Shown here: one piece after another, positions 1 through 62,795 of the stretch | Numbering within the stretch: position 1 is the stretch's first letter | How the letters are laid out: every line of letters begins with the position of its first letter | IMG/VR virus record: IMGVR_UViG_3300025151_000035 | Location: 1-62,795 of that record | Source: a virus | Direction: 5' to 3' (one strand) | Length of the DNA: 62,795 nt | Made by a program: the position numbers and the translations under genes | The notes under the pieces: model-generated | Databases searched by the model: none | Seen by the model: the letters and a program-made list of their open reading frames with translations, nothing else | Told to the model about the DNA's origin: nothing

Positions 1-84
1 GGACTTAAGTCAAAGTATATTAACCGGTTCAAGGAATTGCATGAATCTACTATTCCTTGGAACACAATCAGATATATATTCTAA
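1..84 (+). CDS. C-terminal end of an unidentified protein, cut by the window edge
   Basis: Frame 1 is open from the first base to a TAA at 82-84. It encodes 27 residues rich in Lys, Arg and aromatics and ending NTIRYIF. The stop overlaps the ATG of the next small ORF (TAATG at 82-86), which is the tight coupling typical of phage operons and suggests the frame is real. The protein cannot be identified from this fragment. It would be the last part of a rightward gene lying outside the window. Confidence 0.45.
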   Translation, partial: GLKSKYINRFKELHESTIPWNTIRYIF

Positions 85-227
85 TGAAAAGGTTTCAAAA
101 ACGCAGAGTAACACTTAGAAATACACTTTTGTTAAAGAAGTATTTCTTTCCATTTTTCTTTATCGTAAATGTGATCAACGTAATGTTAATAGTAACAATC
201 ATAAAATTTATGTACCCATGGGCTTAG
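84..227 (+). CDS. Small basic single-pass membrane protein (47 aa), unknown function
   Basis: This short ORF starts at an ATG overlapping the preceding stop (TAATG) and ends at a TAG at 225-227, 10 nt inside the next gene. The first 20 residues are strongly basic (MKRFQKRRVTLRN...LLKK). They are followed by about 23 hydrophobic residues (FFPFFFIVNVINVMLIVTII) and a short tail, giving a classic N-in/C-out membrane anchor. Small membrane peptides like this are common among phage early genes, where some act in superinfection exclusion or host takeover. The function here is unknown. Overlaps at both ends are the main support. Confidence 0.5.
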   Translation: MKRFQKRRVTLRNTLLLKKYFFPFFFIVNVINVMLIVTIIKFMYPWA

Positions 228-616
228 ATGCATATATGTTCTCTTACAAGGGAAGAAACAAGAAAGAAGTAGATTTTTCTCACGATCAAAAGACCAATGA
301 CTTAGTACACTACTGGAGAAAACATCCAAACTTAGAACAATGGATGTCTGACCTGTACTTCGAGAAAGGAGGTACAGGAACATACGGTATAGCAGGTAAA
401 GCTTTTAACTGCAATAAACTGCAGCTTACAAGAGAAGATCTGTTAGAACTTAGAGATGTTACAGATAAGAATGCATTACCTATCGGTGGTGGATTCTTTC
501 ACGGTAGTCCTCAAGGTGCTAATGAATACTATAGAGAGGAAACTCTTGAAGCTATAGATCTTGCTTTAGAAGCTATAGAGAATAAAAGGAAGGTATACTA
601 TACTTCCTGGTGGTAA
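218..616 (+). CDS. MGLDxY-family phage protein, unknown function (132 aa)
   Basis: The protein begins MGLDAYMF and carries the marks of a small family found in many phages: an N-terminal MGLD(M/A)Y, a central YWRKHPNLEQWM, an FNCNKLQLTREDL stretch, and a GGGFFHG motif before a C-terminal acidic helix. Homologues are sometimes mislabelled as enzymes, but no activity is established to my knowledge. The start overlaps the 47-residue membrane ORF by 10 nt. The stop (TAA 614-616) abuts the stop of the opposite-strand 1639-residue gene with no gap, so this is the convergence point of rightward and leftward transcription. Confidence 0.8.
   Translation: MGLDAYMFSYKGRNKKEVDFSHDQKTNDLVHYWRKHPNLEQWMSDLYFEKGGTGTYGIAGKAFNCNKLQLTREDLLELRDVTDKNALPIGGGFFHGSPQGANEYYREETLEAIDLALEAIENKRKVYYTSWW
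587..608 (-). terminator. Probable intrinsic terminator of the leftward late arm
   Basis: Read on the minus strand, a 6-bp perfect stem AGGAAG/CTTCCT (loop TATAGTATAC) is followed by TTTATT. It lies just past the stop of the last late gene at 617, inside the 3' end of the convergent gene. The plus strand lacks a T-tract after the same hairpin, so it should act mainly on leftward transcripts. Confidence 0.5.
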
Positions 617-3600
617 TTATTTATCACCGGTTACAAAAGTATAGAACTGATTGTACCCTAATCCAACTGTTTCTGCAAGCTCTCTACCTGCAGATTTCAT
701 TCTACCATCTAACTTGTCTGTAGTAGCCTGCCTATGTATCACAGATACAAGACGTAAGGCATCCTCTACAATACCCAATGAAGGTATAGCGGACTTGTTC
801 AGCTTTATCAATTCATTTGGGTTCAGAGCAAATGTAACTTCCAACTGAACCTTAGCAAGCACTTCAGAAAACATGCGTAATGCATGATTCTGTTGTGCTA
901 AGGTTTCGTCGTCATCTGGTCCAAATCCTCTCATTGCAAATAGTGAGCCTAGCAAAGTAAGTGCTATGGCTATCTGTACCTCTCTTAGTCCTGATCGTAC
1001 AGATGCTTCACGCATTTCTATGTAGGATTCAAGATCTAAGTTTTTAAAGTCAGGATCGTTAGTATTCTTTTTAAGGTAATCCAGTTCTAATTGTATAGAT
1101 GCTCTCTGAGCATTATACTTCTTCTGATCAGAAGCAGACCACTTACCTTTAGCTTCTAAACGGGCCTTTCTTTTATTACTGATATTATATCCTTGGAACA
1201 GTACCAAGTGTGACATAAAATTCTTAGCGGTCTTTAGGTTATTACCTAACCATGTCATGATAGTTTCTCCTTCGTCAAAGTTCTCTCTTTGACTCATGCC
1301 TCTGGCCAGTCCTCCGAATCTTCCTTCTACTGGCGCATCTTCAATGTAATCGAAGTATCTACCTTTAAATCTCTTGTGTAGATATCCAGGCATCCACCAC
1401 TTAAACGTACCAAATAATCTAAATGCCATTTCGGTATGAGCAGCTACAATATTATCTGCACCTTGCTCACCCTTTATACCGGATACAATTCTCTTTACTT
1501 TTTGTCTGAATGTAGTAAAAGCTTCATCAGATAAGGTACCTATCTCTACCCTCATATCACCTTTTTCATTGGTGACAATACCTTCTTTAAGTACTTCTAT
1601 AAGAGGCTTTGTACCTTCTGGTAATTGAGCTAATCTTTTTATTTCTCCATCCTCACTGATACCGTGAGAGTGCATCATAGCTACCGCTACATTTCTATCT
1701 ATAGACCTATCTGTAAGTCCTAACGGCTCATAAAGAAACGATGTGTCTAAAGCTTGAGACAGTGTAGAGCTTTGCATTCTTCTAGCTCTGTGGTATGTAT
1801 GCCCTTCTGTGTGAAGATTCAAGTAATCTGTAACAGCATAGTAAGCTCTTCTGTCACTGGATGCGAACATCTTTATAGACTTATTAAGGTCTTCTCCTGA
1901 ATAGTGTACACCTCCTCTACCCTCAACATGAGTAAATAAACTACCTGCAATCTTAGTAGATATACCTAATCGTACCGGTAAAGAGATCTTCATAAGACTG
2001 AATATGCTATTCATCTTACTGATCATCTTTTGAGCGCTTATATTACCTATGAACATATCGTCACTACTGTATGAGTGACCGTACATGTAGTAGTTAAATA
2101 GCTGATCGTAAAGCTGTATTGTTTCCGGATCTATCTTTTCGTCTCTGAATGTTCCTGCTGCAGTCTTTTCAATAGAACCATAAGCTAATTTACCCTTTAC
2201 AGCTCTCTTCTGCTTAAGCTGTCTGCCTGAAAGCTTTTCAGTTACAAGCTGGTGACGCATGAATTGGAGTTCAGATTCTATTTTAGATTTCTCCATATAG
2301 TTATAGATACTAGAACCCATTAGATACATGGATCTTGATAGGTCTCTAGATACTAACTGAGAACTTTTATCTCCTTTTCTATTACGCAAAGCCTGAATAA
2401 AAGGAAGAGGTATTTTATTTACATTATTACCTCCAGATGTATCATCTTCATCTTCTTTTACAACCCATCCCCTTGAAGCCCAGTCTGTAAGGACGTCTTT
2501 ATCAAAGAACTCTCCCTTGACGGCTCTTTCTACAAGAGAGGTTCTAACTGATGGTATCATATCATAGTTAAGAGATACTCCATCTAGCTCTTCGTTCCAT
2601 TCTTGTAGCTGGTCTTTCCAAGCAGTATAATAATTCAGTAGAGCTTCATTACCTGGAGCATTAAGCATGGTGTACTCTTTACTCCAAACCTCTTTAGCAA
2701 CTTCAGGTTTAACTTCCAGGTAAGCTCTATACCTTGAAGATGTCCAAGCTTTAGGATTACCTCCAAATACATTATACCTGTCTTTAAAAGACTGTAGTTC
2801 AGCATCATAAGCCCTTCCTTGATCAGGGTACTCTAACTTTAACTGCGCAATTCTTTTTTTAAGTAATGCATCGTAAGATTTTTTAGCACCTTCTTTTACT
2901 TGAAAGTGTTTTTTCATCCACTCTATATCTGCATTTGCATCTCTACCTTCTTTATCCGGAGATACTCTCTCTTCAACTTCCCCCCAAAACTCTTTTTTGA
3001 ACATCGGTATAAGCTTAAGCTCTTCACCGGTATCCCTTATAAACATTTCATAGGTCTCTGTTAAAGACCTATTATTATTCTTAGCCCAGACTTTAAGTGT
3101 GTCGTTAAGATCTTCCCACTTCAATCGTAGCTCTTCAGTTCTTCGAGCTATGATATCATGTGTAATATTTATTCTCCTTTTAGTCTCTTTGAAAATAGGA
3201 TTGTCTATTTGGTCCATTACTGTGAACTTCGATAGATACCCTACTTTAGGTGCTAGTACAGTTGTATCTAGCCTAGAAGATTCTTGAGTTCTGAATACAA
3301 GCTCATTCTGTATCTTATTGACACTTCCTCGTACAAGCCTGTCTAAAACTATAAGGTCTTTCTCAAGTTTCTCTTTAGCTTCCTTTGTTTTAAGTGTGTC
3401 TTTTTTGTCCTCCATTATCTCTTCGACATTGGAAAACATTGTAAGAACTTCAAGGGAGTGATGGAGTTCTTCAAACGTTATGAATCCTTCTGAATCAGGA
3501 TCTCTATTATCTACATTCTCCTGTACTTTATTTACAGTATCGTTAAGCTCTTTAATAAGGTTGGAAAAGTTAGACTCTACTACAAAGCTTTGAATAGCTG

Positions 3601-5536
3601 CATAGATAATATCCTTCTCTCTTCTAACCTTTGCACTTGGCTTTTTTATATTAAGCTCTGTAAGCCTGTTGTACAGTTCAGAAAGCTTAGAGTTTATCTT
3701 AGCATCATCAGTATACTCAGATGCTACAGATATATGCTGTAAAAATCTATTCTTCTTAGACCCTATGTTAAAGGTGTTTATACCTGTAGGCTTTCCAGTA
3801 GACCTATCCCAAGAAAAATCCATGTGTCCAGGGATAATTCTTGATCGTCTAATGTTGGTTATACCATAGTTATCTCTTAGAGTTTTACTGTACATGGATA
3901 ACTGTGAGTCATAACTTTCTTTACGGCCTCCTCTAAAAGGATCTATAGCTATCTGTTTAGATCCTGCTTTACCGGTTGTAAACTTTTCTCTAGGGCTTAT
4001 AAACTTGAAGTCGTATACTGCTGCAGATCCATCAGAGAATAGAAAAAGAATATCTATACTACCCCCTGTATCTGTAGCCTTATCATATACACGTACCTCT
4101 GTAAATATTTTAAAATCCTTATCAGGATCAATTTCTTTTTGTATTTCTCGAGCACTATTAAGAAGTCTGGATGTTTCCTCTTTGTACTCTTTAAGCATAG
4201 AGTCGTTAAGACCTGCTGTATTTTGAGCTTCCTTTACAGATACAGTAGGGTTATCATCAAGCTTTACTACTTGAGCACCTTTCATCCTTTTACCTTCAGA
4301 CTCTATAAGTACCTGACCTAATGTGTGAAGATTAGTTCCGGATTCTGCTGCAAACTTAGGCTTCTCTCTTCTTTGAGCTACCTTAACTGCGTCTATGCCT
4401 CCCATGCTACGCATGAACTTTATAGTTGAAGGGTCTGTAACTCTTCGTGATACTACTCTTTCCGATCCGTCGTCCTCAGTATACATGTACCTTGCTATCA
4501 GACCTTGATCGTCCTCAAACAGTTCTACATTCTTCATCTTCCCTTCCACCATGTCTTTGGTAAGTTCAGGGTTGATTCTCAATCTGTTATGTGTCTTTAC
4601 AAGCTCTTCCTCTACAAGTTCTGCAGGCTTACCTGCTTCTAAAGACCTGAAGATCGTAGTATTAGTAGTAGAGTTTACCGCATCTTTATACTCAGAAAGA
4701 TTAGAGTTGAATAGGTTGTATGCTGCTTTTTTATAAGGATCTTCTAAATTGAACATCTCTTTTAAAGCTTTCCAAGCTCTTTGCCACCATCTAGAATCCC
4801 TATCTTCTACAGCATCTTCTCCGACTCTGTTAGTTATTATCTTGGCTATAGCCTCATCTATAAGAGCTTCTTGATCGTAGGTTTCTAGACCTGAATACTT
4901 TTCTACTACCTCTGTATACTCAGGAGTTTTAGTAACTCTGTTTCTCATAGAAGAGTATAAAGGACTGTTTGTATCCTTCAGTGCATTTACATAAAAGTGT
5001 GCAAGCTCTTCTGTTATCTCTGACTCGTTACCCAGAGTAATAAGAACCGCTTTATTCAATAGGTCTGCTGCAGCTACACCTTCTAGTGGATTGCCTTCAC
5101 TGTCTTTAAGGTTCTCCATTACTTTTAATGAAAGACCTAACTGCTCCATAACAGATTTGGCAGATGCAGATATGTTAGTCTCTGCCTCCTCTATCCTGGC
5201 CTGTATTTCTTCTTCTGCGTTTTCAGGGGATACATCTGCAAGTTCCTGGAACTTTTCTAACTCTGATCCTCTGAATCGGACAAGAGTATTTCTTACCATA
5301 TTATCTCTCAGGTAAGAGTGACCTCTTAATGCTTTTGTTTCTGAGCCGTGAAGGTATATTACCGGCTCAGTTTGAATACCGTATGTAGATTCAAGTGTAT
5401 TCTGAATACGAGCTGCTTCTTGGTTAAACTCATATGCAGGTGCAGTAAGTTCATAGAGTCTTCTACTTTCATTGTACTCCATAAGGTCCTTTCCGACCAT
5501 ATTATCTATAACTCTTTGTCGTATACTGCAACTCAT
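617..5536 (-). CDS. Giant probable virion protein with PD-(D/E)XK nuclease domain (1639 aa), partner of the virion RNA polymerase
   Basis: This is the last gene of the late arm, 10 nt after the polymerase gene. I see a RecB-like PD-(D/E)XK nuclease core: an E at about residue 480 (FTEVRVYD), D495 in GGSIDILF, and D509-F-K511 in AVYDFKF. Near the N-terminus, residues 175-181 (TEELAHF) followed by EALIDEAIAK look like a zinc-metallopeptidase helix in which the first HE of HExxH is changed. The rest is long helical and coiled-coil segments, with Gly/Ala-rich and hydrophobic stretches near the C-terminus (LTLLGSLFAMRGFG). In crAss-like phages the genes next to the virion polymerase encode large proteins packaged in the capsid and ejected. 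That role, and nuclease action on host or phage DNA, is inferred. Confidence 0.8.
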   Translation of the reverse strand: MSCSIRQRVIDNMVGKDLMEYNESRRLYELTAPAYEFNQEAARIQNTLESTYGIQTEPVIYLHGSETKALRGHSYLRDNMVRNTLVRFRGSELEKFQELADVSPENAEEEIQARIEEAETNISASAKSVMEQLGLSLKVMENLKDSEGNPLEGVAAADLLNKAVLITLGNESEITEELAHFYVNALKDTNSPLYSSMRNRVTKTPEYTEVVEKYSGLETYDQEALIDEAIAKIITNRVGEDAVEDRDSRWWQRAWKALKEMFNLEDPYKKAAYNLFNSNLSEYKDAVNSTTNTTIFRSLEAGKPAELVEEELVKTHNRLRINPELTKDMVEGKMKNVELFEDDQGLIARYMYTEDDGSERVVSRRVTDPSTIKFMRSMGGIDAVKVAQRREKPKFAAESGTNLHTLGQVLIESEGKRMKGAQVVKLDDNPTVSVKEAQNTAGLNDSMLKEYKEETSRLLNSAREIQKEIDPDKDFKIFTEVRVYDKATDTGGSIDILFLFSDGSAAVYDFKFISPREKFTTGKAGSKQIAIDPFRGGRKESYDSQLSMYSKTLRDNYGITNIRRSRIIPGHMDFSWDRSTGKPTGINTFNIGSKKNRFLQHISVASEYTDDAKINSKLSELYNRLTELNIKKPSAKVRREKDIIYAAIQSFVVESNFSNLIKELNDTVNKVQENVDNRDPDSEGFITFEELHHSLEVLTMFSNVEEIMEDKKDTLKTKEAKEKLEKDLIVLDRLVRGSVNKIQNELVFRTQESSRLDTTVLAPKVGYLSKFTVMDQIDNPIFKETKRRINITHDIIARRTEELRLKWEDLNDTLKVWAKNNNRSLTETYEMFIRDTGEELKLIPMFKKEFWGEVEERVSPDKEGRDANADIEWMKKHFQVKEGAKKSYDALLKKRIAQLKLEYPDQGRAYDAELQSFKDRYNVFGGNPKAWTSSRYRAYLEVKPEVAKEVWSKEYTMLNAPGNEALLNYYTAWKDQLQEWNEELDGVSLNYDMIPSVRTSLVERAVKGEFFDKDVLTDWASRGWVVKEDEDDTSGGNNVNKIPLPFIQALRNRKGDKSSQLVSRDLSRSMYLMGSSIYNYMEKSKIESELQFMRHQLVTEKLSGRQLKQKRAVKGKLAYGSIEKTAAGTFRDEKIDPETIQLYDQLFNYYMYGHSYSSDDMFIGNISAQKMISKMNSIFSLMKISLPVRLGISTKIAGSLFTHVEGRGGVHYSGEDLNKSIKMFASSDRRAYYAVTDYLNLHTEGHTYHRARRMQSSTLSQALDTSFLYEPLGLTDRSIDRNVAVAMMHSHGISEDGEIKRLAQLPEGTKPLIEVLKEGIVTNEKGDMRVEIGTLSDEAFTTFRQKVKRIVSGIKGEQGADNIVAAHTEMAFRLFGTFKWWMPGYLHKRFKGRYFDYIEDAPVEGRFGGLARGMSQRENFDEGETIMTWLGNNLKTAKNFMSHLVLFQGYNISNKRKARLEAKGKWSASDQKKYNAQRASIQLELDYLKKNTNDPDFKNLDLESYIEMREASVRSGLREVQIAIALTLLGSLFAMRGFGPDDDETLAQQNHALRMFSEVLAKVQLEVTFALNPNELIKLNKSAIPSLGIVEDALRLVSVIHRQATTDKLDGRMKSAGRELAETVGLGYNQFYTFVTGDK

Positions 5537-5546
5537 TAGGTTCTTT

Positions 5547-8500
5547 TTAAGCTGTGTAACAGGTAATATCTACATCACCTTCATTATTATCAGGACTTAT
5601 TCTATTCTTGTCAAGCATCTCATTCCTAGGGATACGAATAGTATCTGTCATATTTACAAAAGTACGACTTCCTGTTACAGGAATACTGACTGACTGCATT
5701 GAGTTAGCTGCTCCCCCTGATCTATCTGCTTTAAAGTTTCTATAGAAATACTTCTGAACTTTAGGTAAAGGTAGTCCTGCTTTTCTAGCAGCCTTTCTAG
5801 CCTGCAATGACTCCTTTGTTATCTTGTATGTAAATGGATATAGTTTCTGAGAGAAGCTATTGTCTTTAGGTACTATCTGCCTATCATTATGGTTATCCAT
5901 AAAGAACTTATCAAAGTAAGAGCCTTCTATATTAAGTTGGCTACTGCCATTTAAATAAGAATCCAAATAATCTTCCATATACTCTAATACAAAATCACCA
6001 GGGATGGTATTTAGGAAAGATACCGGTGATGATCCTACACCACTTTGCAGTAATGCTGTCTGCACAAATGCTCTTGCAAGATCAGGGTCTGTAGCTCTAA
6101 TGTCATTGAACCCATCAAAGATAGTTCGCATTTCATAAGAGGTCATAGTTCTACTTACAGGTTGTAGGTAATCATTTGTTCTATCCTGCCCCTCTCTTGA
6201 AGCTGATAGTACAGGAACAAGAGATAGTATAAATGGGTTATCTCTCAAAGGATGATCTCCTTTAGGATCCTGAATCTTCTGAAGCCTGTTTGCCATAGAG
6301 TCATCCCCAAACATAAGTGTCTCTATGTTATTACCTAAAGGTATCATACCTTCTTTATATGCATTCTGTAATATGAATGATATAAATCCATCTTCAAACT
6401 TAGATAGGATACGTGCTCTATCATCTACAGACAGTCCCTTGATTTTAGGGTTTGTAAATATTTTCTGCACTCTTCTAAAGTCATCTCTGTATTGCTCTCC
6501 TGCCTTTTCTGTCAAGAACATTTCATTGAAAACTGTCTGCATACTGAAATTGTATGAGGTCATAGCTTTCATAAAGTTTGCTGGTTCTGACTCATCTGTC
6601 TCACTCAGTTCTTCTGCAGCTACAGATCCTGGAATGTTCATCCCAGATATTCTTTCTACGTTTTCAAACAGGTCAGTACTTACAGCGCTCTCGTACATGT
6701 CAAGTACCACTCTTAGATGGTTTCTATTCTTAGGTACTTTAGTATCAAAGGATTGTGCTGTTACAATATTACCTAAGTCATCTCCTATCTTACTGTACAC
6801 CATCATATCTGTTAAGATTTGAAGCTGTTCAAACTTCTGCTTCTCTGTAAGGTCATTTACATCTTGAGCTACAGTCTCAGCTAGAATATCTGAATTAAAT
6901 GCACGTACTCCAGATTCTGTTTCTGGTACTTTATAACTAGTAGCGTACTTCTTTCTAAGAGATTTTGCTATTTCTTCCTCATACTCACTCTTCTCCATAA
7001 CCTTCATAGTCCTACTTCTTCCTACTTCAAGCTTACTTAAGTAGTCTTTAACTATAGGTTGGTTAGCAAACATTGCTATAGTCTCCATATCTACTCCAGC
7101 TCTAATAAGGAACATCCACATGTTCGCATTATCTGGATTGATATTAAGTATATGAAGTATAGGGGTATTAACTACATCTACAGATGCGTTTACAAGCTGA
7201 CTTATAGCATCAGATATACGCATAGTATTGTTGATGTTCATAGTTCTACCTAGAGAGTATGATTCTGCTAAAGGATCAAATCCTTCAAAGTTCAATCTTA
7301 CTTTTGCAAGTCTCCCCGGTAACTGTATAGACATGTCCTTAGCATTAAGTCTAAGGCCTGCCATCTGTCCCTTAATGTTGTGAGTAGATGCAAGTGCAGC
7401 TATACCTACTAATGTTTTACCCTTATTGAATGCTTCAGACACTTTAATAAGATAAGGTATATCTGTATTTAAGTTGTAATCAGTTATACCTGAAAGGTCA
7501 GGAAGTTTATCAGTCCCTTTATAAAGGTCTGTAATTTTTTCAGCAACGTTCTCAGCATCAGAAGTATTTACCGGCTGCATCCAGGTATCAAACCTTTCTT
7601 GCTTTGCTTCTTCATTAGTTACACCTTTAGCTTGTAATAAGGCTATCATATCCTCCATTACAGCATTCTGCATAGCTCCTCTACTTTGTACATTATATAC
7701 AGTAGCTTCTGGGTTATCCTTCTTCCAGTCTTCAAAAGGTTGTTTACCTACACTCTTTGCAAAGTTGTATACAAGGGCTTGTGTAAGAGAGTCTCCTTTA
7801 AGTTGCTCTAACTCTTCAGGGGTAACTCTATCCTGTGCATTGTACCATTCTTCTAGGGTAGGGTAAAACTTTTCTTTTACAAGTCTATTCCCTACTTTTT
7901 TATAGGATGGAAAATACAATACAAGTTTGTCAATATCAAAGTCAGATCCTGATTTAGTAACCATCTCAGATGGAATTACCACTGTAGGACCGGCACTCCT
8001 AGGTAAGAATCCTTTTACTTTGATAGCCTCAATAGAGTGTATACCATCTGTAGGAATACGTATACCTATCATTTCTACAAGGTCAAGTCCTCCTATAAGT
8101 TCTCCATCGGCAAATATTCCTTCTTGAGTAATAACTACATCTTTATCTACCATCTCTTTGAAGTGATGTGGTAGATATACTTCCATGTACTGATCACCTA
8201 CAGTGTAAGGCTTAAGCTCTTTTAATCTTACTCCTGGAACATCCTCTATTTTGGCAGTCTCAAATCCAAGAGAAGATTGCTGTACATACATGTCCCCATC
8301 AAACTTCTGACGGATAACTCTTTTACCTGCAAGGCTCCATAGTACTCCTTCTAGCCTTCCTTTGTTAGAAACAGCATCAAAGTACATAGGCTTTTTAGCA
8401 TCATTTCTCTCTTGAAGTTTATCCAAAGACGCCATAAGCTGCATAGGCATTTGCCTTCTAATGCTCTCATCTTTAATAGCTTCTAAAAACTTGCTATAGT

Positions 8501-11500
8501 CTTGATTCTTTACAGTATAGGTTCTTATACCCTGATCATCTATAGATTCTTCAAGGTTAAGTTCATCTAATAGCTCTTTGTATCCTCTGTCTATAAGTGC
8601 ATTCAGAACTTCGTTATATCTTTCTACAGTAGGAGCAAGCTCTCTGAACTCTTCTCTTAGCTGTCCATCTTCAAATAGGTCAGAAAGTACTTGTACCCTA
8701 GCCTGTGTAGCAAGAGGTGACTTACCTTTAAACTTAGATGGCACTTCTAACTGTGTACCCATAAAGGTGTAATCTATATTTACTTTCTGTCCTTCAGAGA
8801 ATGATGCTGTAAGATCTTCTGAACTACGGATAACATCTCCGTCCATAAGTTGTAGCTGTCCTGCATCTCCGGGTACACCGATCTTAAATGCAGATGGAAG
8901 TATAAGTCCACCTAATTTATTAGATGTAAGGAAATCATACATATTAAGGATGCCTGGGAATGTCTCATTTCCCATCTTGGCCAAACCTGGATAGATAGGT
9001 GCAGCAGACATTTTAAAGAATCCTGGCACCTGTGTATCTACATTACCATTAGGTAAGTATCCGAAGTATTGGAACTTAAGAGGTGGGAATTTACCGTACT
9101 CTTCTTCAGTAAGAACATCTCCACGCATAGCATTTTCATACGCTCTTTCCTGCTCTACACTCCAAGTATTGCCTCGTATAGCCATTTCTCTATACGATGG
9201 TAAAGTAAGTAATAGTGTACCGTCTGCTTTGTCTGCAGCTCTTCTATATGCTGCTGCTATCTCCGGAGATAAAGTCTCTAAGTATTCGTTGTAGTATGGA
9301 GTAACTCTTTGCGGCTCCTGTATAACTGCAAGGTCCTCTGTACCATCAGACTTTCTACCGTCGTACTTAGCTCTAGCATTTTCAGATTCATTAAGCCACT
9401 TATCAAGTTGAGGATCTACACTGAATATATCCTTTACACCTGCAGCACCCTTAATCCTCTTAAATAATGCTTTATAGAATGCAGGGTCTCCAAAGAATAC
9501 TTTAAAGGTTTCATTCTTATAGACTGTTTGCTTAGTAATTACCTCTTCTAAGAATGCATCTAACTGCTCTGAGTTTATGTTATCAGGGAGTTCTTTTGAA
9601 AAGTGCTCTCTATTAAGTCCTAATACCTGATAAGTACCGTCCTCATTGTCATGAATAACCTTAAGGTCTAACATGTAATCTTTAAGAGTGCGCATATTCA
9701 CTCTAAGATTAGCATCTATAGATTCAAAGATCTGATCAGAATTTTCATTTACAAACTTCTGTACATCTATACGCCCTGCTTTAGGATCGTTCATGATCTC
9801 TGTCATACGGTCTATTATAGACGTATCTACTTTAGACATCAAAGACTCGAACATTCTTAGTGAGCCTAGTCCTGGACGATTGATCCTCTCTGTAAAATAA
9901 TCTACATCTATACCTTCTTTCCTTCCTTTGTTTACAGCCATTATCTCATCCATAAGATAGCCTAAGAAAGCTTCTTTTGCAGAGTCAATGGTTTTAAAAT
10001 CTTGTATAGGGAACCTTATAGCAAAGTTTGTAGATATGTCTGCAGCCTGTAGCAAAGGCATAATGCCTTGCATAATAGATTCTACATAACTTACAAGATT
10101 ATCTGTAGGTCTAAGTTTAGAAGTCTTAACTCCTGTCTCTCCTACACCTTCAATTGTAAGTCCCTCTCTAATGATTATATCTATATTCTTATTCTCATTC
10201 TCTTGCAATGCTTTTAGTGTAAGCGATGAGAATGCATAAGGATTCTTAGATAGATTTTTTGGAGAGGAGTAATATACCCCTCTTAACTTATCCATTCCAG
10301 TATTTGCTATAGTGGTCAGGTAGTTATTCAGGGAGATACTGTATACTATTTTACCTTCAGGATTCTGATGCTGAAACTCATAGTCCATCTTAGTGGTTTC
10401 AAGTTCCAGTTTGGCTAAAGCGTTCATTCTTGTAACACTCTGAGCTTCCTCCCTGTCAAATAGTGCCGCTAAGTTTGTAGTACCTTTAATAAGGTCTCCA
10501 TACACAAATGCAAGACCGTCCTCTAAAACCTCTTTATAGGTCATTTCAGAGTTCTTAAGAGTACGTTCCGGATCTATTTCTAGTATCTCTTCCAGCTTTT
10601 CTCTGTTAGAGAATGTGATACCTATGTGCTCAAGTGCGTCCAGCTTCATACCGTATCCTTTAAGAATTACCTTATCACGTATTTCTTCAAGGGTCAGTTT
10701 TTCTCTATTGAAGTTTGCTTTTGCTTTATTGTCAAATACAATACTGCCTTCTGGACTCATAGTCATATGAGCACTGGTCTTCTCTTTACTTCGTAAGAAC
10801 GAGTCCCACCTTGCACGGATACTCTTTAAGTTTCTTTCAAGGCTAGGATCTATATTTCCTATTCTTCCATTCTCCTGCAGTATAGTATACTGCGTATCAT
10901 ACATAGTTTTTGCAAACTGACTACGTACTGCAGTATGGAGTAATACAGTTTCTATAGCTGTACCTCCATCCATCTCATAATCTCCTAGTCTTTCAAGTAC
11001 TTGTGGTGCCCACTCATAATCTTCAGAAATACCATCTATAATTTCAAGTTGCGTCTCAAAATCAAGTGTACCTTCTAAGTTTGTCTGCAAAGTTTTAAGA
11101 ACTGTTTTAAGTTCATACACTCCTCGTAGACCGGTAGAGTTTGTCTCTCCTGTATTAATAGGAATTGTACCAAGAAGAAGTTTTACTATGCCTTTTGCAG
11201 AATCTGTAGGGGACATTTCCATCCTATCAGATACATCTGCAAACATTCTACTTGATACCTCATCTTCATCTCTTGTATCTTCTATCTCAAAGTCAAGCCC
11301 TAACTCTGATAAGAATTGTTTATGAAGCTGTACGGCCTCTAATCTTTTTTGACGTCCTCCTGCTTCATCTCCGTATAGATACTTTAAGGTTGCTAGAGTC
11401 TGAGCCTGCTCTTCAGATCCTTCTTTTGCGCTATTGTACTTTGCAAGAAGATCATTATACATATTGGTCCAGGCATTGAAGTATGCCATACGTATCTGAG

Positions 11501-14500
11501 CATCTCTTTCTCCTGTAGATAGGTCTAAGAAATCTTCAAACTTTACAGATATTTCCTGCTGTTCTCCGGCTTCGTTTGTAAATGTTCCTCCTTGAAGTGC
11601 ATCTGCAAAGTAAGCTGTAAGTGTAGAGTTAAGGTCTGCTGTAAATCGAGCTGTAGTTTCTCCAGCTAACTTAGCTGACATCATTACATCATCTGCAACA
11701 TCTAAATTCTCTACAGTTCTTTGAGCATTTTTAAAACCTCCCCTCTCAATCTTTGCAAAAAGTTCCTCAACACCTTGAAGATCAAAATCTGTATCCAAAG
11801 CTTTATCCAGTTTGAACATAGCTCTGAATGTGTTCCTGATAAAGTTGAAAAGCTTTTTAAAGAAGTTTTCTTCTCTAGGTGTAACTGTGTCTTTACCTAT
11901 CTTATACTTTCCTTTTGAAAGTGCATACCTTCTAAACTCTTCTGCAAGCCACTCCTCTGTCTCCTTATCCGTAAACTCTGAAAGAGGTTTTGATTTAGGC
12001 TTATAAGATCTGTCTTGCTCTCCTTTAGCTATCTCTTGATAAGGTACCGCTTTACCTTTAAGGTTTCGTACAATATCATATATCTTATTTCTATCTTCTT
12101 TTGATAGCATTGTAAGAGATACATCGTGGAAAGCCTCATGGTATAGTGCCCCACCTGGTGCAAGGTTGGATACTAAGATCTTACCATCTCTTCTAAGCAT
12201 GGCATAACCTTCTCCACTCATACCTTTAACCATACCTATAACAGGTATTATTTCAGCAGAGGTCATTCCTTTTACTCGAGCTAACTCTTCTGCAAACTCC
12301 TCTTTTATATAGTCATCTGAGGCAAGCTCATAAGAACTTGAAAGAAAGTTTTCTTCTTCCCCAGGCTTAGGAGCTTCAAACGTATTAGAATCAGGAGAAG
12401 CATCTGTATCAGAGCTAGAGTTTAACCACTCTTCTACGTAACCTTTAACTTCATCTGTAAGATTTCCTTCTTTGTAAAGTTCTTCAAGACGTTTACCTGA
12501 AGCATTCTTATCATCAAGGTATTCAAATACAAGATCTTTAGATGCCATATTTAATGCATCATCTATCTGAGCTTGTTGAGCTTTTGCAGCTTCATCCTTT
12601 ATAGCTTGATCAGCTTTTTCTTCTGGGGATAGTTCTTGATCAGCCCGTTCTCTAGCATTATTCATAACATCCTCCATGGTTTGACCCTGATCTGGATCAG
12701 GCGGTGTTGGAGGCTGTGGAGTAAATCCTTGTTCTTTCAAAGTCTGTAAAGCAGCTCGTGCTCCTGCTTCTGCAGCATCTGCTAATTCTTGCTCCCTTTT
12801 AGTTTTAAAAGTAGTTTTAACTGCAGGCGCTTTAGCTCTTCTCCCCGCTAAAGACTCTCTTCTTTTTTCTGAAGGATCAAATTTGATATATCCACCTAAA
12901 GCTCTAGGAGCATCTAGAGGTCTAAAGTTTACAGTCTTACCATCTCTTGTCTCTTTCATAAAGATAGGAGTAGCTCTTGTCATTAATGGTGACTGCCCTA
13001 TATCTCTATCTCTTAATAAGTACTCGTTATAGTTTCTCCAAGAGACGTTTGTTTTATCTTCATCTACGCCTAAATTTTCATCAAGTACAAGCTCTACCCA
13101 TCCATCGGTTGCTGTACCGAGGCTACCTTTATTTACGTTATGGTATTTTGTAGATAAGAAGTCAGTAAATGCTTTAACTACTTCAGTACCTTCTTCAAAA
13201 TCCTTAAGTTCAATTGTTTGCTCATCAGCTCCAAATACTAAAGATCCTTTATTGTGGTATAGTTGAAAATCTACATTATCCTTTTCCTTCTTAGAAGATT
13301 GGAAGTATATAAGATCTTCAATTGCTTTTTTAAGATTAACCTTTTTACCTTCTACTTCTATAGTAAAGGCTTGAAGGTTTTTCATTGCAGCTTTATAAGC
13401 TTCAGGAGTTTTTTTCTTTTTCTCTTCAGCTATAAACTCTTCACGTTTCTTCAAAAACAGATGTAATAAGCGAGATGCGTTTACAACTTCTTCTTCAGAA
13501 AGGGTTCTTCCCACCATAGGAATAGGCATCTGCCTTGCAGTATCCTGTGCCCATACAAGTCCCGGTCTAGTAGCAACAGTAGTTTTACCTATAGGTAGGC
13601 CTATTGTGCTAGTAAGTCCTTCATTAGATGATCCTATATATAAAGGAACTTTGCTGTATTCGTTTTTACCGTTAAGCTTTCCACTGTTCTGCTCAGGTTC
13701 TTTATTAAGAATAAGCTCCCCAATAGATTTTTCTTTGATAGGGTATAGGAATATCTCTTGATTTTCTTTAGCCTGATCAATAATCTCATTTCTCCAAGAC
13801 TCATGTGCTGCTCGAATATCTTCTCTCTCAGAGTCTTCTAGATTATAATCATTTCTAAACCTCTCCCTACCATCTATGTCTAGTGTAGGAAGCATAGAGT
13901 TAGCAAAGACCAATCCTTTACCTTGCTCATCTTCTACAGTTACAAACTCATTTACGTTTTCAAACTCAGTTTTACCTGTCTTCTTATTATAGGTGCTTTT
14001 TTGATTTTGAAATACTACGAGTTTAATCTCAGAGCTAGGAAGACCCTGCTCTATTTCTTCTGGAGTTCTATAGAAATCTTCTACAGTAAGCATATCCCCT
14101 AACTCTTCTGGGATATTGTTTACAGTTATTGCAGCTACAGAGTGGCTGTAGTAAGTCTTTTTAGTTGTCTTACTGTGATTAACTGCAAGCTTAACAGAGT
14201 CTTTCCAGTTATGGAATCTTAAAACAGATATAGCGTGAGCAAGTCTTCTTTGCTCATCCTCTGTAGGATTGTCTACATCCTTAAGTTCTTTGTAAGTATC
14301 AAGCGCTCCTTCTTTTATACCCTTACTCAGATCCTTTTTATGGTTGGTTACAGTTTTAGAGTACCCGGTATCTTTAATATCAGGCTTCCTTAAAACTTGT
14401 ACTCCTTCTTTAGAGTTAGATGCATCTTCAAAAGAGTAATCATAGTCTTTACTTGGCTTTGTAGGAGAGGATGTATCTTTCTCCACGCCTGTCATAGAAT

Positions 14501-17500
14501 CTATCTTTGCGAATGTGTACAATCGCATATAAGAATCATCTAGCACTGTAGCCGCAGTAGACAAAGCTTTACTTTCAACAGATTCTTTTTCAAATATCTG
14601 TCTATTTCCTCTTTCTTTTAGAGCGTCTATAGCCTCCTGTGTGATCTTAAGCTCTCTGTTTAGAAACTCCCGATCCTTTAAAATCGCATCTTTATTCTGT
14701 TCATACCATTCAGGTATTTCTTCTAAGTTCAGTTCACTAAGTGCAAGATCAGAGGAAAGGTCATAATCTATGTTATCATAGAATAACTTACTTAAAAGGT
14801 TTCTCTTCTTATATAATTCAGCTAAGGCTGCTTTAACTTCTTCTGTAGCAGCATCCATAGCTTTAAAGTGCTCCGTATGGTAGTCTTTAATGCCTTTAAT
14901 TTCCCGCATCATCTCTAGACTGAAAGCAGAAAGGTCATCTTCAATACCCAGTGTAGCCATCATCTGTTCTACACTGCCATGCATTTCTGCTGCGTAAGTG
15001 TCTAGATTAGGGGGTGTTTCTTCAAACTCTTCTATTATAGCTAAAGACTCTAAAAGACTGTCTCTATCCTTAGCAATATCCTGTAAGATGGTCTCACCCT
15101 CTGCAATAGTTCTTTCAATATTATTGATAAGATCTAAAGCGTCTTTATTGGACATGAACTGTCCATTCTTTTTACGTATCCTTTGTCCGGCTTCAAGCTT
15201 ATCTACAAGTTCTGCAAGGTCTCCTAAGTAAGAATCTATAAGAGCCTGTGTTTCCTCTGCCTGCCTTTCAAAGCCTTCAATCTGTCTAAGCGTAACCTTT
15301 TTAGCTTCTGCAATCTTAGACTTGAAATTCTCAATACGTTCTTTTTCTTTTTTCTCTCTTCTCTTTTTAGCAGCCTTCTCCGCCTCTGTAAGATCAGTAT
15401 CCATTGCATTGATCTTCTCCTGAATACTTTGGATAGCCTGTGGACGATATGTAGGATCCATAAGCTGCTTGTACATCTCTACAGCTTTTTGTCTTCTAGC
15501 TCTAAGTTTTCTAAGATCTATAAGATAGGTCTGTACCTGGTCTCCATTTACAGCTACTCCATCTGGATCTGATTCAAACCAAGGCTTTATAATCTCTTCA
15601 AACTCTTGTCCAGAAAGTTTATTGTCTTCACCCACTTCTTTTGCAAGCTCAGATAGCTCAAGCTTTCTATCATACAATTCTTTAAGCTGCTCTTTAACTT
15701 CATCAGTTTGCTCTCCCATTTCAAGAGCATTTATGATAGTTTCCATTTCAGCTATAGCAGCTCTTATAGGTGCGTCTTCATAAAATGCACCTATATCTAC
15801 ACTTCTAGTATTGCCTTCTGCATCAGTGTAATCTATAGTAGATGTTCTATCTTCTCTTTCAGCTTTACCCTCTTTATCTACAGACCATGCAGTACTGGAT
15901 ACTTTACCTCCTGTAAGTCTAGCTACTTCTTTTATTAGAGCTTCTTCTCTCTCTTGAACATTATCCATTACAGATAAGCTATGGATAAGCTGCTTACGCA
16001 AATACCCCATAGAGCCTACTTTTTCTGACTCAAGTACCTTTTGCTTATCATCAAGTCTAAGATGCTCATCAACTTTTTCTACAGCTTCTTTTATCTTAGC
16101 AGCTCTTTTTCTAGTAGCCTCTACTACTTCAGACTTACGAGTATTTATTTCTGCAGACGGTAAGCTTTCTTCTGTATACCCTCCAAGTTCTCTGAACTCT
16201 GCCTCTGACATTTCAAGAATGTCCTGAGTTTGAGATTCGATATCCTCGTATTGACCTGTCATGATCTTAGCCATGACAAAATCAAAGAAATTATCATGCT
16301 CAAGATCTTTTACCAATGAAAGATCACCTCCTTCATAAGCACTATCTAAAAGCTCACTTCGTTTAGCTACGTTCATGAAAAAACTTCCATGTTGGCGTAG
16401 AGAGTTCATAACCTCCGGGTGATCTTTTTGAAGCTGTTCAAGTTTATTTATATACTCTCTTCTAAATTTAGTGTCCTTATATGCTTCTACAGCGGTCATA
16501 TTAACACCAGGTACACCTAGTCCACCTAGCATAGCACCTATAACGACTTCTTTAAGTCCTTCTGTAGTAGTGTAAGACTGTTCTGCACCGTACATAAAAG
16601 AGTCATATACAGAGTCGAATAGGTCATTCATACCTGCATCTTCTCTGATACCGGATAGAAGAGCGTAGTCTGCAGAAGCTCTACCCATTGCTCCTTGAAG
16701 ACCTTCTTCTACAAATCCTTCGTATCCTGCAGTTCCTAAAGTAGATCCTACTACTCTAGCTGCATCTCCTATCTTTTTACCGCTTTCGGTACGTGCTGCA
16801 TCTCCTACCTTCTTAGCAAGTCTACCTGCAGCAGTATCACTGAGGTATTCTTTAGCAGCATTTTTAATGGTCTTTTGAGTTTGCCCTGCGTACTTTAAAG
16901 TACTGTTTACACCAGGCAGATTTCGTATTATATCTTTTGCTCCCTGACCATAAAGCTTAGGTATCATAAGCATGTTACTCATACCTACTAAAGCAAAGTT
17001 ACCTGCAAATACACCGTTAGATATAGTAGTAGACTCGTTCTCTATCTTTTGTCTTTCGTCTGTAGTAAGAGCTTCAAGCTTTTCATCTTCAGACATTACA
17101 GACCAGTCCAGTCCCTTATTTTCTAAAGCTACTTTAACAAGGTTTTCTTTTATAGTGTCGTAAGAATGTCTGGCTTCTACACCTGACTCATAACTTGCAC
17201 CGGTTGCCAGCTGTCGAATGAGCCTACTTCCTTGAAGTATATCTTTTCTATTCATAAACTCTGCACCTCTACCGATAACTCCTTCTATTCTATTTGCTCT
17301 AGAAGAGTTTTTAAGGAGTCTTGTAGCTTGCTGCATACGAGCAAATGTTGCTCCTAGTGTAGCACTTCCTACACCTGCTGTAAGCATTTCGGTCAGTACA
17401 GCTCCTGCTACGAAGCTCATACCGTTCATTACCTGGTCAGACCAGAAGTTTGCAGTACCCATCTGGTCCCACAATCCTTTATTTCTTTCTTGTACTGTAT

Positions 17501-17984
17501 AATGGTTAGGTAGAGTTTCATCCATATACTTATTGATGTCGTCTATACCTCTTGCAAACTCATTATTATAGAACGAGTTAAACTCACCATCTCTAATACC
17601 TGAGTAGATTCCATACCCTAGACCTATAGTACTACCTACAACGTTAGTAAGGGTTTTACCTCCGAACTTTAATAGACCGTTACCCCACTTATCTGCAACT
17701 GTTTGAGTGTATCCTCTAAACTCTTGTAGATTTTGAGCTTGTTCAATATTAGCAACTTCAAAATCTTGCTTATACTTTCCAAACTCTGGATCTATATATT
17801 CACCTACAGCTTGTACTTCAGCAGTTGGAGTAGCCTCTTGTATAAGACCTAAAGCACTTACACCTGAAGAAATAGCATCTATTTCTGCTTGGAGCTCTTC
17901 TTGACTAAGTGATGGTACTATAGGGTCAGTTTCAGGAGTTAGATCAGTTTCTAACCCTTCTACGATTTCATCTTCTTCATCCAT
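5547..17984 (-). CDS. Giant virion-packaged DNA-dependent RNA polymerase with a fused zincin domain (4145 aa)
   Basis: Residues 3348-3352 are DFDID in the context KSGSDFDIDKLVLYFP, preceded by RIPTDGIHSIEAIKV and GFLPRSAGPTVVIP. This is the metal-binding DxDxD loop and the adjoining double-psi beta-barrel of the crAss-like phage polymerase, characterised for phi14:2 gp66, which is injected with the DNA and transcribes early genes. Here the protein is about twice that length. H1949-E-A-F-H1953, with a Glu-rich EEWLAEEF segment about 57-63 residues later, is a zincin (HExxH...E) metallopeptidase signature upstream of the polymerase core. The first 540 residues hold several Gly/Ala-rich hydrophobic stretches, possibly membrane-active, and residues about 600-1100 are heavily coiled-coil. 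The polymerase assignment is firm, while the protease role (self-processing or host target) is inferred. Confidence 0.92.
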   Translation of the reverse strand: MDEEDEIVEGLETDLTPETDPIVPSLSQEELQAEIDAISSGVSALGLIQEATPTAEVQAVGEYIDPEFGKYKQDFEVANIEQAQNLQEFRGYTQTVADKWGNGLLKFGGKTLTNVVGSTIGLGYGIYSGIRDGEFNSFYNNEFARGIDDINKYMDETLPNHYTVQERNKGLWDQMGTANFWSDQVMNGMSFVAGAVLTEMLTAGVGSATLGATFARMQQATRLLKNSSRANRIEGVIGRGAEFMNRKDILQGSRLIRQLATGASYESGVEARHSYDTIKENLVKVALENKGLDWSVMSEDEKLEALTTDERQKIENESTTISNGVFAGNFALVGMSNMLMIPKLYGQGAKDIIRNLPGVNSTLKYAGQTQKTIKNAAKEYLSDTAAGRLAKKVGDAARTESGKKIGDAARVVGSTLGTAGYEGFVEEGLQGAMGRASADYALLSGIREDAGMNDLFDSVYDSFMYGAEQSYTTTEGLKEVVIGAMLGGLGVPGVNMTAVEAYKDTKFRREYINKLEQLQKDHPEVMNSLRQHGSFFMNVAKRSELLDSAYEGGDLSLVKDLEHDNFFDFVMAKIMTGQYEDIESQTQDILEMSEAEFRELGGYTEESLPSAEINTRKSEVVEATRKRAAKIKEAVEKVDEHLRLDDKQKVLESEKVGSMGYLRKQLIHSLSVMDNVQEREEALIKEVARLTGGKVSSTAWSVDKEGKAEREDRTSTIDYTDAEGNTRSVDIGAFYEDAPIRAAIAEMETIINALEMGEQTDEVKEQLKELYDRKLELSELAKEVGEDNKLSGQEFEEIIKPWFESDPDGVAVNGDQVQTYLIDLRKLRARRQKAVEMYKQLMDPTYRPQAIQSIQEKINAMDTDLTEAEKAAKKRREKKEKERIENFKSKIAEAKKVTLRQIEGFERQAEETQALIDSYLGDLAELVDKLEAGQRIRKKNGQFMSNKDALDLINNIERTIAEGETILQDIAKDRDSLLESLAIIEEFEETPPNLDTYAAEMHGSVEQMMATLGIEDDLSAFSLEMMREIKGIKDYHTEHFKAMDAATEEVKAALAELYKKRNLLSKLFYDNIDYDLSSDLALSELNLEEIPEWYEQNKDAILKDREFLNRELKITQEAIDALKERGNRQIFEKESVESKALSTAATVLDDSYMRLYTFAKIDSMTGVEKDTSSPTKPSKDYDYSFEDASNSKEGVQVLRKPDIKDTGYSKTVTNHKKDLSKGIKEGALDTYKELKDVDNPTEDEQRRLAHAISVLRFHNWKDSVKLAVNHSKTTKKTYYSHSVAAITVNNIPEELGDMLTVEDFYRTPEEIEQGLPSSEIKLVVFQNQKSTYNKKTGKTEFENVNEFVTVEDEQGKGLVFANSMLPTLDIDGRERFRNDYNLEDSEREDIRAAHESWRNEIIDQAKENQEIFLYPIKEKSIGELILNKEPEQNSGKLNGKNEYSKVPLYIGSSNEGLTSTIGLPIGKTTVATRPGLVWAQDTARQMPIPMVGRTLSEEEVVNASRLLHLFLKKREEFIAEEKKKKTPEAYKAAMKNLQAFTIEVEGKKVNLKKAIEDLIYFQSSKKEKDNVDFQLYHNKGSLVFGADEQTIELKDFEEGTEVVKAFTDFLSTKYHNVNKGSLGTATDGWVELVLDENLGVDEDKTNVSWRNYNEYLLRDRDIGQSPLMTRATPIFMKETRDGKTVNFRPLDAPRALGGYIKFDPSEKRRESLAGRRAKAPAVKTTFKTKREQELADAAEAGARAALQTLKEQGFTPQPPTPPDPDQGQTMEDVMNNARERADQELSPEEKADQAIKDEAAKAQQAQIDDALNMASKDLVFEYLDDKNASGKRLEELYKEGNLTDEVKGYVEEWLNSSSDTDASPDSNTFEAPKPGEEENFLSSSYELASDDYIKEEFAEELARVKGMTSAEIIPVIGMVKGMSGEGYAMLRRDGKILVSNLAPGGALYHEAFHDVSLTMLSKEDRNKIYDIVRNLKGKAVPYQEIAKGEQDRSYKPKSKPLSEFTDKETEEWLAEEFRRYALSKGKYKIGKDTVTPREENFFKKLFNFIRNTFRAMFKLDKALDTDFDLQGVEELFAKIERGGFKNAQRTVENLDVADDVMMSAKLAGETTARFTADLNSTLTAYFADALQGGTFTNEAGEQQEISVKFEDFLDLSTGERDAQIRMAYFNAWTNMYNDLLAKYNSAKEGSEEQAQTLATLKYLYGDEAGGRQKRLEAVQLHKQFLSELGLDFEIEDTRDEDEVSSRMFADVSDRMEMSPTDSAKGIVKLLLGTIPINTGETNSTGLRGVYELKTVLKTLQTNLEGTLDFETQLEIIDGISEDYEWAPQVLERLGDYEMDGGTAIETVLLHTAVRSQFAKTMYDTQYTILQENGRIGNIDPSLERNLKSIRARWDSFLRSKEKTSAHMTMSPEGSIVFDNKAKANFNREKLTLEEIRDKVILKGYGMKLDALEHIGITFSNREKLEEILEIDPERTLKNSEMTYKEVLEDGLAFVYGDLIKGTTNLAALFDREEAQSVTRMNALAKLELETTKMDYEFQHQNPEGKIVYSISLNNYLTTIANTGMDKLRGVYYSSPKNLSKNPYAFSSLTLKALQENENKNIDIIIREGLTIEGVGETGVKTSKLRPTDNLVSYVESIMQGIMPLLQAADISTNFAIRFPIQDFKTIDSAKEAFLGYLMDEIMAVNKGRKEGIDVDYFTERINRPGLGSLRMFESLMSKVDTSIIDRMTEIMNDPKAGRIDVQKFVNENSDQIFESIDANLRVNMRTLKDYMLDLKVIHDNEDGTYQVLGLNREHFSKELPDNINSEQLDAFLEEVITKQTVYKNETFKVFFGDPAFYKALFKRIKGAAGVKDIFSVDPQLDKWLNESENARAKYDGRKSDGTEDLAVIQEPQRVTPYYNEYLETLSPEIAAAYRRAADKADGTLLLTLPSYREMAIRGNTWSVEQERAYENAMRGDVLTEEEYGKFPPLKFQYFGYLPNGNVDTQVPGFFKMSAAPIYPGLAKMGNETFPGILNMYDFLTSNKLGGLILPSAFKIGVPGDAGQLQLMDGDVIRSSEDLTASFSEGQKVNIDYTFMGTQLEVPSKFKGKSPLATQARVQVLSDLFEDGQLREEFRELAPTVERYNEVLNALIDRGYKELLDELNLEESIDDQGIRTYTVKNQDYSKFLEAIKDESIRRQMPMQLMASLDKLQERNDAKKPMYFDAVSNKGRLEGVLWSLAGKRVIRQKFDGDMYVQQSSLGFETAKIEDVPGVRLKELKPYTVGDQYMEVYLPHHFKEMVDKDVVITQEGIFADGELIGGLDLVEMIGIRIPTDGIHSIEAIKVKGFLPRSAGPTVVIPSEMVTKSGSDFDIDKLVLYFPSYKKVGNRLVKEKFYPTLEEWYNAQDRVTPEELEQLKGDSLTQALVYNFAKSVGKQPFEDWKKDNPEATVYNVQSRGAMQNAVMEDMIALLQAKGVTNEEAKQERFDTWMQPVNTSDAENVAEKITDLYKGTDKLPDLSGITDYNLNTDIPYLIKVSEAFNKGKTLVGIAALASTHNIKGQMAGLRLNAKDMSIQLPGRLAKVRLNFEGFDPLAESYSLGRTMNINNTMRISDAISQLVNASVDVVNTPILHILNINPDNANMWMFLIRAGVDMETIAMFANQPIVKDYLSKLEVGRSRTMKVMEKSEYEEEIAKSLRKKYATSYKVPETESGVRAFNSDILAETVAQDVNDLTEKQKFEQLQILTDMMVYSKIGDDLGNIVTAQSFDTKVPKNRNHLRVVLDMYESAVSTDLFENVERISGMNIPGSVAAEELSETDESEPANFMKAMTSYNFSMQTVFNEMFLTEKAGEQYRDDFRRVQKIFTNPKIKGLSVDDRARILSKFEDGFISFILQNAYKEGMIPLGNNIETLMFGDDSMANRLQKIQDPKGDHPLRDNPFILSLVPVLSASREGQDRTNDYLQPVSRTMTSYEMRTIFDGFNDIRATDPDLARAFVQTALLQSGVGSSPVSFLNTIPGDFVLEYMEDYLDSYLNGSSQLNIEGSYFDKFFMDNHNDRQIVPKDNSFSQKLYPFTYKITKESLQARKAARKAGLPLPKVQKYFYRNFKADRSGGAANSMQSVSIPVTGSRTFVNMTDTIRIPRNEMLDKNRISPDNNEGDVDITCYTA

Positions 17985-18001
17985 ATTGTAAAGATAGAGT
18001 A

Positions 18002-20122
18002 TTAAGGATTTTGGTATGCATCTTTAGAGTCAATTTGATCATGCCAAACTTGACTTCCAGGTATTCTACTGTTTAAGAAGGTTTTCATTGCTCCCTCAGT
18101 AATAGCATTGATGTAATTACCTGCTCCAGGAGTAGAACTTATCAATGTTCCGTCTGGAGCTCTTACAATTAAAGAGATATCTGATACATACGATAGCTTA
18201 CCATTTTTATCTCTCTGAGGTAAAATATCTTCTTTAAGGTATCTTATGTTTCCATCTGCAGATACTGTAGGAATAGGCACTTCTACTCCTCTATAATTTC
18301 CTTGCTGAATAGCTACCAGTCTAGATGCAGGTTCAAAGAACTGTCTGTTATTTATTGCAGACTCTACAAAAATACTTCTAGATCCCGGCTTATCATTTCT
18401 AGTAACAATCATTTCATACGCACCAGGATGTTTAGGGTCAAAAGAAGTTCCTCTGATCTGTATCTTATAAGGAGTATCTGTAAAATCTTTTGCCCCCTCT
18501 GCAGCATTTTCAATAGCTTTTATAAGATCTATTTTATTTTCTACAGCATCACTTTCAGTTTTAAAGAAAAAATAGTCTGCTAAAGTATCTGACCACTGAT
18601 CAATATTTACAGGGGCTCCACCACGAACTTCCGGATCGTACAATTTTGTATCTGCAGAAATAATATCTTCTGTCATCAAAGAGGCTATAGCTTCTCTTCC
18701 TGCAGTAGGTATACCTCTGATCTTTCTAACTTGATGCGTTCCCTGCGTAAACATTTTTTCTAAAGCTTCTATATGCTCTGCATCTGTAGCATTAGGATCT
18801 CTTATATCTTGATATTTTTCAAGCATATAGACATATCTACCGTAGTCATCATCTATATCTAAAGGATTTGTGCTTGTACTAGGCTGTCCTGTAACTGGAT
18901 CTAATACTTGAACTTGTGCCAACTGCTCCATAGCTCTTGCAAGTGCAGTTGCTCTATCTACATCTAAAGTGGCGCTTATTGTATTTCCAAGAAGCTGTTT
19001 ATCCTTATAACTTAATTCCTCATATACAGGATTAGGCATAGATGTATTACTTCTTAAACTACCATCCTTATTAAAAGCTTTGCTTTTTCCTTGACTAATA
19101 TTCTTTCTAGCCTTATCCCATCGAGTTTTAGTTTCATTCAAATCTACTCCTGGGCTGTAAGGAGTATATACTAAAGTTTTGTCAGTTGACGGGTCAGTAG
19201 TTTTAACTACAGGATCTCTAGGTATAGAAGTTAAAGTTTGAGTCATACCTATTTGAGTCTGACCTGCAAGTCTAAGATCTTCTATAAGAGCTGTCCTTAT
19301 CTGTTCAGGTGTAAACAATTGACTTGTAGCCCTATTTATAGTTCTACTAAGATCCTTTTGGCGTTGTAAGCCCTCGTCAGTTCCTTCATATAATCCTACA
19401 AGCTGTTCTGCAAGTCCAAATACTTTTTCATCACTTAGCCATTGTCCTGACATAAGAAACTTTTCAGCTTTATCCTTTGGTAAGCCTGGATATACTTTTT
19501 CAAGTAACTGTATTGCTCTAGGATCTTTAGCAATATTTTTCATTATCTCATAAGCCTTTGCTTGATGATCTAATACTTGCTCAGAGTTTCCTAGGTATGC
19601 ACCTTGAACTCCTGAATCCCAAGAGTTCCTTAGATCTTTCATAATAATGTTACCTTCCGAATCATACTGAGCAATTCCTCTTACAGGGTCATCTGTAGGC
19701 TGGCCAGTTTCAGGATCTATAAGATCTGGTACAATATTGTAATCTTTATACTTGCTAGGATTAGCTGCTATAAGCTGCTTTTCCTTTTTCATAGTTTGAA
19801 AAGATTCTACAGCATTTTTAACATTATTATCAGTCATAAACCTTGTAAGAGAATCTGATACTGCAAAGTTTGCAAGATCATATCTACCTGTTTCGAGAAC
19901 GCCTTGCATAGTATTCTCTATATCATTTTCTAAAGTATTGATATACTTTGAGTCTACGTCTGTAGTTTCTAGAGCTCCAATAGTTCTCTTAAGAGTATCG
20001 TACTCTGCTTTATTCTGATTAAACTCTTGCCGGGTTCTATCAGCTAACTCCTCTCTACGACCCGTAGCAAAGTTTGACTCGTACGGAGTAAAATCAAATG
20101 TACTGTAGTTTTCTTGTGCCAT
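18002..20122 (-). CDS. Probable virion cargo/structural protein (706 aa)
   Basis: The protein is soluble, helical and without obvious membrane segments. It begins with STFDFTPYESNFATGRREELADRTRQ and continues into coiled-coil. The middle has repeated phrases of the type DPETGQPTDDP and DPVTGQPSTSTNP. It lies between the 906-residue protein and the virion polymerase gene, 17 nt from the latter and 6 nt from the former. In crassviruses this position, after the muzzle gene and before the polymerase, is occupied by capsid cargo proteins. No catalytic motif is recognised. Start: ATG at 20122 after an A-rich leader. Confidence 0.6.
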   Translation of the reverse strand: MAQENYSTFDFTPYESNFATGRREELADRTRQEFNQNKAEYDTLKRTIGALETTDVDSKYINTLENDIENTMQGVLETGRYDLANFAVSDSLTRFMTDNNVKNAVESFQTMKKEKQLIAANPSKYKDYNIVPDLIDPETGQPTDDPVRGIAQYDSEGNIIMKDLRNSWDSGVQGAYLGNSEQVLDHQAKAYEIMKNIAKDPRAIQLLEKVYPGLPKDKAEKFLMSGQWLSDEKVFGLAEQLVGLYEGTDEGLQRQKDLSRTINRATSQLFTPEQIRTALIEDLRLAGQTQIGMTQTLTSIPRDPVVKTTDPSTDKTLVYTPYSPGVDLNETKTRWDKARKNISQGKSKAFNKDGSLRSNTSMPNPVYEELSYKDKQLLGNTISATLDVDRATALARAMEQLAQVQVLDPVTGQPSTSTNPLDIDDDYGRYVYMLEKYQDIRDPNATDAEHIEALEKMFTQGTHQVRKIRGIPTAGREAIASLMTEDIISADTKLYDPEVRGGAPVNIDQWSDTLADYFFFKTESDAVENKIDLIKAIENAAEGAKDFTDTPYKIQIRGTSFDPKHPGAYEMIVTRNDKPGSRSIFVESAINNRQFFEPASRLVAIQQGNYRGVEVPIPTVSADGNIRYLKEDILPQRDKNGKLSYVSDISLIVRAPDGTLISSTPGAGNYINAITEGAMKTFLNSRIPGSQVWHDQIDSKDAYQNP

Positions 20123-20128
20123 AGTTAT

Positions 20129-22849
20129 TTATTTTTTTTGAGCCTCGTAATTCTTCCAAAACTGTGCTTCTGCCTCTTCTCTAGTCATACCATACTTATC
20201 CATAAACATTTTAATTGCCCCTTCTTTTACTTCATATTCATCTACTCCAGCAGGCAATGTTCTATTGATATATTCTTTTTTGTATAATCCAGAAGCAAGT
20301 TCATTTCCAAGCTCTCCCATTACAGATCCCATATACTTCTTACGCATGTTCTCAAACGACTGCTTTCTAAGAGACTCTGCTCTTCTAGATTCAGATGTTG
20401 TAAGATCTTTACGTTGGTTAGCCATATCTGCCTGAAGCTTTGCTTGCTGATTAAGTTGCTGTTCTGTAGCACTTGCCTGTCTATTGATATCATAAACATT
20501 TTGTGCAGCCTCTTCTTGAGCTCTTAAGCTTATCATTCTAGCAGCATTAAGCTGTCCTTGTCCAGAACCTATTCTTTGCTGTATTCCTCTTTTAGCAGCT
20601 ACAAGCTCAGATTCTCTTGCTCCTACTCTTGTATCTTTAGCTCTATCTATAAATACTTTTTCAGCTTTTACATCTCTTGCTGTAATAGGAGCTACAGGTG
20701 TATACTTTTGACTCATAGTCATACCTATATCACCAGCTGCACCAGCTACACTAGCTAAAGGTGCACCATATTCAGCTAAAAATTTTCCAGTAGCTGTTCT
20801 TACTACTCTTTCTTCATCAGGGTTTCCACCATTTCCATACTTCATAAGTCCACCATATCTAGCACTTTTCTTATTTCTATTAGCAAAGTTTCTAGCAGCT
20901 TCCTCACTGCCAAAACCCCACTTCTTAAGTGCTAAAGCTTTTCTTGTAGGCTCACCTTTTTCATTTTTCATAGGCCCTTTCATACCTGCAAATCTTGCAG
21001 CAAAAGAAACTCTACGTGGGTTTGTACCTGAACTTACAGGAGCTTTTAAGTTAGAACCTTCTGCTTTTGCAGATGCTCTACCTTTTGCATTTAGTCCCCC
21101 GCTAGGATTCTGTCCTTCTTTACGTGTCCAGGCTGGACTTTTAAATCCACCTTTCTTATACTCAAGGTATCCTCCGTCTCTTTTAGACTCTCTTAAAGCT
21201 TTTGCTGTAGGAGCTCCTTCAGACCCAGGCTTACGCATCTTTTCTCCAGATCCAGCTGCTATTCTTTTCCTTTTAGCATGGATATTAGCCCATAGACCTC
21301 CTCCTTTATACTCACTGAGATACTTTTGTGCTTCTGCATCAGACATGTGGGATTCTAATCTAGACTCAAGTACTTCTTTAGGTAGTTTACCACCTTCTTC
21401 CATGTAGTGCATCATGCCTCCATCTCTCTTAGCAAAGTTCTTTGCAAAGTTTGCTTTCTTTCTCATCTCTGGTGAGTATTTACCTTCAGGAGCGCTGAGA
21501 ATTTTACTTGCTGCTTCTTGTACTCCCATACCCATTTTAGATGCTTGAGCTTTAAATGTACCTCGTTTAGCAGGGTCAATATGGATACCTCCACCTTTGT
21601 ACTTCATCATACCACCATACTTTGCGTATAGTTTACTGGGATCTCTTTTAGCTGCAAGCTCTTGCTCTATTCTTAGCTTTTCAATATCTCCAGGTCTAGC
21701 TCCTTTTTTCTTCATTTGTTCAAATTTTTTAGCAAAGCTCATACCTCCGGTTTTAAGATGGTCTGACCAGATATATTTTTTAGAGGCAACTCCTCCTCCT
21801 CTCATTTCTTCTATAATCTCTCCTCCTTCTAATTCAGAGTCTACTACACCATCTCCACTAAGATCCATAGGTACACCACCGTTCTCATGTGAGGGACCTG
21901 TTACTTTTGTAAAGCCTCCACCCATATACTTCATTAAACCTCCATATCGTGCTGATGGAACATTAAAATATTGTTGCGCATTCATTGCTGCGTTTTTAGC
22001 TTTTTGCTCTTCAGCTCTCTGCTCTAGCTTTTTTCTATCTGCAACTAATCTATCATAATCAGCTCCAAGTTTTTGTTGTTTAGATCCATAGTCTGCTGCA
22101 GCTCCTTCACTTGCAGCTGCCATAATTCCTCCTATAGCAACAGGTATAGCTGCAAAAGGTCCGAGCACTGGAGTTAAACTGGCTCCAACTGTTGCAATAC
22201 TTTGACCTACAGAAGATACACCTTTAGATGTAGCTATCTTCCTATTATATTCTTCAAGTTTAGCTTTAGTATCTTTATTGTAATACCTATTAGGATCGTC
22301 AATAGTTTTCTTTTTAGCTGCTTGAGCTATAACTCCTGTTACTCCTGGCAGAGCTTGAGAAACACCCTCTGCAATTGCTTGGTCTCGTTCTTGCTTTGAA
22401 GGACCTTTAGGATCAGGTTTGTACTCAGCTTTCATAATATCAGACCTGTTAGACCTGTCTCCAAACGCTGTCTTTGTATCTTTATAATAGTCAGTAAGAG
22501 ATCTAGGCTCTAAGCTTCTATCTAAAGAAGTATCCAGACCAGTAAAAGAAGGATCTGAAACATTTGATAAATGTCCTGAAGAAAAACTAGGAGTAGTGCT
22601 GCCTCCATATAAAGTATTGAACTTGGAAACTGCTGCATCATATGATGGAGTAGTTTGAAGATAATTGCCTGATCCTAGACTATAACCTGTATTTAAACCT
22701 CCAGACCCCAAATTGCCTGTACCAAAACCTGTACTTGGTGTAGTAGGAATTGTAGGTGTAACCATACTTCCTGTCTGATACTTTTTAAGAGGACTTTTTT
22801 TCTTCCTGCTCTTACCTTTTACAGTGGATTTTTTGCTAGATCTTCTCAT
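20129..22849 (-). CDS. Virion protein with repeated YGG(L/M)MKYxGGG motifs (906 aa)
   Basis: The basic N-terminus (MRRSSKKSTVKGKSRKKK) leads into KKYQTGSM. The middle third repeats a short motif at least six times: ARYGGLMKYMGGG, AKYGGMMKYKGGG, KRDGGMMHYMEEGG, EYKGGGLW, KRDGGYLEYKKGG and ARYGGLMKYGNGG. Between the first copies lies GPSHENGGVPMDLSGDG...ELEGGEII...KKYIWSDHLK, a segment common in virion proteins of Bacteroidota phages. An Ala/Gly-rich hydrophobic stretch (LTPVLGPFAAIPVAIGGIMAAA) could insert in membranes. The C-terminal 200 residues are helical. The start overlaps the muzzle gene by 4 nt (ATGA). The role is probably internal cargo or tail assembly. The composition (Gly/Lys/Met) is unlike its neighbours. 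Confidence 0.65.
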   Translation of the reverse strand: MRRSSKKSTVKGKSRKKKSPLKKYQTGSMVTPTIPTTPSTGFGTGNLGSGGLNTGYSLGSGNYLQTTPSYDAAVSKFNTLYGGSTTPSFSSGHLSNVSDPSFTGLDTSLDRSLEPRSLTDYYKDTKTAFGDRSNRSDIMKAEYKPDPKGPSKQERDQAIAEGVSQALPGVTGVIAQAAKKKTIDDPNRYYNKDTKAKLEEYNRKIATSKGVSSVGQSIATVGASLTPVLGPFAAIPVAIGGIMAAASEGAAADYGSKQQKLGADYDRLVADRKKLEQRAEEQKAKNAAMNAQQYFNVPSARYGGLMKYMGGGFTKVTGPSHENGGVPMDLSGDGVVDSELEGGEIIEEMRGGGVASKKYIWSDHLKTGGMSFAKKFEQMKKKGARPGDIEKLRIEQELAAKRDPSKLYAKYGGMMKYKGGGIHIDPAKRGTFKAQASKMGMGVQEAASKILSAPEGKYSPEMRKKANFAKNFAKRDGGMMHYMEEGGKLPKEVLESRLESHMSDAEAQKYLSEYKGGGLWANIHAKRKRIAAGSGEKMRKPGSEGAPTAKALRESKRDGGYLEYKKGGFKSPAWTRKEGQNPSGGLNAKGRASAKAEGSNLKAPVSSGTNPRRVSFAARFAGMKGPMKNEKGEPTRKALALKKWGFGSEEAARNFANRNKKSARYGGLMKYGNGGNPDEERVVRTATGKFLAEYGAPLASVAGAAGDIGMTMSQKYTPVAPITARDVKAEKVFIDRAKDTRVGARESELVAAKRGIQQRIGSGQGQLNAARMISLRAQEEAAQNVYDINRQASATEQQLNQQAKLQADMANQRKDLTTSESRRAESLRKQSFENMRKKYMGSVMGELGNELASGLYKKEYINRTLPAGVDEYEVKEGAIKMFMDKYGMTREEAEAQFWKNYEAQKK

Positions 22850-25800
22850 CGGTCTTGGATTCTATATGGAGCTTCAGTATTATACAAATTTATCAAATTA
22901 TTATCAAGGTTATTGCAGATCAATCGAAGTGCTAAGAACCTGTCTATAAATTTACCTTGCTTATTCCAAGGCTTAGTCAAGTCTAAGTAGCTAGTATTGA
23001 ATGTTTCATACATACCATCTACTGTAAACATTGCTAAAGGAGTAGCTGTAGGAACACTTGTAGTAACTGTACCGGCAACTGTAGCTCCTGTTATACCGTA
23101 GTTACCTCCTGTAAATGGTCCTGTGTAATAAATAGCACTATCTGCTACCTCTAAAGACATATCTCTGAACTGATTTACTTTCCATGATCCTCCTGTTTTT
23201 CGAGTATTGATCATGTACTCTATATCAGACTCTCCAGAGTTTGCATCAGAGTTATATACTATGAATGAAGTAAACCCTGCATTTAAATCTTTGATATCCC
23301 TATTACCAGATGTTTGAGGTTCAAATACATCTGCTAACCAGTTGATGCTATAGAATAGTTTATTGTTTCCTCTTTGGAAGTTATGGATTATCTCTAGCTC
23401 AAAATTAGAAGGGGTCTGTCCATAGAACTTGCCTAAGTGAGACCCTCTATCATGACGGTAAATACCTCTATCTGTAGCTGTAGAGTATCCGTTTACAAAA
23501 GAGTAAAAGTCTATTCCTAGTGTAGCATAGATATAGGGTACGTAATCGTGGAAAGAGGTCCAACTACCTGCTTTACCTTGAGATATTTCAACTGTAAACG
23601 AAATAGTCCATCCGGTCTGTTCAAAATACCTATTTATTTGAACGTCATCACTCTCTGCAACGATATCAAAAGGTTGCCAGCTCTGCAAAGCTCCTTCTGT
23701 CACTAATCTATAATAAGATCCGTTTACCCATATTACTCCTGTAGCCCCAGCTGTAAATGCTGCTGTAGTGCTTTTATACTCTCCACTATAGTCTCTGATA
23801 AAAGTAGCTGTAGGTTTTATATCTCTCTTTGTAAGTATAACTCTACTATACCTTTGATCCCATACAGCATGAAATCCCATTCCAGTTATAGGACTATCTA
23901 TAAGTCCATCAAACCCATATGCTTCTAGTGCAAAAGGAATATTTGTTTGGAACCATCGCTGCATACCGTAAGCTGTAGATGTAAGATCTATAGGGGAGGA
24001 TCCTACTATAAAGAATATCTTTCTGGTTTTTACATCCACTGAAAAATATCCATTAGGAGTAATTACAGATGCTCTCTGTGCTCTTGTACCTACATATCCT
24101 GTATCTGCCATTACAAGCTCGTCAGGATCTTGTGCAAAAAGATCTCCGCTTCCTACATAAGCACTGGTCCCGTCGTCAAGCTTCATCTTCTGCTTTCCTT
24201 TGGTACGGAAAAGAGTGTCTTCCATATGGAAATAGAGCAGGTTATCAGCACTTATAAGTTTCCAAAGCTCTCCTTTATGTGTAGGTAGTTCTCTATACTG
24301 ATCTACTTTAAAAATCCTATAAGTATCGATGATACTATCTCTTTCAAGCTTGTTGGATCTGATTACCCGGCCTGGAAAGCTTGTAGTTTCATCTATATTC
24401 AGTGGCTTTGGAAATACTGATTTAATATCATTTACAGATGAATAAGCTTCATTGTACCTCATGTTACCAGTTCCATCATCTGGTGCATATGTAAGGTCTT
24501 CATCTGCTTTTATATCTAACAGATCTGCAACAGGTGCTCCTGGAAAATAGGTTGATTTTAAATCTTGTATATGTCTAAAGTTGATGTTATCTGTGCTTTC
24601 TACAATAGCCATAAACACAGATTTTATATCTTCTCCTGTAGGAAAATAAGCTCTGTTAAGAGTCTGCTCTCTTGAAGTTGTCCTATATCCGTGTCGACAT
24701 ATAAATGTATCTCCCCCATAGATATCTTCAGTCTCAAATCTATTAGGTAAAGCTGTATTAGGTGCCGGTATAGGAGTTCCGTTATCATCTACTACAAAGT
24801 TATCCAGATCATCTCCTACTACTTCGTATCCTGTCCATACAAGGTCCTGTACATCAAAAGAGTTATATAGATTAGTTCTAAATGCTTTTAAGTTTGCAAG
24901 TAAAAGTGTTAGCCCTTTTGAGTCTTCATTATCAGTACTAAGGTTAGAAAAAGAGATAGGAGAACTATTTGCATTAGAACTATAATTATTCCAATTCCAT
25001 GGAGATGAAGTTCCTATACCTCCTCCTGAAACAGTATTTGGTGTAGGTACTTGAGTAGTAGCCAGGGCTAAAATAGTTTCTCCTCCAATATTGTATATTT
25101 CTTCGTTGAATCCAAAAGCCTTCCCTTTAAATCTTATGTTACCATTTACGTACGCTTTTGCTTTATCTCTTAAAACATAATTTGCTCTCGGGCTTGAGCC
25201 TGGACCTGTAATAGAAGAAATGTGATTTCCTGCTGCAAAAAATGCAGTCCATACGCTAGGAGACACACATGACGAAGCTCCTTCACCAGTTATAAGCGGG
25301 TCTGGATATACCTCATCATTGTAAAAAGTAGTATTACCTCTAAATTGATATGTACCTAGAAGGTATTGAGTTTTAATGTGCGTAGCCGGAGTAACATCTT
25401 TCTGTCCATTTAAAAGATAAAAATCATGAAAAGAAAACTCTCTAATTAAAGATTCTGAGTTTTTACGTGTTGGCGCACCTACAGGGTACAGATAGTCTGA
25501 AGAGTCTGTAATAGTGTTTGGTATAGGCTGATACCCTGGACAATTAGCAGTGTCTCTATCAAACCTCATGTCCATATCATGTATAGGATTTTGTCCTAGT
25601 ACAGTTCTATTTTCATGGGTTCTATTAGCATAGTATATTCTAAATCCTTGAACCTTATCTGCAATAGATTTAGGAATCTTAATATCACTTAATTTAAACC
25701 CTAAAGCTTGAACAGTATTTGTAATTGCTGATTCCTCTGTATCTTCAAATACAGGCTCACATGTAGCCCATGCAATCCATCCAGGTCTTGAACTTGCCGC

Positions 25801-28155
25801 CTTAGGAGGAAATTTATAGGGGGAATTACCTCCATTTCCTTTTGGATCCATCCAGCAGTATGAATTATTTCCTACAGTCCAACTTCCACGTACCCATCCA
25901 AAAGCTGTATTTCCACAAGCAGCATTACTACCTGCAGGAATATTTGGGGTGTCTCTCCACCATCCCAACATCACATAAGATCCTTGAGGCGGAGCTGTAC
26001 CTGCATAAACATGCTGTACTTCTGCAATATTTTCAGGGTCTTCTTCACACCAATGCCAATCTTCTGGGCTAACTTCTCCATTTACAAAATCTTGAAATGC
26101 GCCATCTCTTGGATCTGTAATTGTATTTCTAGGGGGATTACAGCTGTTAGTATTCATACCATCCCAATAGCTACACACATTATCAGTCACAGCTACATTT
26201 ATACCATCTACAAAATCTTCAAAATCAGGACAACTAGAATTTTCATTCATGCCTCCTGCAGAAAAACTAGCTATAGAGTAATGATTAGATTGTCCTCCCC
26301 CACTACCACCACCTATATTTTCTCCATCTATATTACAATCATTAAGCGCTCTATACCAAGTATAGTTTACTACAAGTTTTATTTTAGTTCCTGCAGACAC
26401 AGTTGTAGACGGTCCACTGGATCTTGTTACTGTAGCTCTGTCAGGATTAAGATTTGATGGGAATCTATGATGTCTTACATTCTCTGTCCTTAAAGAAGGA
26501 TTAGTCACATTTGGTTGTTGAGCATCTACTACATCAAAATCTTCTGTATCTGGATAAAACTCATTTAAGTTTTGCCAGTAATTCATTTTCTTACTAGCCT
26601 GCAGAGTAGAGAAATCATACCATTGAAAAAAGTAAGAAATAGGGTTTTGCCACCCTCCTGTAATATTTAGTATGTGCCAATTATTATACCCATTTCCTGG
26701 AGTATAAAGTTTATCATCTTCATTTATATATGTAAAAAGGCTAGTTCCGCTTACCCACTCGTCTGTTGTACCATTTCTAAGTTCTGGAACAAGAGTTCTA
26801 AGCACATTTTTAAGAGGGCCTCTACCAGGAATATGATAAGCATAACTCATGCTACCATCTCTAAGAATGAATGCTATATAGAATGCATATACTTCTTCTC
26901 TTGTATATCCTTTATATTTAAAAATATTCAAGGCATCTCTATATCCTTGATCTCTTTCCCATTTAACACCTGTTTTTTTGTTTTGAAGGTTATCGAGACT
27001 GAGTTGAAAAGGATCAAATGGGTTAAACTCTTTTACTACAGATTCTAATGAGATATAATTAGCATACTTTTGATATCCAAGATCTCGTGTGGCTTCTAGG
27101 TTTCCTAAGTAAAGAGTTCCATCTAACTGTGTAATAGACTTAGCAACATCGTATGAAGCTTTATCTATAGTAACTTCTTCTATACTGAATAGCTCAGAAC
27201 CTCTTTCTCCTGAGTACACAACTTCCATTTCAGGGTTGCCAAGGATCTCAAGTTCTGGAAGCTTTCTTGCCTGTCTTCCTTCTCCTACATCAAATACTAT
27301 TGCAGCAGTAAGAAACTTATAATCTGTATTGATATTGGTTACTTTCCACTTTATAGATTTTCCAGTGGGAGTTCCTGCAGGAGCACCGTCATAAGATTCT
27401 ATAGGGTATATACCTTCTGTAGCAGGAACTACAGATACAGGATTTGCTACAGTTACAAAGTTTGTTCTTGTAAAATCCTCATCTGTATAAGCTAGCGCTA
27501 AGTAGTATACTCCACTTTTACACTCTCCACCCATATTAATAGTAGCCTCATCTACATGAGGAACTGTTCCTGCATTGGGAAATAAATCTAATATTCCTAC
27601 GTAAGATCTATTATTAGAAGTTAAAAGATCTACACCATAGATTCTACCTATAGCGCTATTTTGCTGTCTTGTAATATTCAGTGTACGAGGAGGGTTAAGA
27701 TCGTCTGTCCAATATATTACCTGGTCTCCATCTCCCTGCTCTACAAATGTTCCTTCAATAGGATTACTCTCTTGAAAGTTTAAAGTCTTTCCTATAGGAT
27801 CCCATGTAGGATCTGCATTTTCTTCAGCAAGACTAAGAATAGTTTCATATACTCCGTCACTGTAGATACCTATTTTACAAGAAGCATCCAACTGAGTATT
27901 AGGATTGTCCACTCTTAAGAATAGAGCTATCTTATTATCTAATATAGGTATAGCTCCTATTACAGTACTGTACTCCGGCAATGAAGCCATAAGAGTATTA
28001 CCCTCCTCATTGGATATGGCTCCATAAGCTCTATTGACCACTGCATTTTTTGCATAGCGTACGGTTCCTGCAGGCTGATCTAAATGAGAAGTATCTTTAA
28101 ATAACCCTTGGATATACCGTATTGAAGAAGGCTGATTAGAATCGTTTTCTGCCAT
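22846..28155 (-). CDS. Crassvirus tail muzzle ('stabilization') protein (1769 aa)
   Basis: The N-terminus carries the hallmark of this crassvirus family: LDQPAGTVRYAKNAVVNRAYGAISNEEGN, followed by repeated IGAIPILDNKIALFL-type beta strands. It continues as a long beta-rich protein, with a Cys-rich variable insert at about residues 690-850 (for example GGECKSG, ENSSCPDFEDF) that may be exposed. Its position directly after the small ring genes and before the cargo/polymerase genes matches the muzzle gene (gp44 in crAss001), which forms the end of the short tail. Role by family: closes the tail and probably binds the cell surface and gates ejection. Domain limits were not computed. Confidence 0.8.
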   Translation of the reverse strand: MAENDSNQPSSIRYIQGLFKDTSHLDQPAGTVRYAKNAVVNRAYGAISNEEGNTLMASLPEYSTVIGAIPILDNKIALFLRVDNPNTQLDASCKIGIYSDGVYETILSLAEENADPTWDPIGKTLNFQESNPIEGTFVEQGDGDQVIYWTDDLNPPRTLNITRQQNSAIGRIYGVDLLTSNNRSYVGILDLFPNAGTVPHVDEATINMGGECKSGVYYLALAYTDEDFTRTNFVTVANPVSVVPATEGIYPIESYDGAPAGTPTGKSIKWKVTNINTDYKFLTAAIVFDVGEGRQARKLPELEILGNPEMEVVYSGERGSELFSIEEVTIDKASYDVAKSITQLDGTLYLGNLEATRDLGYQKYANYISLESVVKEFNPFDPFQLSLDNLQNKKTGVKWERDQGYRDALNIFKYKGYTREEVYAFYIAFILRDGSMSYAYHIPGRGPLKNVLRTLVPELRNGTTDEWVSGTSLFTYINEDDKLYTPGNGYNNWHILNITGGWQNPISYFFQWYDFSTLQASKKMNYWQNLNEFYPDTEDFDVVDAQQPNVTNPSLRTENVRHHRFPSNLNPDRATVTRSSGPSTTVSAGTKIKLVVNYTWYRALNDCNIDGENIGGGSGGGQSNHYSIASFSAGGMNENSSCPDFEDFVDGINVAVTDNVCSYWDGMNTNSCNPPRNTITDPRDGAFQDFVNGEVSPEDWHWCEEDPENIAEVQHVYAGTAPPQGSYVMLGWWRDTPNIPAGSNAACGNTAFGWVRGSWTVGNNSYCWMDPKGNGGNSPYKFPPKAASSRPGWIAWATCEPVFEDTEESAITNTVQALGFKLSDIKIPKSIADKVQGFRIYYANRTHENRTVLGQNPIHDMDMRFDRDTANCPGYQPIPNTITDSSDYLYPVGAPTRKNSESLIREFSFHDFYLLNGQKDVTPATHIKTQYLLGTYQFRGNTTFYNDEVYPDPLITGEGASSCVSPSVWTAFFAAGNHISSITGPGSSPRANYVLRDKAKAYVNGNIRFKGKAFGFNEEIYNIGGETILALATTQVPTPNTVSGGGIGTSSPWNWNNYSSNANSSPISFSNLSTDNEDSKGLTLLLANLKAFRTNLYNSFDVQDLVWTGYEVVGDDLDNFVVDDNGTPIPAPNTALPNRFETEDIYGGDTFICRHGYRTTSREQTLNRAYFPTGEDIKSVFMAIVESTDNINFRHIQDLKSTYFPGAPVADLLDIKADEDLTYAPDDGTGNMRYNEAYSSVNDIKSVFPKPLNIDETTSFPGRVIRSNKLERDSIIDTYRIFKVDQYRELPTHKGELWKLISADNLLYFHMEDTLFRTKGKQKMKLDDGTSAYVGSGDLFAQDPDELVMADTGYVGTRAQRASVITPNGYFSVDVKTRKIFFIVGSSPIDLTSTAYGMQRWFQTNIPFALEAYGFDGLIDSPITGMGFHAVWDQRYSRVILTKRDIKPTATFIRDYSGEYKSTTAAFTAGATGVIWVNGSYYRLVTEGALQSWQPFDIVAESDDVQINRYFEQTGWTISFTVEISQGKAGSWTSFHDYVPYIYATLGIDFYSFVNGYSTATDRGIYRHDRGSHLGKFYGQTPSNFELEIIHNFQRGNNKLFYSINWLADVFEPQTSGNRDIKDLNAGFTSFIVYNSDANSGESDIEYMINTRKTGGSWKVNQFRDMSLEVADSAIYYTGPFTGGNYGITGATVAGTVTTSVPTATPLAMFTVDGMYETFNTSYLDLTKPWNKQGKFIDRFLALRLICNNLDNNLINLYNTEAPYRIQDR

Positions 28156-28158
28156 ATC

Positions 28159-29124
28159 TTAGAAATTATCTTCTGTAAACCGTTCCCGATCATTCATTGT
28201 CTCAAAGAAATAGTGATGAGCATTGATATCAGGAGTAAGTCTTACCCACTGATTCAAGAATGATTCATACTTATCTATATCTGGATAGTTAGCAGAGTTA
28301 CGTGCTTGTGTACAGTAGTTCTGCCACATTGCTTCTGCATACTCATATCCTATCTTCTGATTTCTTCCGGGGATAGCTTGAAGAAGTAACTTCTTGTAGA
28401 TATACCAAAACATTGCCTCCCTGAAAGAAATATCATCAGGTACCATAGGAAAACACTCATCATCTACTGGGAATGCCATATAGCTTATGCATACCTTACC
28501 GTCAGAAAATGAAGTTTTGATGTGATCACAATCTATTATGTAGGTATCCTTATATCTGATATTTGCATTTACACAGTCATCACAGTGAATGCTTGCATGG
28601 AATGTAGATGCTCCATATTGAAGCGGTGCTAGACAATTATTGTCTGAGAAGTAAACATTATTGAGTACGCCTATGCGTGAGTTTATTTCTCTTAGCTGTT
28701 CAGTATTGGTCTTATACCTTGTATCAAAAGTATCTATATCTTCTGTAGTAAGTGATGATACATATCTGCCATCTGCAGTTCTTGATACCAGCTCATTTAC
28801 ACTGTCGTAATAAGTCCCAAGATCTGCATTAAGTGCGTCTATCTGCTTATTAAGTATATCAAGTTCGTTATCTACATTAGGAGATACACAGGTATTCACT
28901 GCTACCTGATTGATGTAATATAGATCTCCTGGTAAGCATGCTCTATGATCTTTGATGTCCAGAACACATTGCTTACGGCAAAGCTGAGGTGCGGACCCTA
29001 TATGCTCTAGAGCCTCTCCTATCCATTCTATAGCATCATGTACAAAGTCAGCTGTAGCCGGCTTTATATCTCTGAATACTTTACGTACTATCTCTTTACT
29101 TGATACGTGCTTATAGATCGCCAT
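28159..29124 (-). CDS. Probable tail ring/connector protein (321 aa)
   Basis: A soluble alpha/beta protein with several cysteines (QLCRKQCVLDIKDHRACLPG, HCDDCVN). It has a middle section of helices and a C-terminal aromatic-rich helical part (EAMFWYIYKKLLLQAIPG, YEYAEAMWQNYC). This composition and its place between the 163-residue gene and the muzzle gene correspond to the ring proteins that stack below the crassvirus portal. It overlaps the upstream gene by 14 nt. The assignment is by synteny and general sequence character, not by a catalytic motif. Confidence 0.6.
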   Translation of the reverse strand: MAIYKHVSSKEIVRKVFRDIKPATADFVHDAIEWIGEALEHIGSAPQLCRKQCVLDIKDHRACLPGDLYYINQVAVNTCVSPNVDNELDILNKQIDALNADLGTYYDSVNELVSRTADGRYVSSLTTEDIDTFDTRYKTNTEQLREINSRIGVLNNVYFSDNNCLAPLQYGASTFHASIHCDDCVNANIRYKDTYIIDCDHIKTSFSDGKVCISYMAFPVDDECFPMVPDDISFREAMFWYIYKKLLLQAIPGRNQKIGYEYAEAMWQNYCTQARNSANYPDIDKYESFLNQWVRLTPDINAHHYFFETMNDRERFTEDNF

Positions 29125-29602
29125 TTTTGTATTCTTTAAATCTTAGATATGCCAGGTCATCAGTATTTATAAGGTTTATAAGTTTTTGCTTATTACCTTT
29201 TACACCTCTGGTAGGATCAAATCTATATACTGTTTTATTCTTTACTCTGCACTTATCCTTATACCATCTGAATCTAAAGTACTGTCCATCGGTAAAGTAT
29301 GTCAACCACTTTTCTCCTTTACCGGTCTTGTTATCATAAGGTTGGATATTATTTTCTTCTAATTCCCTCTTTATCTTCAATGACTCTCCCCAGTTCACTC
29401 TTGGAGTTCGTGGGTCTCTTTTCCTTCTCCAGATACTAAGGAAAGAAAGCCTATACCCCATGTCAAAAGATCCTCCTTCTAATAGGTGATCCATAATCCC
29501 ATTATTAAAGCTTATAAGAATCTTTTTAAAAGTCTTATAGTCTACAGGGTCCTTAGACATTTCCTTATAGGTATTGTATATTTCCTTACTTGCTTTGGCC
29601 AC
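29111..29602 (-). CDS. Conserved crassvirus-type small tail-assembly protein (163 aa)
   Basis: A basic helical protein. It has KEMSKDPVDYKTFKKILISFN near the N-terminus, GGSFDMGYRLSFLSIWRRKRD in the middle (a hydrophobic-basic stretch), and FTDGQYFRFRWYKDKC near the C-terminus. Genes of this size and character sit between ring-protein genes in crAss-like phages. The coding frame overlaps both neighbours (17 nt upstream, 14 nt downstream), which marks a tightly coupled tail-assembly block. It may be an assembly factor or a minor ring component. The function is not known to me. Confidence 0.6.
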   Translation of the reverse strand: MAKASKEIYNTYKEMSKDPVDYKTFKKILISFNNGIMDHLLEGGSFDMGYRLSFLSIWRRKRDPRTPRVNWGESLKIKRELEENNIQPYDNKTGKGEKWLTYFTDGQYFRFRWYKDKCRVKNKTVYRFDPTRGVKGNKQKLINLINTDDLAYLRFKEYKNGDL

Positions 29603-30293
29603 GTCTACCTTGTGTTTGTTGAGCCATTAAATGTCCTGCTTGTAATGTATCATTCTCTGTATCAGATACGGTTTGAGCTATCATCATAAAGGTACCCTTT
29701 ACAAGTCCATCTGTTATAGCCTGTACCATATCTAAGGGCATTGGAAAATCTGATTGATCGTCATAGCAGTTTCCTCCGTCACATTCAAACTTTGCTACTA
29801 CTTCAGGATCTTCAAATACTCCACGGATATTGATTGTATCCATACCTCCTGGATTGTAGATATACAGTTTGTCCTCTATCATATAGGCTTTACGAGTGTT
29901 TTTAGTAAACCTATCGTAAGGTAAGAATTGAACTGTAAGCGGGTCTACAACCGGTATTGTAATAAGTCCTGAAGGATCTGATACGTGTGTAATAGCATCT
30001 GTAAAGTTGAACCTTACGGTTCTAGGTATATCTACTACTGTACGTACTACATCACATTCTATAGGTAGTTTACAACATTTAGATGCGTTTACTTTTTCAA
30101 GCTCTATACATCCTAAGTCTTGTTCTACATGTCGTGATACTAATCCATTACGAGCAAAATCTCTTCTTAGAAGCATTGCCCGGTAATGTTTTACATTGAA
30201 CTCTATCTGTCTTAGAGATATGTGCTCATTATTGGAAGAGCGACCTCCTCTGTAGAGGTTCAATATGTTGTATGAGATCTCTTTAAGTGTCAT
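29586..30293 (-). CDS. Probable tail ring/tail-tube adaptor protein (235 aa)
   Basis: The N-terminal 55 residues are helical (LKEISYNILNLYRGGRSSNNEHISLRQIEF, HYRAMLLRRDFARNG). A beta-rich central part follows, including PRTVRFNF and VQFLPYDRFTKNTRKAYMIEDKLYIYNP, then a C-terminal amphipathic helix. A helical N-terminus followed by a beta sandwich is the layout of podovirus tail-adaptor (P22 gp4 / T7 gp11-like) and crassvirus ring proteins. It overlaps the upstream beta-rich protein gene by 11 nt. The function is inferred from order and fold pattern. Confidence 0.6.
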   Translation of the reverse strand: MTLKEISYNILNLYRGGRSSNNEHISLRQIEFNVKHYRAMLLRRDFARNGLVSRHVEQDLGCIELEKVNASKCCKLPIECDVVRTVVDIPRTVRFNFTDAITHVSDPSGLITIPVVDPLTVQFLPYDRFTKNTRKAYMIEDKLYIYNPGGMDTINIRGVFEDPEVVAKFECDGGNCYDDQSDFPMPLDMVQAITDGLVKGTFMMIAQTVSDTENDTLQAGHLMAQQTQGRRGQSK

Positions 30294-31032
30294 TTGGATC
30301 TATTACTTTAAGTTTACCTACTACGTATGCCAGTACATCTCCATTGCTACTTAACTGAGATACACTCATTTTTAATGTTTCCCTCTCATTGAATGTTATA
30401 GGGTAGTCAAATTTTTGTATTCTTTCAAACTGAGTTTCTCTATACATAGAAGTGTATACTGTTTGAATTACTTCTTGAGCATCTACTATAGTACTTTTAG
30501 TAAGTTTCCAGGCTAGAGATGTAGTGTTAATAGTTTTAGGGACTACAGATATTGACTCTATTTCTAGCACATGGTTTCTAGGTACAGTAAAACATATTGT
30601 TTCTGATCTAGAAATAGCCTGATCTATAACACAGTAGGGAGTTGCAGGTACACCTGATGTTACAGTTCCTACTCCAGCATATATTACACCTTTATTTACT
30701 CCATCTGCACCAGCATCAATTACTTCAATACCATTAATAGCTCTAAAAGATTGTATAGTTTCTACAGCTGTTTGACCATTAGGTATAACAGTTTCTGATA
30801 CCCTGTCATAGTTAGAATCAAGACCGTACACAGTAATTAAGTGAGCCCCAGCGTTAGTAGGCAGATCTGTAGTTACACTGCTTGAGATGGTTACCCGTCT
30901 TAAAATTTCAGGTATAGGAATTGTTGCCGTAGCTGCTGCTATAGGCCATACGTCTCTTGTAGCAGTTACACCTGAAACATACCCGCTTAAATGCACCGCA
31001 CTTTCAGTGCTATTTATCGGGGTAATTATCAT
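30283..31032 (-). CDS. Beta-rich virion protein, possibly decoration or fibre base (249 aa)
   Basis: The sequence is almost wholly predicted beta strand. It includes HLITVYGLDSNYDRVSET, followed by IPNGQTAVETIQSFRAINGIEVIDAG and GVNKGVIYAG. This 'GLD..y...SE.v..NGqt.v.T...fr.in...v..aG..g.NkG.I' pattern recurs in small structural proteins of aquatic phages. It lies in the fibre/adhesin block, 4 nt overlapping the 119-residue gene upstream. The exact location in the virion is unknown. No signal peptide or catalytic motif is visible. Confidence 0.55.
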   Translation of the reverse strand: MIITPINSTESAVHLSGYVSGVTATRDVWPIAAATATIPIPEILRRVTISSSVTTDLPTNAGAHLITVYGLDSNYDRVSETVIPNGQTAVETIQSFRAINGIEVIDAGADGVNKGVIYAGVGTVTSGVPATPYCVIDQAISRSETICFTVPRNHVLEIESISVVPKTINTTSLAWKLTKSTIVDAQEVIQTVYTSMYRETQFERIQKFDYPITFNERETLKMSVSQLSSNGDVLAYVVGKLKVIDPNDT

Positions 31033-31388
31033 CCTACTGCCCAGTGACCGTATTCACATATACAAGCTCCTGTATCAGCTATAAGCTCTAGCCCTGAAGA
31101 TGCTGCTAAAGGAAATAATGCAAACTCTCCAGCTCTAAGTATAGCTAAAGTATCATCTGCAGTATTCTTAACTCTAACATAGTTTGTAGCATCTGTATTA
31201 CGTATGTATACATAAGATTGTACATTAGTATTTGCCAGTATTACAGTATCTCCTACTGTAGCTACAGAAACCTTTGCCATATTAAGCAAAGGTTCTGTTA
31301 CCGTTACTAACTTTTCTACAGCGTAATCTACTTTATCTGGCCCTACAGTAGAGCTTGATACATTGAGTCTGAATTTTACTGTTGCCAT
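31029..31388 (-). CDS. Small beta-rich virion protein (119 aa)
   Basis: A compact beta protein with the phrase NTNVQSYVYIRNTDATNYVRV and a C-terminal ADTGACICEYGHWAVG. The Y(V)YIRNTD...YV.V pattern and the final aromatic tail are typical of small tail/fibre-associated beta sandwiches. It sits in a run of small genes between the 459-residue fibre and the ring genes. The ATG at 31388 lies 3 nt from the previous stop. The role is unknown; it may be a fibre-attachment or decoration subunit. Confidence 0.55.
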   Translation of the reverse strand: MATVKFRLNVSSSTVGPDKVDYAVEKLVTVTEPLLNMAKVSVATVGDTVILANTNVQSYVYIRNTDATNYVRVKNTADDTLAILRAGEFALFPLAASSGLELIADTGACICEYGHWAVG

Positions 31389-31391
31389 TTT

Positions 31392-31799
31392 TTACACTAT
31401 TAATAGTTTTAAACCTCTTATCTGTTGTGCGTTTATTTTATTAGGTAGCATATTACTTGGAATTTTGATAAGTTCTATTTCAACTTGATCTTGCAGCATT
31501 GCTTCTACTGTAGCAATTTGCTTTTTCCTTTCATCTACTAACTCAGCATTTTGCTCTTCAAGTTCTGCGATCTTTTCTTGATCACCTTGCACCTCTTGAA
31601 TAATTTTTGCAAATGCTTCAAATTCCTTAGACGGTTTCATAACCTCATCTAAAGGCTTAAGTCGCTCTTCAATATTTGACATATTGATAGCAACCTTACT
31701 TGCAAATTTCAAACCTTCCAATTCTTGAACACCGTAGAGTGCTTGCAGTAAGTCTACTGCTTGTTGAATTGTTACTACTTCTGTTTCTGACTTTCCCAT
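31392..31799 (-). CDS. Coiled-coil protein of the fibre block (135 aa)
   Basis: The protein is helical throughout. Residues about 60-110 form a strong coiled coil (DQEKIAELEEQNAELVDERKKQIATVEAML), and the C-terminus is short and hydrophobic (QQIRGLKLLIV). It is placed just after the tail-fibre gene, where many phages encode fibre chaperones or connectors, so an assembly role is plausible. No database family is recognised by eye. A 36-nt AT-rich gap separates it from the fibre gene. Confidence 0.5.
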   Translation of the reverse strand: MGKSETEVVTIQQAVDLLQALYGVQELEGLKFASKVAINMSNIEERLKPLDEVMKPSKEFEAFAKIIQEVQGDQEKIAELEEQNAELVDERKKQIATVEAMLQDQVEIELIKIPSNMLPNKINAQQIRGLKLLIV

Positions 31800-31835
31800 T
31801 TTAATTTATAATTGATAATTGATTAAACTTCCCTT

Positions 31836-33215
31836 TTAAGCAATTGCATAACCATGGCCCCCCATAACATGCCATCCTGCATTTGTAAATAATAAAGATA
31901 CGCTATCTCCAACTGCATCAAATGTGATAGTGGTTCCTTGTGCAAAATTTGATGGGGTAAGTGTTCCATTACCTCCATCTGTCTTCATTACAATATATTT
32001 TGTTTGACCCTCTACACCGTCAGCAAGAGTCAGTGCATCTGCTCCTGTTGTAACAATCCATGTAATTGCACTGGTCACATCTACTGCTCCTGGACCTGTA
32101 AGAGTCTGTGGAGTCTCACTGAACTGTAAGTAACCATTAGGTATCTGTACATTCTGAGCATTTGTAACTGTAACTCCAGGTAGTGGAGATCCTGCGCCTG
32201 ATCCAGAATAAGTAGTAAGGCTTAGAGACCCTCCTGCACCTGAAGATCCTCCAGGACCTCCAAATACGGTCATACTTCCACCATTACCATTTCCTGCACC
32301 CGTACCTCCTGTAATAGACATGGTTCCTCCATTGTTATTAGAGGCCCCTGTAGATCCTTGAATAGTAAGTCCTGCTCCGGATCCGCTTGCTGCAGTTTTT
32401 ACACCTATTGTATAAGCTTTATAAACAGCATCGTTACCTATCTCTATAGCATTAGAAGATGCTCCTTGTAGAGATAGTTGTGCAGTACTTGCATCAGTAG
32501 CGTGAGTTCCATCTTGAATTATAACCCTACCGTTAGCATCAACTGTAACACCTTCATCTGTACCATCTCCAGATAACCATGATTGTCCAGCTGCAGCATC
32601 AAGATTGATATTATAGGTATTCATATCAATATCACCTGCTGCACTTGAGAAGGTTGAAGCCAGTGTGATGGTTCCTGCTCCGTTGGTAACAGTCATGTTT
32701 GTACCTGCAGTAAGGGTTGCTACACTTGGGTATCCGTTTGTAGCATTACCTATAAGGAGCTGTCCATTAGTAGCTAAAGGACTTGTAGCAGCAATTGTAT
32801 TAGTTGCAGATGCATATAGCATTGCTCCTTTTGCAATAGAGGTCAGTCCTGTACCACCGTTTGTAACTCCTAATGCACCTGTAACATTAGATGCCAGATT
32901 AACTGTACTCAAAAATGCTGATGTAGAGTTATTACATTGACTTAGGTCTATGCCTGCTTCAAGAACTGTAAGTACAATATTGTCAGATGCAGTAGCTACT
33001 GTAAGTAGTCCTGTGTCTCCTGACTTTATACCTTTAAAGTTAAGCTGGTTTTTACTTGTAATATCCTTATACAGACTTTCAGCACCTGCACCTGCAGTTG
33101 CTAAGGCAGGAAATAAGGATTGAAGTTGAAACTTCTTTTTACCTGTAACCGGGATATAGTCTCCCGAAGCTACACTTGTTTTGGCTAATGTGGTCCAATT
33201 TTTTACTTCTGACAT
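31836..33215 (-). CDS. Tail fibre / spike-like protein (459 aa)
   Basis: Low-complexity Ser/Thr/Gly/Ala sequence with the typical phage-fibre phrase VTNGGTGLTSIAKGAMLYAS and ANGQLLIGNATNGYP. A Gly-rich repeat block in the middle (GGTMSITGGTGAGNGNGGSM) probably forms a collagen-like or beta-helical shaft. The C-terminal 90 residues (ITWIVTTGADALTLADG to HVMGGHGYAIA) look like a globular trimer tip. Such fibres bind the cell surface and often vary between strains. It follows the 1042-residue adhesin by 17 nt. Function is inferred from composition and context. Confidence 0.7.
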   Translation of the reverse strand: MSEVKNWTTLAKTSVASGDYIPVTGKKKFQLQSLFPALATAGAGAESLYKDITSKNQLNFKGIKSGDTGLLTVATASDNIVLTVLEAGIDLSQCNNSTSAFLSTVNLASNVTGALGVTNGGTGLTSIAKGAMLYASATNTIAATSPLATNGQLLIGNATNGYPSVATLTAGTNMTVTNGAGTITLASTFSSAAGDIDMNTYNINLDAAAGQSWLSGDGTDEGVTVDANGRVIIQDGTHATDASTAQLSLQGASSNAIEIGNDAVYKAYTIGVKTAASGSGAGLTIQGSTGASNNNGGTMSITGGTGAGNGNGGSMTVFGGPGGSSGAGGSLSLTTYSGSGAGSPLPGVTVTNAQNVQIPNGYLQFSETPQTLTGPGAVDVTSAITWIVTTGADALTLADGVEGQTKYIVMKTDGGNGTLTPSNFAQGTTITFDAVGDSVSLLFTNAGWHVMGGHGYAIA

Positions 33216-33232
33216 TGTTCAGTTCTTTAATG

Positions 33233-36200
33233 TTAGAGATCTAATTCTTCTCCTTCTATATTTAGAGATGTGCCATCTTCTGTTGCAGGTGTTCTAGCGT
33301 CAGAAGTAGGTCTAGGGTTATTGTCAATAGGTGTAAATCCAGGTATGTTACAGTCTTTACATTCTTGTCTAATGTACGCAAGATATTTATCGAGCCTGTT
33401 AGTTATATCTGCAAACTCAAAAGGTTCTTTGCAGTACTCCCAGTACTGTAATCCTGCTTGCGTTTCAGGATCTGATCCTACGACGTAAGATCCTATGTTA
33501 GGGTTGAGTGTCATTGTGTAAATATCATCACTTGTAGGATGCTTCACTATATCTCCCCATACGTAAGTTGCAGTTGCAGACCATGTAAGAGAGTCTCCTG
33601 ATGGTCCACCTTCGCTCCATTTGTCTCCACATGTAGTACCTTGAGGTGTTTCGCTATAAGTAGGAGATAGAGAGTCTGCACAGTTATACACACATTCAAG
33701 ACCTTTTCTTGAGATGATATATCTCATAAGCTTTAGAACAATTGCATCCTTTGTTTTACAAGGAGTTGTTCTACCTGCTTTGATCATGTTATAAAGTGTG
33801 TTAAGTTTTCCGTTAAGACACTTATCCAGTTCTTTTCTTATCTGCTCTGTTTGACCAGGGACACAAGGAGACTGCCCAAATGTGTATTCACACTGAGAAG
33901 CTCTTGTTAAAGGATCAGATGCATTAGCTGCAGGATTATAGTTATCTGCATAAATGTCCATACATCCGTATACTATAGTTGTATTTACACCTAGCGTATA
34001 ATCATCTGTACATCCGTTACCGTCAGTTACAGTTACTGTATATACTCCGTCTGCAAGATCTGGTCCTACAGTAGTATCTTCTGTAGTTATAGATGCTCCT
34101 GTCTCATTGTTTACCCAAGTTACACTATAAGATGTAGTGATGTTTGTAAATGAGATAGTTATAGCTCCTGTATCTTCTACAGTTATAGAGTTTATTATCT
34201 GCTCGCTACAAGCATTAAAACATGATCCATCATCGATAGTTGCATTGGGATCATAGTTAGTAGCCTGTGGATCTGTACAACCTATTACTCCATATATACA
34301 GGATCCGTCATTGATCTCTGCGTTTGGATTAAAGTTAGCTGCTTCAGGATCAGTACATCCTAATACAGGGTATGAACAAGAGCCATCATTTACTGTAGCA
34401 CTTGGATTATAGTTTTCTGCAGCAGGATCAGTACATCCAGGTACTTCAGGTTCTGGATCAGGAGGACAGTTGAATAATGCTTCTCCAAGCTCAAATGTTT
34501 CTGTATATATTTTACAGTTTGGATTAGCAGAGTTAAGATTTAATGATACATATACTGTATCACCTTGTTCAACAATTACAGGATCTGAAAGATCGTATTG
34601 AGTATTATTAACTGTAAAGTATCCTCCCACAAGAGACGTTCCTTCTGGGAAATTGTAGTTAATATGCATAGCTCCTGTACAAGGATCTATATCAAGATCT
34701 ACAAAAGCTTCGCAGTCAGACTCTCCTTCTTGATACCCTATGTAATAGTAATAAGTAGCAATGCATGTAGCGCTTCCTGTTCCGGGTACTACTTTAACTG
34801 CATACCACCCTGAAGCAAGAGTACTAAAAGTTGTAGCTGGACTCGTAGCTCCTGTTTCTGTAGCTATAGCTGCACTAAGAGCTCCTCCATTTCCAGTAGT
34901 AGTGTGAAGTGTAATATCAAAATCACTAGCTATAAACGGATCTACTGAAGGATCTATCTGTCCTGAAAATTGTATAGAGCCATCTGTAGCTACATTCGTG
35001 CTTGCATTTGTAATAGTTGTACCAGAATCCGATACAAAGTTTCCTACAACAACTCCTCCAACTATAAGCTGTCCTGTAGACTTACATAATATACATGATC
35101 CGTCATCTACGGTAGCATTAGAATTATAGTTAAAAGAGTTAGAGTCTGTACATCCTTCAAGGTTATTTAAGCTGCCTTCTGAGATAGGCATGTATACCTT
35201 AAAGCTTCTTGTACATCCTCCTGAAGCACCAGCATCATTTACACTGATCGTGTACAATCCTCCAGCTGTAGCTTGTGTACCGGATACACCTGTAAAAGTG
35301 TGGCTTGTAGAAGATGTAGCTCCAGGATTAGGAGTTCCACCATAAGTTACTCCGGACGGTACTGTAAGAAGGTATGTATAGTTAGCTGTACCTCCTGATA
35401 CAGTGATAGTAAATGTACCATCATTAGCAGCTGTACTAGTAGCAGGAGTTATAGTCAATCCTGCAGTCATGCCTAGACAGTCTACTGCACATCCACATCC
35501 ATCATTAAATATTGCGTTAGTACTTCCATTAAGTACATCTGCAGGTATAGCTACTCCACTACAGTTTTGACCTGTGGTAGTAAAGTAAGAAGGGGAGGCA
35601 GGATCTTTACAGACATCGTACGACCTACTTGTTTTACATGATCTAAGATCAAGTGACCAATCAAATGCTATTATGGCCCCGTAGTTTGTAGTTACATCGT
35701 ATAGAGCATGCATAAAGAGCCCTGCTCCTCCCGCCATTGGATCTATACCTAATGCATAAAGATCTTGAATTGTAGTATTTACAGCTGTTACAAATCTTAC
35801 ATGCTGTAATCCTTGTATAGTAGATACTGGTAACCCTCCTGAATAACCGTTAGCTAACCAAGTATTGCTAATAACACTCCCATTAAAATTAAATAGACTT
35901 GTTTCAGGCTGCTCCCATAGATTCTGGTAACCAAATACATTTCCAGGATCTGATATTGCAAGAGCTGCATAAGTGTTGACCTGATTTTGTAACCCACGTC
36001 CAAATGCAGATTGAATGTAGTTCATATCTACAGAGCAATCTCCTGCAAGACCTACATGTCCGGTTGTAAATTGTGCTACGGCTCTATTTGTGCCAAGAAC
36101 ATCTACGTTTATATCTGCAGTGTACCCTGACTGAAAAGTTACCTGATAGGTTTTAAAGCCTCCTATAGGAGAGTTATAGTTGAGGTATTTTATAGTTACC

Positions 36201-36361
36201 TTATTGAGAGAGTATTCTACACTGCTAGGTGCAACTCCTCCTACGGTAACATCTTCTACATTTCCTAAAGGATCGTGTCCAAAATCAGAAGAGTAATTAA
36301 AGATTACGTATAGAGTATCTTGATATACCCCTGAAAGACCACTTATGTGCTTTTTAACCAT
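33233..36361 (-). CDS. Large adhesin-like tail protein with GCTD...DDGSC repeats (1042 aa)
   Basis: The N-terminal 250 residues look like a virion-attachment part, and the central region is beta-rich and Cys-containing. Four good copies of GCTDPxAxNYNPxATxDDGSC occur, one near 35090-35155 and three in tandem at 34215-34440. A degenerate fifth (GCMDIYADNYNP) lies at about 33900-33970. Such repeats are abundant in secreted surface proteins of Flavobacteriia, so the phage probably shares or borrowed a host adhesion module. The C-terminal 200 residues have regularly spaced cysteines. The start is the ATG at 36361, coupled TAATG with the previous gene; a TTG 6 nt upstream is less likely. Role: receptor binding or virion decoration (inferred). 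Confidence 0.7.
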   Translation of the reverse strand: MVKKHISGLSGVYQDTLYVIFNYSSDFGHDPLGNVEDVTVGGVAPSSVEYSLNKVTIKYLNYNSPIGGFKTYQVTFQSGYTADINVDVLGTNRAVAQFTTGHVGLAGDCSVDMNYIQSAFGRGLQNQVNTYAALAISDPGNVFGYQNLWEQPETSLFNFNGSVISNTWLANGYSGGLPVSTIQGLQHVRFVTAVNTTIQDLYALGIDPMAGGAGLFMHALYDVTTNYGAIIAFDWSLDLRSCKTSRSYDVCKDPASPSYFTTTGQNCSGVAIPADVLNGSTNAIFNDGCGCAVDCLGMTAGLTITPATSTAANDGTFTITVSGGTANYTYLLTVPSGVTYGGTPNPGATSSTSHTFTGVSGTQATAGGLYTISVNDAGASGGCTRSFKVYMPISEGSLNNLEGCTDSNSFNYNSNATVDDGSCILCKSTGQLIVGGVVVGNFVSDSGTTITNASTNVATDGSIQFSGQIDPSVDPFIASDFDITLHTTTGNGGALSAAIATETGATSPATTFSTLASGWYAVKVVPGTGSATCIATYYYYIGYQEGESDCEAFVDLDIDPCTGAMHINYNFPEGTSLVGGYFTVNNTQYDLSDPVIVEQGDTVYVSLNLNSANPNCKIYTETFELGEALFNCPPDPEPEVPGCTDPAAENYNPSATVNDGSCSYPVLGCTDPEAANFNPNAEINDGSCIYGVIGCTDPQATNYDPNATIDDGSCFNACSEQIINSITVEDTGAITISFTNITTSYSVTWVNNETGASITTEDTTVGPDLADGVYTVTVTDGNGCTDDYTLGVNTTIVYGCMDIYADNYNPAANASDPLTRASQCEYTFGQSPCVPGQTEQIRKELDKCLNGKLNTLYNMIKAGRTTPCKTKDAIVLKLMRYIISRKGLECVYNCADSLSPTYSETPQGTTCGDKWSEGGPSGDSLTWSATATYVWGDIVKHPTSDDIYTMTLNPNIGSYVVGSDPETQAGLQYWEYCKEPFEFADITNRLDKYLAYIRQECKDCNIPGFTPIDNNPRPTSDARTPATEDGTSLNIEGEELDL

Positions 36362-36867
36362 TAGCAATTACATCCACAGCTATCAGAACATAGTTCTAAA
36401 GCCTTGTTATACTTACCTCTACTGTTAGTTATAATAGCTGTGTTTGCAGCTTCATCTCCTCCGATCTGTGCTAGTTCAGTTTCTATTGCTGCGATCAATA
36501 GATGAACTCTCTCTGCAACTATAAGTGTGTCGTTACACTTTGTACAGCTGCAGTCGCATCCTAGTAAGGAGTCTACTTTCTTTGCAATGCAACAGTCCAG
36601 ATCACACTTACCTAAAGCTCCTGCATAAGCTATAGTTCCACTTCCAGAATCTATAGCTGTAATTTCAAATACACCAGCTTGTGATCCTACAGTAGTACTT
36701 AGATAAATTGCTGTTGTATAGTTTCCTGACAGATTTGCATCTGCAGATATAAGATAGGAGTTGGATCCGTCTGATACTGTAATAGATACTTCTGCTTGAG
36801 AAGTAGCTCCTGTTACAGATATACTCATAAATCTACAATCTCCTGTAATACTGGCTGTAAGGTTCAT
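36361..36867 (-). CDS. Beta-domain protein with cysteine-rich C-terminus (168 aa)
   Basis: Residues 1-85 are beta-rich. From about residue 85 the protein is Cys-rich and helical: GKCDLDCCIAKK, LLGCDCSCTKCND and a final ELCSDSCGCNC. The C-terminal cysteine pattern resembles that of the next gene's C-terminus (DKCLNGKLNTLYNMI...), so the two may form one disulfide- or metal-stabilised appendage. It is the first gene after the terminator at 36881-36923 and is coupled to the 1042-residue gene by TAATG. The exact role is unknown. Confidence 0.55.
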   Translation of the reverse strand: MNLTASITGDCRFMSISVTGATSQAEVSITVSDGSNSYLISADANLSGNYTTAIYLSTTVGSQAGVFEITAIDSGSGTIAYAGALGKCDLDCCIAKKVDSLLGCDCSCTKCNDTLIVAERVHLLIAAIETELAQIGGDEAANTAIITNSRGKYNKALELCSDSCGCNC

Positions 36868-36880
36868 TGCGAATATTTTA

Positions 36881-36923
36881 AAAAATAAAAACCGAGAAGG
36901 AGGTTAATTCCTCCCTCCCGGTT
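36881..36923 (-). terminator. Strong intrinsic terminator after the head/ring gene block
   Basis: On the minus strand, AACCG-GGAG-GGAGG pairs with CCTCC-TTCTC-GGTT around the loop AATTAA (arms 36910-36923 and 36890-36903), followed by TTTTATTTTT. It separates the 161-residue gene from the fibre block. The plus strand has a weaker T-tract, so some bidirectional action is possible. Confidence 0.85.
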
Positions 36924-36945
36924 TTAAATTAAATCAAGTTCTGGA

Positions 36946-37431
36946 TTATGATAAATCCCCAGTAAGAACGTACTCTACGTATACTGTCATTTTACCAGCT
37001 GTAACTGTGTTAGTTGCAGTAGTAATCATGATTTCCTCGTTAGCCGTACAGTGGATAGCAGTTGCTGCGATAGCAGCGGCTCCTGCAATTGCAGTTCTTG
37101 CATTTCCGTCTAGTGCTGGAACTCCAACTAAAGTTCCTCGAACTCCTGCATCCCAAACATTTCCTGCAGCACTAATTGCAATTGCAGCTACCATATTGTC
37201 ATCGTTGGAAGTAGTTCCAAGCTTAATAGTAGCAGCATCACTACCTCCACCTGCAAAGGTAGTGTGTACATGATACCATGCTCTAGTAATTACAGCTCCG
37301 TCAGGAATAAATACTCCTGATTTTACAATATCTGCAGCAGCTAGTGTGCCTGTTTCTGCAATATCAAAGGTTGCTTCTGCACAGTGTAGAATACCTGGCT
37401 TATTTTTCTGTGATAATTGATGTGTTGCCAT
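36946..37431 (-). CDS. Probable head decoration/auxiliary capsid protein (161 aa)
   Basis: An Ala/Thr/Gly-rich beta protein: PGILHCAEATFDIAETGTLA, then GVFIPDGAVITRAWYHVHTTF and repeated IAISAAGNVWDAG. It ends MTVYVEYVLTGDLS. Small beta proteins with 'I.A.YhV.T.F' strands are common capsid-decoration or tail-associated subunits in phages. It is the last gene of the transcription unit containing the connector genes and precedes a strong terminator, consistent with a high-copy structural protein. Assignment by character and location only. Confidence 0.55.
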   Translation of the reverse strand: MATHQLSQKNKPGILHCAEATFDIAETGTLAAADIVKSGVFIPDGAVITRAWYHVHTTFAGGGSDAATIKLGTTSNDDNMVAAIAISAAGNVWDAGVRGTLVGVPALDGNARTAIAGAAAIAATAIHCTANEEIMITTATNTVTAGKMTVYVEYVLTGDLS

Positions 37432-37460
37432 CTTTTCTAAATTTTATAAGTTAACAATTA

Positions 37461-38381
37461 TTATAGATTGACTGCACCAAAAGCTCCAGGACAAGATGCC
37501 AACCATGGGTTGATCTTGTTTTCAAAAACTGCACCATCAGCATCTCCTGCTGGAGAAGCGACAATGATTTCCCTGTAGTTATCTACACCTCTGATGTTAC
37601 CTTCTGAAGCGTTACCAAAACGAAGCTTGTAAAGATCGTAAGTAGTAGCAGCTACAGCGTAAGCAGTAGGAGTGTTAGGAAGCTCTACTCTGTTGTAGAA
37701 TCCTCGACCCATACCTTGTAGGCTTTTTTCTAGCTCTACGATAAGGTTACCGTCACCACCGTTTCCTAGATCAGGAGTTCCAGTAGTAGCGTTTACAGCT
37801 ACAGTGCCTGTAGTACCGTAAGTTCCGTCTAGATTTTGCAATACAGTTTCAAAAGACGAAAGCAATGTGTAAGGATCGCTATCAAACGTCTTACCTACAA
37901 TTGTTAACACGCCTGCACCACTATCTGCAACACTTTCTATAAAATCAGGAAGGTTACCATTCATTAAATCAAAGATACCAGTAGCAACTTGTGCGTTAGT
38001 AGCAGTAGCTCCTGCAGAAAAAGTATAGCTTTTACGCTCAAATTGAGCTTGACCTGGAGTTCTAGAAACTAGTTTTAAAGTAGCATCAAATGCTGCACTA
38101 GCTCCAGTAGCAAAAGTAACTGTAGTAGTTTGAGGCTGTTGCGCAGCGTAAGATTGTCCTGCCCAGTTAGTAACTGAGGTACCATCGATCCAAGGACTTA
38201 CAATGTTGTGTGAAGCAGTTCCTTGAACAATTCGGATTGCAGCATAGTCTGAAATAGTTTCTCCTGGTGCAAGAGAAGTAGGTCCAGCAGAAGATAGACC
38301 TTGAACGTCGATAGCGCCTGCTGCAAGAAGTCCACCGGAGTAGCTTGCTGTAGCACCATCTGAAATTAATAGCTGTCTCAT
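37461..38381 (-). CDS. Structural protein of the head-tail region (306 aa)
   Basis: A beta-rich protein of low complexity with Ala/Gly/Thr: QLLISDGATASYSGGLLAAGAIDVQG, VTFATGASAAFDATLKLVSR and FSAGATATNAQVATGIFDLM. The C-terminal part has ELEKSLQGMGRGFYNRVELP and NYREIIVASPAGDADG. The order (capsid, 298-residue gene, 384-residue gene, then this) points to a virion component such as a capsid auxiliary or tail-tube-like subunit. No recognised catalytic residues. The ATG at 38381 follows an AT-rich leader. Confidence 0.5.
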   Translation of the reverse strand: MRQLLISDGATASYSGGLLAAGAIDVQGLSSAGPTSLAPGETISDYAAIRIVQGTASHNIVSPWIDGTSVTNWAGQSYAAQQPQTTTVTFATGASAAFDATLKLVSRTPGQAQFERKSYTFSAGATATNAQVATGIFDLMNGNLPDFIESVADSGAGVLTIVGKTFDSDPYTLLSSFETVLQNLDGTYGTTGTVAVNATTGTPDLGNGGDGNLIVELEKSLQGMGRGFYNRVELPNTPTAYAVAATTYDLYKLRFGNASEGNIRGVDNYREIIVASPAGDADGAVFENKINPWLASCPGAFGAVNL

Positions 38382-38411
38382 AGCTTATTATTTTAAAATT
38401 GATAAATAGAA

Positions 38412-39566
38412 TTATTCTCTGTTAATAGATTCTGCTACCTGAGTCTTATACCTTGGATCAGCAGACTCTTCTAGAATTGAAGAAGCAGCCATAGCTATTA
38501 TTTCCTCATGTGTGTGATCTGGTAGTTCACAATCTGTTGTCAAAGATAAGTTAATAGGTTGTGGATTTCTTAGATACGTAATTTTTGCACTAGATGTTAT
38601 AAATATAGCATTACTGTAGATATCTATAAAGTTACCTCTTATTGTAGTTAGTGGAGAGGTATGAGTAGTACTATTGAAAGGATCGTCTAAAAGACGGAAT
38701 ATATCGTCTTGTTGTGAAAACTTATTTAAGACCATATCCTCTGTATAAGTACTATCTCTAGGCTCTCTTACAAGGTTATTACTTTGATCTTCAAACTGAG
38801 GTGGTACAGAGTTTATCTGATCATTATTATCTATAGATACAAGAGGTGTAGGTGTACCTAAAGAAGCATCATGAATAAACCATGGGTACGTGTCCGGATC
38901 GACAATTACAATAAAATTGCTCGGTGCGTTTAATGGACCATAAGACTCCCAATATATTTCAAAACCAGGTTGAGGATTAGCTATAAGATCTGCTCTAACC
39001 TCATTTATAAACTGTGGATATGCACCGGATGTATAACCAAGAGCTAAAAGATCACTGCTAGGATTCCATACTGTAGGAAAGTTTGTAGTAGGATTTGTAC
39101 CGAACTCGGTATGCTGCATTCTAATGCTATCTACAAACTCATTACCGTTCACTAATAGCTGATCAAAAGTGAATGTAAAATAGTATATATCCGGCCTAGC
39201 TATAAGATTGTAAGCTATAGGCTGACAATCATTTATAAAGACTTTAGATCTTTGGTTTACCAGGTACATATAGTTTGCTGGTAATTGAAATTGATCGACA
39301 AAGACACGCCCAGGTCTGAGTACTTCTTTAAACGTTACGCCTGATTCGTACTCTGTAAGTAGTGTACGAAGTTCATCTATACGTTTCTGTGATTCTTCAA
39401 AACCTTCCTGATATACATTATTCTTCCCGTACCTCTGGTTTATAAATCTCTGCATAGCACGATTCAGCTCCAGATCAATTTCTTGATCTAGAAGCTGGTC
39501 GGCTCTTTGCGAGTTTATCCTGTCTACCGTTTGGCGCAGGGAAATATGCATATCAGTTACGTTCAC
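38412..39566 (-). CDS. Probable head-tail connector/ring protein (384 aa)
   Basis: It begins MNVTDMHISLRQTVDRINSQ, then a helix DQEIDLELNRAMQRFINQRYG, coiled-coil KRIDELRTLLTEYESG, and beta-rich RPGRVFVDQFQLPANYMYLVNQRSKVFI. This helix-then-beta layout, with polar loops rich in Asn/Asp/Pro, matches crassvirus ring proteins found two genes after the capsid gene. It starts 7 nt after the previous stop. Its proposed role is the portal-to-tail ring stack. The name rests on synteny. Confidence 0.6.
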   Translation of the reverse strand: MNVTDMHISLRQTVDRINSQRADQLLDQEIDLELNRAMQRFINQRYGKNNVYQEGFEESQKRIDELRTLLTEYESGVTFKEVLRPGRVFVDQFQLPANYMYLVNQRSKVFINDCQPIAYNLIARPDIYYFTFTFDQLLVNGNEFVDSIRMQHTEFGTNPTTNFPTVWNPSSDLLALGYTSGAYPQFINEVRADLIANPQPGFEIYWESYGPLNAPSNFIVIVDPDTYPWFIHDASLGTPTPLVSIDNNDQINSVPPQFEDQSNNLVREPRDSTYTEDMVLNKFSQQDDIFRLLDDPFNSTTHTSPLTTIRGNFIDIYSNAIFITSSAKITYLRNPQPINLSLTTDCELPDHTHEEIIAMAASSILEESADPRYKTQVAESINRE

Positions 39567-39573
39567 TGTCTAT

Positions 39574-40470
39574 CTATTTAGAGAGTTCTTTATGTCGAAG
39601 TCTAAGAGTGTTGAGTAGCCCTGAATGTTTAGGGCTTTTAAGTACTCTTATAGCATCATCCATATCCTCCCCTACGGTCTCGTCTACATTTACAATAGCG
39701 TTACCTATCTTATTAAGTACGCCTGATTCTATAAACGTTGCTATTTCAGCTCTTATATCCAGATTTTCATCTGTAGCAAATTTAAGGAATTTTGCCGGAT
39801 CTTTCTGCTTGATATCATAAAGCATGTTCTCTATCTGCTCAGAGTCGTACTTATCTACACTTACGTTACTAAGTACACGAGCGATATTCCTCATTCTTGT
39901 ATGATCATCAGAAGCTTTGATAAACTCTCTATCTGCACGTTTTGCAAGCTGTACTTTATTGTTCTTCTTCTTATCATCCTTAGAAGGATCTTGAATGTAG
40001 AATCTTATACGAGTACTTTTCATCATCTCTTCTTCGCTATCTGCTACAAGAGGATGTCTTTTTGCAAACTTATACTTGATGTAATCCATTAGATTTAATG
40101 GCTCACCATCCATATCTGTTCCGATCTCAAGTTCTACTCCGGTAAATCCTACACCGATACGTAGCTCTGCCCAGAACTTACGCACGTAACGAGACCACTC
40201 TCTATCTTCAGGACCTACATCTAGTAGAGTTCTAAGATATTTTGTCTCTGTTTCCGTGTCTGTAAATCCTCGGATAGGTTGACGGTTAACAAATACACTT
40301 GATAGTTTAACAACTGCTTCAGCTCTGATTTCCTTTGGAAGGTGGCTAGCAATTTCTTTTCTTCGGAGATATACCTTTTTGGTACCGAAGTTTTCTGGAG
40401 TTTTTGTCTCGACTGTCTCCTCTTTAGCCGCTGCTTTAGGTGCAGACCCCTTTTTTGTACGTGTTGTCAT
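39574..40470 (-). CDS. Conserved virion-assembly protein downstream of the capsid gene (298 aa)
   Basis: The N-terminal 30 residues are Lys/Ala/Glu-rich and disordered (TKKGSAPKAAAKEETVETKT). A folded mixed part follows (PIRGFTDTETETKYLRTLLDV, EWSRYVRKFWAELRIGVG), then a basic linker and a helical C-terminus ending LLNTLRLRHKELSK. The gene immediately after the capsid gene in crAss-like phages encodes a conserved structural or head-completion protein. This one fits in size and place. Function is unknown. The gap to the capsid gene holds a terminator hairpin, so its own expression needs read-through or a promoter I could not recognise. Confidence 0.55.
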   Translation of the reverse strand: MTTRTKKGSAPKAAAKEETVETKTPENFGTKKVYLRRKEIASHLPKEIRAEAVVKLSSVFVNRQPIRGFTDTETETKYLRTLLDVGPEDREWSRYVRKFWAELRIGVGFTGVELEIGTDMDGEPLNLMDYIKYKFAKRHPLVADSEEEMMKSTRIRFYIQDPSKDDKKKNNKVQLAKRADREFIKASDDHTRMRNIARVLSNVSVDKYDSEQIENMLYDIKQKDPAKFLKFATDENLDIRAEIATFIESGVLNKIGNAIVNVDETVGEDMDDAIRVLKSPKHSGLLNTLRLRHKELSK

Positions 40471-40520
40471 AGTTCTTTCTAGTTAAGGTTTTCAGGGTGA
40501 AAAGAATAACTCACCTGAAA

Positions 40521-40553
40521 GTAGAAATAGGAAGGGAGATTGCTCTCCCCTCC
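40521..40553 (-). terminator. Intrinsic terminator just after the major capsid gene
   Basis: On the minus strand, GGAGGGGAGA pairs with TCTCCCTTCC around GCAA, giving 10 pairs including one G-U, followed by TATTTCTAC. The G-U becomes an A-C mismatch if read on the plus strand, supporting a minus-strand RNA element. A second hairpin with TCAGG/CCTGA arms lies a little downstream. Position: 17 nt past the capsid stop. Confidence 0.65.
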
Positions 40554-40569
40554 TTTATCTACAGTTATA

Positions 40570-42024
40570 TTACGATGCGATGCACTCGATATCGAGGCTA
40601 GTATCGAATCGGCTTAGGCAAACTGCGCCTGTCTTCAACATGTGAACAGAAGCACCGTCTACGTCAGATGCACGTGAAGTGTTTGCATCAAAACCTTTAG
40701 GTACTACTGAACCTGGTACACACCATCGTAGGTGCTCACGGCCTTTCTTGGAGATCATCTTCAAGTTAGCCTGACCGTCGTAGTTAGACTGGTCTACAAA
40801 TACCATTCTGTAAGACTCCAAAGAGTATCCTGTCACTGGGTGAAGGTCTCTTGCACGAGCTACAGGACCGTGGTCGAACAATGGCATCTTAACTACATTG
40901 ACAGCGTGGCCATCGATGTGCTCATAACGCTTGAAGTATCCTGTAAGTCCAAGATTTCTTCCTGATCCGTTGATGAACTCAGTAGTTGCACTTGCTTGCC
41001 ATGTGTTAGCTCCGAAGAAGTTCTTCAATGCAGCGTCAAACTCACGCATACCACCTGTACCAGTGTAAAGAGTAACTTGCTTTTGGTTAGCATCGGTCAT
41101 TCCGTAGAATAGGTCACCAATGATGTTCAAAAGCTGAGTCTCTGTAAGAGAAGAGTAAGTCTCACGGTTAATGATCTGCTCAAGAAGTCCAGGTCCTACA
41201 ACTACAGGCTGTCCATTCTCATCACGCATGTTAACAACACCGTCGTCACCATACGTACGCTGACCATACCAGTACATCATCTCACACTCTTCTTTAAACT
41301 CAAGCATATGCTGGTACTCTTCATAATCCATCCAAAGCTTAGTAGTACCGCCTCCTTTCTTAGGTAGAGAGAACTCGGCTACAAAGTCCTTAGCGTTTCC
41401 AGACATGTGGTAAGACTTACGTACAGTAGTAAGCTTGTTACGAACAAGTCCAGGTGCTTGCCAGTTAGAAGCATTTCCACGAGAGAAATCAACTCCTACA
41501 GGAGCAAACAATTGAGCCCAAAGATCTCCTGCAGTAAAACCAGTGGTCAATACTGTAGCAGCTGTAGGGCTTACAAGTTGTAGGGTGTATACCCATCCCT
41601 GTCCTGTAGAAGAAGGTACAGGCTCACGCATAATACGTGCCTGCTCTCCAGCTCCGTTTACAAGAACGTAAGGGTGAACAAACCACTTGTCAGGGAAAGT
41701 AAGCTCGAAAGTAGCTCCTCCTTGACCGATGTTTGTACCAGCGTTAGTAACGGCTACAGGTCGGGTCATTAGTTTACGAGTGGCTACTCGATACTCATAC
41801 TCAAGACGGTCAATAGACTGTACGTTTCCAACACCTTCAGACATGAAAGTAAGTGGGAATCGTAGGTCGTCTTTACCTGCGAGGTGAGTTACAATTGGAG
41901 ATAGCTCCGTTGGTTTTGACAACATTGCGTTAGCCAGACTGTTCATGTCTGTCATCTGCGCATCGTTGAAAGTTGTGCGTACGACGGAAATGTTACTTCC
42001 GCCATTTGATGGTCCATTAATCAT
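40570..42024 (-). CDS. Major capsid protein, HK97-type fold, crassvirus family (484 aa)
   Basis: The length (484) is typical of crassvirus capsid proteins. The N-terminal region includes SIDRLEYEYRVATRKLMTRPV. The centre has strands of the type NASNWQAPGLVRNKLTTVR and YHMSGNAKDFVAEF, and MYWYGQRTYGDDGVVNMRDENG lies midway. It follows the acidic scaffold-like gene by 25 nt, as expected for a head gene pair. It has high use of C-ending and G-ending codons compared with neighbours (for example CGT, AAC, GTA mixes), suggesting strong expression. A terminator directly follows. Confidence 0.9.
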   Translation of the reverse strand: MINGPSNGGSNISVVRTTFNDAQMTDMNSLANAMLSKPTELSPIVTHLAGKDDLRFPLTFMSEGVGNVQSIDRLEYEYRVATRKLMTRPVAVTNAGTNIGQGGATFELTFPDKWFVHPYVLVNGAGEQARIMREPVPSSTGQGWVYTLQLVSPTAATVLTTGFTAGDLWAQLFAPVGVDFSRGNASNWQAPGLVRNKLTTVRKSYHMSGNAKDFVAEFSLPKKGGGTTKLWMDYEEYQHMLEFKEECEMMYWYGQRTYGDDGVVNMRDENGQPVVVGPGLLEQIINRETYSSLTETQLLNIIGDLFYGMTDANQKQVTLYTGTGGMREFDAALKNFFGANTWQASATTEFINGSGRNLGLTGYFKRYEHIDGHAVNVVKMPLFDHGPVARARDLHPVTGYSLESYRMVFVDQSNYDGQANLKMISKKGREHLRWCVPGSVVPKGFDANTSRASDVDGASVHMLKTGAVCLSRFDTSLDIECIAS

Positions 42025-42049
42025 TTTTTTTCAATTTAAGGGTCGGAGA

Positions 42050-43162
42050 TCAGCCTCCTAGATTAGAAAAGTCAAGGTCGATAGACTCCAAGTTATTATT
42101 AGAACTATTACTTGCAGTTCTTACGCTCTTGGCTCTCTTACTATTATTCTCTAATTTTTCTTTTAGGGTTTTGGCAGCTTTAGTGCTTGCTTTCTTCCCA
42201 ATAAACTTATTTAGATCAAAACCTTTGAACATCAAAAAGTCTATCGCAAGTTTTTGGTCTAGCTCTGCTTTATAAAAGTCTAAATCTCTTTGCGTGTTAC
42301 CTTCTGAATCGATAGGTTTTGATATGTAGTCAAAAAACTTTGACTTGTCTCTTTGAGATATAGGTATACCTGAAAGATCAGATGCATCAGATATAGTGGT
42401 GTTTACATTTTCCCACATCTTTCTTGTTTCCTCTTGCTGCTGTGCATATGCCTGACGTTGCTGATCAAGTGTAGCTTGTCTTTGTGCGGCCTGTGCATCA
42501 GAAAGAGCTTTTTTAGCTGCTTCTGCTTTATCTTTTAAAGTGCCTTTATCTTCATAGGATTCTATCATATCTCCAATAAAATCTCTTTCTGTACCTCTTG
42601 CTATAAGATAGTCTTCAAGGATTCTTTTTTGAGAGTCTGTATCCTCCTCTTTAAGTTCTACTCTAGAGTAATCTATTTCCGGAGTGAAAGCCCTCATGAA
42701 CTCACTTGGGTCACCTCCCTGTTGTACATACTCTAAATGTCTCTGTACAGTAGGAAATCTTTCAAATAGATTATCTAATGTCTCTACCGCAAGTTTTTCA
42801 GATATTGTCTGAGTGAGTTTAGTAAGTCCTTCAGTCGTATCTTCAAATTCTTCATCAATGTCATCATATCCAAATTTTTGAATGATTTCTTCTACAATCG
42901 TAGTTTCTGTATCTTCAGTAGTATCCTCTACATCTTCTACAACTTCTTCTTTAACTTCAGCTACAGGCTCTTCTTTTTTCTCTTCGAGTTTTTCCTCTAG
43001 CTCTTTTTTCTCTTCTTCAGAGTCAATATCTGCAGGTACAATATCTGCAGCGGGTTCTTGTGTTTCCACAGCTTCTTCCTTAGCAGGCTCTTCCCTTACC
43101 GGCTCAGGTGACAGAATATCATCGATCTCGATATCTATCGGCTGTATTTGGTCTTTATCCAT
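42050..43162 (-). CDS. Probable capsid scaffolding protein (370 aa)
   Basis: Residues 1-110 are extremely acidic (repeated EEKKELEEKLEEKKEEP and VVEDVEDTTEDTE). Helical coiled-coil parts follow (KAALSDAQAAQRQATLDQQR), and the C-terminus is basic then Ser/Asn-rich (KAAKTLKEKLENNSKRAKS). An acidic, coiled-coil protein with a basic C-terminal helix directly upstream of the capsid gene is the standard scaffold signature. It starts 5 nt after a TAATTTTG promoter element, so its mRNA may be nearly leaderless. Confidence 0.75.
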   Translation of the reverse strand: MDKDQIQPIDIEIDDILSPEPVREEPAKEEAVETQEPAADIVPADIDSEEEKKELEEKLEEKKEEPVAEVKEEVVEDVEDTTEDTETTIVEEIIQKFGYDDIDEEFEDTTEGLTKLTQTISEKLAVETLDNLFERFPTVQRHLEYVQQGGDPSEFMRAFTPEIDYSRVELKEEDTDSQKRILEDYLIARGTERDFIGDMIESYEDKGTLKDKAEAAKKALSDAQAAQRQATLDQQRQAYAQQQEETRKMWENVNTTISDASDLSGIPISQRDKSKFFDYISKPIDSEGNTQRDLDFYKAELDQKLAIDFLMFKGFDLNKFIGKKASTKAAKTLKEKLENNSKRAKSVRTASNSSNNNLESIDLDFSNLGG

Positions 43163-43166
43163 ATTA

Positions 43167-43198
43167 CAAAATTAATTTGACTATTTTATTATAGCCAA
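43167..43198 (-). promoter_or_regulatory. Host-type promoter before scaffold and capsid genes
   Basis: Read on the minus strand: TTGG at 43198-43195, 20 nt, then TAATTTTG at 43174-43167, matching the Bacteroidota primary-sigma pattern (TTG/TTTG near -33 and TAnnTTTG near -7). The -7 element ends 4 nt before the scaffold ATG (43162), so transcription would start at or very near the start codon. The same TTGG/TAATTTTG pair occurs at 58559-58591. Confidence 0.7.
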
Positions 43199-43235
43199 TA
43201 ATATTCTTTTTTAAAAGTGTAGTTATAATATAACA

Positions 43236-45068
43236 CTATTCGTCTTCATTTCTATTTGCGTACCTATGAATTGCAGCAGATCCTAGAGCAGAAGAACCGG
43301 CTCCAAGTCCTACAGCTGCTCTTTTAATATTTTTAGGATTACGCCTAACCCAGCTATCCCCCTTTTCCATCATACCTTTTATTCCCGGAGTAGTTATTTT
43401 ACTATCTGCAAATATTGTGGGAGCGTAAACTCTTTTTCCGTAAGGAGTTTCAACTATTTTAGCATTTGGAATTTTAGATCCATGAGTCTTATTTAACTCT
43501 GCAATTTTTTTATTGATCATTTCTAAGGTAGCGTCAGCTCCATAAGTTTTAACTACTCCGTCTGCATCTACAACATCTTCTCCTTTAGGGCTGTATCCAG
43601 GCTGATAAGATCGGGTCCTAGTATCCCACTTCATCTTATCTCCCAAAAAATTTAACTCGTTCCATTTCCCTGAAAACTTTATGTCTACTAAATCCTTAGT
43701 ATTTTTCTTGTTCAATTTATCTATCATAAACGGATAAGAGTCTGTAGAAAGACTTCTTTCTTGAAATCTTGCGCCTGGATTTTTTGTTACATCGTTAATT
43801 ATGTTTTTCAGATGCAAGGCAGCTCCTATTGTTCCTGTAGGATCTTTAGGAGTTTTAAATTCAGATTTTTTTACATAAGAATGTGAAACGTCTCCTATAT
43901 GAGATCCCTTTTCTTGAGCAGACCTGTATAAAGATCTAGGACTATATCTCCCCGTTTGAAGGTCTATGTCTAAAGTTGCTCTTCTATCTTTTAGATTATC
44001 TACTATTCCTTCAACTCTATCTTTAATTTTATCTTTTAAAGTCTTAGGTCTTTGATCTAAAGGAGTTTCGAGATCTTTATATCTCATAGATTCTCCAGAA
44101 AAAGGATTATCTATTCTAGTAGTCTCTTTACCAAAAGGGCCATCAAATTGTCTTACAGTACTGGCGTCTCTAAATAATTCAGAATTACGATTTCTTTGTG
44201 CTCCTAAAAAATTATCAGTTGTAAACATGACTGGTTCAAAGTCGCCTTGAGGATTTCTTTCTAGTCTTGTAATTATGTCTGTATTGCTTGCTGCTATGTC
44301 AGCAGGAAGTTTTCTAGATACACTTTCAGGTAGTATTCCAGGAGGCGCTCCTCTCTGAATTTGTATTCCTCCTGCATCTACTAACTCTCTAAGCCTATCA
44401 GCTCGTATATCCTCATTACGATTTATGTCATCTATCGCAGCTCTAGCTTCCTCAGTTATATACCCTTCAGCCGCTGTAGACTCGTCTGCAATTCTATCTA
44501 TTTCTTGTTCAGCTAACATTCTATCTCTAGAGATCTGATCTTCTATCTCTCTTGTATTTCTATTTATATTATCATAAATCTCATCTTGAGTTAGAGGTCT
44601 ACCATCAGAGGTAAGTCTAGGCTGTAGTAAGTTGGCTTTTTCTAAAACTTCTTTTCCTCTCCCTCTAAATTTATTTATTAGCTTTTTACCTGCTTTTAAA
44701 CCTCCCATAGTTACTCCCGGTAAAGCTGCTGCAAGTCCTGCCATACCTAATGTGCCGTAGTCTCTTTTATCTAGAGCTTCCAGTAACATAGCTGCATCCA
44801 TAACATCTCCTGTTCCAGGTGCAAACTCTAAAGGAGTTCTTAAAGCCTCGGCAACATTACCTGTAGCGCCTCGAGCTGCATAGGCTATAGGGTCATTTTC
44901 TCTACTCCAGTTTCTTACTGCGGTAGGATCAGTCCTATCTAACTTATCAGATATTACTACTTCAGGTAGAGAGTATGGTGCCTCATATACTTGTTCGCCA
45001 TCTAAGGTGTTTTCAGGGTCTATATTTACAAGCCCTGCTTTTTGATATCTATGTAATCCTCTATACAT
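43236..45068 (-). CDS. Virion-associated protein with N-terminal RYQKAG motif (610 aa)
   Basis: It begins MYRGLHRYQKAGLVNID, a variant of the K/R-Y-Q-x-G/A tag shared with other virion proteins here. Residues about 70-140 contain GATGNVAEALRTPLEF and GMAGLAAALPGVTMGGLKAG, an amphipathic Gly/Ala stretch followed by basic KKLINKFRGRGKE, resembling ejected or membrane-interacting phage proteins. The middle is charged coiled-coil (RNTREIEDQISRDRMLAEQE), and the C-terminal half is mixed alpha/beta. It lies between portal and scaffold genes. A cargo role is inferred. There is no clear catalytic motif. Confidence 0.5.
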   Translation of the reverse strand: MYRGLHRYQKAGLVNIDPENTLDGEQVYEAPYSLPEVVISDKLDRTDPTAVRNWSRENDPIAYAARGATGNVAEALRTPLEFAPGTGDVMDAAMLLEALDKRDYGTLGMAGLAAALPGVTMGGLKAGKKLINKFRGRGKEVLEKANLLQPRLTSDGRPLTQDEIYDNINRNTREIEDQISRDRMLAEQEIDRIADESTAAEGYITEEARAAIDDINRNEDIRADRLRELVDAGGIQIQRGAPPGILPESVSRKLPADIAASNTDIITRLERNPQGDFEPVMFTTDNFLGAQRNRNSELFRDASTVRQFDGPFGKETTRIDNPFSGESMRYKDLETPLDQRPKTLKDKIKDRVEGIVDNLKDRRATLDIDLQTGRYSPRSLYRSAQEKGSHIGDVSHSYVKKSEFKTPKDPTGTIGAALHLKNIINDVTKNPGARFQERSLSTDSYPFMIDKLNKKNTKDLVDIKFSGKWNELNFLGDKMKWDTRTRSYQPGYSPKGEDVVDADGVVKTYGADATLEMINKKIAELNKTHGSKIPNAKIVETPYGKRVYAPTIFADSKITTPGIKGMMEKGDSWVRRNPKNIKRAAVGLGAGSSALGSAAIHRYANRNEDE

Positions 45069-45070
45069 GT

Positions 45071-46849
45071 CTACGATCCTATATTAATAATACTTTGTCT
45101 TGAAGAAGGATCTCCAGGATCGCTTCCTAAATACTGTGCTAAGTTTCTAGCTGTTCGATATGCGCTGTCACTTTTAGATTTTTCCCAAGCTTCTTTAAAC
45201 CCTACATCTTCAGATTCTTCTATCCCGTAAGATCCAGGATTAAAATCATAACCCTTGTCTACAGCTAATGTATCTGAAGGTAATCCTTCATATGATGGAG
45301 TGATAACTATATCTGTTCTTCCTACAGTACTTTGCATTTGTGTAGCAGGATCTAAGAATATGTTTTTAATAGCCTCTTTGTTTCCTATGTCTCCTCTATA
45401 AGCTTCATTTACATCTATAGCTCCTTCTTTTTTATAGTCTGGATAGTCAATATACCTTCTACCAGAAGCAAGTGCGTCTTTTGCAGCTCTATTCAGCACT
45501 GCAAGTTGTTCTGAAGTTATATCTCTTTCAGACATGGGGCTTGGACGGGTTTCTAATCCTGTGAATTTGTTAAACTGTTTTCTGGCTACATCTCCTATTA
45601 AATTTGTTATAGCTCCAGTCATATTGCTTAAAGCAGGACTTCCAGAATATTCTCTTTTAAACCTTTTGTAAGCTTTTGCAGTTTCAGGTCCCCATACTCC
45701 CTCTGTATTAAGATTCAATTCGGGATATATGTTATTTAAAGCTCTTTGCAAAGACTCTATGTTTTGACCTGATGATGTCATAACTTCAGCATCTTCTCCT
45801 CCTTCTCCTACCATACCTGCAAGTTGGTATTTAGGTAATATCGGTTTATCAACCTTTTTTTGCAATCTTTCCAATGATCTAGCATCTCTTTTAGTCCAAT
45901 TAGAATCTCCATATACACCTTGAAATATATCAGAGTCTTTTCCAGCTATATTAATTTCACCACTTTTTATGGCTTTTTCTATACTCTCTTTAGTCCTCTC
46001 TCTTCTGTTTTCCCACTCATTCAACTCCTTTCTGGCATTTTCTCTTGCCTCTTTAGGGGATTGTTGTTTAAAATCTCTGTTAAATTCTTTAAGTCCTTTA
46101 AGTGCCCCTCTCTTTGATATCTGTCTATTGTTCCCTCTATAACCTGTCATACGTTGTTCTACAGGGTCATCACTATAACCCTGTTTATTATACATGTCAA
46201 TATTATCAAACCAATTTCGCATACTATCAGAGCGCCCAAGACTAACCCCCATCTCACTAAATTTATGATAACGTGAATTTATAAGGGGATTTATCTCTTT
46301 CCGCATAAACTTTTTAGATTCCCTCCAAGCTTCTTTTCTGGACACATCAGGATCTGCAAGATTATATTTATAAAGATCTTGAAGGAGTAGGTTTTTTCTA
46401 TCTTTTGTTGATTCAGGTAATTGTGGGGGATTAATGCCTCCGTCTGCTGTATTATATACATGGCTTCCTGCGTATCCTCCCACAATTTGAGGTTCGTATG
46501 CAAACCTCTTAATATTCCAATGTCTATCCCCTTTATAATCTACTTCAGGATATTGTTCACTTATATCAGGGTATAAGCGGCCTGTTCCTGGTTGGCCTTT
46601 CCACTCTATTTTATCTTTATCCTCTATAAAATTTTGGTCTGAAAACTTATGTCTTCCAATAGAAAATTGTCTATAAAACTCTGATTCAGCGCGAGTTTCT
46701 GGCCTTTCAGTATTTCGTCTAATGCTTCTTCTTGTAGGATTTCCACCTTTTTGAAACTTATCAAGGGGCTTAACGTACTTTTTAATGTCATCTAGACTAG
46801 ATGCACGTAATTTAGATGGAAGAATGCCTCTAGGTTTCTTCTTCCTCAT
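45071..46849 (-). CDS. Virion-associated protein with peptidoglycan-binding domain (592 aa)
   Basis: Residues about 363-401 (ESLQRALNNIYPELNLN, then TEGVWGPETAKAYKRF) match the PG_binding_1 fold: a three-helix domain with LQ..L and G..GP.T..A...F landmarks. The N-terminus is basic and contains KFQKGGNPTRR at about 31-41. A second tag-like KYQLAGM lies near residue 334. Most of the rest is charged and helical. The start overlaps the 148-residue gene (ATGA). It lies two genes after the portal. Peptidoglycan binding suggests a virion or ejected protein acting at the cell wall, but no hydrolase domain is evident. Confidence 0.6.
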   Translation of the reverse strand: MRKKKPRGILPSKLRASSLDDIKKYVKPLDKFQKGGNPTRRSIRRNTERPETRAESEFYRQFSIGRHKFSDQNFIEDKDKIEWKGQPGTGRLYPDISEQYPEVDYKGDRHWNIKRFAYEPQIVGGYAGSHVYNTADGGINPPQLPESTKDRKNLLLQDLYKYNLADPDVSRKEAWRESKKFMRKEINPLINSRYHKFSEMGVSLGRSDSMRNWFDNIDMYNKQGYSDDPVEQRMTGYRGNNRQISKRGALKGLKEFNRDFKQQSPKEARENARKELNEWENRRERTKESIEKAIKSGEINIAGKDSDIFQGVYGDSNWTKRDARSLERLQKKVDKPILPKYQLAGMVGEGGEDAEVMTSSGQNIESLQRALNNIYPELNLNTEGVWGPETAKAYKRFKREYSGSPALSNMTGAITNLIGDVARKQFNKFTGLETRPSPMSERDITSEQLAVLNRAAKDALASGRRYIDYPDYKKEGAIDVNEAYRGDIGNKEAIKNIFLDPATQMQSTVGRTDIVITPSYEGLPSDTLAVDKGYDFNPGSYGIEESEDVGFKEAWEKSKSDSAYRTARNLAQYLGSDPGDPSSRQSIINIGS

Positions 46850-47292
46850 TTTTTTCTGGTTTTTCTGTATAGATCTATTTTTTCAGAGAATGATAACTCT
46901 TCTTTAGCCTTGCCTCCGAACTTGTATTGTGTAGGGTTTTCTATAACCGTATCTACTTTGGGTCCCATAGGTATACTTTCTATACCTGGAGGTACTGCTT
47001 CGTAAGATCTTACAAGTCCTCCTTGATTATCAAACCCTTGTATATCTATAGGGTAGTCCATACCCATAGTATTAAAATCCTGTCCCTGTGTGTCAGGAAA
47101 TACCATAGGTCGTGGAGGTCCCTGTGTAAGACCTACTTGTTGTTCCATAGCTGTAGATGCAACTTCTGCTCCAGCTTCGATCATAGCATCTTCTTGCATA
47201 GCTGCAGCTTCTTCAGCCATTATAAGTTCTGTAATGCTGCCTTGATAATTATCAGCATAAGCTTGCTTCATTATATCAATAGGTGAGATCAT
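46846..47292 (-). CDS. Small protein following the portal (148 aa)
   Basis: The first half is acidic, helical and rich in Ala/Met (LIMAEEAAAMQEDAMIEAGAE). The second half is Pro/Gly-rich (GPPRPMVFPDTQGQDFNTMG), and near the end is TQYKFGGKAKEELSF, another Y-x-x-GG element like the tags in neighbouring virion proteins. The start is coupled to the portal stop by a 1-nt overlap (TAATG). It may be an internal minor head protein. No family recognised. Confidence 0.5.
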   Translation of the reverse strand: MISPIDIMKQAYADNYQGSITELIMAEEAAAMQEDAMIEAGAEVASTAMEQQVGLTQGPPRPMVFPDTQGQDFNTMGMDYPIDIQGFDNQGGLVRSYEAVPPGIESIPMGPKVDTVIENPTQYKFGGKAKEELSFSEKIDLYRKTRKK

Positions 47293-49499
47293 TACTTGCT
47301 TCCTTTATCTTTTTTTCTAGATATCTCTTCTTTAGCTCTATTAGATCTTTCTGTTTCAGCGATCTGCCTCTCTTTAAGATCGTTTGATCTATCCTGTACA
47401 TGTGTATCTACAGGCTCTGGAGGTAATGGTTCAGGATGAGTGATCATAGCTACATCGATCTTATTCTTTCTATCTAGCTCTTTATTAAGGTTATCATCAT
47501 TCCTTTCCCTCTCTTTCATTTCCATTTCTGCAGCTCTAGCTTCTTGCTCTGCTTGGCCTTGTGCAGCTTCAAGCTCCTGTCGTGCTCGTTCTGCCTGCTT
47601 GATCTTATCCTTCATCATAACGAAGTTTTCAGAATCAACTATATCTGCTACTGTACTTGCCGGTGTGCCATTCTGTAGCATACCCATACCGAACTCTCTC
47701 ATAAGGTTCAGTTTTTCAAGTTCTTTAGTAGCATCTGATACAAAGATTCCAAGATCAGATTCAAGATAAGGGAGGGGGTCTATAGCAAAGAACTCAACTG
47801 TACCATCAGGCATTACATACTGTGCCTGCTTTCCTGTTATCCATGCTTCCTTAGAGTAGTCAAGAAGTGCTTGTAGGTCTCTTTGTTCTACACCGGCAAA
47901 CTTCCTGTATAGGTCCTCAGTTGTATGAGCACTCTGTACAATTGCTTGCTGGCTTGTAGCCTTACCGTCATATTGAGACATCCCTCCCATTCTTTGACGG
48001 TTAACACCGGATACTCTTTCCCACTCCATCTGTATAGAGTTCAATAACTCTACATACATACCCATTGTCTTCATTGACAGGTCAAGTACGGATTGATGCT
48101 GCGGACTCAGTTTTACGCCTTCTTTGTTGTAGTCTATCCATGCAATCCCAGTACCTTCTACATAGTACATAAACTTGTCCATATCCCATTTTTTAGGGAT
48201 CATGTTTATATCAAGTTGTGCGATTATGTCTTTTGACCTGGCAATAGCCAATTCCAATCGATATTTGTATACGTTATAGTTAAGCTGATACGGTATACCA
48301 AGCATCACTAATGAGATGTTATTGGTATTTATATCAGAGTATCTACGTCCGTTTATAGGGAGTTTGTTCTTAGAAGGATTATTGATAGACATCCTTTGAT
48401 TGTCAAAAGGACGCATGTTTATGTATATATCCTCTCCTATGCATACACCTTGATAAACAAGGTTATGCCATTCCCACTCCATTTTTGCTCCAAGCTCTTT
48501 CAGTTCTGGAGGTAGTCTATATCCGTCTTCTACTTCAAACATCTCCATGTCTCCTGTTTCAGGATCGAAGTAGGATACGAATCCCGTTCTTTGCATAGAC
48601 TGCCAGTACAGTATACGTACTCTTACAAGTCTATCTCTAAGGTCATCGTATCTATCAATATAAGTAGAGTCATAGATAAAGCTACCTGTGCCTGCGCTTT
48701 GGAATACCTGATCTATCTGATCTGGTTTAAGATCTCTACCAAAAGCTTCAATTACAGATGATGGGTGCATGTATTTAGTTACCATTGCCCAATCACCATC
48801 TTCTACGTAGTCTAGATCTGGATCAAGATCATAGTCTACATCTAACGGGTTCAGTATATCGTAGAATACTTCTCCGTTTCTTACTCCCCTTTCTGTATAG
48901 CATTCTCCTGATACAAGAAAATGAAACCATCCTTTCTGCAGTTTTTCATGAACCTTGCAATCCTGCATAATATAGTTCATGCCTTTCTGTCCTAGAATAG
49001 CTCTTGTATCTATATAGCTCCTTTCAAACATGTTTGCCAGTTCTTCAGGGAGCTGTGGTTGTTCTTGACTTGGAACGCCTGTTTCTATACCCATAGCATT
49101 TACCTCATTTACAAAGGCTTGCTTCATGGCTTCTAAAACTGCGGCTTTCTTTTCTTCTTCCATACGGGAAACGGAGTCCGAATTTTGTACGGTCACTGAG
49201 TAATTTAATGGACGTTTAGCTTTTTCCCCCAGAAGTAGGTCTACGATAGGTTTGATAAGGGGATAGTTGCGCATTTTTGAAGGGAAGTTCTTACGGGCTT
49301 TGCCATAAGGCTGCACAACATAGCGATAGTCATCATCATGAATCACCCCATTGTAGTAATCATACAATTTCCGGAGCTCCTCTTTCCTGTTAGTTCTTCC
49401 AAAGTCAGCTAGAGAAAAATAGGCTTCCATCGTATTGATGGCCCATTCTCTGGTTTTTCTTGACTGTGGTATACGTTGGTTTGGGATTTCGCTGTACAT
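47292..49499 (-). CDS. Portal protein (735 aa)
   Basis: The N-terminal half contains EELRKLYDYYNGVIHDDDY, PSKMRNYPLIKPIVDLLLGEK, and FHFLVSGECYTERGV with EVFYDILNPLDVDYDLDPD. These are the landmarks of crassvirus and related podovirus portals. A long stem helix region (YRLELAIARSKDIIAQLDIN) and a C-terminal charged coiled coil (QELEAAQGQAEQEARAAEMEMKE) follow. It lies directly after TerL, as in other crAss-like genomes. As a dodecamer at one capsid vertex it would conduct DNA. A TAACTTTG element at 49505-49512 is 5 nt upstream of its ATG. Confidence 0.93.
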   Translation of the reverse strand: MYSEIPNQRIPQSRKTREWAINTMEAYFSLADFGRTNRKEELRKLYDYYNGVIHDDDYRYVVQPYGKARKNFPSKMRNYPLIKPIVDLLLGEKAKRPLNYSVTVQNSDSVSRMEEEKKAAVLEAMKQAFVNEVNAMGIETGVPSQEQPQLPEELANMFERSYIDTRAILGQKGMNYIMQDCKVHEKLQKGWFHFLVSGECYTERGVRNGEVFYDILNPLDVDYDLDPDLDYVEDGDWAMVTKYMHPSSVIEAFGRDLKPDQIDQVFQSAGTGSFIYDSTYIDRYDDLRDRLVRVRILYWQSMQRTGFVSYFDPETGDMEMFEVEDGYRLPPELKELGAKMEWEWHNLVYQGVCIGEDIYINMRPFDNQRMSINNPSKNKLPINGRRYSDINTNNISLVMLGIPYQLNYNVYKYRLELAIARSKDIIAQLDINMIPKKWDMDKFMYYVEGTGIAWIDYNKEGVKLSPQHQSVLDLSMKTMGMYVELLNSIQMEWERVSGVNRQRMGGMSQYDGKATSQQAIVQSAHTTEDLYRKFAGVEQRDLQALLDYSKEAWITGKQAQYVMPDGTVEFFAIDPLPYLESDLGIFVSDATKELEKLNLMREFGMGMLQNGTPASTVADIVDSENFVMMKDKIKQAERARQELEAAQGQAEQEARAAEMEMKERERNDDNLNKELDRKNKIDVAMITHPEPLPPEPVDTHVQDRSNDLKERQIAETERSNRAKEEISRKKDKGSK

Positions 49500-49504
49500 T
49501 CCTA

Positions 49505-49512
49505 CAAAGTTA
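49505..49512 (-). promoter_or_regulatory. Candidate -7 promoter element before the portal gene
   Basis: The minus strand reads TAACTTTG, matching TAnnTTTG, ending 5 nt before the portal ATG. No good TTG lies at the expected -33 distance, so the promoter may be weak. The 73-nt gap between TerL and portal also holds a TATAGC/GCTATA hairpin. Confidence 0.4.
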
Positions 49513-49573
49513 CTTGTTACCGTTTATAGCTTTGAATATAGCTATATTTTAATTGACTATATATAATAGCACA

Positions 49574-51550
49574 CTAACCATACTGTTGATCAAACCATTC
49601 ATCTACCGATCTGTCTCCTAATACCTCCGATACTTCCGTGTTATAAAGTTCTTGAGTGTGGTACATTCCTATCATTAACGCCATGACTCTATCGAAGTTT
49701 CCTTTATGGTTGAACTTTATAAGCTCCTGGAGTAATGCCGGATCATAGATCCTATGCACATTGTATAACTGATTACCGTCTGCGTCTTTACCTCTAGGAG
49801 TCTGTAGCCAATCTCTTATGTATAACTCTCCTTGACGTTTACGTGCTACGGTCATGTGCATACCGTAGTTACGCTTTACTGTTCTGGACTGCAGCTCTTT
49901 TTTATCAAGCATTTCAAATTCTTCCTGTAAGAAATGCAGTTTCCGGAATCTTTTAGCAAAGCCTATAACATCGCCACGATCGTTCTCAAATCCTATCTTA
50001 GCATTGTAGTACTGTGACAGCATAAACATGATATTATTATAGTCATCCTGAGATTTAGGTCTCCCTATATAAGATGCTACGATCATGTCATCAGGCTTAG
50101 AAACGTTATTTACCCTTTTGATAACATATGCTGCCCCTAATGATCTGGAGTCACCTGATTGATCCTGACCGTACGGGTCATGACATAGGAAGTACAGTAA
50201 GTTGGGTACCTTACCTTCTACCTTGTGTGGAGTTTCATATACTACAACGGTGCCTTTTACATCATCACCTTTTCTATGAGGGAACTTATAAATAGGTTTT
50301 GCATCTCCGTTAGGTTTGAATGATACCTCTCCTTTTGTACCTAGGCTCATGTCCCCGGCTGTACCTACCACATGCAGTGCTTTTGCCCTGACTTTATTAT
50401 ACTGTTCCTGTAACATAGCAAGATCAAACAGATTACTTGATACTTGTAGTGTAGCTTCTGCAGGACAGAAAGGATGTTCAGCTAGGTACTGATCATAGGC
50501 ACTTGCATCATTTCCTCCTCTTTTCTTTTCTCTTTCTGCAGACTCAAACTCTTTAGCCTCTTCTATAAGTGAGTTTCCGTCGTCATCTATAAAGCCGTCT
50601 AATATCTCATAGATAGGTACAAAGTACCCGCACTTGGTTCCCTGGAGCCCTTCATCCCATTCATTCTCAAATTCCAGACAGTCATAGGTGTCAGGATGAT
50701 AAAACAGTTCTTCTAATGCTTCAAATCCCTCTCCCTCTGTACCACCTGTACCAAAGGCTATCATAGTACCCAGTGTTTTAGAACCTTGTCTCATAGTAGG
50801 CATGGCCATACCCCATGCTTCTAATAGACCAGGGAATGCTCCTGCTTCCTCAAAGAATATGAGTTCACCGGCTTTACCTCTTACCTTATCAGGGTCATCT
50901 TTCAGTGATACTCCTGCTATAGATGACTGTGTACCTGCATCTATAAACTGCCCCCCTACTTTCTTTTTATACCCTGATGTTTTAGCCATAGCTGTATCTA
51001 ACAGTCTAGGCTGGGTCCATGCAGTGTTACCGTCTATAAAGTTTACTATCTCCCACGCCTTTGTAAGGATGGCGTCAACACCCGTCAAGTATTCTTTCAT
51101 ACCTGCGAATACAAAGTTTTTAGAACCTTTCATAAGGAAGTAGTTCCTTGCAAGCATAGATGCAGCTTTATACGAATAACCTTTACGACGTGCTTTCAGC
51201 ACAACCATATGTTTATTCTCATTCCTGCATTTTTCCAGGTTTGTAAAGTACTTATGGTCGTTATCGTAGAATCTAGGCCAGTACTGCTTTCTTATAGGTC
51301 GTACTGTACCATCAGGTAACACTTCATCTTTTACTACCTTGATACGGCAATAGTTAAGATAGAAATAATGAAACCCTGAAATTGTTATATCTCCTTCAGG
51401 AGTTGTATATCCGTATAGACATCTGTCCCTCTCCCTATCCCAAAAGTCGTAGTATGCTTTAGTTCCTTTCGGTGCAGGTGTATAGAACCCGTTCTCGTCA
51501 AAGTAGTTGGCTGCAGGTGATAGTCTATGTGTATCCTTGAATTTACTCAC
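49574..51550 (-). CDS. Terminase large subunit, crassvirus type (658 aa)
   Basis: This is the DNA-packaging motor ATPase and nuclease. The N-terminal ATPase has a Walker A-like K119-A-R-R-K-G-Y-S126 and Walker B LIFFEEAG with catalytic Glu at 234/235. The C-terminal RNase H-like nuclease has D458 in FLCHDPYG, then FENDRGDVIGF, and a final FDRVMALMIG acidic motif. SGFHYFYLNYCRIK and RPIRKQYWPRFYDNDHKYF near the N-terminus are typical of crassvirus terminases. It overlaps the TerS candidate by 8 nt and precedes the portal gene. Confidence 0.95.
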   Translation of the reverse strand: MSKFKDTHRLSPAANYFDENGFYTPAPKGTKAYYDFWDRERDRCLYGYTTPEGDITISGFHYFYLNYCRIKVVKDEVLPDGTVRPIRKQYWPRFYDNDHKYFTNLEKCRNENKHMVVLKARRKGYSYKAASMLARNYFLMKGSKNFVFAGMKEYLTGVDAILTKAWEIVNFIDGNTAWTQPRLLDTAMAKTSGYKKKVGGQFIDAGTQSSIAGVSLKDDPDKVRGKAGELIFFEEAGAFPGLLEAWGMAMPTMRQGSKTLGTMIAFGTGGTEGEGFEALEELFYHPDTYDCLEFENEWDEGLQGTKCGYFVPIYEILDGFIDDDGNSLIEEAKEFESAEREKKRGGNDASAYDQYLAEHPFCPAEATLQVSSNLFDLAMLQEQYNKVRAKALHVVGTAGDMSLGTKGEVSFKPNGDAKPIYKFPHRKGDDVKGTVVVYETPHKVEGKVPNLLYFLCHDPYGQDQSGDSRSLGAAYVIKRVNNVSKPDDMIVASYIGRPKSQDDYNNIMFMLSQYYNAKIGFENDRGDVIGFAKRFRKLHFLQEEFEMLDKKELQSRTVKRNYGMHMTVARKRQGELYIRDWLQTPRGKDADGNQLYNVHRIYDPALLQELIKFNHKGNFDRVMALMIGMYHTQELYNTEVSEVLGDRSVDEWFDQQYG

Positions 51551-52058
51551 TGTATCTATCTACCTGTACTCCACCCCATGTGTCACTTATCTCTGACTCT
51601 TTACGTACAGCTTCCTCTAGATCTTTTAGACCGTTAGTGGTCTTCCCCATCGTCTCAAGTATCCTTACATGTTTTGTAGGATCGTAGTCTTCGTCAGTTA
51701 CATCTATATTCTCTAACCACTCTTTTAAATAGGCTATTGAGTTTCTTGCAGCTTTCAGTAAGGACATAGCAGAGGTATCGTGACGATCATACTCTTCCAT
51801 AGCTGCTTTTACATATTTATCTACTTTATAGGTTTTACCAAACAATGCTTTAGATACCTCTATATGTTTCTGCTTGTTTTCATAAGCGCTATAAATAGAA
51901 TGTACGTCGCACATAAAATATACATAAGACAGTCTTTTTACAGCCTCTTCCTGATCAAAGTTGTCTACGATATCTTTAAACTGCTTTACACTTAAACAGT
52001 ATGCTGTAGGCTCAACTTTCAGATTGTCCTTTGTCTGTAGTAGACTTTCTCTTAGCAT
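51543..52058 (-). CDS. Candidate terminase small subunit (171 aa)
   Basis: A helical protein directly upstream of TerL, overlapping it by 8 nt. Landmarks are SVKQFKDIVDNFDQEEAVKRLSYVYF, AYENKQKHIEVSKALFG and a C-terminal helix NGLKDLEEAVRKESE. Size, helical content and place fit a DNA-recognition small terminase, but no helix-turn-helix is obvious by eye and TerS sequences diverge quickly. It could instead be another packaging-associated protein. Its start overlaps the HU-like gene by 47 nt. Confidence 0.5.
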   Translation of the reverse strand: MLRESLLQTKDNLKVEPTAYCLSVKQFKDIVDNFDQEEAVKRLSYVYFMCDVHSIYSAYENKQKHIEVSKALFGKTYKVDKYVKAAMEEYDRHDTSAMSLLKAARNSIAYLKEWLENIDVTDEDYDPTKHVRILETMGKTTNGLKDLEEAVRKESEISDTWGGVQVDRYSE

Positions 52059-52251
52059 CGTTTATATATTTTAACCTACTCTTCTTTACTCTAAATACTC
52101 CAAAGAATGGGAGTCTTACTGCTTCAAACCTACCTTCTGACATAGTTTTGGCTACGAGTTTAAACTGGGAGTTTACTATCTTCTCTACTTCATTAAGTGG
52201 AAGATCATGCTCAGTCGCTAGCAGCTGTATCAGTTTTTTCTTCTCCCCCAT
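52012..52251 (-). CDS. HU/IHF-like DNA-bending protein (79 aa)
   Basis: The sequence LIQLLATEHDLPLNEVEKIV is the two-helix N-terminal part of the HU/IHF fold, and FEAVRLPFFGVFRVKKSRLKYIN is the beta-sheet saddle with the conserved GxF region. It is slightly short and the arm region is basic (KRKSTTDKGQ). IHF-like subunits next to the terminase genes are a marker of crAss-like phages. Expected role: DNA bending during packaging, replication or transcription. Its frame overlaps the zinc-ribbon gene upstream by 41 nt and the TerS candidate by 47 nt. Confidence 0.85.
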   Translation of the reverse strand: MGEKKKLIQLLATEHDLPLNEVEKIVNSQFKLVAKTMSEGRFEAVRLPFFGVFRVKKSRLKYINDAKRKSTTDKGQSES

Positions 52252-52492
52252 TTGTTTTTACATTCACCCATTTAGGTGGGTTATCCGGACATACACTTGT
52301 TCTCCATCTAGCTTTAACAGGCATATAGCATCCACATAGATTACATGTTTGCCTCTCTGAAAAGTTAGGACACTTTGTACACATCCCTATCCTTTCAGCA
52401 TATTTGGATACGCTTACATTTTTAAATCCGTCATTACCGTGCTTTTTTAAAGCTTCGGCAAAGTCCCATACCATTTTAGCCAATCCTTTCAT
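52211..52492 (-). CDS. Small zinc-ribbon protein (93 aa)
   Basis: It has two cysteine pairs plus extra cysteines: C38-TK-C41, C50-NL-C53-G-C55, and C68 in SVCPD, with MPVKARWR between. This 'CxxC...CxxCGCxM..KA...S.CP...W' pattern is a recurrent small phage zinc-ribbon family of unknown function. An N-terminal helix (LAKMVWDFAEALKKHGNDGF) precedes it. Coupled by TAATG to the gene before it and out-of-frame overlapping with the HU-like gene. It may bind nucleic acid or protein. Function unknown. Confidence 0.7.
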   Translation of the reverse strand: MKGLAKMVWDFAEALKKHGNDGFKNVSVSKYAERIGMCTKCPNFSERQTCNLCGCYMPVKARWRTSVCPDNPPKWVNVKTNGGEEKTDTAASD

Positions 52493-52632
52493 TATTCTGC
52501 AGCTTCTAATATTATCTGTAAAAGTTTTCCTGTGTTGCTATAAGTAATGCTTACAACAGAATCTTCATTTGTAAATACTACAACTATGTTATTTGAACTA
52601 AAATCACCTAAGTATATCGATCTCCACTCCAT
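52492..52632 (-). CDS. Small beta protein (46 aa), unknown
   Basis: Starting at the ATG at 52632 the product is MEWRSIYLGDFSSNNIVVVF..., a short beta-hairpin protein ending LLQIILEAAE. An upstream in-frame ATG at 52674 would add 14 residues but deepen the overlap with the preceding gene from 29 to 71 nt, so I prefer 52632. The stop overlaps the next start by 1 nt. No family recognised. Such small sheet proteins may be regulators. Confidence 0.45.
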   Translation of the reverse strand: MEWRSIYLGDFSSNNIVVVFTNEDSVVSITYSNTGKLLQIILEAAE

Positions 52633-52927
52633 CAAAATCTGAAAATAACTTTGAGTATGAATACTTTTTATCATTATAAGATACTGCTTTTTTATCTTTC
52701 AGTCTTTTGATGTAGGTATTTATAGCTGATAAAGGCATATCGGTATCTTTAGCTACTGCCTCTCTATGATCTCTATCACAGAACTCTTTATAAGGTTGAT
52801 CTATAAAAGAAGATAGTACAGTCATTTCTTTATCTGTAAGATTGTATATACCATTCCACAGACTTATTCTTTGGTATGTACTTTTTACCGGGATCTTTAG
52901 TTTGAGTATTTTGCTATCAGTCGACAT
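52604..52927 (-). CDS. Probable winged-helix DNA-binding protein (107 aa)
   Basis: Residues about 30-95 show a winged-helix pattern: LTDKEMTVLSSFIDQ, then REAVAKDTDMPLSAINTYIKRLKDKK as the helix-turn-helix with recognition helix, and AVSYNDKKYSYSKLF as the wing. It may regulate the late genes or act with the HU-like protein. The start overlaps the 81-residue gene by 31 nt. Inference only; a phage-specific fold is possible. Confidence 0.55.
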   Translation of the reverse strand: MSTDSKILKLKIPVKSTYQRISLWNGIYNLTDKEMTVLSSFIDQPYKEFCDRDHREAVAKDTDMPLSAINTYIKRLKDKKAVSYNDKKYSYSKLFSDFDGVEIDILR

Positions 52928-53142
52928 CGTTCAGGTGTTACTTCTAATTTAGATAGTGCATCAGGCAATCTGTTATAACTTTCAGCTATCAATCTCATAT
53001 CATTGGTCTTTGCCATATGCTCGAGGAGTCTAGATACTTCCCTATCCAGATCTCCTGCGAGCTTTTTAGCTTTAACCCCTACTTCTGAGTTTTTTTGAAG
53101 AGTTTCAAAATCCTCTAAGGATATTGTAACTGTTCCTTTCAT
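52897..53142 (-). CDS. Small helical/coiled-coil protein (81 aa), unknown
   Basis: Begins MKGTVTISLEDFETLQKNSE, then a charged coiled coil (KKLAGDLDREVSRLLEHMAKT) and a C-terminal helix. The N-terminal 'G.vtIsLeDFe.L' strand-helix is common in small phage proteins preceding coiled coils, but no function is established. Start shares one base with the stop of the GroES-like gene. Confidence 0.55.
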   Translation of the reverse strand: MKGTVTISLEDFETLQKNSEVGVKAKKLAGDLDREVSRLLEHMAKTNDMRLIAESYNRLPDALSKLEVTPERCRLIAKYSN

Positions 53143-53435
53143 TACTCAACCATCATGATCTGGTTCTCTTGTACAACCAGATATCCCTTCTCATCCTTAT
53201 CATGCACTACGGCAAAAGGCATTCTAGGGTCTACGATCACATTTTTACCTGCTTCGATAGATTTATCTAGAACTCGCTCTCCTACGGAGTGCACTTCAAG
53301 AATGTTTGTTTTGATCTCATCTACCTGGTCATCTTCCATAGCAGCTTTCGCTTCTTTAGATAGGTGGATAACAGGTTTCTCTTTTTTTGGTTCTCTTGGA
53401 TCTATTAAGGCAATCCATGTTCCCGTAGCTTTCAT
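53142..53435 (-). CDS. GroES-like co-chaperonin candidate (97 aa)
   Basis: The layout matches GroES: an N-terminal strand GTWIALIDPREPKKEKPVIHL, a stretch NILEVHSVGERVLDKSIEAGKNVIVDP in place of the EVVAVG...G..V.vGD.V segment, and a C-terminal GYLVVQENQIMMVE like the YLIVRESDILAVIE end of GroES. The length (97) equals that of cellular GroES. Phage co-chaperonins (T4 gp31) replace host GroES to fold the capsid protein with GroEL, which would suit a late gene in front of the head genes. The family call is by alignment in my head, so moderate. Confidence 0.6.
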   Translation of the reverse strand: MKATGTWIALIDPREPKKEKPVIHLSKEAKAAMEDDQVDEIKTNILEVHSVGERVLDKSIEAGKNVIVDPRMPFAVVHDKDEKGYLVVQENQIMMVE

Positions 53436-53461
53436 TATAAAATATGTTATTGATTTGATTA

Positions 53462-53469
53462 CAAATCTA
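53462..53469 (-). promoter_or_regulatory. Candidate -7 promoter element before the GroES-like/terminase block
   Basis: The minus strand reads TAGATTTG (TAnnTTTG) 26 nt upstream of the ATG at 53435, in the only real gap (42 nt) between the lysis/exonuclease genes and the packaging genes. It overlaps the 3' end region of the exonuclease gap. No clear -33 TTG was found. Confidence 0.35.
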
Positions 53470-53477
53470 GTAATATT

Positions 53478-54296
53478 TTATTTATCGTTAAGCTCTGCCT
53501 GTTTTGCGTTCCAATCCTGTTCAAGCTTCTGCTGCCAGACTTTATTAGAGATTGTAAAGTATCTTTGACACCTTTTAACTAAGCACTGCAATTGATGTTT
53601 AGGGATACCCGAAGCACTGTATCTTGTCTTTCTTAACTTGACTTTTTCTGATCCACATGATGGGCATGAAAATCTTCCGTAACCTGTCTGCGCACCTGCA
53701 TGTATGTTGTGGTTTACATACGGTTGCAGCTTATGGAATACATCTTCTAATAGCTCTACATCTTTCTTGCAGTACTCTACCATCTTATCTAACGCCTCTT
53801 GGTCATTGTTTAAGGTTATCTTAACCCAATCACTAAAACCTACTGGGCTTTTACCTTCATCAAATAGCAGTTTACCTAGATAATCAAGTTTGTTACTGTT
53901 AAACCTGAAATGTGCACGAGCTTTTTTAAGTGTGTCGTAGCTATTTAGTTTAGGGGGGCATGATATATCGTGTATAAGGCACCGTGTACGTATCCACTTT
54001 TCATCAAACCTATCACCATTATGTGCTACAAGTTCATCAGCAAGGCTTGCTACCTCCATAAAATGTGAAAGGAGCGCTTTATCACACCCCTCTTCCCAAC
54101 TCAAACTATGTACTTTGCTTTGTCCTTCCCACTTATAACAGATGCATATAATCGCTCTTTCTTTGATTATGTTATCCGGTGGGATACTTACTTTATATCC
54201 AGAACTCCAGAAGAATCCTATATTCGGAGATGTTTCTATATCGTAGAACAGACGCTTAAATCCGTCTGGTGGCATTACAAAGTTCAGTGGTTTCAT
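53478..54296 (-). CDS. DnaQ-like (DEDDy) 3'-5' exonuclease with C-terminal zinc ribbon (272 aa)
   Basis: Exonuclease motifs: D19-I-E21 in FYDIETSPN (motif I), LVAHNGDRFD98 (motif II), and Y175-CKK-D179 (motif III, the YxxxD of DEDDy enzymes). Residues 211-243 form a zinc ribbon: C211-PS-C214 ... C238-LVKR-C243-QRYF, like the DNA-binding ribbon of many transposases. A stand-alone exonuclease with this ribbon fits nucleotide scavenging, DNA repair or end processing. It starts at an ATG overlapping the previous gene (ATGA) and lies between the lysis and packaging blocks. Confidence 0.8.
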   Translation of the reverse strand: MKPLNFVMPPDGFKRLFYDIETSPNIGFFWSSGYKVSIPPDNIIKERAIICICYKWEGQSKVHSLSWEEGCDKALLSHFMEVASLADELVAHNGDRFDEKWIRTRCLIHDISCPPKLNSYDTLKKARAHFRFNSNKLDYLGKLLFDEGKSPVGFSDWVKITLNNDQEALDKMVEYCKKDVELLEDVFHKLQPYVNHNIHAGAQTGYGRFSCPSCGSEKVKLRKTRYSASGIPKHQLQCLVKRCQRYFTISNKVWQQKLEQDWNAKQAELNDK

Positions 54297-54502
54297 TTGT
54301 CCTGGGGCATTATTCTCTCTCTGTAGAACTTGATATCCAGGGTTTTGATCTTAGCTGCAATTTCCATCCACTTATTATTAGCGGCTTTTCTTTCCTCGTC
54401 TGTGCTGTCTATTCCAAGGTTAGCCTGTATAGATGCGTTCTGTCTTAGCAGATCGTCTATTTTTTCCTTGATATCTTCTTCAGTGTAGTAGTAGTATGTC
54501 AT
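54293..54502 (-). CDS. Small coiled-coil protein (69 aa), unknown
   Basis: The N-terminus MTYYYYTEEDIKEKIDDLL leads to a single long charged helix, with an AANNKWMEIAAKIKTLDIKF end. It is linked to both neighbours by ATGA overlaps, so it is clearly part of the operon. Nothing in the sequence points to a function. A spanin-associated or exonuclease-associated role would be guesswork. Confidence 0.55.
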   Translation of the reverse strand: MTYYYYTEEDIKEKIDDLLRQNASIQANLGIDSTDEERKAANNKWMEIAAKIKTLDIKFYRERIMPQDK

Positions 54503-55104
54503 CTATTGATAAAGTTACGTCCGACTCCTACCATTATAAAATGATCGCTGTTATATGCGTAACTACCGCTAATATAAGTATTTTTTATAGTAGTATGTAG
54601 GCCTAACCCGAATAATGGTTTATAAGATCGGTTAAAATCGCTTTGTAATCCGGCTATACCATGTAATCCTAACGACCATGTGGTCTTAGTCTTTACCGGG
54701 GTGTATGTTACTTTGAGGTTCTCAGATACATTCTGATAGTTCTGCCACTTCAGGTTTACAAGAGAGGTTGTAAAGTCTAGTGTGGTGTCGTACTTATTTA
54801 CTTCTGTAAGCCACGTTTCTATGATAGATATTGTATCTACTTTGAATACCGTATCCTTACGTATAATGTTGTTAGTTATGGTGTCGTAATGCGTTACGAT
54901 CTTCTTTTCTACAAATCTAACAGTATCAGTCTGCCATCTATCTACATACTCTGTAACATAGACAGGTTTTTCTACTTCTATAGTTTGTGTTACGGGTTTA
55001 CCGCTACTTGTACCGCACCCTTTCCAGGCTACAACCACTCCTAGAAGGAATGCTATTAAATACGGTAGATACTCTTTTATCAGATTTACAACGATCAAGT
55101 TCAT
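54499..55104 (-). CDS. Membrane-anchored envelope protein with beta-barrel-like C-terminus; spanin candidate (201 aa)
   Basis: Residues 8-28 (LIKEYLPYLIAFLLGVVVAW) form an N-terminal membrane anchor followed by KGCG. A long periplasmic-type beta/extended region rich in T, V and Y follows. The last 65 residues alternate hydrophobic and polar residues with aromatic ends (WSLGLHGIAGLQSDF, PLFGLGLHTTIKNTYISGSY, HFIMVGVGRNF), as in outer-membrane beta strands. An inner-membrane anchor plus outer-membrane strands suits a one-protein spanin that fuses the two membranes in lysis. Its first 95 nt overlap the preceding 64-residue membrane gene in another frame, like Rz/Rz1 pairs. Confidence 0.55.
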   Translation of the reverse strand: MNLIVVNLIKEYLPYLIAFLLGVVVAWKGCGTSSGKPVTQTIEVEKPVYVTEYVDRWQTDTVRFVEKKIVTHYDTITNNIIRKDTVFKVDTISIIETWLTEVNKYDTTLDFTTSLVNLKWQNYQNVSENLKVTYTPVKTKTTWSLGLHGIAGLQSDFNRSYKPLFGLGLHTTIKNTYISGSYAYNSDHFIMVGVGRNFINR

Positions 55105-55198
55105 TTTCGAGTTTTTCTACTTTAACCCCTAATAATACCATAACTATTAAGAATACAAAGGTCAACCCATAAAATAACTTTGTTTCAAAGTCTTTCAT
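55004..55198 (-). CDS. Small membrane protein with coiled-coil; Rz-like candidate (64 aa)
   Basis: MKDFETKLFYGLTFVFLIVMVLLGVKVEKLENELDRCKSD: residues 7-26 form a transmembrane helix and residues 27-42 a short coiled coil, followed by a basic tail. Its start overlaps the amidase stop (ATGA), and its last 101 nt overlap the next gene in another frame. This arrangement (endolysin, then a small TM-coiled-coil protein overlapping a second envelope protein) is that of an i-spanin/o-spanin pair. Assignment inferred. Confidence 0.55.
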   Translation of the reverse strand: MKDFETKLFYGLTFVFLIVMVLLGVKVEKLENELDRCKSDKRVSTVFNSIPSRSGCSLERVRYK

Positions 55199-55605
55199 AT
55201 GTCCTTATACTCTTCTCTTGCATCAAATGACGGACATGCTTTACTTGATACATCTCTATGTCCTATGATCTGTGCTTGCGGGTATCGATCTTTTAGGTCT
55301 TCTAATATACACCTTAAAGTTTCTTTCTGTGTATCTGTACGTGTATCCTTTGGATCTAGATTTTTATCTACACCTCCCACGTAACATACCCCTATAGAGT
55401 TCTTATTGAATCCTTTCGCGTGAGCTCCATTCTTATACTCAGGTCTTCCTTCTTCTAAAGTACCATTAAGAGTTATAACCCAGTGATAACCTATATCAGA
55501 CCAATTACGGTCTTCTACATGCCACCTTCTGATCTCATCTACACTTACATCTCTACCTTCAGGGGTAGCACTACAATGGACTATGATTTTGTTTATGTTT
55601 CTCAT
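55195..55605 (-). CDS. N-acetylmuramoyl-L-alanine amidase endolysin, T7-lysozyme-like (136 aa)
   Basis: Amidase_2-type zinc enzyme that cleaves peptidoglycan. Zinc ligands H10 (IIVHCSAT), H116 (IIGHRDVS) and C124 (KACPSFD) correspond to H17, H122 and C130 of T7 lysozyme, and K122 and Y40 (GYHWVI) match its catalytic residues. A central GAHAKGFNKNSIGVCYVGG is also typical. There is no signal peptide, so it needs the holin. Coupled to the previous gene by ATGA. Known relatives also inhibit host RNA polymerase in T7, but that is not implied here. Confidence 0.95.
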   Translation of the reverse strand: MRNINKIIVHCSATPEGRDVSVDEIRRWHVEDRNWSDIGYHWVITLNGTLEEGRPEYKNGAHAKGFNKNSIGVCYVGGVDKNLDPKDTRTDTQKETLRCILEDLKDRYPQAQIIGHRDVSSKACPSFDAREEYKDI

Positions 55606-55955
55606 GCCTCTTCAATCTTTTCCCATTTATCATAGTATGCTTGCAATGCAAGATAAAACTCATTTTCTGTAAGAGGTGCAGATGAAAGTCCCCCTTTATA
55701 AAATACGAATTGCTTTTCATGCGAAGTTGCTATGTACACTATCCTATCATGTTTTGAAGTCTCTCCTCTCATAGGAACTTCATAGAGTACTTCAACAATA
55801 TCTCCTGCGCAATGCATTGCATGCGAGTAATTTTTTAAGTTTTTTTCTTTTGCAAATTCATCTACTGGAAATTGAGGTTTTCCGTCTGCATATATTACCA
55901 ATCTGTAATCTTTACTCGGATCAAACCGTGTATCTACTCCTCTATACTTTGTCAT
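55602..55955 (-). CDS. Small protein of the lysis cassette (117 aa), unknown
   Basis: Mixed alpha/beta: SKDYRLVIYADGKPQFPVDEF, HCAGDIVEVLYEVPMRG, HDRIVYIATSHEKQFVFYKGG, and a C-terminal helix LALQAYYDKWEKIEEA. It is soluble and acidic at the end. It lies between holin and amidase with ATGA overlaps on both sides. A regulator of lysis is possible. No family recognised. Confidence 0.55.
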   Translation of the reverse strand: MTKYRGVDTRFDPSKDYRLVIYADGKPQFPVDEFAKEKNLKNYSHAMHCAGDIVEVLYEVPMRGETSKHDRIVYIATSHEKQFVFYKGGLSSAPLTENEFYLALQAYYDKWEKIEEA

Positions 55956-56074
55956 TTTTTCTTTGGGGTTATTCCTTTAACTGAGCAGTTACCGGTTTTT
56001 ACACACCTAGGATCACATTCTCTAGGAGATATATCGCACCATATTTTCTTAGGCTCTTTTGGACCAACCTTCAA
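55952..56074 (-). CDS. Hidden 40-aa cysteine-motif protein in the lysis cassette
   Basis: The gap between holin and the 117-residue gene is fully open in one frame: a Lys/Pro-rich peptide with four cysteines (WCDISPRECDPRCVKTGNCSV). The only suitable start is a TTG at 56074, 26 nt inside the holin gene, and the stop forms an ATGA overlap with the next ATG, which supports it as a gene. Four cysteines at spacings 5, 3 and 5 could bind zinc or form disulfides. It may be a small lysis regulator. The start is uncertain and a non-coding gap is possible. Confidence 0.4.
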   Translation of the reverse strand: MKVGPKEPKKIWCDISPRECDPRCVKTGNCSVKGITPKKK

Positions 56075-56444
56075 TCTTATTCATCAAATGTTTCCAGATA
56101 TCTACACCTGTAATACTTGCGATGTTCTCCATATTACTCTTGAACTCAACGATAGCAATGTATCCAGCAGTTAACTTAGCAACAGGCATCCAATCCATGA
56201 AAGATACTTCCATTACTCTACTCAAGATAATAGCGATAGAGTAGAAGATAATTTTAGAAACTGTTCGGGCTAGACGATTAGAGCGTATCTCTTCGCCTCT
56301 TAGCTTGGCTGCTCTGCATCCGGTTATAACGTCAAAGAATATTAGAACCGCTAGTCCAATGATAGCTGCCGTGATAGGTGCAAAGAAAAGTACTATGTAA
56401 GGTACTCCTAGCTTCAATAGTGTACTCAGTTCAAAGGCTTTCAT
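56049..56444 (-). CDS. Phage holin (131 aa)
   Basis: Three hydrophobic segments: residues about 9-38 (PYIVLFFAPITAAIIGLAVLIFF), about 62-80 (KIIFYSIAIILSRVM) and about 85-97. The DVITGCRAAKLRGEEIRS loop and the SNRLARTVSKIIFY stretch are those of the phage_holin_4 family common in Bacteroidota phages. It makes the inner-membrane lesion that releases the amidase. Start coupled by ATGA to the 76-residue gene. Confidence 0.85.
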   Translation of the reverse strand: MKAFELSTLLKLGVPYIVLFFAPITAAIIGLAVLIFFDVITGCRAAKLRGEEIRSNRLARTVSKIIFYSIAIILSRVMEVSFMDWMPVAKLTAGYIAIVEFKSNMENIASITGVDIWKHLMNKIEGWSKRA

Positions 56445-56671
56445 TCTTCTTCAGGATCTGGCGGAAAGTTTTCATTGTACCAAGTTACAAATGCAGGGGG
56501 AGGAGTTTCATGATACTCCCATCCATCTACAGGATAGTCATACTCTGCATGGTCTTCAATCAGTAGCGTGTAGTTAGCATTCTCTACTTTCTCAAGACCT
56601 ACAGACCAAAACTCTGATGGCTCTGTTTGTTGCTTGTAAAAAGCTGGTTGTGTCGGTAATGATTTTAACAT
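56441..56671 (-). CDS. Small acidic protein (76 aa), unknown
   Basis: Soluble, aromatic and acidic: SEFWSVGLEKVENANYTLLI, DYPVDGWEYHETPPPAF, ending NFPPDPEEE. Its place directly after the leucine-rich surface protein and before the holin suggests a fibre chaperone or small virion part. No recognised family. Start 4 nt after the previous stop. Confidence 0.5.
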   Translation of the reverse strand: MLKSLPTQPAFYKQQTEPSEFWSVGLEKVENANYTLLIEDHAEYDYPVDGWEYHETPPPAFVTWYNENFPPDPEEE

Positions 56672-56675
56672 CTTC

Positions 56676-57929
56676 TTATGTTGTTACTGTCCACCCTTTA
56701 TTGGTGGCGATTAATAAGTCAGCGGCAGTAAGGTCTCCTACACCTGGATTATTAGTAATAGTTATAGTGGCTGAAGCCGTACCAAGGTCGTTGAACACTT
56801 GAACTAATGCTTCTCTACTCATATTGCAGTTGGTAAGATCAAATGAGACTGTTAGACCTGTTATTCTCAACCACTCTAGGCTACGACAATCTTGGAATGC
56901 TCCTGTGGTATTAGTTACCCCTGAACCATCTATTGTTTCAACTCTTCCAAGAACATAATCGTTACGGAACATCCTGTAAATACTTAATGGTGCGGTGCTT
57001 GCCTCCCTAAAATATGCTTGCTTTAGATTAGTACAAGATTGAAATGCTTGCGAAAATCCACTTGCATTATCAATGCTATCCCATCTTGTAGGATTTGCAG
57101 ATGTTCCAACTGTAATTAAAGAGGAGCATGATTCCAGAATACTAAGCGGATACTTTACTCCTTTGAATAGATTTTCTGCGGCAGTCCCCGTAATTGTTCG
57201 GATTCTAGATGACTTTAGTGCTTGCGTACTTGTTGTAATTCCTGACGTTGGCGTTTGTAATTCGGATATGTCGATATCACCAGCCAATCCAAACATTTGT
57301 TGCCAGTTAGTTATATCTTCAAAATTCCCCTTGATCTTACAAAATTCGTCACAGTTATAGAAGGCATAAGTTGCAGTTGTTACATTACAAGTACCCACCC
57401 ACTCAAACTCTTCAAGTGATTTGTGAAATGACTTACTTGTTGTCCCCCTGAAACAATTATTCAAACTTGTAATTGTCTGAGAGGTTATCTTAACCGATAA
57501 TGTAGGTTGAAGGAATCCACCGTTAGCGTCAGCGTGAGTCCGATACATATCAAACCCTGTAAGAGTACCAGTTTCAGGAGTTATCTTAGTGATAACCTGC
57601 TTGTAACCAAACTCAGAGACCTCACCTGTTCCTTTGCTATAATCAAGGTCAAAATCTGCTTGCGCTGCTGATGAATGGTTGGTAACAGTTGTACCATCAT
57701 TATACAGGTCTACAGTATAGTTCCCTGACGATACGGTAGCATAGACGGACATAAAGTTCGGTCTGTCATCTCCATACACTTGAGATAGGATGTATATTAC
57801 ATCATCACCATCTGAAGTAGACGGGAGGTCAAGCCAATCTGGGTTACGTACCCATGCTCTAGAAGTACATGTACCTCCACCACCACCTGAACCTCCTCTT
57901 GGTCCTGTTAATCCTACACCTATAGCCAT
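56676..57929 (-). CDS. BspA-like leucine-rich-repeat surface protein, likely virion appendage (417 aa)
   Basis: After a Gly-rich N-terminus (GPRGGSGGGGG, collagen-like linker) and a beta domain at about residues 30-150, the C-terminal part repeats AFxxCxxLxxLxx units: AFYNCDEFCKIKG, SCSSLITVG, AFQSCTNLKQAYF and AFQDCRSLEWLRITG. These are BspA-type LRRs, widespread in surface proteins of Bacteroidota and used in binding. A last segment resembles IG-like DLTAADLLIATNKGWTV. The start chosen is the ATG at 57929, 2 nt after the previous stop; a TTG at 57953 would overlap. Likely a receptor-binding or decorating fibre. Confidence 0.65.
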   Translation of the reverse strand: MAIGVGLTGPRGGSGGGGGTCTSRAWVRNPDWLDLPSTSDGDDVIYILSQVYGDDRPNFMSVYATVSSGNYTVDLYNDGTTVTNHSSAAQADFDLDYSKGTGEVSEFGYKQVITKITPETGTLTGFDMYRTHADANGGFLQPTLSVKITSQTITSLNNCFRGTTSKSFHKSLEEFEWVGTCNVTTATYAFYNCDEFCKIKGNFEDITNWQQMFGLAGDIDISELQTPTSGITTSTQALKSSRIRTITGTAAENLFKGVKYPLSILESCSSLITVGTSANPTRWDSIDNASGFSQAFQSCTNLKQAYFREASTAPLSIYRMFRNDYVLGRVETIDGSGVTNTTGAFQDCRSLEWLRITGLTVSFDLTNCNMSREALVQVFNDLGTASATITITNNPGVGDLTAADLLIATNKGWTVTT

Positions 57930-57931
57930 GA

Positions 57932-58249
57932 TTACAGCATATAGATTATACAATCACCACTAGCCATGGTAATAGCTGTGATCTGTGACCCTTTAGGTAC
58001 CGGTAAGTACGCTCCTGCCTTTACAGTTATTCCTGATAGTCCATAATCAGAAAGCTTTGCTACGCCATTAACAAGGAATTTTGTAAACACTGTATCCGTG
58101 TTAGCTACGATAGCGTAACCTGTCAATGAAGTATGATCTCCTGTACCCGTAAGCATTTTAAAACCTCCTGTCCCTGTAATACTCTTAAGATCTTCAGAGT
58201 TTATAGAGGTTGTCCTTAAATATTGTTCTGATGGTGTTGATGCTGCCAT
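57932..58249 (-). CDS. Small beta-rich probable decoration/virion protein (105 aa)
   Basis: Starting at the ATG at 58249 the product is MAASTPSEQYLRTTSIN..., a beta-strand protein (YAIVANTDTVFTKFLVNGVA, ISGITVKAGAYLPVPKG-type strands) ending DCIIYML. A TTG at 58270 is in frame but less likely. It is the first gene of the late arm, just after a 280-nt structured leader. It may be a capsid decoration or a fibre-base protein that goes with the next LRR gene. Function unknown. Confidence 0.55.
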   Translation of the reverse strand: MAASTPSEQYLRTTSINSEDLKSITGTGGFKMLTGTGDHTSLTGYAIVANTDTVFTKFLVNGVAKLSDYGLSGITVKAGAYLPVPKGSQITAITMASGDCIIYML

Positions 58250-58275
58250 TTTAATTAAGTCTTTGTTCAAAGATA

Positions 58276-58553
58276 TAAAAAGTCCCTTGAGAGTTTTACC
58301 TCTCTAACTCTTTCAATCGGGATTTAGACCTGACCAGTGCTTCCTTTCGGATACCTAGGGTTGACTTTCTTGGTGTTACTTCACCTACACTTACCTATGT
58401 GTTGCCTTATGGCAGTCAACCCAAATCGGGCCCTATATTCCGTCTCTTCTGTATCCTATCGGAGAAAACTCCACCTCTATTTAAGGCTACAATCCGACTT
58501 CTGACCCCTTACTGCTCTTTCGATCCTCTTGGGTGATCACTTTCGTGGGATAC
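58276..58553 (-). ncRNA. Structured ~280-nt leader or ncRNA at the head of the late arm
   Basis: Read from the minus strand, the region has many perfect helices and no ORF. GGGTTGACT (58422-58414 side) pairs with AGTCAACCC (58366-58358), 9 bp. GAAA tetraloop hairpins are CAC-GAAA-GTG (58547-58538) and TCC-GAAA-GGA (58351-58342), and there is GCC-ATAA-GGC. GGATAC can pair with either of two GTATCC sites, a possible switch. A GAGAG/CTCTC hairpin followed by T5 (58277-58281) ends it 27 nt before the first late gene. The GAAA loops support minus-strand reading. I recognise no known family. Confidence 0.6.
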
Positions 58554-58558
58554 GGTTA

Positions 58559-58591
58559 CAAAATTAGTATAAAAAATTCTCAATACACCAA
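58559..58591 (-). promoter_or_regulatory. Host-type promoter for the late arm leader
   Basis: On the minus strand: TTGG at 58591-58588, 21 nt, then TAATTTTG at 58566-58559, followed by TAACCG. It matches the Bacteroidota -33/-7 pattern and is nearly identical to the one upstream of the scaffold gene (43167-43198). Transcription would start near 58553 and first make the structured leader. Confidence 0.7.
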
Positions 58592-58622
58592 AAAAATTTT
58601 TGAAGTGGGAAAATTTGTGTGA

Positions 58623-58716
58623 GGGGTGACCTACTTAAAGAACACCCCGGTACATTATTGGAGTTTAAAACCTCCGGTCATAAACAAATAATTATTTAAC
58701 CTAACATTAAAACGAA
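58623..58716 (+). promoter_or_regulatory. Plus-strand leader with hairpins before the first rightward gene
   Basis: GGGGTG (58623-58628) pairs with CACCCC (58643-58648), and GGAG/CTCC follows at 58660-58675. The last 40 nt are an A-rich stretch with no Shine-Dalgarno. No host-type TAnnTTTG promoter was found on this strand here, so an early promoter may be used by another polymerase. The whole of 58592-58716 has no gene. Confidence 0.4.
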
Positions 58717-58941
58717 ATGGATATTACGTTTGAACGTTTCCTAGCGGATCATGGCATGATTAAAGTAACCATCGAAGCTGGTTTAATCAAGAAACAATTG
58801 ACTCTTGGTCTTAGTAAGAAAGGGCAAGCCCTTGTTACAGACCTCGAGAAAGACACATTGATAGATCCTAAAGCTCATAAAGAGCTTTATGAACTATTAA
58901 AACCTCTACTTGACAAGCATGCCAAGGTAGAGATTTGGTAA
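58717..58941 (+). CDS. Small protein opening the rightward gene set (74 aa), unknown
   Basis: MDITFERFLADHGMIKVTIEAG... is an alpha/beta protein with LGLSKKGQALVTDLEKDTLIDPKAH and a C-terminal helix and strand LDKHAKVEIW. It starts after an A-rich leader and is followed by a strong terminator at 58947, so it is transcribed as its own unit. No known family recognised. Its distance and opposite orientation relative to the late arm suggest an early gene. Confidence 0.6.
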   Translation: MDITFERFLADHGMIKVTIEAGLIKKQLTLGLSKKGQALVTDLEKDTLIDPKAHKELYELLKPLLDKHAKVEIW

Positions 58942-58946
58942 AGAAT

Positions 58947-58973
58947 AGGGGACTTTGTCCCCTTTCTTTTTTA
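58947..58973 (+). terminator. Strong intrinsic terminator after the 74-aa gene
   Basis: AGGGGAC-TTT-GTCCCCT (7 perfect pairs) followed by TTCTTTTTTA. It lies 6 nt past the stop codon. Confidence 0.9.
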
Positions 58974-59060
58974 TTATGTGTGTGTCTATAACAAATAGCG
59001 CAACAGAAGTGAGTGAGTGTGGCTACCAGACCGCATTCACCACTTTTTACCACTTTTCCT

Positions 59061-59081
59061 TATGTGTTATCATAACACATA
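59061..59081. promoter_or_regulatory. Perfect 21-nt palindrome, operator-like
   Basis: TATGTGTTAT-C-ATAACACATA: two 10-nt arms around one base, upstream of the 70-residue gene at 59121. It could be a repressor operator or an RNA hairpin with a too-tight loop, so DNA binding is likelier. The 58974-59060 stretch to its left holds no gene. Confidence 0.45.
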
Positions 59082-59100
59082 TTGTAATAACTATAACATT

Positions 59101-59120
59101 TACCGACTAAAACTAAAGTC
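59101..59120 (+). repeat. Repeated gene leader, copy 1 (TACCGACTAAA...AAAGTC-ATG)
   Basis: This 20-nt leader directly before the ATG at 59121 recurs at 59695-59714 before the ATG at 59715, with 2 base changes. Its ACCGACTAAA (59102-59111) is the exact complement of TTTAGTCGGT at 59339-59348 after the gene, so start and end of the message could pair. Confidence 0.6.
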
Positions 59121-59333
59121 ATGTCAGCAGGAGAATTATATAGAAGTAAAAGAGATATTTATAATAAATTCAATCAATTGCAAGACAAAGATAGAGACGC
59201 TCTTGCTGATGAGCTTGATGCAGCTACTAAATATTGGATGTTGTGGGAGATTGTTGCTAAGTATAGCAAAATTCTTTATACAGACTATGGTATAGCCTTC
59301 AAAGCTTACTATGGTGATGAAAGTGAAGTATAA
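59121..59333 (+). CDS. Small helical protein (70 aa), unknown
   Basis: MSAGELYRSKRDIYNKFNQLQDKDRDALADELDAATKYW: charged helices, then aromatic MLWEIVAKYSKILYTDYGIAF and an acidic end. Soluble. It shares its 5' leader (59101-59120) and the sequence just after its stop (TAAAATACT) with the gene at 59715, although the proteins themselves differ. It is enclosed by the leader and the structured RNA that follows. Function unknown. Confidence 0.6.
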   Translation: MSAGELYRSKRDIYNKFNQLQDKDRDALADELDAATKYWMLWEIVAKYSKILYTDYGIAFKAYYGDESEV

Positions 59334-59694
59334 AATACTTTAGTCGGTGGCCTTGCTTAATAGCGGGTCACTGACTTAACTTATTAACACGCAGATATAA
59401 ACAAGCTTTCACTGCGGCATATAAATCAAAGAGCCAGGTTGCTGGGATAGAGAAAACCTTAAATAACTATCCATATTTTAATTATAGAAGAGAGCGAAAC
59501 CTCGTGCAGTAAACCATCTACGGGTTGGTACGATTAACTTAGGTGTTAAGTCACTAAGCAGTTTCGGCTCAGGATAACAGAGCTCTCTTCTTTTTATTTA
59601 TAAGCTGTAGGGACGTACGCTTTCCATACAGAACAGGTTAAGGGAGCTCACCTAGTGTAGTGATTCTACACATACAAGTAGCTCCCGTTTTTTC
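59334..59694 (+). ncRNA. Structured RNA region 1, downstream of the 70-aa gene
   Basis: There is no ORF but many helices. AGTCGGTG (59342-59349) pairs with CACTGACT (59369-59376) around a GCT-TAAT-AGC stem, and GGATAG pairs with CTATCC. A 10-bp perfect stem AGAAGAGAGC (59486-59495)/GCTCTCTTCT (59582-59591) closes an 86-nt multi-branched loop and is followed by TTTTA. A hairpin with CTGT/ACAG and GGGA/TTCC comes next, then the terminator at 59642-59694. TTTAGTCGGT can instead pair with the upstream leader. The region could be one or two RNAs. Confidence 0.6.
59642..59694 (+). terminator. Intrinsic terminator of RNA region 1
   Basis: GGGAGCT (59642-59648) pairs with AGCTCCC (59680-59686), with an inner GTGTAG-TGATT-CTACAC hairpin, then GTTTTTTC. 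Confidence 0.8.
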
Positions 59695-59714
59695 TACCGA
59701 CTAAACTTAAAGTC
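59695..59714 (+). repeat. Repeated gene leader, copy 2
   Basis: TACCGACTAAACTTAAAGTC before the ATG at 59715. It matches copy 1 (59101-59120) apart from 2 changes and could also pair with TTTAGTCGGT at 59339-59348. Confidence 0.6.
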
Positions 59715-59933
59715 ATGTACCGAGAACCAAGATTTACACTTACTACAAGACCATTTAGTAACGGCATGCCTGGAAAATTTGTTATTCTTGACTGTGATAC
59801 ACAGCAAGTTGTAGCAATATGTATATCTCAAGTTGAAAAAGAAGCTTGGGAAGAGGTAAAAGAATATAACGCAGACTATGAAGAGTCTGTAAATCACAGA
59901 GATCCTACTGACGATTACTGTTACGAAGGATAA
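59715..59933 (+). CDS. Small acidic protein (72 aa), unknown
   Basis: MYREPRFTLTTRPFSNGMPGKFVILDCDTQQVVAICISQ...: a beta-rich N-terminal half and an acidic C-terminus (EEVKEYNADYEESVNHRDPTDDYCYEG). The pattern 'FvIlDcdtqqvvaic' looks like a small beta-meander. It shares leader and post-stop sequence (TAAAATACT) with the 70-residue gene but is not homologous to it. Followed immediately by RNA region 2. Confidence 0.6.
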   Translation: MYREPRFTLTTRPFSNGMPGKFVILDCDTQQVVAICISQVEKEAWEEVKEYNADYEESVNHRDPTDDYCYEG

Positions 59934-59940
59934 AATACTA

Positions 59941-60259
59941 TCAACGACTGTTGCCAACACCGTAAGGTGAGACAAAGACTTATGTTTGTCTTTCACAATA
60001 CCCTGGACATCTTGGTGCCCTGCCAGCGGTTATAAGGACGAGTGAAAGAATAATGTAAAAAGAGTCAGGTTAAGGAACTCTTTATGTAACTCTTTGAGTG
60101 GGAATGTACGCCCATGAACAGTCGTTGATTTAATCTTAAATCTTGTGAACTAACGATCAAGATTTAGTTATCAATCCCTAATGAAAGCTACGTGCCTCGT
60201 GAAATAGAATGGGTAATAACCTGGTTTGGAAGCTCGCCAGTGCAAGAGCTTCTTTTTTT
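59941..60259 (+). ncRNA. Structured RNA region 2, closed by a 12-bp helix
   Basis: TCAACGACTGTT (59941-59952) is perfectly complementary to AACAGTCGTTGA (60117-60128), closing a 164-nt loop. Inside are CACC-GTAA-GGTG with a GNRA loop (59958-59969), GACAAA/TTTGTC, CTTTCAC (59990-59996)/GTGAAAG (60042-60048), GAGT/ACTC, and TGGG/CCCA around AATGTACG. After the closing stem come AAATCTTG/CAAGATTT (60138-60145/60158-60165) and a terminator. The region has no ORF. It shares CAGGTTAAGG and GTACGC with RNA region 1. Confidence 0.7.
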
Positions 60260-60260
60260 A
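60229..60260 (+). terminator. Intrinsic terminator ending RNA region 2
   Basis: GAAGCTC (60229-60235)/GAGCTTC (60246-60252), then seven T. It lies upstream of the gene at 60287, so an ATG at 60209 that would read through it is not used. Confidence 0.9.
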
Positions 60261-60286
60261 TACAATCATTTAAAATCATAATAATT

Positions 60287-60502
60287 ATGTATTTAATCAG
60301 CTTTGAGTCAATAGAACATAGACCAATTGAAAAGATTGAAGGTGATTTTCCTTCACAATATCTTCGCAAACTGTGGTTTGAGGATAATTTAAGATTTATA
60401 ATTATTTCTACTTATTCTAACACTATTAAGACACCTGTTGTCTATAATGATCATGGTGAAGAATATTTAGAGTTTACTGATTTTAAATTCTATGACTCAT
60501 GA
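60287..60502 (+). CDS. Small protein (71 aa), unknown
   Basis: Starting at the ATG at 60287, after the terminator, the product is MYLISFESIEHRPIEKIEG... It has alternating strands and helices (YLRKLWFEDNLRFIIISTYSN) and an acidic/aromatic C-terminus. The leader ATTTAAAATCATAATAATT resembles that of the gene at 60914. Its stop overlaps the next start (ATGA). No family recognised. Confidence 0.6.
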   Translation: MYLISFESIEHRPIEKIEGDFPSQYLRKLWFEDNLRFIIISTYSNTIKTPVVYNDHGEEYLEFTDFKFYDS

Positions 60503-60729
60503 CATTTATTCTCTTTAATACCGAAAGTCAGTTGGTGAGTTACATCAAACGTAAGCTTGATAAACCGTATTGTCATTACGAAGGATGCGGTTGTTGTGGC
60601 TCATCATTGGAGTATCATGTCAATAGTAAAGGTGTACTGTTTCAGGTAGATAAATACTGGCAAGGAGATGCATATTCTACTAATCATACTCCAATTGGAA
60701 GAATAAAGAAATATAGAGCGCGGGGATGA
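60499..60729 (+). CDS. Small protein with CxCC motif (76 aa), unknown
   Basis: MTFILFNTESQLVSYIKRKL...: a helix, then CHYEGCGCCGSSLEYHVNSKG with clustered cysteines (C-x-C-C), then beta-rich VLFQVDKYWQGDAYSTN and a basic tail. The cysteines plus His may bind zinc or iron. Coupled to the previous gene by an ATGA overlap. RNA region 3 follows. Confidence 0.6.
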   Translation: MTFILFNTESQLVSYIKRKLDKPYCHYEGCGCCGSSLEYHVNSKGVLFQVDKYWQGDAYSTNHTPIGRIKKYRARG

Positions 60730-60873
60730 CAACCTCAATCCTTGAAAAGCCACAAGGTAGCAGAAACTTCACGTTATAGGCGAAGCGTGTCAAGGCAGAC
60801 AAGTCTTATACGTACTTATTATAGTGCGTAAAGGTCTGGAAGAGGGAGTGTGTCAGCTCTCTCTTCCAAGACT
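60730..60873 (+). ncRNA. Structured RNA region 3
   Basis: No ORF. Helices: CCTTG-AAAAGCCA-CAAGG; AGTCTT (60802-60807)/AAGACT (60868-60873) enclosing ACG...GCGT and the long hairpin GGAAGAGGGAG (60838-60848)/CTCTCTCTTCC (60857-60867). Its CCTTGAAAAGCCA resembles CCTTGAAATGCCA of the tandem RNA at 62055-62068, a possible link. No clear U-tract follows. Confidence 0.5.
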
Positions 60874-60913
60874 AATCATTTAAACCTTAAAAATCATAAT
60901 AATTATAATAATC

Positions 60914-61171
60914 ATGAAGTACTATTCAATAGATAATATCGTACTGATAGCTTACTCCGAAGAATTTAATTACATAGCTACATTAATGCCTTCAATTGGT
61001 ATATTAAAGAGTGGAGCATCAGATGCGAACATTCTTTTATTAGAGTTGACTGGATCTTCTAATGAAATAGATCCGAAAACATTTCAGGAGTTTATTGCAA
61101 AGCCTGAAAACAGCATGGATGCTGCACAAGTATCACTTTATTGGAAAACCGTTGAAAATACTAAGTCATGA
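60914..61171 (+). CDS. Small protein (85 aa), unknown
   Basis: MKYYSIDNIVLIAYSEEFNYIATLMPSIG...: beta strands, then a Leu-rich LLLELTGSSNEIDPKTFQEFI helix and an acidic/polar end. Soluble. It is preceded by an AT-rich leader repeating ATCATAATAATTAT. Coupled to the next gene (ATGA). Function unknown. Confidence 0.6.
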   Translation: MKYYSIDNIVLIAYSEEFNYIATLMPSIGILKSGASDANILLLELTGSSNEIDPKTFQEFIAKPENSMDAAQVSLYWKTVENTKS

Positions 61172-61380
61172 GAAGAATAGGTGTATTTTTATTTATATCA
61201 GCAGTTCCTACATTACTTATAAGTGCTGCTTGGATAGTGTCAATAGGTATGTTTAACTGGATGGAAGCAGTAAGGTCTGAAGTGGCTTTTATGTTTACCA
61301 TTTTCAGCATTCTATTTGCATTTCTAATAACTTGTTCAATGAGCAAGCATGAAATTTGTGAGTTTTACAAAGGCTTTTGA
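61168..61380 (+). CDS. Small two-pass membrane protein (70 aa)
   Basis: MRRIGVFLFISAVPTLLISAAWIVSIG and AFMFTIFSILFAFLITCSM are two transmembrane helices, separated by a short Glu/Arg loop and ending HEICEFYKGF. A membrane-active early phage protein of unknown role. It overlaps the preceding gene by 4 nt. Confidence 0.6.
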   Translation: MRRIGVFLFISAVPTLLISAAWIVSIGMFNWMEAVRSEVAFMFTIFSILFAFLITCSMSKHEICEFYKGF

Positions 61381-61381
61381 C

Positions 61382-61549
61382 ATGGTAGAAGTATTTGATT
61401 GGTGCGTTTGGGTCTTAGAGACCTGCGCACCGCCACTTGGACTCACATATAAAGAACTTAATGTGTGGGTATTTTGCATTATAGAGCCTATAGTATTTGT
61501 ACTTATGGCTATTTACATTTTAACAACATTTAAAAGGAAAAGATCATGA
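61382..61549 (+). CDS. Small membrane protein (55 aa)
   Basis: From the ATG at 61382: MVEVFDWCVWVLETCAPPLG..., with one clear membrane helix (VFCIIEPIVFVLMAIYIL) and a basic tail TTFKRKRS. An ATG at 61349 in frame would overlap the previous gene by 32 nt; 61382, 1 nt after its stop, is simpler. Together with the preceding gene it may form a two-part membrane unit. Stop overlaps the next start (ATGA). Confidence 0.55.
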   Translation: MVEVFDWCVWVLETCAPPLGLTYKELNVWVFCIIEPIVFVLMAIYILTTFKRKRS

Positions 61550-61968
61550 CTAACAATTCGATCATGAAAATTTGGGCTTACAAGCATAAAGGACAGTGGG
61601 TATTTGATGACGAAGACAGAGGTTTAGTTAAAGAACCATTTGTTGCAGGTGCAGATACACTTTTAGACATTATATCTAAAGGTAAGAACGCAGTCAGTCT
61701 TATATTTTCTGGAGATGATTTTCCTAAAGCGACTCTTGTTATCAATAGAGTTGGTGAAAGTGCGGGATCATTCGGTGGAGGTACAGATTATGTGTTTGAA
61801 GCTCCTGGTATAACACTGCCTGTATGGCTTTGTCCAGCATTGTTCAAGTTTTTCAAAGAAGCACCTGAAACTATTTATGTTTATGCTACACCAGCTGAAT
61901 ATAACGAGCCAGGATTCATAGCTAGAACTATGAGTAAAGTTTTAACGAAAATAGGGGAGGTCGTTTGA
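61546..61968 (+). CDS. Soluble protein with QWVFDDEDRGLVKEPF motif (140 aa), unknown (DUF6717-like?)
   Basis: KIWAYKHKGQWVFDDEDRG, then LVKEPFVAGADTLLDIISKG: this 'QWVFDD...gLV.EPFVAGaDt' pattern recalls a small bacterial and phage family (I believe DUF6717), with no known function. The rest is mixed, including GGGTDYVFEAPG and LPVWLCPALFKFFKEAPETIYVYATPAEYN. It is the last gene of the four-gene coupled unit from 60914. A hairpin overlaps its stop. Confidence 0.6.
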   Translation: MTNNSIMKIWAYKHKGQWVFDDEDRGLVKEPFVAGADTLLDIISKGKNAVSLIFSGDDFPKATLVINRVGESAGSFGGGTDYVFEAPGITLPVWLCPALFKFFKEAPETIYVYATPAEYNEPGFIARTMSKVLTKIGEVV

Positions 61969-61980
61969 CCTCTTCTATTT
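61957..61980 (+). terminator. Weak terminator hairpin over the stop of the 140-aa gene
   Basis: GAGGTC (61957-61962)-GTTT-GACCTC (61967-61972), then TTCTATTT. The stop codon TGA (61966-61968) lies in the stem. Confidence 0.5.
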
Positions 61981-62011
61981 AAAACAGGTGAACCTAAGAC
62001 CTGAGTGAGTA

Positions 62012-62176
62012 ATCACTAAAGAAGATAAGGGAATAAATAACCTTATCCAGTGTACCCTTGAAATGCCATTAGAGAGGGAAACAGTTTAACGCGATTTAAC
62101 GTTGCATAAATCCTTAAAAGGGTTGACTTAATACACTGAGGAGTTGGCAGCTAGACCATTGAGGGATGGTGCTAAT
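62012..62176 (+). repeat. Pseudoknotted RNA motif, copy 1
   Basis: P1: GATAAGG (62024-62030)/CCTTATC (62041-62047). P2: AGTGTA (62049-62054)/TACACT (62132-62137). P3: CCCT (62055-62058)/AGGG (62075-62078). P4: TGCCA (62064-62068), inside the P3 loop, pairs with TGGCA (62145-62149) outside P2, making a pseudoknot. It ends GATGGTGCTAAT (62165-62176). Five sequence blocks match copy 2 in the same order, including 27 identical nt (62037-62063). Confidence 0.75.
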
Positions 62177-62259
62177 TTAAACGAACCGGTAAGGTCAAAC
62201 CTACGACCTTGTGATAAAAATTAAGGCACTTTAAGTGCGGTTGTGGTTGAAAACTCCAC

Positions 62260-62589
62260 ATCACTAAAAGAAGATAAGGGAAAGTGTAATAAGAATTTTA
62301 CTGGTGTAACTGATGAGGTAGGAAACAGAACTCATTGGGATTGGTGGAAAAAATATCTAAGTTACACATAACCTTATCCAGTGTACCCTTGAAAGTATAG
62401 TCTGCAATGTAGACTATCAGATGCCATTTGAAAGGGACTAACTGCAAAACAGATTTACACTGAGGAGTTGGCAGCAAAGAGATAATGAGCCTGGGCTACA
62501 TTTATGTAGGATGTGTAAAAGCATTAAGGAATATGAAGTAGTTATCTCGTGACCATTTATAGTAGTTTACTATTATAGATGGTGCTAAT
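62260..62589 (+). repeat. Pseudoknotted RNA motif, copy 2 (longer, with inserted hairpins)
   Basis: The same helices: P1 62273-62279/62372-62378; P2 AGTGTA 62380-62385/TACACT 62456-62461; P3 CCCTT 62386-62390/AAGGG 62432-62436; P4 TGCCA 62422-62426/TGGCA 62469-62473. Relative to copy 1, extra stems sit in loops: GTGTAAC (62304-62310)/GTTACAC (62361-62367) inside P1, ATAGTCT (62397-62403)/AGACTAT (62411-62417) between P3 arms, and a longer stretch before GATGGTGCTAAT (62578-62589). Confidence 0.75.
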
Positions 62590-62764
62590 CTTAGACAGTT
62601 GTGGGATACACTCTTGACAACGATCAACTGTCTCAGGCGCATGTAAAATCGGACATGTTGCTGGTAAACAACCGTGATGGGATAGACCCTCATCTACTAA
62701 GATAGTAAGAACCTGGAAAGTCAAGCTGGTTCTGAATTACATAGGTGTACAACTATGTAAACGG

Positions 62765-62795
62765 ACACATATGGTAGGCTATTGCCTATGTGTTT
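62765..62795 (+). terminator. Hairpin with T-run at window edge, possible terminator
   Basis: ACACATA (62765-62771) pairs with TATGTGT (62787-62793), with inner AGGC/GCCT, then TTT at the edge. It may end the tandem RNA, but the tail is cut off. Confidence 0.4.

Follow-up and report, generated by a model that had tools for sequence, protein, structure and literature searches.

A family of structured, pseudoknotted RNAs in environmental phages, present as a tandem pair at the end of a crAss-like phage contig

The record studied here is an IMG/VR contig of 62,795 bases, analysed over its full length (hereafter, the window). Its large terminase is ~40% identical to Crassvirales terminases, e.g. 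that of cr60_1, and the phage is therefore considered crAss-like, as the first-pass annotation of this DNA had supposed. ARAGORN detected no tRNA in the window. The final small plus-strand ORF (61546-61968) is DUF6717, and no gene was found from there to the contig end. The gene-free region of over 800 nt described in the first-pass annotation was thus confirmed, with no plus-strand ORF of at least 60 aa after position 61968 and a longest antisense ORF of 63 aa. A second gene-free, hairpin-rich stretch, possibly another structured RNA, lies between small ORFs at 60727-60900 and contains a strong TGGAAGAGGGAG/CTCTCTCTTCCA hairpin.

The end region contains two tandem copies of an RNA unit, designated unit A, with a further module (module B) directly 3' of the second copy. 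Two units sharing sequence blocks in the same order had been recognised at the outset, and exact direct repeats of 27, 20, 16, and 12 nt do keep their order in both. The starts originally assigned (62012 and 62260) had to be moved to 61985 and 62191, because two more helices (P1 and P2) open each unit. Likewise, the four helices first described form in both copies, but the full unit has nine; the proposed TGCCA/TGGCA pseudoknot pairs in both. The P1 hairpin opening each unit is AGGTCAAACCTACGACCT. The features of the region, all on the plus strand, are as follows:

61985-62176, plus: RNA unit A copy 1, compact, without P6 (covariance model R1 match 61985-62175, E 2.1e-23; alignment A1)
61986-62002, plus: copy 1 P1 hairpin AGGTG/GACCT (helix 1 covaries)
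62005-62016, plus: copy 1 P2 GUGA/UCAC, capped by a GUAA (GNRA) tetraloop
62024-62047, plus: copy 1 P3 GATAAGG/CCTTATC (covariation)
62048-62138, plus: copy 1 P4 CAGTGTA/TACACTG around P5 (62055-62059 with 62074-62078; covariation)
62064-62149, plus: copy 1 pseudoknot, TGCCA 62064-62068 with TGGCA 62145-62149 (covariation)
62155-62176, plus: copy 1 P7 ACCATT/GATGGT and conserved 3' end GCTAAT (alignment)
62191-62589, plus: RNA unit A copy 2, extended, with extra arms (R1 match 62192-62441, E 7.8e-14; fold z -6.8)
62192-62209, plus: copy 2 P1 AGGTC/GACCT
62211-62264, plus: copy 2 P2 GTGAT/ATCAC, bearing an arm
62273-62378, plus: copy 2 P3 GATAAGG/CCTTATC, with a 78-nt hairpin arm
62379-62462, plus: copy 2 P4 CAGTGTA/TACACTG around P5 (62386-62390 with 62432-62436)
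62395-62418, plus: perfect hairpin added within copy 2 P5
62422-62473, plus: copy 2 pseudoknot, TGCCA 62422-62426 with TGGCA 62469-62473 (covariation)
62479-62548, plus: copy 2 P6 GAGATAA/TTATCTC, bearing an arm (covariation)
62552-62589, plus: copy 2 P7 with 15-nt strands, and 3' end GCTAAT (fold)
62590-62795, plus: module B, five hairpins and the kissing pair CTTGAC (62613-62618)/GTCAAG (62720-62725) (alignment A3, pair counts)
62766-62795, plus: terminator-like hairpin CACATA/TATGTG with T tail, at the contig end (sequence; two double changes)

Homologues were sought by pattern, covariance model, and BLASTN searches. The pattern CACTGAGGAGTTGGCAGC matched 18 IMG/VR stretches, 17 of them genuine, together with one Flavobacteriales MAG contig (L023); further patterns brought in L019, L020, L027, and a second, diverged subfamily. 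Contigs matched by a short pattern only, such as L010, L022, and L024, proved to be coding DNA and were excluded. In all, 34 units in two sequence subfamilies could be aligned: the two in the window, one in the MAG contig, and 31 in IMG/VR (two of these in tandem in L006); L073, in which no position could be assigned to P4/P5, was omitted. The element occurs in about thirty environmental phage contigs besides the window. Given that these contigs are metagenomic, we infer their hosts, and the carriers appear to be phages of Bacteroidota, both crAss-like and other environmental ones. Among cultured phages, BLASTN of INPHARED with the window element, the consensus, and two subfamily 2 elements found nothing credible; weak R2 matches in the gut crAss phages cr125_1 and PhiCrAssBcn3 fell within coding sequence and were dismissed as chance. 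PLSDB, queried with the window-type consensus only, gave zero matches. Searching 46 genomes from the order of the MAG with R2 also gave zero matches, an uninformative result since the known member was missed too. Our literature search, of incomplete coverage, found no description of the element.

The alignments define the anatomy of the full unit, which starts 5' with the P1 hairpin AGGUC/GACCU. P2 (GUGA.../...UCAC), which ends in a GNRA loop where the unit is shortest, is followed by the linker UAAAAGAA and then by P3 (GAUAAGG/CCUUAUC), which bears an arm and contains the internal loop GAAA/AUAA. P4 (CAGUGUA/UACACUG) encloses P5 (CCCUU/GAGGG), and UGCCA in the P5 loop forms the pseudoknot with UGGCA, located 3' of P4 and the linker AGGAGU. 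P6 (GAGAUAA/UUAUCUC) bears an arm and is missing from compact forms; P7 (GACCAU/AUGGU) has a GAAA cap in several of these, and GCUAA lies at the 3' end. Three unpaired stretches are invariant in the alignment, namely AGGAGU, UAAAAGAAG, and GCUAA. Unit A ranges from 190 to 490 nt, reaching ~600 nt with module B; the minimal natural form, in L018, comprises the P4-P5-pseudoknot-P7 core alone (~100 nt).

Among the checks proposed in the first-pass annotation were a covariance model searched against related phages, a covariation analysis, and an Rfam scan. The covariance model, run on related phages, matched both window copies (E 2e-23 and 8e-14, both copies being in its training set). When 19 units with trimmed arms were aligned (A1), 95.1% of cells paired. 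Double changes occurred in 21 of 53 pairs, compared with a shuffle mean of 5.9 (0/500) and with 1-7 for slid structures, the shuffles being uncorrected for relatedness and the trimming and segment choice being made by hand; a 26-row core alignment agreed with this result. When all 34 units of both subfamilies were considered, P4, P5, and the pseudoknot were each 95-98% paired, with 4-5 double-change pairs per helix; the structure covaries in both the 19- and 34-unit sets. The pseudoknot paired in 166 of 170 cells across both subfamilies, with double changes in four of its five pairs, where the subfamily 2 5' strand was placed by a complement search within a 13-nt loop (estimated chance ~1% per loop). 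It is near-invariant in the window's subfamily and re-paired in the other, the versions being UGCCA/UGGCA, UGUAA/UUACA, UGUGA/UCACA, and AUGGA/UCCAU. Moreover, a transcript of copy 2 plus module B (62191-62795, 605 nt) folded 6.8 sd below shuffles, and this fold recovered P1, P3-P7, and the terminator hairpin. Chance is excluded by the covariance model matches, the fold of the 605-nt transcript, and the covariation over 19 and 34 units. The element is therefore a structured RNA family, pseudoknot included. As to known families, cmscan with all 4227 Rfam 15 families on the window and homologous loci gave zero matches on the element.

Module B (~205 nt) recurs in L003, L011, L012, and L013; many units lack it. 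In its hairpin B1, 7 of 8 pairs showed double changes, and its conserved kissing pair CUUGAC/GUCAAG was paired in 30/30 cells with zero double changes. The terminator-like hairpin was absent from the list of an automatic terminator scan; its T tracts are longer in L003, L011, and L012.

Around the core, arm lengths range from a tetraloop to more than 100 nt, and arms recur between phages and between positions. L003 and L013 have an identical P2 arm and different P3 arms, that of L003 being common to L007; a 75-nt P3 arm is identical between L012 and L014; and a 65-nt module lies in P7 of L011 and in P6 of L082 at 92% identity. (In L159, the BLAST similarity linking P2 to P4/5 was an artefact of segment boundaries.) The P3 arm of copy 2 recurs 5' of the element in L020 at 92% identity, folding there into a hairpin whose closing pairs differ. 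A coding remnant had been considered for this arm, which translates as TGVTDEVGNRTHWDWWKKYLSYT, and was rejected: many stops interrupt the frame of the L020 homologue, and each of the two copies folds into a hairpin, so it is an RNA arm. In L020, tRNA-like folds occupy the P2 and P3 positions. The second tandem copy in L006 (L006b) is much diverged, keeping P1 and P3-P7 and losing most of the pseudoknot. Both L020 and L006b look degenerate, which means that absolute constraint on the core does not hold in every member. In oriented L006 (4760-5000), a P1-P2 module is duplicated 5' of the full unit, preceded by a lone tRNA T-arm relic (ACAGG TTCGAAT CCTGT).

The mosaic, mobile arms and the tRNA-like folds of L020 are compatible with a decoy or mimic RNA directed against host tRNA, ribosome, or defence, with the arms as exchangeable bait. 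We consider this explanation improbable, however, given that most arms showed no tRNA-like feature in ARAGORN or Rfam searches and that the decoy lacks an identified target.

The genes flanking the units are complete, nearly always lie on the same strand, and mostly differ downstream from one member to another. These observations rule against an intron or coding DNA, alternatives that the first-pass annotation had itself raised, and favour a structured phage RNA. About half of the members having a downstream ORF have it within ~80 nt, and in some members with unit A alone the start codon follows by 15-76 nt. In addition, phrog_15656 genes (function unassigned; LYI-SDDEIKEGDW motif) adjoin six units of both subfamilies, directly downstream in L001, L014, L023, L081, and L140 and upstream in L077. 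These features would also fit a cis role, in which the element, as a structured leader at the 5' end or a spacer between cistrons, controls how the next gene is translated, processed, or stabilised. We regard this as possible but doubtful: the dissimilarity of most downstream genes runs against it; what follows several units is not an ORF but another unit, a tRNA or tmRNA, or module B and its terminator-like hairpin; and a length of 190-490 nt, together with as many as seven arms, is big for a leader.

In four lineages (L077, L144, L103, and L011), a tRNA or tmRNA lies around the element or within 300 nt of it. L077 contains an island of ~24 tRNAs and a permuted tmRNA (RF04321, 53.8 bits) at 589-7111 on the minus strand, with the element between tRNA-Thr and tRNA-Lys on the same strand. 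A tmRNA follows 245 nt downstream in L144, and tRNA-Ile 240 nt downstream in L103. In L011, a permuted tmRNA (468-651, plus strand; ~210 nt downstream) comes directly after module B and is followed by a terminator-like hairpin; the same order was noted for L131. Such placement applies in part to L020 and was not seen for the window or most members. Over whole records, tmRNAs occurred in about 4 of ~32 lineages compared with 2 of 40 controls, which is not clearly higher, and the weight therefore rests on close placement in some lineages. The element resembles tmRNA, permuted forms included, in being a pseudoknotted phage RNA, and a tmRNA is close by in L011, L144, and L077; however, that tmRNA is an adjacent, separate gene, and ARAGORN and cmscan found no T arm, tag frame, or Rfam tmRNA match in the element.

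Introns and ribozymes evolve with a conserved pseudoknotted core and peripheral arms of variable length, as do phage group I introns in particular, and the element resembles them in this respect. A catalytic RNA, either a relative of self-splicing introns or a new self-cleaving ribozyme processing tRNA or operon transcripts, would also accord with the three invariant unpaired stretches and with the processing that tRNA arrays require. Nevertheless, this seems unlikely to us. Whereas an intron would separate split halves, the ORFs flanking the element are uninterrupted. By eye, neither a group I P3-P8/P7 guanosine site nor a group II domain V was recognised in the element, and Rfam models of group I (Intron_gpI) and group II introns and of ribozymes were unmatched on it. 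This Rfam silence is weak evidence, because the split MRE11 of cr125_1 also went unreported: at that locus (11000-13800), MRE11 is split by an endonuclease ORF and the 3' part of an apparent group I intron, and zero Rfam models matched the intron-like part even at E<=10.

To our knowledge, very few large ornate RNA classes have been described (GOLLD, ROOL, OLE, and raiA), and we know of no established function for the phage-borne ones. The element shares several properties with two of them, as the first-pass annotation had suggested. GOLLD, which is included in Rfam, is a large, ornate phage RNA that contains variable regions; it often lies close to tRNA islands, and its linker sometimes includes tRNAs (PMC12286853). 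ROOL occurs in phages and prophages, has multiple pseudoknots, lies near tRNA islands, and has no known protein partner (PMC12286853). The element is likewise phage-borne, large, and pseudoknotted, with variable regions and, in some members, a tRNA-island association. However, it gave no GOLLD or ROOL match with cmscan, and its core, helices, and conserved sequence differ from theirs. Many GOLLD RNAs exceed 800 nt, compared with 190-490 nt for the element, or ~600 nt when module B is included. Unit A has one covarying pseudoknot, and module B has one kissing pair that is conserved and shows zero double changes. Since a covariance model match is absent, the element was not filed as a member of either class; the comparison holds as an analogy and fails as a sequence-structure match.

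Taken together, the Rfam, covariance model, covariation, and coding and intron analyses all favour the new structured phage RNA family put forward in the first-pass annotation. With moderate confidence, we interpret it as a large, trans-acting ornate RNA whose function we infer, related to GOLLD and ROOL by analogy and not by homology. The element would be transcribed in phage operons and provide, in trans, a rigid scaffold made of RNA; its core would set the fold and possibly self-assembly, and its arms may present interchangeable hairpins or tRNA-like domains. This scaffold role would be functionally analogous to those of GOLLD and ROOL and is probably linked to translation during infection. 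A more specific proposal, which we advance only tentatively, is that of an RNA class not known before, in which the pseudoknotted core serves as a socket for interchangeable arms, hairpin or tRNA-like, moving between positions and phages, and which forms an RNA-only scaffold or cage that, made together with tRNAs and tmRNA, reprograms late-infection translation.

As a large ornate RNA of crAss-like and related phages supported by covariation, the family offers an independent system in which to probe the role of such RNAs, by virtue of its ~100-nt minimal form, its swappable arms, and its members in tRNA/tmRNA islands. Two minor observations concern carrier phages. Sub-threshold twister-P1 ribozyme matches (gathering threshold 67.2) were obtained in L013 (3885-3944, minus strand, 56.7 bits) and L145 (2303-2357, plus strand, 39.8 bits). 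Also, one-piece phage tmRNAs were found near the element in L020 (9767-10142, minus strand) and L144 (8101-8550, plus strand), and their tags, AEPKLAMAA and AKVKLAMAA, are alike.
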